42,432 nucleotides of DNA, taken from assembly GCA_023135935.1 (NCBI GenBank), contig JAGLSU010000031.1, forward strand, positions 1 to 42,432. Reading direction: 5' to 3'. Every line of letters starts with the position of its first letter. Positions within the stretch are counted from its first letter, which is position 1. Positions 1 to 42,432 of this stretch are shown here, in pieces. Under the pieces are notes generated by a model. The model was given only the letters and a program-made list of their open reading frames with translations, had not been told where the DNA came from and searched no databases. The position numbers were made by a program, and so were the translations under genes. The DNA is from Planctomycetota bacterium. GTDB taxonomy: Bacteria > Planctomycetota > Phycisphaerae > Sedimentisphaerales > Anaerobacaceae.

Positions 1-335
1 TGGGTCTGCATGGAAAAGCCGCCGTAAACGGCAAAGGGCTTAACGTCAATATGGCGGGCAATATCGGAAATCTCGCTGACATACTGAAGTGCCAGTTCCC
101 GGGTAGGAACCAGAATAAGGGACTGGACAGCCTTTATGGATGGGTCGACCATTTGAATAAGGGGAACCGCACATGCCGCGGTTTTTCCGGAGCCTGTTTC
201 AGCGCGGACAATGATATCTCTGCCGGAAAGAATGTGAGGAAAGGTCTTTTCCTGAACCGGGGTCAACTCGACGTACTTGATATCTTTTAATGCGGCAAGT
301 ATCTGGGGTTTCAGGTCAAGGTCTGTAAACTTCAT
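1..335 (-). CDS. DEAD-box ATP-dependent RNA helicase, N-terminal part (runs off the window edge)
   Basis: Manual reverse translation from cat at 333-335 gives MKFTDLDLKPQILAALKDIKYVELTPVQEKTFPHILSGRDIIVRAETGSGKTAACAVPLIQ...LILVPTRELALQ: Q motif, Walker A (AETGSGKT) and motif Ia (PTRELA). Absent from the ORF track because it is truncated. ATGA overlap with the DUF502 stop. Confidence 0.93.
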   Translation of the reverse strand, partial: MKFTDLDLKPQILAALKDIKYVELTPVQEKTFPHILSGRDIIVRAETGSGKTAACAVPLIQMVDPSIKAVQSLILVPTRELALQYVSEISDIARHIDVKPFAVYGGFSMQT

Positions 336-871
336 TTTCCTGAGACTCCGCCAGAGACGACAAATGCCATTACCTCAGCACTGTTGACATCTATCGGCTT
401 GACCCGCTCGGATGGGAAAATCAATACCGAGCCCGCAAAGTTGTATGACTGCGGGAAATACACCGCCACATGCCCGGCTAAAGATAAAAATTCCAGGCTC
501 TCTCTGGTGATAAAGCCCACCGCCTTGGGGCCGCCCGGCGTCAACTCAACAATGGCTGGCTTGTCGAAACTCTTCTTCTCACCAGCGAACGCTTGTATCA
601 CATCCTTGATAGCCGAATACAACATCTTCACTACCGGCAGCTTGGTGAAGAGCGCATCAATCATCGTAAAGATTTTATTGCCGATGAAATTCGATGCCAC
701 AAAACCAATCAATGTTATAAGCACTATCGTAATAACCAGGCCCAAGCCGGGAATGGGAACCTTTAACAGGCCATCAAGCTTTGTAAAGACCAGAACGATT
801 GTGAAAACAGTCACTGCTACCGGTACAAAAACCAGAAGTCCCTGGAGAAAATAGTTCATTAAACGTTTCAT
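332..871 (-). CDS. DUF502 family membrane protein
   Basis: 179 aa; two N-terminal TM helices, then a soluble domain with FVASNFIGNKIFTMIDALFTKLPVVKMLYSAIKDVIQAF and AVYFPQSYNFAGSVLIFPSERVKPIDVNSAEVMAFVVSGG, typical of DUF502. Confidence 0.9.
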   Translation of the reverse strand: MKRLMNYFLQGLLVFVPVAVTVFTIVLVFTKLDGLLKVPIPGLGLVITIVLITLIGFVASNFIGNKIFTMIDALFTKLPVVKMLYSAIKDVIQAFAGEKKSFDKPAIVELTPGGPKAVGFITRESLEFLSLAGHVAVYFPQSYNFAGSVLIFPSERVKPIDVNSAEVMAFVVSGGVSGK

Positions 872-963
872 TGGGTTTTCCCCTTATCTTAACGCTGTTT
901 TAGTTTCGGACAACAGGATAGCCGAATGTGCAATCAGCGTCAAAGAAAACGTTTCAGCAGGTG

Positions 964-1090
964 GTGCTTTATAAGCACGTAAGTAGCTAGCTAACTCGAC
1001 ATAGTAGAATTTGAAGTGGCTTATAGGCACGTAAATAGTTACAGAACTGATACCGCCCGACGTCGTCTCGGAGAGTTAGGGGTTAAATTA
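964..1090. repeat. Composite palindromic element, copy A: hairpin GTGCTTTATAAGCAC (964-978), imperfect hairpin GTGGCTTATAGGCAC (1016-1030), and tail CGACGTCGTCTCGGAGAGTTAGGGGTTAAATTA (1058-1090)
   Basis: Same arrangement of two hairpins plus related tail recurs at 3071-3151. Confidence 0.7.
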
Positions 1091-1208
1091 AATCTTGCGG
1101 TTTTTGGCAGAATGGGTAAAGTTAGGAAAGTAATGGAAAAAATAATGCGGAGCAAAATGATAGCTGAAATTAAGAAAAAGACTATTTAATCTGTGAAAGA
1201 ATATCTCA

Positions 1209-1694
1209 ATGCTTAACCCTGAACCAATATCAAGAAGTGGTTACAACAGACTTATGAAGGAATTAACCCGGCTTGAGACAGAGGAACTGCCCGAAGTTCG
1301 ACGAACGGTTGCTCAAGCGCGTGAAGAAGGCGATTTAAAGGAAAACGGTGCATATGTTTACGGGCGTCAGCGGCAAGGTCATATAGTAGGGCGGATTGGC
1401 GAATTAAAGGGAAAACTGAGCCAGGCAGATATCGTTGATTGCACAAAAGTTGAATGTGACCGGGCTGTGTTTGGCACCGTTGTGTCTTTGTTGGATTTAG
1501 ATACTAAAGAAAAGGTGACCTATCAGTTACTGGGTTCGGCAGATGCTGATATTGATACGGGAAGTATTTCAGTTCACTCACCAATAGGACGAGCTATTGT
1601 TGGACACTCGGTAGGAGATAAGTTTATAGCAGCGGTCCCTCGCGGTGACATTAATTTTGAAGTGATTGACATTGCCGGGCCAAAAGTTGATTAA
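1209..1694 (+). CDS. greA: Transcription elongation factor GreA
   Basis: 161 aa; GreA N-terminal coiled coil with conserved EEGDLKENGAY acidic tip and C-terminal SPIGRAIVGHSVGDKF. Confidence 0.88.
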   Translation: MLNPEPISRSGYNRLMKELTRLETEELPEVRRTVAQAREEGDLKENGAYVYGRQRQGHIVGRIGELKGKLSQADIVDCTKVECDRAVFGTVVSLLDLDTKEKVTYQLLGSADADIDTGSISVHSPIGRAIVGHSVGDKFIAAVPRGDINFEVIDIAGPKVD

Positions 1695-1695
1695 G

Positions 1696-1756
1696 GTGGC
1701 TTAAAGCCACATAAATAAGTGCTTTATAAGCACGTAAATAGTTGTGCCGAAGGCAC
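1696..1756. repeat. Three consecutive short palindromes downstream of greA: GTGGCTTAAAGCCAC, GTGCTTTATAAGCAC, GTGCCGAAGGCAC
   Basis: Perfect stems at 1696-1710, 1719-1733 and 1744-1756, separated by ATAAATAA / GTAAATAGTT spacers. Confidence 0.8.
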
Positions 1757-1784
1757 ATAAATAACAGCCTCTTCCCCCCAAAAA

Positions 1785-1952
1785 TCAATCGAGTTCAATA
1801 AAACCGCTGAGGATATAGTAAGCTGCGTAGGCAATTATTACCGTCAGCAATATAGTTGAGGTGATATAATAGCCCTTTAACATCCAGCCAATTGATAATG
1901 CCGCTGCAAAGGTAATCAGTCTTATGATGCCCCTCTCGTATGTTATTCGCAT
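1785..1952 (-). CDS. Small two-TM membrane protein, tandem copy 1 (55 aa; not in ORF track)
   Basis: Manual translation: MRITYERGIIRLITFAAALSIGWMLKGYYITSTILLTVIIAYAAYYILSGFIELD*. RBS AAGGAGCGACTAA upstream. Homologous to copies at 2307-2501 and 2540-2707. Confidence 0.8.
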   Translation of the reverse strand: MRITYERGIIRLITFAAALSIGWMLKGYYITSTILLTVIIAYAAYYILSGFIELD

Positions 1953-1959
1953 TTAGTCG

Positions 1960-2310
1960 CTCCTTTTTCGCCCACATCGAGGCTATATAAAGCAGCGGCG
2001 CAAAACAAAAAAGAACTCCGCTGCAATCACGCTCGAAGAGGGCTCGGCAGAGCCTATCGGGGCATGAAAGCGAAGCGATGCTCTTTTAGTAACGAATACG
2101 CAAATCGCCTGCTATAAAAGCAAACGGTGCCCTCTGCGTATAAACAAAGAGCACCGAGCCTTCCACACGTTCCCGAAAATGAAAACTGGCGATTTACCTC
2201 GAAACGTCTGAAATCTCAGTGATTTCTTATTCTATTGGCGGGTTCCTTCCCGCCAGTTATATTCTATATTCTTATATCGTATATTCATAAGAAAAACGAT
2301 GAATTTTCAT
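1960..2310 (-). ncRNA. Conserved structured leader L1, upstream of small membrane ORF copy 1
   Basis: ~340 nt aligning nearly end to end with 2715-3065. Shared stems: GGCGGG/CCCGCC, GAAATC/GATTTC, GGTG..CTCT/AGAGCACC, GCAGCGG/CCGCTGC. Confidence 0.6.
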
Positions 2311-2501
2311 TTGCGTAACGATTTGTCCTTAAACCAATCGAGTTTAAAAAAACCATCGAAAATATAGTAAACTGCGTAGCCGGTTACTATTATCGCCAAT
2401 ATAACTAAGGTGGCGTAATAGTCCATTAACGCCCAGCTGGCCAAGAATACCGTTATAAAGACAACCAGTCTTATAATGCCCTTCTCATATGTTATTCGCA
2501 T
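2307..2501 (-). CDS. Small two-TM membrane protein, tandem copy 2 (64 aa)
   Basis: MRITYEKGIIRLVVFITVFLASWALMDYYATLVILAIIVTGYAVYYIFDGFFKLDWFKDKSLRK; aligns with copies 1 and 3; same RBS context. Confidence 0.8.
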   Translation of the reverse strand: MRITYEKGIIRLVVFITVFLASWALMDYYATLVILAIIVTGYAVYYIFDGFFKLDWFKDKSLRK

Positions 2502-2539
2502 TTAGTCGCTCCTTTCTCGCTCATATCAGGGTCCCTAAA

Positions 2540-2707
2540 TTAATCAAGTTCAATAAAACCGCTAAGAACATGGTAAGTTGCATAGCCGGCTATTATTACC
2601 AACAATACCGCCGGGAGGGTGCAATAATCCTTTAACATCCAGCCGGTCATGAACACCGCTATAGAGGTAACCAGTCTTATGATGCCCCTTCCGTATGTCA
2701 TTCGCAT
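2540..2707 (-). CDS. Small two-TM membrane protein, tandem copy 3 (55 aa; not in ORF track)
   Basis: Manual translation: MRMTYGRGIIRLVTSIAVFMTGWMLKDYCTLPAVLLVIIAGYATYHVLSGFIELD*; RBS AAAGGAGCAGTTAA. Confidence 0.8.
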   Translation of the reverse strand: MRMTYGRGIIRLVTSIAVFMTGWMLKDYCTLPAVLLVIIAGYATYHVLSGFIELD

Positions 2708-2714
2708 TTAACTG

Positions 2715-3065
2715 CTCCTTTCTCGCCCGTATCGGGGCCATTTAAAGGCAGCGGCGCAAAACAAAAAAGAGCACCGCCGCAATCATGCTCAATCCAGGCC
2801 CGCGAGAGCCCTTGGGAACATGAAAGCTAAGCGATGCTCTTTTTTTTGATAGCGATATACGCAGTAGCGCCCGCTATAAAAGCAGACGGTGCCCTCTGCG
2901 TATAAACAAAGAGCACCGAGCTTTCCAAACGCTTCCCAAATCTTACACTCGCGGTTTGGATCGAAACATTTGAAATCTCAGTGATTTCTTATTATCCGGC
3001 GGATTCCTCTCCGCCGGATATATTCTATATCCTTATATCGTATATTTACAAGAAAAAGCTATAAA
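2715..3065 (-). ncRNA. Conserved structured leader L2, upstream of small membrane ORF copies 3 and 2
   Basis: Duplicate of L1; stem positions keep pairing on the minus strand (details in findings). Confidence 0.6.
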
Positions 3066-3070
3066 AAAAA

Positions 3071-3151
3071 GTGCTTTATAAGCACGTAAGTAGTTGTGCC
3101 TTATAGGCACGTAAAATCTCGATGTCGTTTGGGAAAGTTGGGGTTAAAATT
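3071..3151. repeat. Composite palindromic element, copy B: GTGCTTTATAAGCAC (3071-3085), GTGCCTTATAGGCAC (3096-3110), tail CGATGTCGTTTGGGAAAGTTGGGGTTAAAATT (3120-3151)
   Basis: Matches the arrangement of the element at 964-1090. Confidence 0.7.
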
Positions 3152-3200
3152 GTTCCAAAATCCCTAATACTTTATCAAACTCTTTTAGTGAAATGTACTA

Positions 3201-5750
3201 TTATATCTTAAATTTGCTTTTTGTCTCTAAGAGTCTCTGGGAGGATACGGGTATGCCCAATATTTGAGAGACTCGCTGCTTGTCTTTATAGTCAACATAA
3301 TGCATATAAATGTGTTGTATGACAATTTCTTTTAGAATCCTATCGCAAACTATATTGCCTTTAAACTTCTCTGAGAGTTCTTTAAGCTTTTTTTGGTTGA
3401 CCTTTTTTTGGAATTGCAACTCAATTGCTTGATTTATAAGCATAATAGCAGGTGTATCATAATTAATCTGCATTCGCTCATATATCTCCTCCGCCTCTTT
3501 TGATCCAACTGAAAATGCTATCCTTCTCAGGATTCCATAGATTACACCGTAAGTCAATAAAAAGAAAATGTTTCCCGCACCCTTTTCCACTTCCCCAGAT
3601 TCTATGTTTAAATTTTCTTGCAGAGAACGTGTTATCATGCGGACAATTTCATCTTTTAGAATATCGGATAGCTCTATAAAATTTCTCAAACACCTTAGTC
3701 CGACATAATAGGCCTGCTCAACAACGCTAGTTAAAGTGTCTTTATCCAACGATCCATGTCTATTTCTTACTACTTGCCCAATTAATTCAATCCCTCTAAA
3801 TGCTCGATTGATTTGTGCCAAAAGATCATCGGGGTTAAGTTTCTCGATGTTTTGATTGAGTTTTTTCTCTATTTTTTCATTTTTATCTTTACGTTGATTT
3901 GACTTTTTTCTCTCTTGTTCAATCTCCCTTTGCTCAAGTACCAACTCTGGAATCTTTTCAATAAAATCTTGCATGAATCCAAGTTCACCAACTTCAAGAG
4001 TTGCTTCTTTGTTATCATGGAAAAGGTTCTTCATACATAATTGAATTTCATCTAATATCCATTTATCTTTAGTGTGGTGAGTAATAAAGATTATGATATT
4101 TGAACAATCTTCCTTGTGAAGTAGAGAAAGGAGATTTCGTATAGTTTCTTTGCTTTTTTTCTCTAAAGTCAAATTATCAGCTAAATGCTTTGCTACATAG
4201 AAATAGTATATATATCGATACTTAAATGAAATTCGTCCGTTTTTCTCACAAAATATGTTACTTGCCAACATGTTTTTTATAACCTTACCTTGATCTAGTT
4301 TGAGATATTTATCGTGATATTTTTCGAAGAAAGCGGTTAAATCCTGCTCTCCAAAGCCTTCTCCATCATTATGAAACACCGCAATGGCAAACTCGGCGAG
4401 GAAATTAAGATAAGAATCGACTTCAGTATTTTTGATTTTAGTTTTTTCAAGCGCACGGTAGATTAAGTATTGATAACAATGTCCATAAGATGTTAAATTT
4501 ACCTTTTTGGGAGAGAAGGACTCGAATACTTGTATTAGAGTGATTAAGTATATGGGCTTAGCAGGTACAATGCCTTTTTTAACAACTGAATCGATATGTA
4601 ATTTAAGGGCATCGACATTGCTGTAGAGTTCTTTTTCTCCTATTGTCTCTTCGACACCTAATGTGACCCATTTCTCTATTAGTTCTGCTCTTTTAACATT
4701 ACCAAACTGCATGATTTCATAGCGATCGAAGTCATCAAGAGAACTTATTTCTGGAGTGACAAACTTAAAAGATTCAGATGCAAGTAACACAATTGTCCCA
4801 AAAAGCTCTTTCATGTTATCAAGTAATTTATTTTGGTATTTTATGTTTAATTTCATTTCGGAATAATCATCTATGATAATTATTTTATTGAGAGCTTCTT
4901 CATAGCTTTTTTCGTCACTATCTTGATGCTGTTTAAGGTAGGCTTTTCTGGCAATCTTATTAATATCTGATTTTTTAACATCATCAGCTGTTAGCAGAAT
5001 AGGCAAATCACCCTTTTGGAGGAAATATTTAAAATATTGTTTCCCTAAAGAAGTTTTACCTGATTGGTCACTACCAAAGATTATTTTAAAACCAGGCGCA
5101 ATGACAGCTTCATCACTGCATATAGTAGATGCTATTTTGTCAATATCACTAAGTTTTTTTAAATCTGGAGCAATGTAGATATCTTCAAGAAACAATTTTG
5201 TCTTTCTTCTGTGAGAATATTCCACCTCTGTATCTTTAAGCCAATCTTGAAATTCTTTGGTTAAACAATTTTTCTTTTGCGTTGTTATTGTGATTTTCTG
5301 CTTTTTATTTTTGATCTCCTGAATACCGACTTTGATGCTAGTAACAATATTTAGCCACGCTTTATCATTGTCTGACCATGAAGAAACCGGTTCCGCCTCG
5401 TAAGGCAATGCCTGTAGCTTAGCAAATGGAGTTTGTTTCCAGTCGCAGTGTCGTAAAATCACTGGAACTACTTTGGCTTTTCCCTCTTCGTGCATTTCAA
5501 GAGCAGCTTTGGCTTCGACATCGTAGCAATAGTCAGATGCAATAAAGTCAGAACTTACTAAAAATAAAATAATCTCTGCTTTCTTTAGGTTTTTATCTAT
5601 TTGACCTTTCCATTCTTCACCTGCAGTAATCTTTCTATCATGCCAATCTTTTATATCTCCATTTCTTCTCAGCGTTGACAAGTGAGTCACAAGTTTTTCG
5701 CGATGAATCTCATCTTCATGACTGTAGCTAATGAATAAATTTAATGACAT
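3201..5750 (-). CDS. TIR domain-STAND NTPase protein (putative defence sensor/effector)
   Basis: 849 aa. N-terminal TIR (LFISYSHEDEIHREKLVTHL...ADIILFLVSSDFIAS-like segment, YDVEAKAALE). Then FQDWLKDTEVEYSHRRKTKLFLEDIYIAPDL, Walker A GSDQSGKTSL and Walker B KIIIIDDYSE. Long helical C-terminus without recognised repeats. Confidence 0.82.
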   Translation of the reverse strand: MSLNLFISYSHEDEIHREKLVTHLSTLRRNGDIKDWHDRKITAGEEWKGQIDKNLKKAEIILFLVSSDFIASDYCYDVEAKAALEMHEEGKAKVVPVILRHCDWKQTPFAKLQALPYEAEPVSSWSDNDKAWLNIVTSIKVGIQEIKNKKQKITITTQKKNCLTKEFQDWLKDTEVEYSHRRKTKLFLEDIYIAPDLKKLSDIDKIASTICSDEAVIAPGFKIIFGSDQSGKTSLGKQYFKYFLQKGDLPILLTADDVKKSDINKIARKAYLKQHQDSDEKSYEEALNKIIIIDDYSEMKLNIKYQNKLLDNMKELFGTIVLLASESFKFVTPEISSLDDFDRYEIMQFGNVKRAELIEKWVTLGVEETIGEKELYSNVDALKLHIDSVVKKGIVPAKPIYLITLIQVFESFSPKKVNLTSYGHCYQYLIYRALEKTKIKNTEVDSYLNFLAEFAIAVFHNDGEGFGEQDLTAFFEKYHDKYLKLDQGKVIKNMLASNIFCEKNGRISFKYRYIYYFYVAKHLADNLTLEKKSKETIRNLLSLLHKEDCSNIIIFITHHTKDKWILDEIQLCMKNLFHDNKEATLEVGELGFMQDFIEKIPELVLEQREIEQERKKSNQRKDKNEKIEKKLNQNIEKLNPDDLLAQINRAFRGIELIGQVVRNRHGSLDKDTLTSVVEQAYYVGLRCLRNFIELSDILKDEIVRMITRSLQENLNIESGEVEKGAGNIFFLLTYGVIYGILRRIAFSVGSKEAEEIYERMQINYDTPAIMLINQAIELQFQKKVNQKKLKELSEKFKGNIVCDRILKEIVIQHIYMHYVDYKDKQRVSQILGIPVSSQRLLETKSKFKI

Positions 5751-5813
5751 ATTTCAATCCTTGTTATTAGACGTCAAACTGTTCATATTTATTTAAACTA
5801 CAAAAATATTTTC

Positions 5814-6329
5814 TTATTGGTTTTGGGAATAATAATTTTCTCTGACCATCCCAGCCCATTTTAAGAATAATTGCCGTAAGCCATAACGATCAGTTTTGTC
5901 CAATGGTAGTATAGGCATATTATGAACAAAAACATCTGTAACACCGGGATCAAAGATACCACCAGTTATAGTTTCTTCACGAAATACAAGCAATGGTACC
6001 TTCAAACCAAAGAGTACTCCTGCTTCCAGTTGATTCCATGGAGTTGGAAATGCTTTTTTGACCGTTTGCCTTGCACTGCTTTGAGTTCCCTTTTTCCATA
6101 GCCCAGACTTTGTTTCAAATTGAGAGAACCCAAGTATTAAACCGCCTGCGCAATGTTTAGCCAAAGAGTACACTTCTTGCAACGGCAAATTTACAGGATA
6201 ATCGCTTCTGCCAAGAGCTCTTGGTTCAAAATGCTGTACTTTCAGTTCTTCTATAATAATTGAATACGATTTTTCTTGTTCTTTGTTAAGATCGCTTGGA
6301 GCAGATACAAAAACCGGAATTTTAAACAT
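5814..6329 (-). CDS. TIR-like / nucleoside 2-deoxyribosyltransferase-like protein
   Basis: 171 aa; FVSAPSDLNKEQEKSYSIIIEELK...PRALGRSDYPVNLPLQEVYSLAKHCAGGLILGFSQF...TPWNQLEAGVLFGLKVPLLVFREETITGGIFDPG. Fold assignment is from pattern only. Confidence 0.5.
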   Translation of the reverse strand: MFKIPVFVSAPSDLNKEQEKSYSIIIEELKVQHFEPRALGRSDYPVNLPLQEVYSLAKHCAGGLILGFSQFETKSGLWKKGTQSSARQTVKKAFPTPWNQLEAGVLFGLKVPLLVFREETITGGIFDPGVTDVFVHNMPILPLDKTDRYGLRQLFLKWAGMVRENYYSQNQ

Positions 6330-6356
6330 GATTATCCTCTAAACAAGTCAAAATAT

Positions 6357-6827
6357 CTAATTCTTATTTTTTTCTGTCCCATTCTCATCTTCATTTTTTT
6401 GAGTGTGCGTACTGATCCAAAGAGAATTTTCCTTTGAAATCAAAGCCTCTACTCTTTCGACAAACAGAGCTTCTTTGTCACTACTGTCGCTGTAATCATT
6501 TAATTCCGCCTCATAAAAATACTTCTCCTTTTTCAATGATTCCGCAATTGTTCGGAAAGTTAACCAATTCTCTTGGTACTTAAATGCCTTAAGGGCCGCC
6601 GTTATTATTGCGAGAATTGCTGCAATTGTAGCAGTTAGCCACTTTATCTCTTCTGGTAGAAATGCAACAAGGACTACGACAATAGGTGAAATAATCAAGG
6701 CCCCCCACTGAAAGAACTTATAAAACCTCTTATTTTTTATAGATGTTTTATCATACCAGTCTATCTCTTTTTCATATCTCTCTTTGAGATATTTCTCAAA
6801 TAATTCCTGTTCCATACTTTGCTCCAT
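6357..6827 (-). CDS. DUF4231 / SLATT-type two-TM protein
   Basis: 156 aa; two adjacent TM helices (WGALIISPIVVVLVAFL; WLTATIAAILAIITAALKAF) followed by YQENWLTFRTIAESLKKEKYFYEAELNDY, characteristic of DUF4231/SLATT. Confidence 0.8.
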   Translation of the reverse strand: MEQSMEQELFEKYLKERYEKEIDWYDKTSIKNKRFYKFFQWGALIISPIVVVLVAFLPEEIKWLTATIAAILAIITAALKAFKYQENWLTFRTIAESLKKEKYFYEAELNDYSDSSDKEALFVERVEALISKENSLWISTHTQKNEDENGTEKNKN

Positions 6828-6858
6828 TATTAACTATATGTTTTCTGCTTATTGAATG

Positions 6859-7446
6859 TTATGTACCATACACTTTGACTTTATTTGCAATTGGCTCAGA
6901 GCGTTTATTGAATGCATCATCAATATATTTCTCTGGGTTAGCACAGAAATCACCCCATTTCACTAGGACACAATACCTCTCGTCTTCCGTATGACAGCAT
7001 TTGTCATTGGGAATATAGTAGTTATAACTAAATTCAGAGACTACAGTACTGCCATTTATCGCCACGTGGTTGTGGCTACTGCCACATTGGGGACAGTTAA
7101 AGCTTTCCTTGTAAATCTGCGACTCAACAGAGGGCAGAACTAGCCCGAGGATTCCGCTTCTGGTATTACCCTCCCCATTGTACAGGGATGCCTGCAATTC
7201 TCTCTTTATGAACTTTCGCTCCTCATGACCCAAGTTCTCTGCACTATAAACTCCGATGATGTGTATTGTGACCGTTGAATCAGATAGGTAATCTTCGCGT
7301 ATCTTCTGCAAAATATAGTCTTCGTCCTCAGAATCGATCGTGTTATTGAGGGATTTGTCGATCATATCAACATCAAGCCCAGACTGAATATAGTTCTTGT
7401 ATGCAATGTCTTCTGTTTTGAAGGAGATAAAACACTTGTGTCCCAC
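6859..7446 (-). CDS. ThsB/DUF1863-like TIR protein
   Basis: 195 aa; KCFISFKTEDIAYKNYIQ...DMIDKSLNNTIDSEDEDYILQKIREDYLSDSTVTIHIIGVYSAENLGHEERKFIKRELQASL resembles the Thoeris ThsB TIR-like family. Contains a CPQCGSSH Cys/His motif. Confidence 0.65.
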   Translation of the reverse strand: MGHKCFISFKTEDIAYKNYIQSGLDVDMIDKSLNNTIDSEDEDYILQKIREDYLSDSTVTIHIIGVYSAENLGHEERKFIKRELQASLYNGEGNTRSGILGLVLPSVESQIYKESFNCPQCGSSHNHVAINGSTVVSEFSYNYYIPNDKCCHTEDERYCVLVKWGDFCANPEKYIDDAFNKRSEPIANKVKVYGT

Positions 7447-7566
7447 GATTCTACTCTTTCCATAAATATTAACAATTCATTTTTAACTCGATGCAACTTA
7501 TCTATGTACACCAAGGTATTTGGTGATATTCAACTCATTACCGAATTTTAAATCATGAGAAATACT

Positions 7567-7785
7567 TTAGCGAGTTGAGCCACCAATACACCAATGGCAA
7601 TTGTCATAGCCATCATTGTGAGCCTCAGCAAGAGTATGATAAGGCTTTGCGTGTCCAGCAGCTATTATTTCATCGATTTGGCACTGGGCCGTTTCATTGT
7701 CTAAATCATGAACCTCTTTTTTGCTTGGACTAATGTTTACGCAATATCTTGCTCCGTAAAGCGGGGGTCCTTGTCGTCTTGCCAT
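7567..7785 (-). CDS. Small conserved hypothetical protein (MARRQGPPLYGARYCVNISPSKKEVHDLDNE...AHNDGYDNCHWCIGGSTR)
   Basis: 72 aa from the ATG at 7785, which has RBS AAAAGGAGTTCGGAA; the 7824 start in the track lacks this. C-terminal CHWC motif. Confidence 0.65.
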   Translation of the reverse strand: MARRQGPPLYGARYCVNISPSKKEVHDLDNETAQCQIDEIIAAGHAKPYHTLAEAHNDGYDNCHWCIGGSTR

Positions 7786-7879
7786 TTCCGAACTCCTTTT
7801 TTCACAATAACTGTTCATGTTCAATTATCCTAGGAAGCCATTTAGACGTGGAAATTCGAAGGGTTATCCTTCTTTTCCC

Positions 7880-7897
7880 TCCCCGCCTTCGCGGGGA
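7880..7897. repeat. Palindrome TCCCCGC-CTTC-GCGGGGA just past the stop of the 7903-9438 gene
   Basis: Perfect 7-bp stem; no adjacent T-run on the minus strand, so REP-like or 3' stability hairpin rather than clear terminator. Confidence 0.5.
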
Positions 7898-7902
7898 CAA
7901 GC

Positions 7903-9438
7903 CTATGGCGAATCTTTTTTTACTTTGCGTTCTCTGTAGTCACACCTACTTTGCGACGATTTAGGGATCTCCACAATTCTACTTACCCTATTCATTATAT
8001 TTTGGCTGCGTTCTATCAGAGGCGTTTTTTTATCATTCTCAACCATCATTTCCAAGCTATTAATAAGCGATGCAGCATTAAAAGAGGTAAGCGGCAGGAC
8101 AGATGCTGTTCTTCCATTGTGCATGATATCAGTTGAAGATAGACAAGTATCAATGCCTGATAATAGAGGTGTGTAAATCACTGTGATATTAAAAGCCTTG
8201 AGTTTCGGATCGTCTATTCTCGACAGATATTTGGCAAGTCTTGATGTGCAGCACACCGCTATTATGTGTGTCAGTTGATGGTTATGTTTTATCAGAAATT
8301 CTTCTATAGCTTCATCTATGCCGTGGTGCGATCCAATTACTTTAATCTCTGCGATATTTTCATAATTAATCAGTTTTCCAACCGAACACAAAGGTTTACA
8401 CCGATCGCATTGATCCCCGGAAATTGGTATATCTATAGCTAGTTTTTCATTATCTCGCCGTATCTGACAACGTGGCCCCCGAGAGCAATAAGGTAAGAGG
8501 GCAAGTGTTGTCTTTGGATTAAAAGTATTATTATCCCCAATTCTAAATACCGACAAATTATCTACTAATTTATACTGGCGATTTCTTGAAGCCAAGATAT
8601 CTTTTGTTCGCTCTACAGGAGCATTAAGTTGCTCTTGTCCTATTTTGGCAAAGTATGATGTAATTCCTAGAAATAGTAGGGCGCATGTTACTGTGGCCCA
8701 AGCATACATTATTGTAAAAAGAAGCTCGTCTTCTGACGCTATCGTCATTCTATAATTTTCCGGTATTGGATGGTTGACACCTCCTAATGTAAATTCATAG
8801 TCTCCAAGAGAGGAGATTAACAGAAAGCAGAAAGAAAAGCTTATTACATAGATTGCTGACCGTATTGGTTGAATGCTATATGAGATATAAAGAGCCAGCA
8901 GGCAGAACATAGCAAATAATGAGAAGAAGGGGCTCCTTAAGCCACCGCTGACAACACAGAGATATGTTAGAGCGAGCAATTCTATTAAAAGTGGAATGGT
9001 CGGATATTCGCTTCCCTTATATTTCAAATCAATGTGATTTTCGATCCAATGGGGAATTATAAAGGCCCAGCCACTTCTTTTACCCTTATGTTTTGAGGTG
9101 GGATTAATATTTAAATGCTTAAATAACCAAAGAACTTCAAAGATGAGGACTCCCCATAGCAGATATAATACAAAGTTCGCACTGGTTTTACGCACCGACA
9201 GGAGCACAAATGTGATTGTTGCTATTGCAGCTAGGCGATGAAGAAAAATTCTAACGCATAAACTGTTTCGCTTCCATTTATCTATTGGTTGACGGATATC
9301 ATGACGCAGGGGCAGTCTATTTGCCTTTTTATATTGAAAATAGGCAATAATGTTACCGGTAATACCGACAAGTGTGGCTGCCACCAGAGTATAAATTCCA
9401 ATCCACTGATCCGAACTCAATTTTGCTAATATTATCAT
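7903..9438 (-). CDS. Multi-TM membrane protein with C-terminal DUF116-like Cys-rich domain
   Basis: 511 aa; several N-terminal TM helices. Then LALLPYCSRGPRC...GDQCDRCKPLCSVGKL...HIIAVCCTSRLAKYL...DTCLSSTDI, a Cys layout like DUF116. Confidence 0.5.
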   Translation of the reverse strand: MIILAKLSSDQWIGIYTLVAATLVGITGNIIAYFQYKKANRLPLRHDIRQPIDKWKRNSLCVRIFLHRLAAIATITFVLLSVRKTSANFVLYLLWGVLIFEVLWLFKHLNINPTSKHKGKRSGWAFIIPHWIENHIDLKYKGSEYPTIPLLIELLALTYLCVVSGGLRSPFFSLFAMFCLLALYISYSIQPIRSAIYVISFSFCFLLISSLGDYEFTLGGVNHPIPENYRMTIASEDELLFTIMYAWATVTCALLFLGITSYFAKIGQEQLNAPVERTKDILASRNRQYKLVDNLSVFRIGDNNTFNPKTTLALLPYCSRGPRCQIRRDNEKLAIDIPISGDQCDRCKPLCSVGKLINYENIAEIKVIGSHHGIDEAIEEFLIKHNHQLTHIIAVCCTSRLAKYLSRIDDPKLKAFNITVIYTPLLSGIDTCLSSTDIMHNGRTASVLPLTSFNAASLINSLEMMVENDKKTPLIERSQNIMNRVSRIVEIPKSSQSRCDYRERKVKKDSP

Positions 9439-9900
9439 CGCTTATCCTTTCCGACGAAATCCACAATTTATCTCTTTTCCCACCTCCAGTGAATTTTTCA
9501 ATCATCAATTAAAGTGCCACCATCAGCGCATTACTTATCTGTCTTGCCATTTCTAAACTCCTATTTCAAAATAACCGTTAATATTCAATTATCTCTGGAG
9601 GCCAGAAAGACGTAGAAAGCAGTATGTTGCGTGAAGCATTTCGTTCTCGATGCCAGAATCCAGCAACAGCCCACTTCCCGCTACCTCACCGGCTATTTTT
9701 AACTACATATATACGCCCTATAATATATGTAAAATCCGCATAAAACAAGCCTATTCTGACCGTTTTCAAACTAATTAAGTGTGTTCGCAGGGTGTGCTGG
9801 CGCAGACCATCCACCTTGTCATTTAGCCGTCCGCCAGCCAAGGGATGTTGATTGAAAAAATGTCCGTTTTTCGCTCTAAAGCCCCTTTTGTAAATCTTAC

Positions 9901-9915
9901 GTGACTATAAGTCAC
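9901..9915. repeat. Short palindrome GTGACTATAAGTCAC (same family as 964, 1696, 3071)
   Basis: Perfect 5-bp arms around TATAA-like centre. Confidence 0.6.
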
Positions 9916-9933
9916 CCTACATCTGGGCAAATC

Positions 9934-10135
9934 AAGTTTACATTGAACCAAAAATTTACGTAACAAAATGATGTAAGTTTACATCGAGCCAGATAGTTTC
10001 AGAATAAAGCCACGCGGGTTTACACCGAAGCGATTCGGGCTTGTACCGGGAAAATGTAAAGTCACATTAAATCATCTCGCCACGTATCAAGATATCGCAA
10101 GCTTACACCGAACCAATGTAAGTTTACATTAAGCA
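9934..10135. promoter_or_regulatory. Cluster of ~5 degenerate repeats (consensus AAGTTTACAYYGARCCA) and ATGTAA-N2-TTACAT dyads upstream of the FN3 genes
   Basis: Units at 9934-9950, 9975-9991, 10016-10032, ~10099-10115, ~10119-10135; identical dyad ATGTAAGTTTACAT at 9971-9984 and 10116-10129. Confidence 0.5.
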
Positions 10136-10205
10136 GATGTAAATTGCATTTATAGGACAACAGAATAAATCTTTGTCAAAACAACTATTATTTATAACAG
10201 GGCGA

Positions 10206-10226
10206 TTCGGCCCTGTTGAGGCCGAA
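10206..10226 (+). terminator. Hairpin TTCGGCC-CTGTTGA-GGCCGAA followed at ~20 nt by a T-rich tract (terminator or leader hairpin)
   Basis: Perfect 7-bp stem; T-rich run begins ~10242. Confidence 0.35.
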
Positions 10227-10374
10227 ATAGGTGTTTCAGGAATCTTTTTATCTTTTTTTAAAAAATAAAGATTAAATATCTCTTCGCCCGTCACCGATAG
10301 AGATGTGCAACTGGTGGGATAAAATTTCGTGTCACCGTAACATTAAGCCAAATATTTTTTTAGGAGAAAAGAAA

Positions 10375-11004
10375 ATGCCTCAATTCCCAAGAACAGAAGC
10401 CGAAGTAGTAGCGCTGGTCGAGCAGATGATAGCCGGCTATACCGCCCACCCTGGTGATTTTCCCAGTATCGATCCCTTAGTGCAACTGGTAGCATTGCAA
10501 ACCGCACTGAATGAATATCAAACCGATAAGAACACTCAGGAAGATACCCACGCTCAAGCGAAACTAGCTACAGTAACAAAGGATACGAAGCTCGATGGTC
10601 TGGTAGAGACCATGAAAAACGATTTGAAACTATCCGAAGTCGATACCGTCGACGACCCGGAGAAACTGGCACAAATCGGATGGGGTCCGAAATCCGCCCC
10701 GCAGCCGATAGAGTCGCCCGGCCAACCGGAAAACTTCCGCCCGACAGTCGAAGGCTCCGGCGATATATGGCTGGCATGGAGCAAGCCCGCTTCCGGCGGA
10801 CAGGTGAGAAACTATATTCTCCAGAAACGTCAGCAGCCGGCTGGTGGCGGTGAATTCGGCGCATGGGAAGTTGTGGGTTCGGCATTAGATACCGAAATTC
10901 ACCTGACCGAGCAGTCAAGAGGACTGCAACTGGAATACAGAGTTATCGCAGCAAATATTGCCGGCGAGAGCATGCCGAGCAATACAGCAGCAGTAGTGCT
11001 GTAA
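10375..11004 (+). CDS. Fibronectin type III domain protein, copy 1
   Basis: Start at 10375 with RBS TAGGAGAAAAGAAA. N-terminal MPQFPRTEAEVVALVEQMIAGYTAHPGDFP, EKLAQIGWGPK, then an FN3 domain ending LEYRVIAANIAGESMPSNTAAVVL. Confidence 0.8.
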   Translation: MPQFPRTEAEVVALVEQMIAGYTAHPGDFPSIDPLVQLVALQTALNEYQTDKNTQEDTHAQAKLATVTKDTKLDGLVETMKNDLKLSEVDTVDDPEKLAQIGWGPKSAPQPIESPGQPENFRPTVEGSGDIWLAWSKPASGGQVRNYILQKRQQPAGGGEFGAWEVVGSALDTEIHLTEQSRGLQLEYRVIAANIAGESMPSNTAAVVL

Positions 11005-11012
11005 ATATTTAC

Positions 11013-11027
11013 GTACCTATAAGGTAC
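11013..11027. repeat. Short palindrome GTACCTATAAGGTAC downstream of FN3 copy 1
   Basis: Perfect 5-bp arms; same loop type as the other palindromes. Confidence 0.6.
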
Positions 11028-11129
11028 CTGCAGTAGTTCTTTAATTAACAAATGGCGACCGATGAAGCGGAGATGAAAAACTCTCCGTTTCATTAGTCAT
11101 TAATATTTTTAAATACTAAATACTAAACG

Positions 11130-11747
11130 ATGCCTAAATTCCCGAAAAAAGAAGCTGATATCCTTGCTTTATCCAAGCTGATGTCAGCCGGCTACGTCGC
11201 CCATCCGGGCGACTTTCCCGATATCGCAAGAATAAAACTAGCCATTGCGCGCAGTTTTTACAAAAACGCCAGAGATGCCCGGAACTTGGCCCAGTCAGCG
11301 GTAAAAATAGCCACTGAAGCCAAGAACGCTTCACTTGGCCGGCTCAAAGAAGTAATGGACTGTTGTCTTAAAAAATCCGTTGTTGATACCTTCGCCAATC
11401 CAGAAAAACTTGCCCTTATCGGTTGGGGCCCCAGGATCCAATCGCAATCATCCGAAGCACCTTCCCAGCCGAACAATCTGACCGCAGTCACCACCGGGCC
11501 AAGGTCCCTGTTACTTATGTGGGACAGGCCCAACAGCGATTCTCCAGCGGTGCGAAATTACATTGTAGAACGGCGATGTCAGGAGCAGAATGGTCAGTTC
11601 AGCTCATGGATAGTTTCAGGTACCGCATACCAAACGAAAATAACCTTAAAAGACCAGCCCCAAAACACACAACTGGAATATCGCGTAAAAGCTGTCAATG
11701 CCAGTGGCGAAAGTATACCATCCAACACAGTTGAGGTAGTGTTGTGA
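11130..11747 (+). CDS. Fibronectin type III domain protein, copy 2 (tandem paralogue)
   Basis: MPKFPKKEADILALSKLMSAGYVAHPGDFPD...NPEKLALIGWGPR...LEYRVKAVNASGESIPSNTVEVVL. Confidence 0.8.
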   Translation: MPKFPKKEADILALSKLMSAGYVAHPGDFPDIARIKLAIARSFYKNARDARNLAQSAVKIATEAKNASLGRLKEVMDCCLKKSVVDTFANPEKLALIGWGPRIQSQSSEAPSQPNNLTAVTTGPRSLLLMWDRPNSDSPAVRNYIVERRCQEQNGQFSSWIVSGTAYQTKITLKDQPQNTQLEYRVKAVNASGESIPSNTVEVVL

Positions 11748-11756
11748 TTATCTTAT

Positions 11757-11771
11757 GTGCCTCTAAGGCAC
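11757..11771. repeat. Short palindrome GTGCCTCTAAGGCAC downstream of FN3 copy 2
   Basis: Perfect 5-bp arms, immediately after the stop codon. Confidence 0.6.
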
Positions 11772-11835
11772 CGGTTGCAGTTGTCTTGTAATCTGCGCGG
11801 AATAAAAGAAATGCTGAAAAAAGAATTGTTAATCG

Positions 11836-13374
11836 TTAACGACTAATGTCGGCCTCGCCGCTAATCACCTTCCAAAGCGTATACACAGACAGTGAGTTCG
11901 GCATCTCTTTGTAAGCCTCGTCAATAGCGATTTTAGCTTGGTCAGGTCTGTCCATCTGATGATAAATATAACCAAGCAAAAATTGTAACTCCGCAGATTC
12001 GCTCTTCCTCTGCCATTCACCAACATCTACCACTCTACTTTCGAGCTTATCCTTGTCGCCAACCATCGCTTCAATGTCAATCTTGAACTTGGCATACTCA
12101 GGGAAAATCTCCAAAGCCCTTGCGAGAAACAAGGCACTGCTCATATATTCACCTGCCGCAAACAATGCATGACTCTTACCGGCATACCCAAGTGGGTCGT
12201 TCGGTTTATAAATTATTGCTAACGTATAAGCATCTGCCGCACGATAATATTTCCCCTGCTTCAAATATCCTTCGCCCGCCCTTAGATATCCATTGAACTT
12301 GTCATCCCTAAAGGATACAAAGCTTTTCTGCTCACCCAGAATGGCTTTAGCTTTGATAGCTATCTGTTCTTTGGTAAGCCCCTCCAGCGGTGATACCGGC
12401 TCAATCGCCTTTCTTTGAAAATCTTCCTCAGACTCTTCGTCAGGTACAGTAATACGGCTTCGCCTTTCTTCAAAATCCTTCTTGGCAACGTCCGCTTTCT
12501 TAGTTCGCTCAGCTTGTTCAGCTTGCTCAATACTCTCCGCCCGCCTAATAGCCTCGTTTAACTCTGCAAGCTGCTGTTTCATCTGCTCGAAAACATCGAC
12601 TTGCTCCACCTTTTCAGGTTGCTCCCCCAACATTTCAGGTTTGGGAGGTTCAGGTGGCGCGATAGCTAAAAAAGATTCTTTTTCCCCCACAAGCTTACGT
12701 TCCAGCTCTTTAGCCTTTTCGCTTACTTGTTCCAGGTCTTTCTGAAAACGCTCCATTTGCTGCTCATACCTACCCGCTGCTTTAGCCTGTAGATATTTTG
12801 TAGTCTCAATTGAAATTAATTTTTCCATCTCCTGTACCGTCATAGATAAAGGCCTGAACCTGATATTTAATATCTCAGTACTGACATCAGGAACACCTGT
12901 CTTTTCCAATGGCACAGCCTTAAGAGCAACCCCATCTACAGAAAATGGCTTAATCTTCGATGCCGATGGCCGGAAAACACTGCTCGTACCTACACCTATA
13001 GAAGTGACCGTTCTCGTCTGGGAATAGTAAGGAACAACACCGCCGCTATAATTTTTGAAACCGCTAGGATTGTATGAACGCCTTAAAAAAGTGTCGAGCG
13101 TCGACGAACCCAAACGGCCACCGAAATCCGTCACCGCATTATATGGCAAGATACCACGAAAATGCTTACCGCCACCAACGTTTCCTGTCACTACTAAATC
13201 ACTACTACGGTCAATCGGGTTAGGACTGGTCACCAAACCGTCACTGTAACTACTCGGAGGTACTGTAGCAGAACCAACGGGGCTTCTAACGTTGGGATTA
13301 TCGATTGCAAAAATATCCCCCGAGAAAACCGTCCCAAACAGCAAAATCGCAGATATAAAAAGCTTCTTTCCCAT
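11836..13374 (-). CDS. Secreted coiled-coil / TPR-containing protein
   Basis: Signal peptide MGKKLFISAILLFGTVFSGDIFA; coiled coil in the middle; C-terminal TPR-like YLRAGEGYLKQGKYYRAADAYTLAIIYKPNDPLGYAGKSHALFAAGEY. Confidence 0.75.
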   Translation of the reverse strand: MGKKLFISAILLFGTVFSGDIFAIDNPNVRSPVGSATVPPSSYSDGLVTSPNPIDRSSDLVVTGNVGGGKHFRGILPYNAVTDFGGRLGSSTLDTFLRRSYNPSGFKNYSGGVVPYYSQTRTVTSIGVGTSSVFRPSASKIKPFSVDGVALKAVPLEKTGVPDVSTEILNIRFRPLSMTVQEMEKLISIETTKYLQAKAAGRYEQQMERFQKDLEQVSEKAKELERKLVGEKESFLAIAPPEPPKPEMLGEQPEKVEQVDVFEQMKQQLAELNEAIRRAESIEQAEQAERTKKADVAKKDFEERRSRITVPDEESEEDFQRKAIEPVSPLEGLTKEQIAIKAKAILGEQKSFVSFRDDKFNGYLRAGEGYLKQGKYYRAADAYTLAIIYKPNDPLGYAGKSHALFAAGEYMSSALFLARALEIFPEYAKFKIDIEAMVGDKDKLESRVVDVGEWQRKSESAELQFLLGYIYHQMDRPDQAKIAIDEAYKEMPNSLSVYTLWKVISGEADISR

Positions 13375-13418
13375 ATTATTTTATACCCCACAAATATGGG
13401 GATGTTCATAAATACACC

Positions 13419-14279
13419 CTAAGGTTTTTTATATTTGGGCTTCTCCGCCCAACTAAGCTTCTCAGCCAAAGTATCCCATTGCGTCCGAATAGGATTGTTC
13501 ACAACCAAAAACTCGCCCGGCGCTTTCTCAATGGCTACCACGTCCCCAACACCCAACTCGCACGATATCTGCCCATCGACAGAAACGGTCGTGCCTTCAT
13601 TCAGACGAACACCGTGAACCTCGACTTTACTTTCGGCATTAATAACTATCGACCGAAAACTCAACGAATGAGGACAAATAGGAGTAATCACCAGCGCTTC
13701 CATTTTCGCGGAAAGTATCGGACCGCCCGATGAAAGGTTGTAAGCAGTCGAACCGGTCGGCGTCGAAATTATCAACCCGTCACTTACACAGCCAGCCAAC
13801 GATTGACCTCCCACTAACATCTTCAACTCTATCATTCTAAAAGGCGGACCAGCTGTAATGAAAATATCGTTGATAGCGGTCGAACTAAATTTCTCTTTGC
13901 CCTCGCTCAAAACCTTACAGTTAAGTATCATGCGTTTTTCTATTTGTGCCTTGCCGCTAACTATATCCCCAAAGAACTTCTTCAGCTCCGCAATGCTAAA
14001 CTCAGCGAGAAAACCTAACTTGCCGAGGTTCACGCCTACTACCGGGACGCCACTTTGACTTAAAGCCCTCGCCGCCGAGATAATACTGCCGTCACCACCA
14101 AAGACTACCGCGAAGTTAATGTCTTTCAATATCTCGTTCGTACATTCGCCAATCTCGCAGCTGGCAACAATTTCTGCTTTGCCTTTCACGAAACCGGTAA
14201 ATTCAGCTATGGCTTCGGCAACTGGACCTTTCTTGGGGTCACCGAAAATTACCAGGTGTGTTGAATCGCTTTTGGCCAT
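13419..14279 (-). CDS. nadK: NAD kinase
   Basis: VVFGGDGSIISAARALSQSGVPVVGVNLGKLGFLAEF and DGLIISTPTGSTAYNLSSGGPIL. Confidence 0.95.
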   Translation of the reverse strand: MAKSDSTHLVIFGDPKKGPVAEAIAEFTGFVKGKAEIVASCEIGECTNEILKDINFAVVFGGDGSIISAARALSQSGVPVVGVNLGKLGFLAEFSIAELKKFFGDIVSGKAQIEKRMILNCKVLSEGKEKFSSTAINDIFITAGPPFRMIELKMLVGGQSLAGCVSDGLIISTPTGSTAYNLSSGGPILSAKMEALVITPICPHSLSFRSIVINAESKVEVHGVRLNEGTTVSVDGQISCELGVGDVVAIEKAPGEFLVVNNPIRTQWDTLAEKLSWAEKPKYKKP

Positions 14280-14302
14280 CTTAAAACAACCTCAAAATAC
14301 CG

Positions 14303-16189
14303 TCACTTCCCAGCAGCTAATTGTTCAGCCGCACTTACTATTCTATCGGCATTTATACCAGCCTGCATAAACTGTGCACTTCGCGAATCATGCTTTATAA
14401 ACCTTTTTGGCACACCGAGAGCTATTATCGACTGCTCCAGCCCTTCCCCAGCTGCCGATTCCAATACCGCACCACCGAACCCGCAATCCCTCGCGCCGTC
14501 CTCAACAGTTATTATACTTTTACCTGCCCGCAATAAGTCAATAATTTTATCATCAATTGGCGACGCGAATCGGGCGCTTATAACATCAACTTCAATATCC
14601 TGCTGTTGCAATTTCTCCGCCGCTGCCAGAGCTTCGGTTAACACCACTCCATAAGAAACAATCGCGATTTTAGATTTGGCACTTTTTCTTACAACAACGC
14701 TTTTTCCTAACTCGAACTTCTCGGCACATGCCGAACGGTCAAAATCATCACCGGGAACAAGGTCCTTCGGATACCGAATCACAACTGCTTTGCCAGATTC
14801 AACCGCAAATTCCAATGCCAGCTTCATCTCCACTTCATCTGCAACAGCAACCAGCACCATATTCGGAATCATTCTCAAAAATCCGATATCCAATAAACCG
14901 TGATGTGTCGGCCCATCCGAACCAACAAAACCGGCCCTGTCTATACAAAAAATTACCGGCAAATTCTGCAACGCTACTTCCTGGAATATCTGGTCGAAAC
15001 TCCGCTGCAAAAAAGTCGAATAGATACAAACTATCGGCTTCAAACCGGTCTTGGCCATCCCCGCCGCAATATCAACAGCCACACTTTCAGCAATCCCGAC
15101 ATCATAAAATCTGTCGCCAAACTCATCTCTGAACTTTGCCAGACCCGTTCCGTCACACATCGCCGAAGTTATAGCCACAATTTTTTTATCCTTTTTCGCA
15201 AGCTCCACGAGACTATCGCCAAAAGCGTCCGTAAAAGTCCTGCCCGCTGCCAATGCCGGCTCGACAACTTCACCGCTTATCTCAAAAGGCCCGGTCGAAT
15301 GATATCTGGGTCGGTCCTCCTCCGCGGGAGTAAAACCCTTACCCTTTTTCGTGTAGACATGAAGTATCGCCGGATGGTCCGAATGCGCTAGCGCCTTGAA
15401 CAGCTTGACTAAAGAACCAACATCGTGACCATCAACAGGACCAAAATGAGGAATGTTCAAACTCTCGAACATCTGACTGGCCGGAACCACCATTCGAATG
15501 CTCTTTTTTATCCGCTCAAGAACTTCTTCGATACCTTTACCGATATGAGGCATGTGTTCCAAGATGTTGTTTGTGGTGCGACGCAAATCTTCATAGGTCT
15601 GGCTCAGGCGAATCTTGGAAAAATATTTTGCTAAAGCACCCGTCGTCGAATCAATCGCCATCGAATTATCATTCAGAACTATCAATAACTGCCGCTTCAC
15701 CAAGCCCAGATTATTTAACGCCTCGAACGACAAACCGTTAACGATGCTTGCGTCGCCGACAAGCGCAACAACCTTATCATCGCTTTGCTGCTGCTGATGT
15801 CCCAGCGCCAAACCAATCGCCGTCGCCACCGAAGTGCCGGCATGACCTACAACAAACTGGTCGTATTCGCTCTCTGCCGGATTCGGAAAACCGCTCGGCC
15901 CATCGGCCTTGCGGAGCTTATCAAAATCGTCCATCCTACCGGTAATTATTTTGTGTGCATAACACTGATGGCCAACATCCCACAAAAGCTGGTCATTCTT
16001 GAAATCAAACACATAGTGAAGCGCAATCGTCAACTCCACCGTCCCCAGACTGCTAGCCAAATGGCCGCCCGTCTTGCTGACCGACTCGATTATAAACTCC
16101 CTGATTTCAGCCGCCAAATCCTTTAATTCGGCAATACTGAGCTCTTTCAGGTCAGCTGGACTATTTATATGTTGTAATAAATCACTCAT
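14303..16189 (-). CDS. dxs: 1-deoxy-D-xylulose-5-phosphate synthase
   Basis: 628 aa; GGHLASSLGTVELTIALHYVF, DVGHQCYAHKIITGR, HFGPVDGHD, GLKPIVCIYSTFLQRSFDQ, DRAGFVGSDGPTHHG. Confidence 0.95.
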   Translation of the reverse strand: MSDLLQHINSPADLKELSIAELKDLAAEIREFIIESVSKTGGHLASSLGTVELTIALHYVFDFKNDQLLWDVGHQCYAHKIITGRMDDFDKLRKADGPSGFPNPAESEYDQFVVGHAGTSVATAIGLALGHQQQQSDDKVVALVGDASIVNGLSFEALNNLGLVKRQLLIVLNDNSMAIDSTTGALAKYFSKIRLSQTYEDLRRTTNNILEHMPHIGKGIEEVLERIKKSIRMVVPASQMFESLNIPHFGPVDGHDVGSLVKLFKALAHSDHPAILHVYTKKGKGFTPAEEDRPRYHSTGPFEISGEVVEPALAAGRTFTDAFGDSLVELAKKDKKIVAITSAMCDGTGLAKFRDEFGDRFYDVGIAESVAVDIAAGMAKTGLKPIVCIYSTFLQRSFDQIFQEVALQNLPVIFCIDRAGFVGSDGPTHHGLLDIGFLRMIPNMVLVAVADEVEMKLALEFAVESGKAVVIRYPKDLVPGDDFDRSACAEKFELGKSVVVRKSAKSKIAIVSYGVVLTEALAAAEKLQQQDIEVDVISARFASPIDDKIIDLLRAGKSIITVEDGARDCGFGGAVLESAAGEGLEQSIIALGVPKRFIKHDSRSAQFMQAGINADRIVSAAEQLAAGK

Positions 16190-16291
16190 CGGAACCGGGC
16201 ATTATAACTAATTATCCGCCGAATTCCAATCAAAACCACATAACTGTCCGGTGGATGCATATACCCGAATTTCCCCCCAAAAGATGCCTAA

Positions 16292-16327
16292 ATAAAAAAG
16301 GGCTGTGCGTGTTATCGCCCACAGCCC
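16292..16327 (-). terminator. Intrinsic terminator GGGCTGTGGGCGATAACACGCACAGCCC-TTTTTT
   Basis: Stem 16300-16327 with A-run on the plus strand, read as a T-run on the minus strand. Confidence 0.75.
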
Positions 16328-16374
16328 AATTATATTAGTTTTCAGTAATTTTAATTTAACAGTTTACTTTTGGT

Positions 16375-16563
16375 TTATGTATTCCATCCGCCGCCCGAAG
16401 GCGGCGGACGACCTCGAGCAGATGAATGTCGTTTCTTTAACGTTCCTTCGTATTTTACTACGTGATGTCCATATTCACTTATCTCATCGGCTGTCGACGA
16501 ACAGCCGAAATATCCTGCTGAAAACCAAAATACTACCCAGAGAGAAAACGTCTTAGGGTCCAT
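16375..16563 (-). CDS. Small putative lipoprotein
   Basis: MDPKTFSLWVVFWFSAGYFGCSSTADEISEYGHHVV...; RBS AGAGGGAGTGAACACA; terminator downstream at 16292-16327. Confidence 0.5.
   Translation of the reverse strand: MDPKTFSLWVVFWFSAGYFGCSSTADEISEYGHHVVKYEGTLKKRHSSARGRPPPSGGGWNT
16387..16408. repeat. GC-rich palindrome TCCGCCGCC-CGAA-GGCGGCGGA within the 3' end of the small lipoprotein ORF
   Basis: Perfect 9-bp stem, encodes the RPPPSGGG tail. Confidence 0.6.
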
Positions 16564-16924
16564 TGTGTTCACTCCCTCTAAACTTTAAACCACTTTTCGT
16601 TGTATCGGCAGTGCATAAATTAATTCCTTAATCATTGTTGATTTATTTAAACATTCTACGGAGCGAAAAAAACAACGGCCAAGCCGCGAAAAAATCCCCC
16701 ACCTTCACAACCAACCCACGTTTTTGATACTGATAATGCGAAATATTTATTTTTGGTTTTTAAACAAAGTTTTTACTGCGGGACGGGCTTTGTGGGATTT
16801 TTCATACTGATATGCAAGATTGTTATAAAAAATGACTCGAAAACAGGGGCAAAACGCGGTTAAAAAAGGTGAAAAAAAGCAAAAAAAGGGTCACTTTCGG
16901 GCGCTTTTGGGAACTTTCGGGTAC

Positions 16925-17815
16925 TTATCTGGTTCTTTTGAGTAACATTTTTGCCAGTTGTCGCAAGGTATCTGCCTTGGTTCCGAACGGTTCCAGCGCG
17001 GCTTCGGCTTCATCGGCAAGCTGCTTTGCAAGTTGTCTGGATTTTTCCAAACCTACCACAGCCGGGTAAGTACACTTGTCAGACTTTTCATCTTTGCCGG
17101 CAGTTTTACCCAACTGCTCACTGGTGCCGCAGACATCTAAAATATCATCGGCCACCTGAAAACCCAAACCAATCTTCAAGCCGTATTCACATAGACTACT
17201 AAACTGCTCACGGCTGGCGACACCGCAAATCGCGCCCATCGCAGCGGCGCAGCCGAACAGCTTAGCTGTCTTATTCGTGTGAATATATTCCAGAAGTTCT
17301 TCGCTGCCTTTGCCATTTTCCGCTTTCAAATCCGCCATCTGTCCCGCAATCATTCCGGAAGCACCTGCCGCAGCAGCCAACTGACTTATCAACTCAACCG
17401 CAATTGCCGGCTTGGTAACTTCGTCAGCTAAAATTCCAAAGGCCATCGTCAACAAAGCATCACCTGTCAGGATAGCCGTCGCCTCGTCAAAGGCCTTGTG
17501 ACATGTCGGCTTTCCTCGCCGCATATCGTCATCGTCCATACTGGGCAAATCATCATGAACAAGAGAATACGCATGAACCATCTCAATCGCAGCGGCGGCA
17601 ATTTCGGCTTTGTGATTTATCTCGCCTGATACGAGTTCACAACACCAAAGCACCAATACAGAACGAATCCGTTTGCCCCCACTTTCCAATACATACTTAA
17701 TCGCCTCAGCTAACGAACTGTCGACACTGACCTGGTCGGCTAAAATCTGACTTAAAGTATCGTTGACAAGTTGCGCTTTAGATTCGAGCTGTTTATTGAA
17801 TTCGGTTTCTTGCAT
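16925..17815 (-). CDS. ispA: Polyprenyl (farnesyl/geranylgeranyl) diphosphate synthase
   Basis: Start probably at 17815 (MQETEFNKQLESKAQ); ORF-track extension overlaps miaA. Motifs SLVHDDLPSMDDDDMRRGKPTCHK and GFQVADDILD. Confidence 0.9.
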   Translation of the reverse strand: MQETEFNKQLESKAQLVNDTLSQILADQVSVDSSLAEAIKYVLESGGKRIRSVLVLWCCELVSGEINHKAEIAAAAIEMVHAYSLVHDDLPSMDDDDMRRGKPTCHKAFDEATAILTGDALLTMAFGILADEVTKPAIAVELISQLAAAAGASGMIAGQMADLKAENGKGSEELLEYIHTNKTAKLFGCAAAMGAICGVASREQFSSLCEYGLKIGLGFQVADDILDVCGTSEQLGKTAGKDEKSDKCTYPAVVGLEKSRQLAKQLADEAEAALEPFGTKADTLRQLAKMLLKRTR

Positions 17816-17903
17816 GTTATTACCAATAATTGACATTGACAATAGGGTATTGATTGCTGATGATAATAAGTCCTGAACAATAAATAGTAAACCAAAAACT
17901 AAA

Positions 17904-18821
17904 ATGATTCTAATCCTTGGCACAACTGCATCGGGCAAGAGCCGCCTCGCTTTCGAGCTGGCAAAAAAAATTAATGCTGAAATAATCACCATTGATTCAA
18001 TGAAAGTCTATCGCCGAATGGATATCGGCACCGCCAAGCCTCCAATCGAAGCCCGCCAGCAGGTCAAATACCACCTAATTGATGTTATGGAACCGAGCGA
18101 TTCGTTTAATGTCGGGTTGTTTTTAGAAAAAGCCAATGAAGCTATCGAGCAAATCAAAAACCGTAATAAGAAAATCATTGCCGTCGGCGGAACGGCTCTT
18201 TATATAAAGGCACTTCTTTACGGCCTATTCGACGGAGCCGGGACCGATGAAAATATAAGACAAAATCTCCAGCAGCAAGCCGAAACGAACGGCATGGAAA
18301 AACTCTACCAGCGGCTAAAACAAGTCGACGGCGCTGCCGCTGAACGAATTCATCTAAACGATTCCAAAAGAATCATCCGCGCACTGGAAGTATACGAAAT
18401 CACAGGCCAACCAATTTCGACATTCCAGCAACAGTTCGATGCTGAACCAAAACAGGATTGGAAAATAATTGGTCTGCGAAGAGAAAAGCCGACAGAGAGT
18501 AAAAGGACAAACGCCAGAGTGAAAAAGATGCTCGATACCGGACTCGTCGATGAAGTCAAATCGTTGCTCGCCGAAGAAAAGCCCTTGAGTAAACAAGCTA
18601 CCTGCGCTATCGGCTATGCTGAAATCATCGATTACCTCAACGGCCAAACAACCCTGGACGAAGCGGCCGAACTGATAAAAAAGAACACGCGCAGATTAGC
18701 TAAGGGCCAGCGAACCTGGTTCAAAACCTTCAAGAACGTCAACTGGCTTGATATTGAAGACGATGAATCTGCCGAAAAAATACTTGAACGTACAACAACG
18801 TTACTCGGCAGTATCGATTAA
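17904..18821 (+). CDS. miaA: tRNA dimethylallyltransferase
   Basis: MILILGTTASGKSRLAFELAKKINAEIITIDSMKVYRRMDIGTAKPP. Confidence 0.95.
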   Translation: MILILGTTASGKSRLAFELAKKINAEIITIDSMKVYRRMDIGTAKPPIEARQQVKYHLIDVMEPSDSFNVGLFLEKANEAIEQIKNRNKKIIAVGGTALYIKALLYGLFDGAGTDENIRQNLQQQAETNGMEKLYQRLKQVDGAAAERIHLNDSKRIIRALEVYEITGQPISTFQQQFDAEPKQDWKIIGLRREKPTESKRTNARVKKMLDTGLVDEVKSLLAEEKPLSKQATCAIGYAEIIDYLNGQTTLDEAAELIKKNTRRLAKGQRTWFKTFKNVNWLDIEDDESAEKILERTTTLLGSID

Positions 18822-18844
18822 TCCCCTGCCATCCAAAATCCACC

Positions 18845-19420
18845 CTAAACGGTTTGCAACTGCTTTTCAGCTCGAAGCACTATAGCCGAATCAGCCCAAA
18901 CAAGATGCTTTATCAAAGTGGTCGAGACCAAAGTCACGCCCATGCTGAATATCTTCTGTTCGACCATCGAAGCTATGGCCCTTGCCGTCTGCTGGCTGAT
19001 ATCATACTCTGCAACAAGGTCAGCTACTATCCTGGATTTGTTCCAGCGAGCCCGATGCTTCGATTCTCTCATCACACAAAACGTCTCCGCATCCGGAAGC
19101 TGCTCGGTATCAACCGAGACAACCTCTATCCTCGAACGTTTGAGCCTGCGCTCGTAGTGATATTCACTAAGTACGATGGCTGCGTCCTCATGCCCGGTCG
19201 AAGTCAAAACCACTTCGACCATAGAGAAAATTTCGCTGGCAGTTATACTGCGACGCTTTTTGCTGTGATAAAGAAAATACGTAACCGCATCAGCCAACTC
19301 TTCGGCGATAGTGATATCCGCCATGTTCGCTTCAGCTAAGGCACTACTGATAGTACCTATAACCTTGGTATGCAAATACTGCTCGATGCTACCGTCGGAC
19401 TTAACTACCTTAAGCTGCAT
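18845..19420 (-). CDS. ATP-cone domain protein (possibly two ATP-cones, no Zn ribbon)
   Basis: MQLKVVKSDGSIEQYLHTKVIGTISSALAEA...; C-terminal half WNKSRIVADLVAEYDISQQTARAIASMVEQKIFSMG...LIKHLV has a similar pattern. Confidence 0.7.
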   Translation of the reverse strand: MQLKVVKSDGSIEQYLHTKVIGTISSALAEANMADITIAEELADAVTYFLYHSKKRRSITASEIFSMVEVVLTSTGHEDAAIVLSEYHYERRLKRSRIEVVSVDTEQLPDAETFCVMRESKHRARWNKSRIVADLVAEYDISQQTARAIASMVEQKIFSMGVTLVSTTLIKHLVWADSAIVLRAEKQLQTV

Positions 19421-19506
19421 CTATCCCCTCCCTGGTTTTTCGCGCATCCATACGCTCAATCCCCTATCGAAATTCCTGTTTTCTCCCTGGGCGAAAACTT
19501 ACATCT

Positions 19507-19998
19507 TTACCCATCAAAAAGATTTGCTTGACCAATGGGCTCAGTTTCGGCAATCACCTGACTTACTTCATCAATCAGTTCATCGGCGTCCTTGAAGTCA
19601 CGATAGACGCTGGCGAATCGAATGTATGCCACCTTGTCCGCTCCGCGGAGATGGCTCATTACGCTTTCACCGATAAAAGTTGATGGGACTTCCTTGTCAA
19701 ATTTACGGAATATATCTTCCTCGACCTTATCAGCGATTTGCTGAATTCGCTCTGCGGGAACTTCCCTTTTGTAACAAGCCTTCTGCAGACCAGCGAGGAT
19801 TTTATCTCTATCATAGGGAACACGAGAATTGTCTTTTTTTACCACATAAAGTTTGAAACTTTCGCCTATTTTTTCGTACGTGGTAAAGCGTCTCTTGCAT
19901 ACGAGACATTGTCGTCGACGCCTTATTACCCTGCCGGCGTCACTTGAACGCGAGTCTATAACCTTATCCTTATCTTCCTTGCAAAATGGACACTTCAT
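19507..19998 (-). CDS. nrdR: Transcriptional repressor NrdR
   Basis: MKCPFCKEDKDKVIDSRSSDAGRVIRRRRQCLVCKRRFTTYEKI Zn ribbon followed by an ATP-cone. Confidence 0.95.
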   Translation of the reverse strand: MKCPFCKEDKDKVIDSRSSDAGRVIRRRRQCLVCKRRFTTYEKIGESFKLYVVKKDNSRVPYDRDKILAGLQKACYKREVPAERIQQIADKVEEDIFRKFDKEVPSTFIGESVMSHLRGADKVAYIRFASVYRDFKDADELIDEVSQVIAETEPIGQANLFDG

Positions 19999-20077
19999 AG
20001 GCTAGACCCACCTCTAAAATCCAGAAAAAACTCTCCGTAGTTTTTCGATAAAACATCATATGTAGTTAACCGCCCCT

Positions 20078-20105
20078 ATTTTAAACCCAACATATAGTAT
20101 GTCAA
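20078..20105 (-). promoter_or_regulatory. Predicted nrdR promoter: TTGACA (20105-20100), 16-bp spacer, TAAAAT (20083-20078), with dyad ACATA-N3-TATGT (20090-20102) in the spacer
   Basis: Read on the minus strand: TTGACATACTATATGTTGGGTTTAAAAT. Confidence 0.6.
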
Positions 20106-20241
20106 AAAAAATCTCACAACAAAACTGTAATTAAGTATATCAGGGTTGTTAAGTTTTGTTCGACACGCTCACAATCCATGCATAGGCAAGCACTAACAGA
20201 AATGCACAAAAAGAATTCACAGGCATTTTAGGTGCGGATTT

Positions 20242-20280
20242 TTAAAAAAAAGAGCTCCTGTGGATTGCCCGCAGGAGCTC
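20242..20280 (-). terminator. Intrinsic terminator of the ncRNA candidate
   Basis: Perfect 9-bp stem (20252-20260 / 20272-20280) followed by 8 T on the minus strand. Confidence 0.8.
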
Positions 20281-20500
20281 GACCCAGAAAGAAACTTGTA
20301 TGGCCCCCCCATAAAAGTTCGCTCCGTAAGCTTTCGCCTCTATGCAAAAGCATTTTTTTTAAAGTCCTGCCATGCTGCAAGTCTGTTGGTCCCCCCCCAC
20401 CGGCAGGATGGACTGAGCGAAAAAGCACTTTTTATTTTGAGCGGCCGCACTTATACGACAAGGCGGCTTGCGCCCCCCACTTTAATGGCTCAGTTCTATT
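20242..20500 (-). ncRNA. Candidate structured ncRNA with three G-run segments and intrinsic terminator
   Basis: Minus-strand stems AACUUUUAUGG/CCAUACAAGUU (G5 loop), GCUUUUGC/GCGAAAGC, UCCUGCC/GGCAGGA with inner GGU-G-run-ACC. Ends in GAGCTCCTG...CAGGAGCTC-TTTTTTTT. 5' end is approximate. Confidence 0.55.
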
Positions 20501-20646
20501 AAAAGCTTAATATAAAAATCTCGCCGAGCAAATCGAGCGTGACACCTTTTTTGCCTTTTTAGAACAGCCCGATAAATTCACACCTGGTGACGTGAGAGGG
20601 ACGAAGTGTCACTGCCGAATTCAGTTTTGAATGAGAAAAAATGAAA

Positions 20647-21537
20647 TTAATCTCTGGCTTTTGCGTACCAATCCGGGTCCTGCGCGAGCTTTTCTTTGGC
20701 CTCTACCGTCATCATCTCAAAGGCGGGATGAGCACTATCCCAGGCGCGCTCGGCAAATGAACTCAGTTTCATTTTCTCCACTTCTTTTGCGGCATCACTA
20801 AAATAGCTGCCGTAAATATGCAGTGAGTCACTTATATCGACATAGCGACCAACTGTCACCGGCTGACCTATATTCTTAGAAATCCGCTCGGCAATTACTT
20901 TTTGCAGGTCAGTAAGCGCATAAACATTCATAAACCATGCCTTGTAGAGGTCGCGGCTTCGCCAGTGCGTGTTCATATTAAGTGACAAATTTCCTTCCTC
21001 ATCGCTTATCAGCCTGCACCATATCCGCTGCAGGCATGGCGGGTCGTCTGTCTGTGGGTCCGCTGTAGGCATCCAGGTAATCGCTTGCGCCCTTCGGCTA
21101 TGACCTGCCTGTGAGAGATTATCTATTATATATTCAATTTGCGCGACACTTTTGAAAGGCTTCGGCGAATCGGCATCACGAATATTTTCCACCGGACAAT
21201 ACGAGAAAAGTCTTTCATGATATGTATAAGTCCACTTGCCCGCAGTGGGGTCTATCCAATGGTCGTGAATGCCATCGACTACTTCCTGCCTGTAAACTTC
21301 CAGCTCAGCGGGACCACCGGGAAAGTTCTTATGAATCCTTGGTTCGGCAAACGGGTTATTAATTGTCACCATTACCGTCGCGTCTTTACTCGGCGGGTCA
21401 CTGGGCTTGTCGTATTGGGTCCTGATATCAAGACCGTTGTCCCAGACAGCCAACACCGCCTTTTCCCATGCCTCAGGAAGGCAATCAGCTGTGACATAAA
21501 TTACAGGTATATTAGAAGTCGAAGCAGTAGCAGTCAT
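20647..21537 (-). CDS. Thymidylate synthase-like protein
   Basis: DDPPCLQRIWCRLISDEEGNLSLNMNTHWRSRDLYKAWFMNVYALTDLQKVIAERI: catalytic-loop and RSRD motifs of an archaeal-type thymidylate synthase. Confidence 0.75.
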   Translation of the reverse strand: MTATASTSNIPVIYVTADCLPEAWEKAVLAVWDNGLDIRTQYDKPSDPPSKDATVMVTINNPFAEPRIHKNFPGGPAELEVYRQEVVDGIHDHWIDPTAGKWTYTYHERLFSYCPVENIRDADSPKPFKSVAQIEYIIDNLSQAGHSRRAQAITWMPTADPQTDDPPCLQRIWCRLISDEEGNLSLNMNTHWRSRDLYKAWFMNVYALTDLQKVIAERISKNIGQPVTVGRYVDISDSLHIYGSYFSDAAKEVEKMKLSSFAERAWDSAHPAFEMMTVEAKEKLAQDPDWYAKARD

Positions 21538-21568
21538 TTGTATTGGCCTCCATGAATTAATTCGTTGC

Positions 21569-22057
21569 TTAGCTTGAAGGGTTAATTTCCTGTTCAGTAA
21601 TCTTATATCGTTTCCATAATCGCCGCGGAACCTCGCCGAGCATTCTTCTTGCTTTCGGTGCCTGCGGGCTGTTCGGATACTTTTCGATTATCTCGCGGCA
21701 ATAATTTACCATCTGCCCATAAGTCATACCGGGAAGTCTGGCCATTTTCCTCTGGGTTATAGCCATCTCAAATAATCTCTCCGCCTGCACCTGGTCTTCA
21801 ATCGTTATCTCAACAGGTTCGGTAATTTTCTCGGGTTGTTCCTGCGAAGTTGCTTGTTCAGTTTCAACCGGCTCAGGCTCTTCGATATCGGCACGCAATC
21901 TTTTGTCATCTTCTTCGATTACATCATAAAAAGTCTTCGGTTTCGGCTTCGGCTGTTCTTTGGCAGCTATAAATTTGTTTACCAGCATAACTGCAACTAC
22001 AATTACAATCGCAATTATCACTAATTTGCCCAAAAAAGAAGCCATAACTATCTCCAA
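21569..22057 (-). CDS. Membrane-anchored hypothetical protein
   Basis: N-terminal TM (FLGKLVIIAIVIVVAVMLVNKFI), acidic linker, helical YCREIIEKYPNSPQAPKARRMLGEVP tail; start may be the internal MASFLGK. Confidence 0.6.
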   Translation of the reverse strand: MEIVMASFLGKLVIIAIVIVVAVMLVNKFIAAKEQPKPKPKTFYDVIEEDDKRLRADIEEPEPVETEQATSQEQPEKITEPVEITIEDQVQAERLFEMAITQRKMARLPGMTYGQMVNYCREIIEKYPNSPQAPKARRMLGEVPRRLWKRYKITEQEINPSS

Positions 22058-22160
22058 TGCCCCGCTAATTCGATTATTTTACTGTTTGATAAAAGCCAGC
22101 CAAATGATAAAATTGATTATAAATAATCGTTTGCAATTTATCAATTTTAAAAGGGTTTTT

Positions 22161-22802
22161 ATGTTTACGGGACTTATCGAATCTGTTTGCACCGCCAAAT
22201 CGGCCCGCAGAAGCGCCGACGGCCTGAAATTGACGGTAGATTTGGGCAAACTCGCCGACGAAGCCAAAATCGGCGACAGCATCGCCATAAATGGTGTCTG
22301 CCTGACGGTAACCAAACTGCAAGGCAGTCTCGCGGACTTCGATGTCAGCAGCGAAACATTGAAAAAATCGACTCTCGAAAAACTTAAACCCTCCCAGCAA
22401 GTCAATATCGAGTTGGCCCTGAAATCCGGCGGACGGTTCGGAGGCCACTTCGTTCAAGGACACGTTGACGGAATCGCCACAATTAAGACAGTCGAAAAAC
22501 AAGGCCAATTCGCAAACTTTACATTTCAAGCTGATTCGCAACTGCTCGAACAAATGGTAGTAAAAGGTTCGGTCGCAATCGACGGAATTAGTTTAACCAT
22601 AACAGGATTGAACAAAGATAGCTTCGGCAGCGCTATAATACCGGAGACTCTGAATAAAACTACGCTGGGCAGTGCCAAAATCGGCGACCAGGTAAATATC
22701 GAAACTGACATAATTATAAAAGCGGTAAAGAAACAGCTGGAAAATATTCTGCCGAAAAAACAAAAGCTGACAGCTGAGAAATTGAAAGAGCTGGGCTTTT
22801 AA
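22161..22802 (+). CDS. ribE: Riboflavin synthase alpha chain
   Basis: MFTGLIESVCTAKSARR...GDSIAINGVCLTV...GHFVQGHVDG...VKGSVAIDGISLTI; start at 22161, not the extended ORF start. Confidence 0.95.
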   Translation: MFTGLIESVCTAKSARRSADGLKLTVDLGKLADEAKIGDSIAINGVCLTVTKLQGSLADFDVSSETLKKSTLEKLKPSQQVNIELALKSGGRFGGHFVQGHVDGIATIKTVEKQGQFANFTFQADSQLLEQMVVKGSVAIDGISLTITGLNKDSFGSAIIPETLNKTTLGSAKIGDQVNIETDIIIKAVKKQLENILPKKQKLTAEKLKELGF

Positions 22803-23854
22803 TGAACAGAAACGGTAACAATTCCATTCCCCAACAACCCGTCATTGGAATAACAATGGGCGACCCTGCGGGTATCGGGCCGGAAGTAATTGTAAAAGCG
22901 CTGTCCGACCCAGCCGTACACCGCTGTGCAAAATTTATCATCTTCGGTATGAACGAGCAACTCGCCTATGCCGCAGACAAAGCGGAGATAGAACCTTTTT
23001 GGGGTAGACACCAACACGAAAAAATCAGCAGGAACTATCCACACAAAGTCGTCGTCGCAGATTATGATGAGTATTCGGCTCCGCCATGGATTAGAAGTCC
23101 TAACAGAGGTTCCGGCGAAGCATCGATACGATTTTGCCTCGATGCAATCGATGCTGCCCGCGATGGTATCATCGATGCGGTCGTTACAGCTCCAATTAGC
23201 AAGACCAGTTGGAATTTGGCCGGTGCGACTTGGCCAGGCCATACCGAAATGTTCGCCGAACGCTGCAAATCCAAACAAAAAGCTATGATGTTCGTTGCCG
23301 GACCATTAAAAATCGCACTGGCGACGATTCATGAAGCGCTATTCGAAGTTAGACACAAGTTTACTATCGGCTGTGTATTTGAACCGATAGATTTATTGAA
23401 TATTGCCTTGAAAGAATACTTCCACATCGAAAACCCTAAAATTGGCGTGGCTGCACTGAACCCACATGCCGGAGAGCAAGGCCAATTCGGTGATGAGGAA
23501 CAACGGATAATCTCGCCGGCTATCATGCTGGCTCAGGAACAAGGTATAAATTGTCACGGGCCCTTCCCTGCTGATACGTTATTTCTCCGAGCTGCCCACG
23601 GCGAATTCGACGCCGTCGTAGCGATGTACCACGACCAGGGAATGATACCCGTAAAATTACTGGCATTCGAACAAGCCGTCAACGTCACCATCGGTTTACC
23701 AATAATCAGAACATCACCGGCTCACGGAACAGCTTTCGATATCGCGGGTCAAAACCTTGCCAGTCCGGAAAGTATGAAATCCGCCATAAAAGTAGCGATT
23801 CAAATGACAGAAGCAAAAAAGGCTTACCAAACCGCAAACACAACGGACCGTTGA
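22802..23854 (+). CDS. pdxA: 4-hydroxythreonine-4-phosphate dehydrogenase
   Basis: PVIGITMGDPAGIGPEVIVKAL, NPHAGEQGQFGDEE, GPFPADTLF, AMYHDQGMIPVKLL, TSPAHGTAFDIAGQ. Confidence 0.95.
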   Translation: MNRNGNNSIPQQPVIGITMGDPAGIGPEVIVKALSDPAVHRCAKFIIFGMNEQLAYAADKAEIEPFWGRHQHEKISRNYPHKVVVADYDEYSAPPWIRSPNRGSGEASIRFCLDAIDAARDGIIDAVVTAPISKTSWNLAGATWPGHTEMFAERCKSKQKAMMFVAGPLKIALATIHEALFEVRHKFTIGCVFEPIDLLNIALKEYFHIENPKIGVAALNPHAGEQGQFGDEEQRIISPAIMLAQEQGINCHGPFPADTLFLRAAHGEFDAVVAMYHDQGMIPVKLLAFEQAVNVTIGLPIIRTSPAHGTAFDIAGQNLASPESMKSAIKVAIQMTEAKKAYQTANTTDR

Positions 23855-23858
23855 TATC

Positions 23859-24749
23859 ATGCAAACTAAGCAGCAAATCCAGCAGTTACTTGCATCTGCA
23901 GGCACCAGCCCGAACAAGCGTCTCGGTCAACATTTTCTCATCGACTTGAACCTGATGCGGCTGATAATCAATTCCGCAAATATCAGACATAACGACATCG
24001 TTCTCGAAGTCGGCTGCGGCACCGGTTCAATGACCGAAGAGTTAGCCGAACATGCTGGTAAAGTAATCGCCGTAGAACTCGACGAGATACTTGCGAAACT
24101 CGTAAGTAAAAGACTCGAAGACGAATATAATGTTGAGGTTATCCATGCCGATATCCTCGACAGCAAACATTCTATCAGCTCGGCTGCCATAGCGGCAATT
24201 GAACTTGCCCGAAAAGAAAATTCCGGTAGATTCCTGCTGGTCGCTAACCTGCCCTACGGAACAGCTTCACCGGTGATGATAAATTTGATTTCAGGACCGG
24301 TCACTGCGGACGCCATGTACGTCACCGTCCAAAAGGAAGTAGCTGACCGAATGACAGCTTCGCCTGGCAACAGTGACTACGGTATCTTAAGTATTCTCCT
24401 ATCCGCAACCGGCGATGTAAAAACAGAAAGGACTTTAAGGCCGACCGTTTTTTGGCCTCAACCACAAGTCGATTCGGCAATGGTAAGCTTTGTCCGCAGG
24501 CAGGACAAAGTCGGTCAGGTTCAAAACTTCGAACTTTTTGCCGAATTGGTAAACCTTTTTATGGGCCATCGACGTAAAATGTTGAAGGCCTGCACAAAAC
24601 TCGCTACTGGCAGACTCGCTGAGATTAAAAGCTGGTCTATTCTTTTTCAAAGCTGTGCTATTGACCCGACAAGACGTCCGGAAGAAATTTCGGTGGAAAA
24701 TTATGTTGCGATGGCGAATTTGTGTAATGAATACCTGAAGAAAGTTTAA
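23859..24749 (+). CDS. rsmA: 16S rRNA dimethyladenosine transferase
   Basis: KRLGQHFLIDLNLM, VLEVGCGTGSMTEELAE, LLVANLPYGTASPVM. Confidence 0.93.
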   Translation: MQTKQQIQQLLASAGTSPNKRLGQHFLIDLNLMRLIINSANIRHNDIVLEVGCGTGSMTEELAEHAGKVIAVELDEILAKLVSKRLEDEYNVEVIHADILDSKHSISSAAIAAIELARKENSGRFLLVANLPYGTASPVMINLISGPVTADAMYVTVQKEVADRMTASPGNSDYGILSILLSATGDVKTERTLRPTVFWPQPQVDSAMVSFVRRQDKVGQVQNFELFAELVNLFMGHRRKMLKACTKLATGRLAEIKSWSILFQSCAIDPTRRPEEISVENYVAMANLCNEYLKKV

Positions 24750-24834
24750 AATTACTTAATTTCATGCAATAATATCATTTTAAAAACCGTCCTATCTACT
24801 GTGGTGATGCGCATTCGGTCTATATTTAATTAAA

Positions 24835-25392
24835 ATGCAGGAAGAAACTTTGCAAAAAACGGGCAGAAAAGGTGAAAAATGGGGCGCTTTTAGAGCAGCT
24901 TTTACGCTGGTTGAGCTGCTTGTAGTTATCAGTATAATCGCATTGCTTCTCGGGCTATTAACTCCGGTTCTTCGCAAGGCGCGGTTCGCGGCCAGACGAG
25001 TTACCTGCGGAGCAAACCTTCATTCTATCGGCGCCGGTTTTCGCATGTACCTCGACGACAATGACAACATAATGCCGCAGGCATGCGGGATGCCAAACCC
25101 GCCGTCAGAACCGCCAAACTCAAGGCCATCTATCACAGTTTTTCTAAAACCGTATCTTTTGGAACTTAAGGTGTTCAAATGTCCCGGTGATAAAAAATAC
25201 TACGAAGAAAGAGGTACAAGTTACGCATACAACCGTCGGCTCGGCGGAAAACCTGTTAGCAGTTCATACTTCGTTCAAAGGAACAAAGAAAAGGAACAAA
25301 ACATCGAAGTGCTATATGATTACGGCTCGAACCACGGGGCGTATAACTATCTTTATGCAGACGGTCACATAGGCGACAAAGGCAGGCAATAA
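24835..25392 (+). CDS. Type II secretion/pseudopilin-like protein
   Basis: AAFTLVELLVVISIIALLLGLLTPVLRKAR prepilin signal; C-terminal LYADGHIGDKGRQ. Confidence 0.85.
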   Translation: MQEETLQKTGRKGEKWGAFRAAFTLVELLVVISIIALLLGLLTPVLRKARFAARRVTCGANLHSIGAGFRMYLDDNDNIMPQACGMPNPPSEPPNSRPSITVFLKPYLLELKVFKCPGDKKYYEERGTSYAYNRRLGGKPVSSSYFVQRNKEKEQNIEVLYDYGSNHGAYNYLYADGHIGDKGRQ

Positions 25393-25393
25393 A

Positions 25394-25873
25394 ATGAAAG
25401 ATAAAAATAAAATCTTAATAATTTCAGCAACAATTCTAATCGTCGGAAGCGGTTCGTTGGCAATGCTGGCGAAAAACCGCAAGGGGGCAATTCCTAAAAT
25501 CAACATTGAAGAGCCCAACCAAATTGCCGAATACTTCCAGTCGGACGAGTTTAGAAACCTCGACCCAAATGCCCGAAGGGTCACTGCGCGAAGTGTTATA
25601 CGACAGATAATGACGGACTCGGCTGAAAAATATGCCCAGCTACCTACCGAAGAACGAATCGCCTATCTCGACAAAGTCATAGATAGTATGGAAGGGCGAC
25701 GTCAGGAAGGCAGGTCGCGTGAAGACCGAAGTGACCGCAGGCGGCGCTGGCGGAACAGAAAACCCGAAGACATGAGAGAACGAAGAGAATCTATCGACCC
25801 GGAAACCCGCGAAAAAATGAGTGCGTTCAGAAGAGCTCTTCGGCAGCGCTGGAGAGAACGAAGAGGTAATTAA
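25394..25873 (+). CDS. Membrane-anchored Arg-rich hypothetical protein
   Basis: N-terminal TM, C-terminal RSREDRSDRRRRWRNRKPEDMRERR; directly follows the pseudopilin gene. Confidence 0.6.
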   Translation: MKDKNKILIISATILIVGSGSLAMLAKNRKGAIPKINIEEPNQIAEYFQSDEFRNLDPNARRVTARSVIRQIMTDSAEKYAQLPTEERIAYLDKVIDSMEGRRQEGRSREDRSDRRRRWRNRKPEDMRERRESIDPETREKMSAFRRALRQRWRERRGN

Positions 25874-25877
25874 GTAT

Positions 25878-26729
25878 TTAAAGTATCACGGATTTATGTC
25901 GATGGCTGTGACACTCTATATTTACCGCTATGGGAAGCGAAGCAATGTGACACGGGGCCGCTTCTATCATACAAGCCAGTGCGGTAGTATCACCGCCTAA
26001 TCCCTGCGGGCCTATACCGGTCGCATTGACCTTATTGAGAATATCCGTTTCGAGTTGCGCGTAAAACTTATCGCTGTTTTTCCGGTCGAGATTATGCAAA
26101 AGAGCTTTTTTGCTCAACAAGGCGCTTAACTCAAAATCGCCGCCAATACCCACACCAATAACAAAAGGCGGACACGCATCGGCACCGGCTTGGGCTACAA
26201 CGCTGACGACCCAATCGGCTATCTGTTCTTTGTCAGCTGTCGGGTTGAACATTTTGAATTGGCTTTTATTCTCACACCCGCCGCCCTTGGCCATAACCGT
26301 TAATTTCAATTTGTCACCGGCAACAGTTTGCTGGTGAATTATGGCAGGCGTATTAGTATCGGTATTTTTGCGCTCGTTCAAGGGTTCGGCAACAACGCTT
26401 TTTCGCAGATACCCTTTTTCGTAGCCAGCCGCTACACCAGCGTTAATCGCGTCAATTAATGTCCCACCATCTTCTTCGACAGCTACCTGTGAGCCCTGCT
26501 CGACAAAAATTACCGCTAAGCCCGTATCCTGACAAAGCGGAATTTTTTCCGTTTTTGCTATTCGGGCATTTTCAATGAGTTGGCCCAGAATTTTCACCGC
26601 GGTTGGGTTAGACTCTTTCTTCGCCGCCTGCTCAATAGCAGCCAAGACATCTTCCGGCAATTCATAAGCAGCGGCTATACAAAGCGCTTCGACGGCAGAG
26701 ACAATTTTTTCATATTCGATATAGCGCAC
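25878..26729 (-). CDS. Class I fumarate hydratase / tartrate dehydratase alpha subunit
   Basis: KIPLCQDTGLAVIFVEQGSQV, MAKGGGCENKSQFKMFNPTA, ACPPFVIGVGIGGDFELSALLSKKALL, GIGPQGLGGDTTAL. Confidence 0.88.
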   Translation of the reverse strand: MRYIEYEKIVSAVEALCIAAAYELPEDVLAAIEQAAKKESNPTAVKILGQLIENARIAKTEKIPLCQDTGLAVIFVEQGSQVAVEEDGGTLIDAINAGVAAGYEKGYLRKSVVAEPLNERKNTDTNTPAIIHQQTVAGDKLKLTVMAKGGGCENKSQFKMFNPTADKEQIADWVVSVVAQAGADACPPFVIGVGIGGDFELSALLSKKALLHNLDRKNSDKFYAQLETDILNKVNATGIGPQGLGGDTTALACMIEAAPCHIASLPIAVNIECHSHRHKSVIL

Positions 26730-26743
26730 GATAAATTAAATCC

Positions 26744-29053
26744 TTAATCGCTCGTTATATTAACTTCGAAAGTTTTATAAGTTGTATTTCCAAGGTCATC
26801 GCTGACCTTGAGGGCAATTACATGCTCGCCGGAGCCAAGATCGTTTATTACGATGGTGAATCCTTCTTCTATCGTATCATAAACTAAATCGTCCGGCAGA
26901 GTACTTGTCCACTCATCGTTACTGTCAACGGCATAGCTGACATTTCCGATTGCACTTAATTCGTCAGAGACCTGCAATTTCAATGTAGCGGTTTTGTTTT
27001 CGATTTCAATAGAATATCCATTAATAACCGGGCCCGTATTATCAACCACCACGTGCTCGCTTATTCGGCTGCCTTCCAGTTTGGTCGCAACTGTATTACT
27101 TCTTTCGTCGCTTGCGGTAACTCTGATTTCATATCTGCCGTCTTCGACGGTCTTGCTATTCCATTCAAACTTACCGGTTTCGATTTTTTCTTCGATTTTA
27201 ATCCAGCTTGTCCTGCCCGCTTTCCTGAAATCTATTTTGTAAATCAATTTGTCTTTGTTGTCATCTCTGGCTTTGTAACTGATTTTAAAGGTTCCGATTT
27301 TGCCCTTCGTTTCGATTCTGCTGACGTTGATTTCTTCAACCTTAGGAGCCAGGTTATCGACGCTATGGGCAATGGCTATTTCTCTTATAACCGGACTTTT
27401 TTGTTTGTCTTCGGTCTGTAAGGTAAGTTTATACTGACAGAACCTTCCTACGGGACAACCCAGCTGTACCGGCTCGGTTACTTCCACCGGCTTGGTCCAG
27501 TCGGAAAAAGTGGGGTCATTGACATCATCAACATTTCCGCTGCGACAGGCCATTAGAACCTTGCTGTCTTCGGGAATATCGGCTTCGATTTGCAACTTGC
27601 CCCATCTGGCCGGTTGGCCGGCATCGATAAGTTTGGAAGTGTAACTGCCTTTTTCAGCGAAGGTCTTTGCCAGCTTTATCACTTTCGCCGGATTCGACGT
27701 TCCGACATATACATCGTCACCGGAGACGACAACAACTGTTATTTGCGAGGCCTGTTGGTCTTCATAAATAATCTGTTCTTCTTCGGCAACAGGGTCGATC
27801 GCAAAAAGCCGAGCATCGTTGCCAGTTCCGACAAGAAGCTTTCCATCCTGCTGTGCCAAAGCAAAGAAGACAGCGACCTTGTCGAAAATATCCGTTACAA
27901 AACCATCGGCGGTTACTTTGTATATGTAACTGGCCTTGGTTGATTTAGTCGGTTTAAACGGCGACATCGGCCCATCTGACGGTTTATCTTTGGTGGTTCG
28001 TTTTGTATTTGCGACTTGAAGTTTCAATCCGTCTTCACTTTGCCCTGTACTTGTTGGCTTAGCTTGTTTTTTTTCTGGCCGACCCGCCAAAGGTATCAGG
28101 GGAGAAACCTTCGCCGGTTTTTTAACTATTTGAGCGGACGTAGCAGCGGCATACAAATCGCCAGATTCCGCAAACAGCAGCGATGTAATTTCCGGCTGCT
28201 CGCTATCATATAAAACTGTCGCAGTTTTAGTTTGCGGGTCTATTTTGTATATCAATCCCCTGTTATCACTTCCCGCATAAAGAAACCCGTCTTTGCCGAC
28301 TGCCAGCGAAAGAATATTTTTGTCCCTTGCGGTGTAAATAAGTTCGGCTTGCCTGCCTAAAGAATCGAGCTTGTATACCTTGCCTTCCGGCCCGGTTCCT
28401 AAATAGATGTCACCTTTTTCATCAACGGTTATCGCCAGAATATATTTGGCATCGTTGGGCTCAAAAATCGTTTCCGGCTCGTCAGTTTCGAACCGAATTA
28501 ACTTACATTCCTCACCGCTTACACCCGCCAAAAGCCTTCCCGATATATCTTCGGCCATCGCAAAAATATGTTTATTAGACAGGTACTGTTCTATTTCAAC
28601 CGCATTCGCATCGCCGGGCGCATTGACATCGCTCGGCTGCTCGACTTTCTGGGCGACTGGCGGTTTCTGCGATTGTTCAGGGTAAATCTTCGTCAATTTA
28701 CCAAGGCGATACTTGAAAATAGCACCGTTGGGACTTGTGCCGATATAGACCGTACCGCCGCTTGAAACAATAGTGTTTACGGACCAGGGCTGTAAATCGC
28801 TTTCTGCATTTTCGGCAGAAGAAAACTTTTCGATTAAAACCTCCGCCGCCCTGCCAAGTTGGATAGTTCCCTGTGAACCAACCACGACATCTTCAGATTG
28901 GCCTTTCAATAAATCCTCACCGCTGGTGTGATGTGTGACCTCGCTGGTAACCGCAAAACAAAGCGAAGCAAGCAAAAGGCTAAAAATGCAAAACCATTGT
29001 GCCTTCAAAAGTTTTAAGTTCGTAACTACAGTTTTCTTTTTTTCGGTTCTCAT
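26744..29053 (-). CDS. Secreted beta-propeller-like protein with C-terminal Ig-like repeats
   Basis: 769 aa; signal peptide; repeats such as GDIYLGTGPEGKVYKLDSLG and GFLYAGSDNRGLIYKIDPQ. Confidence 0.75.
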   Translation of the reverse strand: MRTEKKKTVVTNLKLLKAQWFCIFSLLLASLCFAVTSEVTHHTSGEDLLKGQSEDVVVGSQGTIQLGRAAEVLIEKFSSAENAESDLQPWSVNTIVSSGGTVYIGTSPNGAIFKYRLGKLTKIYPEQSQKPPVAQKVEQPSDVNAPGDANAVEIEQYLSNKHIFAMAEDISGRLLAGVSGEECKLIRFETDEPETIFEPNDAKYILAITVDEKGDIYLGTGPEGKVYKLDSLGRQAELIYTARDKNILSLAVGKDGFLYAGSDNRGLIYKIDPQTKTATVLYDSEQPEITSLLFAESGDLYAAATSAQIVKKPAKVSPLIPLAGRPEKKQAKPTSTGQSEDGLKLQVANTKRTTKDKPSDGPMSPFKPTKSTKASYIYKVTADGFVTDIFDKVAVFFALAQQDGKLLVGTGNDARLFAIDPVAEEEQIIYEDQQASQITVVVVSGDDVYVGTSNPAKVIKLAKTFAEKGSYTSKLIDAGQPARWGKLQIEADIPEDSKVLMACRSGNVDDVNDPTFSDWTKPVEVTEPVQLGCPVGRFCQYKLTLQTEDKQKSPVIREIAIAHSVDNLAPKVEEINVSRIETKGKIGTFKISYKARDDNKDKLIYKIDFRKAGRTSWIKIEEKIETGKFEWNSKTVEDGRYEIRVTASDERSNTVATKLEGSRISEHVVVDNTGPVINGYSIEIENKTATLKLQVSDELSAIGNVSYAVDSNDEWTSTLPDDLVYDTIEEGFTIVINDLGSGEHVIALKVSDDLGNTTYKTFEVNITSD

Positions 29054-29065
29054 TTTCAGCTCCTG

Positions 29066-30943
29066 TTATTGTTCAACTATTATGCGCATGGTCTTTTTGT
29101 CGATAACAATCGTTCCCGTTTCCGATTTTTTCTCAAGCCAATGCCGATACGGCTGAGTCTTAAGCGTTCTTTTGGCATCACTCAGGATTAATGCTTTTGT
29201 AGCCGGCAGGTCAGGCAGTTCCGCTGTCTCGACCGAGATGCCGCCAGCAGGTAAAAGCAAAAGGCAATACAAATCATCTCTTCTAATGGCCAGGATGTTG
29301 TTTATTACCTCGATAAGAGTCTTGAGGTTCTCCGGGGTAAATTTGTAGGGCGCTGCTTCTGCGAGAAATGTTCTATATCCCCGTCCGCCCATAACAACCA
29401 GATTATATTTTCCCGGCGATAATTGGTCGGGAATTTTCAAATCGAACTGGTACTTTTTCTTGCCCTCCAAAACCGATTCAACAACCACGGAAACATTAAT
29501 TTGCTCGCCAGCTTTGACTTTGGAGTCGGACAAATCTACCGACCATATATGTGAAATAATATTTTTGGGTACTATCCGGATATTAACATCAATCGATTCT
29601 ATTTCGACTTTCTCGTACGGATTATTCATAAGCAGCGCGACAGAGCCAACCGATTCCATTATCACTTCTTTGAAACCGACACCGGTTGAGACATTTTCAA
29701 AAATAATCGGCTGAGCATTTTTTAAACCGAGCGTCATTTTATATTCAATCATATGGTCCAGCGGAAGGCTGCCACGAGTAAGGGCAGCACTGACTACCGA
29801 TATATAGAGCATGCGCGGCGAATAAAACCGATTGCTGGCAAGTTGGCAATCGTATCGCTTTTTGGTGTCATTGTAGCGGTCTATATTTATCGTCAGTGGT
29901 ATGGTTTTGGCTTTCGCACCGATTCGCCCCAAAACCGCTGTTGATTCATCCGCGGTCAACGCGCCAACTATTTCCACACCGGTACCGAATTTGAAAGAAT
30001 GCATCACGCTCGATACGATGGTATGAACTTTGCCTGTCGCCATCGGAAAATTTACCGGCCCATGACCGAGAAAACTATGCCCGAAGCCATAAACCTTGTC
30101 ACCGTCCACTTCAGTTACCGTACCGATAGCTTCCAGGGAAATATCACCGGAAACCAACGGTATTGCAAGGCAGCTGCCTGGAGTTAATTTCAGGTTTTCT
30201 TTCTTTTCGTTATTTGCGCTGGCATTTCCACCGCCAATACCGGAAGCGCCTGAAACAAGCATAAGCCCTAACGGTTCGACCATTGGGCTCAACTGCTCGC
30301 AGACTTCAGCGGGCAATCCCGATGCAACCAATGGTAAAGGTAAGGCAGCGGGAAGTCCAAAAGTGCTGTTTCGCGTTTTGGCTTTTAGTCCAATAGAGTC
30401 AGTTGACAGACTTCGACCGGAACTAATCTGTTCGTAAATATCAGTGAAATTAATTGGCGATGAATAATCAAAGGCGAAGCCCATTGGTTCGGCTTTGTTT
30501 CCAGAGCTATCAATATCACTTACGTTGAGCATTTCTTCTATCGGCGTGACACCATAAAGCGGGTCTTTACTGAAAAGCCATCCAAAAGCCAAGGCGCCAG
30601 CCATTCTACCTTCGATGTAAACCGGCGAACCGCTGCAACCTGCTACCGGGCCGGTATGTATAAATCGCTCATCGGTTCCCTGAACAAAAATAGCATTTCG
30701 GCCGGGTCTTATATTGCGAACCACACTGATGACCCTCAAGCCAAATTTTTCGATTTTGGTTCCCTCGTATATCGTCAGGCAATAAGCCTCCATGCCCGGT
30801 TTGATTTCATCGATGGTGATGTACTTGCTCGAATCTAAAACGGTCTTCGCAGTCTCCTGGTTGGCATGACAAATTGAACCGGCTAAAACCAGCAGGCAAA
30901 GCAGGAAAAAGCTTGTTTTGTGTCTTTTCAAAATAGCGGGCAT
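29066..30943 (-). CDS. SpoIVB (S55) peptidase-domain protein
   Basis: IKPGMEAYCLTIYEGTKIEKFGLRVISVVRNI...GCSGSPVYIEGRMAGALAFGW motif of S55 peptidases; signal peptide. Confidence 0.82.
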   Translation of the reverse strand: MPAILKRHKTSFFLLCLLVLAGSICHANQETAKTVLDSSKYITIDEIKPGMEAYCLTIYEGTKIEKFGLRVISVVRNIRPGRNAIFVQGTDERFIHTGPVAGCSGSPVYIEGRMAGALAFGWLFSKDPLYGVTPIEEMLNVSDIDSSGNKAEPMGFAFDYSSPINFTDIYEQISSGRSLSTDSIGLKAKTRNSTFGLPAALPLPLVASGLPAEVCEQLSPMVEPLGLMLVSGASGIGGGNASANNEKKENLKLTPGSCLAIPLVSGDISLEAIGTVTEVDGDKVYGFGHSFLGHGPVNFPMATGKVHTIVSSVMHSFKFGTGVEIVGALTADESTAVLGRIGAKAKTIPLTINIDRYNDTKKRYDCQLASNRFYSPRMLYISVVSAALTRGSLPLDHMIEYKMTLGLKNAQPIIFENVSTGVGFKEVIMESVGSVALLMNNPYEKVEIESIDVNIRIVPKNIISHIWSVDLSDSKVKAGEQINVSVVVESVLEGKKKYQFDLKIPDQLSPGKYNLVVMGGRGYRTFLAEAAPYKFTPENLKTLIEVINNILAIRRDDLYCLLLLPAGGISVETAELPDLPATKALILSDAKRTLKTQPYRHWLEKKSETGTIVIDKKTMRIIVEQ

Positions 30944-31167
30944 TCAAAAACCTTTCCATGACCAAGGTCAGCTTAAAAAATACGCTCTAATGCCGATTTT
31001 CGCAAAATAGCGGTCGGCTAAAACCTCTTAACTGATTATTAGTTAAAATTTTAGCCGTCCCAAAGAGCCATTGCAAGACAAAACAAATTTTGCTACAATA
31101 TCGCCTCGAGTCCTCAGTCGGTTAGTGGGGACGCTTATTAAATTTAGAGCATGAAATGGAGAACTAA

Positions 31168-31920
31168 ATGAAGTCCGAACATCGCCACGAACTAAAAACA
31201 AACGAATTGGCTGAGTGGATAGAAAACTTCCCACAATGGGCACAGAAGAACCTCAAAGTAATTATTTATGTATCTGTTGTAGCTATCCTGGTTATAGGCA
31301 CATTCTTCTGGAAAAGATACGAGAAAAATGTATTAGCGGTGCAAAAACAAGCGGAACTTACTCTGCTGCTTAGCCAGCTATCCCAAACCAGAGGGAAGAT
31401 TCTGGAAGCCCACGTTCAGGGTATAGACCTTTCATATATGCTGATGCAACCGGCAGACAAACTAAAAGATTTCGCACAAAACACAAAAAACGGTCAGATG
31501 GCGGCTGTAGCTTTAACCAAACGAGCCGATACCCTGCGTGCCGAATTGCATTACCGTCTCGGCGGCGTAAACAAGCGCGATTTAGAAACTCAAATGGGTA
31601 TAGCCAAAGCCGACTATAACAAGGCAATCAAAAAAGCTGGCGGCAATCCAGGATTGACCTCCGCTGCCACATTCGGATTGGGTCTATGCGAAGAAGACCT
31701 CGGAAACTTCGAAAAAGCAACGCAAATATATAACGAGATTGTCAAAAATCCCGACTTTGAAGGCACCGTTTCTGTCGTTAAGGCACAGTTGCGCATCGAT
31801 ACGATGGTTGACTCACAAAAACCGGTTTACTTCAAACCGGCACCCAAGAAAACATCTGTCCAGCCGTTACAGCCACAGATTAAACTCAACATCCCCGATG
31901 TCAATATACCCAGCCAATAA
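31168..31920 (+). CDS. Membrane-anchored TPR protein
   Basis: N-terminal region plus TM (IIYVSVVAILVIGTFFW); TPR-like GLGLCEEDLGNFEKATQIYNEIVKNPDFEGT. Confidence 0.7.
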   Translation: MKSEHRHELKTNELAEWIENFPQWAQKNLKVIIYVSVVAILVIGTFFWKRYEKNVLAVQKQAELTLLLSQLSQTRGKILEAHVQGIDLSYMLMQPADKLKDFAQNTKNGQMAAVALTKRADTLRAELHYRLGGVNKRDLETQMGIAKADYNKAIKKAGGNPGLTSAATFGLGLCEEDLGNFEKATQIYNEIVKNPDFEGTVSVVKAQLRIDTMVDSQKPVYFKPAPKKTSVQPLQPQIKLNIPDVNIPSQ

Positions 31921-31953
31921 TGTGATGCGGCAAAGATACTGCGAAATATAGAA

Positions 31954-32937
31954 ATGCAAGAAGTAAATAAAGACGACCAGCCGTTGATGCTCCAGGTGGG
32001 AACTGCACTCAAAGAGCGTCGAATCGATAAATACCTGCACAACCGTTTCAGTAATTTCAGTAGGGTCATGCTGCAGGAGATAATCAAAGCCGGAACTGTC
32101 AAGGTCAACGGTAAAGTCGTAAAGCCAAGTTTCAAACTAAACACCGGCGACCAAATCGAGATGACATTGCCGGAGCTTCCAAGTAAGGAAATCCTGCCCG
32201 AAGATATACCACTGGATATAGTTTACGAAGACAACGACATTATCATTATCAACAAGCAGCCGAATATGATAGTCCACCCCGCCCGCGGCAACACTCACGG
32301 AACTTTGGTAAACGCACTTGCCTTTTACTCGGACGAACTATCCAGCGGTCTCGGTGAGTTTAGACCTGGCATAGTTCATCGTCTTGACAAAAACACTACC
32401 GGAGTCATGGTGGTGACTAAAAACGACATCGCTCAATGGAAAATCGCAAAACAATTCGAACACCGTCAGACTAAAAAAAGCTATCTGGCAATCGTTCACG
32501 GAACACCTGAACTAACCGCGGACTGTATAAATGCCCCCTTGGGTATACATCCGAAGAGAAGAGAAAAATATGCCGTTCGGACGGAAACCGGAAAAGAATC
32601 CATCACGTTTTATGAAGTCCTCGAAAGATTCCGCGGTTTTTCTTTATTGCAAATAACCCCCAAGACCGGCCGAACACATCAGATACGAGTACACCTGTCT
32701 TACATAAAACACCCGATTGTCGCAGATGATATGTATGACGGGAAATTAGTTTATCCATGGCAATTAAAAGACGCTGAATCTACTGTCGAGGAGCCTGTTA
32801 TAAACCGGCCCGCCCTTCACGCGCATACACTCGAATTCAAGCATCCCACAACGGAAAAGATGGTGAAATTCGAAGTTCCGATGGCTAAGGACATGCAAAA
32901 CCTGCTCGATATGCTCAGAAAATATCGGAAAATATAA
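31954..32937 (+). CDS. rluD: RluD-family 23S rRNA pseudouridine synthase
   Basis: S4 domain; IINKQPNMIVHPARGNTHGTLVNAL, GIVHRLDKNTTGVMVV, KTGRTHQIRVHL. Confidence 0.92.
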   Translation: MQEVNKDDQPLMLQVGTALKERRIDKYLHNRFSNFSRVMLQEIIKAGTVKVNGKVVKPSFKLNTGDQIEMTLPELPSKEILPEDIPLDIVYEDNDIIIINKQPNMIVHPARGNTHGTLVNALAFYSDELSSGLGEFRPGIVHRLDKNTTGVMVVTKNDIAQWKIAKQFEHRQTKKSYLAIVHGTPELTADCINAPLGIHPKRREKYAVRTETGKESITFYEVLERFRGFSLLQITPKTGRTHQIRVHLSYIKHPIVADDMYDGKLVYPWQLKDAESTVEEPVINRPALHAHTLEFKHPTTEKMVKFEVPMAKDMQNLLDMLRKYRKI

Positions 32938-32941
32938 TAAA

Positions 32942-33634
32942 TCAATCCTGCGGCAGCTTAGCCAAATCAGCATCGGAACCGGCTACCATCAAAATGTCAT
33001 CCTTATAGATAACGGTATTTGGCATAGGAACGTTTATGATATCGCCCTTCTCGCTTTTTTTGCCTTTGCCGTGTTCGCCTCTTTTAATAGCTACCAGATT
33101 AACGCTGTACTTCTGTCGCACCTGTAAATCCATGACTGTTTTGTTATCAAAACTAGCCGGCGCTTTTACTCTCGCCAAACTATAACCAGGCGCAAAATCA
33201 ATCTTCTCGCCAATTTGCGGGGCAATAAGTTTATATGCCCATCTCTGCGCCGATTCTATTTCCGGATAAATAACTTCCGATGCCCCAATTTTGGAAAAGA
33301 CTTCGCCTGCAATAGGGTCTTCCGACCTGGCATAGACTTGCGGGACCCCCATCTGTTTTAAGTTCACGACCGTAAGAATCGCCGATTCGAAACCAGCACC
33401 CGAATGCCCCTGCCCTATACCAACAATAGCAATATCAACTTTATCAATACCTTGAGCTTTCAAAGCTTCTTCGTCGGTGCTGTCAAGCCGTACCGCGTGG
33501 CTCACCTGGTCGCGAATTTGCTCTATCTCGTTTCTGTCTTTGTCAACGGCTATAACTTCCGCACCGCTCATCGCCAAAGCAATAGCGAGTTTCTTGCCAA
33601 ACCTTCCCAATCCTATTACAGCAAAGCGTTTCAT
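32942..33634 (-). CDS. trkA: Trk/Ktr potassium uptake regulatory subunit
   Basis: KRFAVIGLGRFGKKLAIALAMSGAEVIAVDKD (TrkA-N) and a TrkA-C domain; adjacent to TrkH-like gene. Confidence 0.9.
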   Translation of the reverse strand: MKRFAVIGLGRFGKKLAIALAMSGAEVIAVDKDRNEIEQIRDQVSHAVRLDSTDEEALKAQGIDKVDIAIVGIGQGHSGAGFESAILTVVNLKQMGVPQVYARSEDPIAGEVFSKIGASEVIYPEIESAQRWAYKLIAPQIGEKIDFAPGYSLARVKAPASFDNKTVMDLQVRQKYSVNLVAIKRGEHGKGKKSEKGDIINVPMPNTVIYKDDILMVAGSDADLAKLPQD

Positions 33635-33649
33635 ATTTTTAGCTCCTAA

Positions 33650-35434
33650 TTAGCCGACAATTATCGCCTCACCCGGATAATTATACCGAGCCGGTTTAAG
33701 ATTAAATGTCAGCGCCGCCAATAGTGTCAGCGGGCCCAATCTGCCTATAAGCATTGATGCGATAATAATCCATTTGCCCGCCGTTGTCAAAGAACTGGTT
33801 ATACCTGTTGTCAAACCCACCGTACCCAAAGCAGAACTCGCCTCGAACATAATATCTGACATCTTGAAACCGTTAGCACACTCCGTGATACTCAAAAGCA
33901 GTGTAGCTGTAAATAAAACCACAACAAACAGCAGCACGACAGTAATGGCTCTTCCAACGACAACCACCCGTATCGAACGCTTAAACATCTCAACTTCCCG
34001 ACGTTTCCTAAGTGCTGCCACAGCTGTCATTACCACTACCGCAAGTGTGACTGTCTTAATACCACCCGCAGTCGAACCGGGCGAACCGCCGATGAACATA
34101 AGCAGCATCAAAACAATTCTGCTTGAACCGGAAAGTTGTTTAACATCAATCGTATTAAAACCTGCTGTTCTGGCTGTAACCGACTGAAAAAATGCACCAA
34201 GAACACTGGTATTTTCAACAGAACCTCCGACTTTCGCAAATCGCTCAAATAAAAGAATGCCTAACATACCCAAAATTATAAGGCCAACGCTTACGCTAAT
34301 AACAATTTTGCTTTGCAATTGCATTCGCCTTGGCGCCTTCATCGAGAAGCGATGATGCTTACTGAAAAGTTTTTTGAAAAACCGTTTCGTTCTATCAAGT
34401 GTTATATTCACCAAATCGAAAAGCACTCCAAAACCGAGTCCGCCCAAAATTATCAGCGGGCAAATTATTACATACACACCCCAGCTTCTGTCATAGCTGA
34501 CGAAACTGTCACTGAATAAACTAAAGCCCGCATTACAAAAAGCGCTTATAGAATGAAAGATGCTATAGAACCATTGCTGGTGTATACTGCCGACTCTGCC
34601 CGGAACATCGTCCCACATGCTAAACATACTTACAGCGCCAATCGCTTCAATAAGTAATGTCCCTCCGAAGATGAATGCTATCATGTTTCCTATTCGTCCG
34701 AGTGTTCGCGCATTTAACAAATCCTGCATAGCTACCGATTCGCGCAAACTCAATGCCTGCCCCAACAACAATGCAAACACCGCACCAAAGACCACTATCC
34801 CCAATCCGCCAAGCTGTATCAGCGTCAAAATAATAATCTGACCCATGAAACTGAAGTCTTCACCTGTATCCCTGACGATAAGGCCGGTAACACAGGTCGC
34901 GCTGGTCGCCGTGAAAATAGCGTCAATGAAACTGGTATTTTCCTCAACCGAAGACCTCGGCAGCATTAACAGCCCCGCTCCGGAAACTATCAAAACCAGG
35001 AAGCTTATAATTAATGTCCTTGTGGGATTTTTGCCGGACGCAGCCAAGTTCACGCTGGCTATACAAATCTTAATGACCACTTCAACGATAAGATAAATAC
35101 CAACAGCGAAATGTCTCACCACTGCCGGTTCAAATCTATAGAACCATCGACCCGCCCCATATACAGCTATAATGAGACCAATAAAAAGCGGTATCTCAAA
35201 CCAGTTGGCAAATAGATATTCTTTTTTTGACTCGGCGTTTAAAAACCGGATTAGTTTGCCAGCAATAAAAATGCATAACGTCACAAGCTGGATGGTATAC
35301 AAAATATGTCTCGGCACCAGCGGCTTGTCAAAACCGAACAATATAACGAACGACGCCACCACTACTGCCGACGTTATAGCTTTAGCGACAATTAATACCG
35401 TCTCTAAACGCTTGTTTTTGTAGTGTATCTGCAT
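33650..35434 (-). CDS. TrkH/KtrB-family potassium transporter
   Basis: TATSATCVTGLIVRDTGEDF, AFCNAGFSLF, SVTARTAGFNTIDV, GGSPGSTAGGIKTVTL. Confidence 0.92.
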   Translation of the reverse strand: MQIHYKNKRLETVLIVAKAITSAVVVASFVILFGFDKPLVPRHILYTIQLVTLCIFIAGKLIRFLNAESKKEYLFANWFEIPLFIGLIIAVYGAGRWFYRFEPAVVRHFAVGIYLIVEVVIKICIASVNLAASGKNPTRTLIISFLVLIVSGAGLLMLPRSSVEENTSFIDAIFTATSATCVTGLIVRDTGEDFSFMGQIIILTLIQLGGLGIVVFGAVFALLLGQALSLRESVAMQDLLNARTLGRIGNMIAFIFGGTLLIEAIGAVSMFSMWDDVPGRVGSIHQQWFYSIFHSISAFCNAGFSLFSDSFVSYDRSWGVYVIICPLIILGGLGFGVLFDLVNITLDRTKRFFKKLFSKHHRFSMKAPRRMQLQSKIVISVSVGLIILGMLGILLFERFAKVGGSVENTSVLGAFFQSVTARTAGFNTIDVKQLSGSSRIVLMLLMFIGGSPGSTAGGIKTVTLAVVVMTAVAALRKRREVEMFKRSIRVVVVGRAITVVLLFVVVLFTATLLLSITECANGFKMSDIMFEASSALGTVGLTTGITSSLTTAGKWIIIASMLIGRLGPLTLLAALTFNLKPARYNYPGEAIIVG

Positions 35435-35481
35435 AAGATGAATTAATTATCAACTGTCAATTATCAAATGTCAACTGTCAA

Positions 35482-37578
35482 TTATGCCACATCTACCAGC
35501 CCGATTGAGTCGCCGAATTTGGCCAATAAGGCCCGACGAATATTTTTATGTTCGGTTTGCTTCAACATCGGGTCATGCGAAACCATATCAAATGCATTTC
35601 TCCTCGCCATAGCCAGCAGCTTGTAGTCCTCGATGATATTCGCTATCTTCAAATCCGGCAGACCATGCTGTCGCGCGCTGAACAGTTCGCCCGGACCACG
35701 AATCCGTAAGTCATGTTCAGATATCTCAAAGCCGTCGTTACTTCTGGTCATAATTTCGAGGCGGTCTTTGGCTACTTCGTTATCGGTCTGGGCAAACAAA
35801 AAACAATACGATTTGGCTTCGGCTCTTCCGATACGACCACGCAATTGATGAAGCTGTGCCAAACCGAATCTGTCCGCTTCCTCAACAACCATTATCGTTG
35901 CGTTCGGAACATCCACTCCCACCTCGATAACAACGGTAGAAACCAGCACATTGATTTTACCCTTCCGGAACTCTGTCATAATTTGCTGTTTTTTCGCCGA
36001 TGGCATCTGACCATGCAAAAGCCCTACCGCAAACTCCGGAAAAACTTTTTTGCTCAAAATCTTCCATTCGTCGGTCGCAGCTTTAACGTCGCTTTTTTCC
36101 TCAATGTTCGTAATCCGCGGATAAACAAAATATGCCTGTTTCTTGGCTTTCAGCCGCTGCCGGATAAACTCATACGCTTTTTGCCGGTCGCTCGGCTCGA
36201 CCAGGCGGGTAATGACAGCTCCTCGTCCCGGCGGGCAATGTTTGATTATAGAAACGTCCAAATCGCCGAACGCCGTCATCGCCAGCGTCCTCGGGATGGG
36301 CGTAGCTGTCATAACGAGACAATGAGGTGTCACCTGTTTGCGAAGCTTGGCTCGCTGATGAACTCCGAATTTATGCTGCTCATCAATCACTGCCAAACCG
36401 AGTTTTCTGAATTTTATGTCCTTCTGTAAAAGCGCTACTGTGCCAACGATGATATCTATTTGACCGCTTTCAATTTGTTTTAAAAGTTCTTTTCTCTTTT
36501 TGCCTGTTAGTCCGCCGGTTATCAAAACCCTGCTTACTTTGCTGCCTTTCAGATATCTTTCTATGTTTATAAAATGCTGACTCGCCAAAATTTCCGTCGG
36601 TGCCATAATCGCCACCTGGCATTTGTTGGCAACGGCCAATAGCGCTGCGTAAAGCGCCACAGCTGTCTTACCTGAACCAACATCACCCTGCAAAAGACGA
36701 TTCATCGGTTCCGGCTTACCCATATCCACAACAATATCTTCGATTGCCCCGTCCTGGTCTTCGGTCAGCAAAAACGGGAACCGCTTTCTGATTCTGCTGT
36801 CGATTTTATTATTAAAAGCCATCCGAACCGCAGATGAAAAATGTTTGACCTTATACCTTCTAAGCGCAAGTCCCAGCTGCATCAAAAATAATTCGTCATA
36901 TTTCAATCTGCGTTTTGCTTTAGCTAACTTTTTTTCGTCCGGCGGCTGGTGTATCCAACCGAAAGCATCTTTCCTGCCAATCAGCTCGGCTTGCTTGAGA
37001 AATTTCCTGTCGTAAAACTCATCTACAAGCTCGCCTAAATCATCAAGCACAGGTTTGATTATTTGTTTGATTTGTCTGCTGGAAAGTTTTGCCGATGCCG
37101 GATAAACACCACCGCTAAAATATTCGTTCGGATTCGAACTTTTCTCACCAACTACCATGAATTTCGGATTGGTCATCTGCAGTTGGTGCTTGTATAAACT
37201 GGCCTTGCCGGAAGCTATTATCGTATCACCCGGTTTTATCTGCTTGCGGAGATACCCGCCGTGAAACCACACGATTCTACAGGTCCCGGTATCGTCCGAA
37301 ATCTGAACTTCAAACATCGACGGTTTGCGATAGCTCACATAGTCCATCGATTCGACCAGGCCTACAATAGTGACATCGCTATCGGCACGCAATCGACTTA
37401 TCTTTATCGGTTCGAGCGCAAAGACCCAGTCACGCGGAAAATATTCCAGTAAATCCTCCACAGTCTCAACGCCAAGTTGCGCAAAGATTTTAGCTTTAGC
37501 CGGCCCCACACCTTTTAAGTACTGAACCGGCATCGATACTTCAGGTTTGTTTTGTTGTTTATCAATTGCTTTTGTCAC
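35482..37578 (-). CDS. recG: ATP-dependent DNA helicase RecG
   Basis: LLQGDVGSGKTAVALYAALLA, MAPTEILASQHF, VIDEQHKFGVHQRAKL, QLHQLRGRIGRAEAKSYC. Confidence 0.96.
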   Translation of the reverse strand: MTKAIDKQQNKPEVSMPVQYLKGVGPAKAKIFAQLGVETVEDLLEYFPRDWVFALEPIKISRLRADSDVTIVGLVESMDYVSYRKPSMFEVQISDDTGTCRIVWFHGGYLRKQIKPGDTIIASGKASLYKHQLQMTNPKFMVVGEKSSNPNEYFSGGVYPASAKLSSRQIKQIIKPVLDDLGELVDEFYDRKFLKQAELIGRKDAFGWIHQPPDEKKLAKAKRRLKYDELFLMQLGLALRRYKVKHFSSAVRMAFNNKIDSRIRKRFPFLLTEDQDGAIEDIVVDMGKPEPMNRLLQGDVGSGKTAVALYAALLAVANKCQVAIMAPTEILASQHFINIERYLKGSKVSRVLITGGLTGKKRKELLKQIESGQIDIIVGTVALLQKDIKFRKLGLAVIDEQHKFGVHQRAKLRKQVTPHCLVMTATPIPRTLAMTAFGDLDVSIIKHCPPGRGAVITRLVEPSDRQKAYEFIRQRLKAKKQAYFVYPRITNIEEKSDVKAATDEWKILSKKVFPEFAVGLLHGQMPSAKKQQIMTEFRKGKINVLVSTVVIEVGVDVPNATIMVVEEADRFGLAQLHQLRGRIGRAEAKSYCFLFAQTDNEVAKDRLEIMTRSNDGFEISEHDLRIRGPGELFSARQHGLPDLKIANIIEDYKLLAMARRNAFDMVSHDPMLKQTEHKNIRRALLAKFGDSIGLVDVA

Positions 37579-37587
37579 GACTGCAAA

Positions 37588-38265
37588 TTACTCCGCAAAA
37601 CCAAATTCGCCTATCAACTTGACGAATCTAACTCCGCATACCATTTGCGTAGTTATATTTCCATTTTCTTTTTTGCAGACCATCAACTCCTGCACCCCCG
37701 CTGGACCAACCGGTGCAACCATCAATCCGCCTTCGGCAAGTTGTTCGCAAAGCGGCTTCGGCAGGTGCGGTACCGCAGCGGTTACTATAATCCTGTCGAA
37801 AGATTTTTCTTCCGGCCAACCTCTACTGCCATCTCCGATATAAAATTCAACGTTGCTGACACCCAATTTAGTTAAAATACTTTTTGCGGATTCAGCTAAC
37901 TGCTCGATTGTCTCGATGGTATAAACCTTTTTAGCCAAGGTACTCAGGATGGCCGTCTGATATCCGCTGCCGGTTCCGATTTCCAATACCTCGCAGTCAG
38001 AATTAACACGCAGTTCTTCGGTCATCAAAGCAACGATATATGGCTGAGAAATGGTCTGGTCCTTACCTATCGGCAACGGACAATCGGCATAGGTCTGTGA
38101 GCGATACGCCTCAGGCACAAATTGTTCGCGCCGAATCACCTCCATCGCCTTTAGAACGGCGGTATCGCTTATTCCCCGCCTTTTGAGGTTATCCTCAATC
38201 ATCCGCCTGCGGGCATTAGCGAGTTTATCTATGACTTCCCTGTCGTTCATAGCTGTAATAATCAC
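37588..38265 (-). CDS. pcm: Protein-L-isoaspartate O-methyltransferase
   Basis: PIGKDQTISQPYIVALMTEEL, CEVLEIGTGSGYQTAILS. Confidence 0.95.
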   Translation of the reverse strand: MIITAMNDREVIDKLANARRRMIEDNLKRRGISDTAVLKAMEVIRREQFVPEAYRSQTYADCPLPIGKDQTISQPYIVALMTEELRVNSDCEVLEIGTGSGYQTAILSTLAKKVYTIETIEQLAESAKSILTKLGVSNVEFYIGDGSRGWPEEKSFDRIIVTAAVPHLPKPLCEQLAEGGLMVAPVGPAGVQELMVCKKENGNITTQMVCGVRFVKLIGEFGFAE

Positions 38266-38366
38266 CTTTTAATTGCAGTTTTGCAAATCAATTTTTGCAT
38301 CTACGCCTGGCTTGCCAACTCATAAAGGTTGACTATGCCCACACAATAATGATAATACAACTTTCT

Positions 38367-39731
38367 ATGAACGAACGAACAAAAAAACTAATCGAGTTGG
38401 ACAAAAAGCACCTCTGGCACCCTTTTACCCAGATGGCTGACTGGCTCAAATCCGAACCGGTGATAATCGATTCCGCTGAGGGATTTTACCTGATTGATAC
38501 CGACGGCAAGAGCTACATCGACGGAGTAAGTTCGTTGTGGTGCAACGTCCACGGCCACAAAGTCAAGGAAATCGACGACGCGATAAAAGCTCAAATCGAC
38601 AAGGTCTCACACAGCACCCTTTTAGGGCTTGGCCAAACAAAATCCATCGAACTTTCCGAAAAGCTCGTTCAGATAACCCCGCCGGAACTGACAAAAGTTT
38701 TCTATTCCGATAGCGGTGCAACTGCCGTCGAAATCGCTTTGAAAATCGCGTACCAATACTTCCGGAACACAGGGCAAAAGCAACGAACAAAATTTATTGC
38801 TTTGCAAAGTTCGTACCACGGCGACACTATCGGCTCGGTAAGCGTGGGTGGAATGAAAACATTTCATTCAATCTTTCGCCCATTATTATTCGAAACATTT
38901 TTCGTTCCCGTACCGCATCCATACCGTTTCGACGGCAACGAAAAGGATTGCGCCCAATTCAGTTTAGATAAAATAGATGAAATTCTAAAAACTGACTCGG
39001 ACCAAATAGCCGCTGTTATAATTGAACCGCTCGTTCAGGGTGCGGCTGGCATAATCGTCCATCCGAAAGGTTTTCTTTCTGATGTTCGCCAGCTAACCGA
39101 AAAATACGGCACACTTTTAATTGCCGATGAAGTCGCAACCGGTTTCGGCAAAACAGGCAAGATGTTCGCCTGTGAACATGAAAATGTCACAGCGGATATC
39201 ATGTGCCTTGCGAAGGGAATTACGGCAGGATACCTGCCATTAGCGGCAACGCTGACCACTGGGAAAATCTTCGATGCCTTCCTCGGCGAAACCACCGAAC
39301 ACAAAGCTTTTTATCATGGTCACACCTACACGGGCAACGCATTGGCTTGTGCGGCGGCATTGGTTTCGCTGGAACTTTTCGAGCAAAATAAAATAATAGA
39401 GTCGCTGCCCGCAAAAATCGAACTTATAGAGAAATATTTCGCGAAAATTTCCGCTTTGCCTTTTGTAGGCAACGTGCGTAATTGCGGTTTGATGGGTGCA
39501 ATCGAAATCGTAAAAGACAAGACCACTAAAGAATCTTTCGCACCACAACAGGCTATCGGCACAAAAGTCTGCTCGTCAATGCGTTCGGAATCAGTTATGC
39601 TAAGACCGCTCGGCGATTGCATTATAACGATGCCGCCGGTAGCTATCGATTTAGATTTACTCGAAAAGCTGCTCGAAATTATACTCGAGACAATCGAAAA
39701 TGATTTACCAACGATAATTGGAAGAACCTGA
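38367..39731 (+). CDS. bioA: Adenosylmethionine-8-amino-7-oxononanoate aminotransferase
   Basis: DKKHLWHPFTQM, SLWCNVHGHK, LLIADEVATGFGKTGKMFACEH, YHGHTYTGNALACAAAL; start probably MNERTKK (38367) or MIIQ (38349). Confidence 0.95.
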   Translation: MNERTKKLIELDKKHLWHPFTQMADWLKSEPVIIDSAEGFYLIDTDGKSYIDGVSSLWCNVHGHKVKEIDDAIKAQIDKVSHSTLLGLGQTKSIELSEKLVQITPPELTKVFYSDSGATAVEIALKIAYQYFRNTGQKQRTKFIALQSSYHGDTIGSVSVGGMKTFHSIFRPLLFETFFVPVPHPYRFDGNEKDCAQFSLDKIDEILKTDSDQIAAVIIEPLVQGAAGIIVHPKGFLSDVRQLTEKYGTLLIADEVATGFGKTGKMFACEHENVTADIMCLAKGITAGYLPLAATLTTGKIFDAFLGETTEHKAFYHGHTYTGNALACAAALVSLELFEQNKIIESLPAKIELIEKYFAKISALPFVGNVRNCGLMGAIEIVKDKTTKESFAPQQAIGTKVCSSMRSESVMLRPLGDCIITMPPVAIDLDLLEKLLEIILETIENDLPTIIGRT

Positions 39732-40471
39732 TGACCCTTAATCTTAACTTACCCAAAAAACAAGGTCTGTTCATAACCGGTACCGACACCGGTGTGGGAA
39801 AAACGTTAATCGCCGGTACCATTGCCAGAATTCTTACCGACAAGGGGCTGAAAGTTGGTGTATTCAAACCGATAGCTACCGGATGTCACCGTAATTGGGA
39901 AGGACTCATCAGCAGCGACACCGAGTTCCTCGCCAACTGTGCAAACAGCGATTTGGACTTTTCAACGATAACTCCGGTCGGCTACCTCACACCAGCTGCC
40001 CCTATCGTAAGCGCTGCCCAGGATAATATACCGATAGATTTCAATAAAATCGCGGATGCCTACAAAGATATATGCCAAAACTGCGACATCGTTATCGTCG
40101 AGGGCATCGGCGGAGTACGCGTGCCCCTGACCGCAGAGTTTGACCTGCTGGACCTCGCAGCCGAATTCGCCCTGCCCACAGTTATAGTTACCCGTCCAAA
40201 TCTCGGAACTATAAACCATACGCTAATGACAATCGACTGCATCAGCGCAGCCAAACTTAAAATTGCCGGAATAGTCATCAACAGCTACAATGCCATCGAA
40301 GCAACTGTCGCCGAAAACAGCGCCGAACAGGTAATAACCCAATGCTCGGGAGTGAATGTTCTCTCGATAGTACCCTTCGATGAATCAATTAATATCGAAG
40401 CACAAAATCCCGGGGAGCTCACCGCACAAGCCTTAGCTGACTGTGATTGGGAAAAATTGGCGCAAATGTAA
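39731..40471 (+). CDS. bioD: Dethiobiotin synthetase
   Basis: GLFITGTDTGVGKTLIAGTIARIL, VEGIGGVRVPL; overlaps bioA stop by 1 nt (TGATG). Confidence 0.95.
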   Translation: MTLNLNLPKKQGLFITGTDTGVGKTLIAGTIARILTDKGLKVGVFKPIATGCHRNWEGLISSDTEFLANCANSDLDFSTITPVGYLTPAAPIVSAAQDNIPIDFNKIADAYKDICQNCDIVIVEGIGGVRVPLTAEFDLLDLAAEFALPTVIVTRPNLGTINHTLMTIDCISAAKLKIAGIVINSYNAIEATVAENSAEQVITQCSGVNVLSIVPFDESINIEAQNPGELTAQALADCDWEKLAQM

Positions 40472-40613
40472 ATAAACTTATAGTTCCCATAAGCACATTT
40501 CCCGTCCGTTTCAGGCAAATTCACAAAAAGCTGGTTTCCAAAGACCAAATATTGAGGTATCATGCCCGCTTAAACCTAACCACAAAAAACGGGTTCAAAA
40601 CAGGAAACAGAAT

Positions 40614-42227
40614 ATGACCAGTCAGCAGGAATTCAGACGATATCTGACAAACGTTGATACCACATCGACACATCAGCTTTTTACCGATTGTCTGATAATC
40701 GGCGCTGGTATCGCCGGTCTTCGCGCTGCCATCGAAGCCGCTGAGCACCAAAACATTATTGTCGTCTGTAAAGATTCTCTGCAAAATAGCAATACCTGGA
40801 ACGCTCAAGGCGGTATCGCCTCGGTACTTAACAATACAGATTCGTTTGAATCGCACATATCCGACACTCTCAAAACCGGCTGCGGGCTAAGCGATGAAAG
40901 TGTAGTTGATTTGGTAATTCGCCAGGGACCGGAACTAATTGAGCAACTGCTGAACTGGGGAACCGAATTCGATATGGTCGACGGTAAAATCGCTATCACG
41001 CTTGAAGGTGGTCACAGTCACCCTCGCGTCGCTCACGCTCATGGCGATGAAACCGGAAGAATAATCGCCGAAGCACTTATTAGAAAAGTAAGAGAAAATC
41101 CAAATATAAAAATAATAGAAAACTTTTATACAACCGACCTACTCACCAACGACAACAACAAGTGCATGGGAGTAATAGGTTGTGACAATCATGGCCCGCA
41201 AATAATCTGGGCCATAAACACAATTTTAGCAACCGGTGGAGCCGGGCGACTTTATCGTGAAACCACCAATCCAGCAGTCGCAACCGGTGATGGTCTCGCT
41301 ATGGCATACCGCGCCGGAGCAGTTTTGCGGGATTTGGAATTCATACAGTTTCACCCGACGACACTTTACATCGCAGGTGCCTCACGAGCTCTTATAACCG
41401 AAGCGCTGCGAGGAGAAGGCGCCATTTTGCTGGATAATCAGGGCGTTGCCTTCATGAAAGATTATCACAAAGCCGCAGAATTGGCACCTCGCGATATCGT
41501 CAGCCGTGCGATACTGGCGCAAATGCTAAAGACCGAATCAACGCACGTCCATTTGGATGTCCGCCATTTCAAAAAAGAACTCTTTTCAAAAAGATTTCCT
41601 CTAATTAGCGAACTATGCGAAAGCTTCGATATTGATATCGCTAAAGATTTGATACCAGTCAGGCCCAGTGCACACTACATGATTGGCGGCGTAAAGACAG
41701 ATACCTCGGCGAAAACAAGCGTTGAAAACCTTTATGCCTGTGGCGAAGTCGCTTCGACCGGACTGCATGGTGCAAATCGTCTCGGAAGCAACTCGCTTCT
41801 CGAAGGTTTGGTCTTCGGTAAAACCGCGGGACAGTGCGCTATCCAAGACACAAAGGGCGCTGCCGCTCATATCCAGCATAGCAAAATAAAATACCAAATA
41901 GCACATTCAAACCGCACCCGACTCGATGCTTCGGATGTAAGAAACTCGCTTCGTGCTCTTATGTGGAGAAATGTAGGCATCACACGAAAGGCCCAGCCGC
42001 TTATCGAAGCTCAGGAAATTATCCGGTTCTGGCAGCGTTACGTAATGGACAAAACCTTCGAATCGCCTCAGGGCTGGGAATGTCAAAACATGCTCACTGT
42101 CGCGCTATTAATGGCTCAGTCAGCCGAAAAACGCCATGAAAGCAGAGGAGTTCACTATCGCGGCGACTTCTCAAAAAAAGACGATAAGCACTTCAAAAAT
42201 CATATCGAAATCGCGCATGGAAAATAA
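40614..42227 (+). CDS. nadB: L-aspartate oxidase
   Basis: CLIIGAGIAGLRAAIEA, WNAQGGIASVL, GGHSHPRVAHAHGDETGR, FIQFHPTTLY, HYMIGGVKTDT, ACGEVASTGLHGANRLGSNSLLE. Confidence 0.95.
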   Translation: MTSQQEFRRYLTNVDTTSTHQLFTDCLIIGAGIAGLRAAIEAAEHQNIIVVCKDSLQNSNTWNAQGGIASVLNNTDSFESHISDTLKTGCGLSDESVVDLVIRQGPELIEQLLNWGTEFDMVDGKIAITLEGGHSHPRVAHAHGDETGRIIAEALIRKVRENPNIKIIENFYTTDLLTNDNNKCMGVIGCDNHGPQIIWAINTILATGGAGRLYRETTNPAVATGDGLAMAYRAGAVLRDLEFIQFHPTTLYIAGASRALITEALRGEGAILLDNQGVAFMKDYHKAAELAPRDIVSRAILAQMLKTESTHVHLDVRHFKKELFSKRFPLISELCESFDIDIAKDLIPVRPSAHYMIGGVKTDTSAKTSVENLYACGEVASTGLHGANRLGSNSLLEGLVFGKTAGQCAIQDTKGAAAHIQHSKIKYQIAHSNRTRLDASDVRNSLRALMWRNVGITRKAQPLIEAQEIIRFWQRYVMDKTFESPQGWECQNMLTVALLMAQSAEKRHESRGVHYRGDFSKKDDKHFKNHIEIAHGK

Positions 42228-42264
42228 TCCAAACTTTTGTTATAATGGTGCGTAGACAATTAAA

Positions 42265-42432
42265 GAGTGGGTCGGACGGTCGCCGGTTCTATGAACTGGA
42301 GGAAAGTCCGAGCAGGAATGGGCAACGGTGGTGGCTAACGGCCACCGAGGGCAACCTCAGGGAAAGTGCCACAGAAAATACACAGCCAATGGTCTCGATT
42401 CGTCGGGACACAGGCAATGGTGAAATGGTGCG
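42265..42432 (+). ncRNA. rnpB: RNase P RNA (class A), 5' part, truncated by window end
   Basis: GAACTGGAGGAAAGTCCGAGC and CAGGGAAAGTGCCACAGAAA are conserved RNase P elements; consensus -10 TATAAT at 42241-42246. 5' end approximate. Confidence 0.93.

Follow-up and report, generated by a model that had tools for sequence, protein, structure and literature searches.

Two repeats in the window, by which we mean the whole 42,432-nt stretch of planctomycete DNA analysed here, are probably two copies, L1 and L2, of a new cis-acting leader RNA family whose members, judging from sequence, would attenuate transcription of the gene behind them. That the leader family is real and is a structured RNA is nearly certain. 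An earlier note on this DNA had pointed to two segments (1960-2310 and 2715-3065) duplicated nearly end to end, and they were found at that place as direct repeats in register, matching over 126 nt (85%), 99 nt (81%) and 60 nt (87%). The order of transcription proposed for the minus strand, L2-ORF3-ORF2 and then L1-ORF1, is likewise correct, with ORF3 at 2540-2707, ORF2 at 2307-2501 and ORF1 at 1785-1952. When 100 dinucleotide shuffles were folded for comparison, both leader copies did better than every one of them (z = -5.2 and -8.1), and a duplication or fold arising by chance is ruled out because there are about 105 homologues. The stem changes described between the copies are all present in the sequence: TGGCGGG/CCCGCCA becomes CGGCGGA/TCCGCCG, GCAGCGG/CCGCTGC becomes GCGGCGG/CCGCTGC, and GGCTC/GAGCC becomes GGCTC/GGGCC. 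The GCAGCGG/CCGCTGC stem is the antiterminator pairing of strands s3 and s4 (s3:s4). The stem GAAATC-ACTGA-GATTTC, which the same note had listed as unchanged, did not hold up as a local hairpin that is constant across the family and was abandoned as such, with CACUGA:UCGGUG paired at 97%. What stays constant is that CACUGAG pairs at long range with CUCGGUG, in 97% of cells.

Both window copies are of the extended form, with an additional strand s2', and all of their features lie on the minus strand. In L2, a promoter-like site (3022-3051), composed of UUGUAA at 3046-3051 and UAUAGAAU at 3022-3029, precedes a 5' hairpin P0 (CCGGCGGA/UCCGCCGG, 2996-3017) that is variable or absent in other family members. 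The core RNA (2764-2989) matches the covariance model with 176 bits (E = 2.8e-48). Within it, strand s0, CACUGAG (2977-2983), closes the core with strand s1 to give helix P1. The pseudoknot PK2 pairs UCGAUCC (2958-2964) with GGAUUGA (2789-2795), the kissing loop PK1 pairs CCGCGAG (2948-2954) with CUCGCGG (2800-2806), and PK3 pairs UUUGGGAA (2933-2940) with UUCCCAAG (2811-2818). Strand s1 (CUCGGUGCUCU, 2910-2920) can take s0 or s2 (AGAGGGCACCG, 2887-2897) as its partner, and the extra copy s2' (AAAGAGCAUCGC, 2831-2842) is the terminator partner of s3. Strand s3 (GCGGCGGUGCUC) and the U-run that follows it (2763-2780) make up the 3' arm of an intrinsic-terminator-like stem, and s4 (GCGCCGCUGC, 2748-2757), the antiterminator partner of s3, comes right after the U-run. 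The first gene past L2 is ORF3, which encodes 55 aa with two hydrophobic segments, and its 64-aa paralogue ORF2 lies 38 nt downstream of it without an RNA of its own.

L1 is the less perfect copy: its PK1 contains a C x C mismatch, its PK3 is short and its s3 is imperfect. Its promoter-like site (2261-2290) consists of the -10-like UAUAGAAU (2261-2268) and a weak -35-like element (2284-2290), followed by the P0 hairpin UGGCGGG/CCCGCCA (2236-2255) and by a core RNA (2008-2227) that matches the covariance model with 167 bits (E = 1.2e-45). The relay strands are s0 (2215-2221), s1 (2148-2158), s2 (2125-2135), s2' (2075-2087), s3 with its U-run (GCAGCGGAGUUC, 2007-2024) and the antiterminator partner s4 (GCGCCGCUGC, 1992-2001). 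PK1 joins 2186-2192 to 2044-2050 with its one mismatch, PK2 joins 2197-2202 to 2033-2038, and PK3, which is partial, joins 2170-2176 to 2057-2062. ORF1, also of 55 aa and with two hydrophobic segments, lies past L1.

Palindromic repeats around GTGCTTTATAAGCACGTAA flank the unit that extends from L2 to ORF1 and recur between genes (962-1040, 1694-1743 and 3069-3120), with weaker versions at 9897-9915, 11009-11027 and 11753-11771. In the whole assembly these repeats are confined to the window's contig, with 8 matches at up to 2 mismatches and none for a reversed control. Directly upstream of L2 and on the same strand lies a defence-like cluster (3201-9438, minus strand) that comprises a TIR-STAND NTPase (849 aa), a SLATT/DUF4231 protein with two TM segments, two proteins that remain unassigned and a membrane protein that matches DUF116 weakly. 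The last part of the window (42264-42432, plus strand) is the 5' portion of a bacterial class A RNase P RNA, which is truncated where the window stops.

The 56-pair structure proposed for the family was assessed on 105 members representing 104 distinct sequences, in which 94.7% of 5639 cells are standard-paired, compared with 36.8-47.5% when partners were slid by 1-3 columns. Two-sided compensatory changes numbered 1062, against 133-215 with slid partners, and 0 of 500 shuffles did as well. The earlier note had named covariation among homologues as a check, and we ran it as an R-scape-like test, in which Fitch-counted substitutions were redistributed on the branches of a FastTree tree and an APC-corrected G statistic was compared with 600 null alignments. 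The signal stood above this phylogenetic null, with 12 column pairs at E<0.05 and 19 at E<1 among the 12880 tested, and all 19 fall inside proposed helices (PK1, PK2, PK3, H, P7 and s1:s2). PK2 is 95.8% paired, with two-sided change in 7 of 7 pairs and five pairs at E below 1/600; PK1 is 98% paired, with three pairs at E below 1/600; and PK3 is 84% paired, with two-sided change in 7 of 7 pairs. The test is non-circular for the pseudoknots, P1 and s1:s2 because these were absent from the alignment model; P2, P7, H and s2:s3 differ in that the alignment is biased towards the structure there. G-U cells (785) exceed A-C cells (80) by about 10:1, and the minus strand is therefore the functional RNA strand. 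Covariation and the G-U/A-C bias in the homologues thus agree with the folded minus-strand RNA first proposed from the two copies. In the model architecture, a four-way junction is built from P2, PK2, P7 and PK3, with PK1 as a kissing loop above it, giving three pseudoknots in all; P1 (CACUGAG:CUCGGUG) extends P2, and s2:s3 extends P7.

Beyond this core, the conserved pairings form a relay of five strands. Across the family, s0:s1 is 97.2% paired (104 distinct sequences), s1:s2 97.4% and s2:s3 97.7%, with s3 followed by the U-run and s4, complementary to s3, placed right past it. The s3:s4 duplex averages -13.1 kcal/mol; the segment that follows gives -6.8 and one further upstream -7.3. When partners were permuted among members, none of 20000 permutations was as strong as the own-partner pairing of s3:s4 (z = -6.3), so each s4 has changed in step with the s3 of its own copy; the own-partner pairing of s2:s3 also beats 20000 permutations (z = -12.0). 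By its predicted pairings, the relay is laid out as a terminator/antiterminator switch. Two hallmarks of riboswitches are found here, namely a structured, conserved domain within a gene's 5' leader and an expression platform with mutually exclusive pairings, all of them conserved (s0:s1, s1:s2, s2:s3 and s3:s4). A leader-peptide attenuator was dropped as an explanation. Within the 5' domain, no alignment column has AUG in over 25% of the sequences, as would have marked a conserved short leader ORF, and the lack of a conserved start codon there makes a leader peptide unlikely.

The most probable course of events would start at the promoter just upstream, which would initiate the leader RNA. The RNA would then form a compact core, the four-way junction of P2, PK2, P7 and PK3, with the PK1 kissing loop joining the 5' and 3' hairpins and two legs extending from it. 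In the OFF state, s0:s1 would close the core and s2:s3 would form the intrinsic-terminator-like stem with its U-run; in the ON state, s1:s2 would form together with the s3:s4 antiterminator past the U-run, and the terminator would be removed. In the extended copies of the window, the choice would lie between s2':s3 and s3:s4, and s1:s2 could coexist with the terminator. The switching of the pairings, the ON/OFF polarity and the nature of the trigger are what we infer. When pseudoknot terms are left out, the ON fold exceeds the OFF fold in stability by about 18 kcal/mol on average, so the OFF state would presumably depend on a bound factor or on the pseudoknotted core. Because the pseudoknots by themselves leave s1:s2 possible, they do not settle how core folding is coupled to the legs.

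The relatives of the window copies were gathered in steps. A DNA search found leader copies in 17 of 99 related genomes and also a third copy in the window's own genome, again before a mini-ORF (contig C20, locus L002, RNA and mini-ORF together at 1269-1752). This third copy is strongly diverged, with a different loop insert, and the final residues are missing from its mini-ORF. When named genomes were scanned for the pattern, matches came from Planctomycetota only (Phycisphaerae, Sedimentisphaerales), plus one record labelled 'uncultured bacterium'. A first covariance model, built from the relatives found by DNA search and pattern scan, was applied to 161 genomes of the window's order and detected the RNA in 76 of them, often in several copies and in up to 12 per genome. 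A second model, built from 105 members, was applied to genomes of the class and the phylum, so that the model searches covered one phylum, Planctomycetota. Of 397 Phycisphaerae genomes, the class of the window, 62 proved to carry the RNA, nearly all from the same order as the window. In a phylum sample of 392 genomes, 9 had it: 4 belong to that order, and the other 5 are weaker matches in other families. Two of these weaker matches (L166 and L168) retain the kissing loop and the flanking pairings on reading; both are excluded from the covariation statistics. Hence, the leader family is widespread in the window's order and sparse elsewhere in Planctomycetota. The Rfam check named by the earlier note was made with cmscan and assigned no known family: in Rfam 15, the window copies and 16 divergent loci had no match at the gathering threshold, and loose thresholds gave chance matches only.

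The position of the RNA relative to genes is consistent. A promoter-like pair occurs within 110 nt upstream of 67 of 105 copies; among 283 control windows, 18 had one. Of 75 downstream genes, 66 are co-directional with the RNA and 9 opposite, at a median gap of 84.5 nt, and upstream genes are divided 44 to 38 in orientation. At many loci the gap between RNA and gene is 25-60 nt (56 and 55 nt in the window), which leaves little room for a second promoter; 15 of 90 copies are without a clear downstream gene. The cis-regulatory role suggested by the earlier note is thereby supported by the leader structure, the conserved competing pairings and the co-directional downstream genes. Among the client genes, those for PEP-CTERM surface proteins and for DNA methyltransferases are over-represented. 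PEP-CTERM proteins account for 19 of 80 downstream proteins, set against a background of 365 matches in 15 genomes (about 51.5 Mb), which we estimate at about 0.8% of genes if each gene takes up 1.1 kb. DNA methyltransferases account for 8 of the 80 (three EcoRI-type, two N6_N4, two N6_Mtase/HSDR_N and one D12), and methyltransferase genes of unrelated types follow the RNA at loci L101, L107, L131, L085, L109, L119, L140 and L145. Pairs of RNAs in tandem on the same strand, within about 0.2-0.6 kb, were seen at L075, L093 and L094 as well as on contigs G033:C7, G065:C16 and G096:C11; at L075, L093 and L094, the tandem RNAs stand before one PEP-CTERM gene. At two loci (L084 and L108), the RNA lies upstream of genes of the DUF932 family, which we take to be associated with phages and plasmids; this position suggests travel with mobile elements.

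The mini-proteins of the window belong to a set of 55-64 aa proteins with two hydrophobic segments each, for which no Pfam relatives and no convincing NCBIfam relatives were found. They occur in 4 of the 161 genomes: four in the window's genome (G000), five in G015, two in G004 and one truncated at a contig end in G047. Each complete mini-ORF sits behind a leader RNA, ORF2 being the second in a tandem, and all RNA copies found in G000, G015 and G004, including all three of the window's genome, have a mini-ORF. This association indicates that RNA and mini-gene multiplied together in these three genomes. The mini-protein is thus a local, lineage-specific client of the leader, and one that may possibly be a toxin, its size and hydrophobicity fitting those of type I toxins. 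The earlier suggestion of a type I toxin-antitoxin-like unit, with the RNA as antitoxin to a hydrophobic mini-toxin, draws on the same features, namely client ORFs of 55-64 aa with two hydrophobic segments and the joint expansion of RNA and ORF in three genomes. However, a type I antitoxin is antisense to its toxin mRNA, and the RNA here is a sense leader upstream of the ORF on the same strand, whose relatives mostly precede large, unrelated genes. No separate antisense element came to light in the course of the analysis. We consider such a unit very improbable.

Three further explanations have to be weighed against an attenuating leader. The RNA could be an independent trans-acting sRNA with its own promoter and terminator, next to a gene that is incidental or separately promoted, as its promoter-like site, its terminator-like end, its several copies per genome and the few copies with no gene behind them would allow. 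Yet several features argue against a free sRNA, which we regard as unlikely: the co-directional bias of 66:9 among downstream genes, whose median distance is 84.5 nt, while upstream genes show 44:38; the strong client enrichment; the conserved s3:s4 antiterminator beyond the terminator; and the tandem copies ahead of one gene. An element working as DNA, either a recombination site folded in the manner of attC or a mobile repeat, might account for dispersed, cassette-like copies ahead of accessory genes. It is hardly credible given the G-U:A-C ratio, which marks one strand as RNA, the promoter-like sites upstream, the terminator U-runs and the lack of any match in phage and plasmid records. A pattern scan of viral contigs had hinted at a phage element; the hint came from two contigs whose RNA is identical to that of a bacterial contig, and it was set aside.

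The third explanation keeps the same leader and gives the switch to a protein or to a processive antitermination factor of the EAR/put or LoaP-like kind. EAR and put are cis RNAs that let polymerase pass terminators, and EAR acts in exopolysaccharide operons, which compares well with clients that are surface proteins and accessory genes and that share no obvious metabolite. Single-gene clients, the terminator that the RNA itself contains, a pseudoknotted core resembling an aptamer and tandem copies speak against it, all of them still compatible with a protein, and we hold this possibility to be a serious but less probable one. As for attenuation by the leader itself, the family is riboswitch-like in layout, and we see about an even chance that a small molecule, the likeliest trigger when set against a protein or another RNA, works the switch. 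Tentatively, and with slightly less confidence than an even chance would warrant, the family may be an orphan riboswitch class limited to Planctomycetota that has a fold of its own, a five-strand relay and one cellular signal. If so, this orphan riboswitch would coordinate PEP-CTERM surface proteins, DNA methylation and tiny membrane proteins. RNA regulators described in planctomycetes are few, and the family is a strong orphan-riboswitch candidate whose unusual client set may point to a new signal.

Among known systems, EAR and put RNAs share with the leader family their cis action and surface-related clients; here, terminator and antiterminator lie inside one short leader, and the sequences were compared by cmscan alone. 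Transcription-terminating riboswitches, such as the cobalamin and purine classes with their kissing loops, resemble it in their position in the 5' leader, their pseudoknotted or kissing-loop core, the closing helix that shares a strand with the terminator/antiterminator, and the occurrence of tandem copies. The leader family differs from them in sequence and topology and is without an Rfam match; the likeness is one of layout. A literature search of papers accessible without subscription found no earlier description of an RNA motif linked to PEP-CTERM or exosortase or of a riboswitch from Planctomycetota, and the family is apparently undescribed. Orphan candidate structured RNAs have been reported, among them Rhodopirellula-1, which is listed for Proteobacteria and Planctomycetes (Weinberg et al., 2010; PMC2864571). 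Its table row has a 'y' in one column and '?' in the others and carries no Rfam accession (Weinberg et al., 2010); we read it as probably cis-regulatory. The comparison with Rhodopirellula-1 covers this table entry, and the two may or may not be identical; the leader family was found in Planctomycetota, the sole phylum searched with the models. In Proteobacteria, PEP-CTERM genes are controlled by PrsK/PrsR and sigma-54; outside this phylum, they are without that DNA element, and further regulators are yet to be found (Haft et al., 2006; PMC1569441). A multi-copy leader with so strong a signature offers a concrete, testable answer, within part of a single phylum, to how PEP-CTERM genes are controlled. 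In both systems, the long region ahead of a single PEP-CTERM gene contains a conserved element, but the PrsK/PrsR-sigma-54 element is a DNA site, whereas the planctomycete leader is an RNA.
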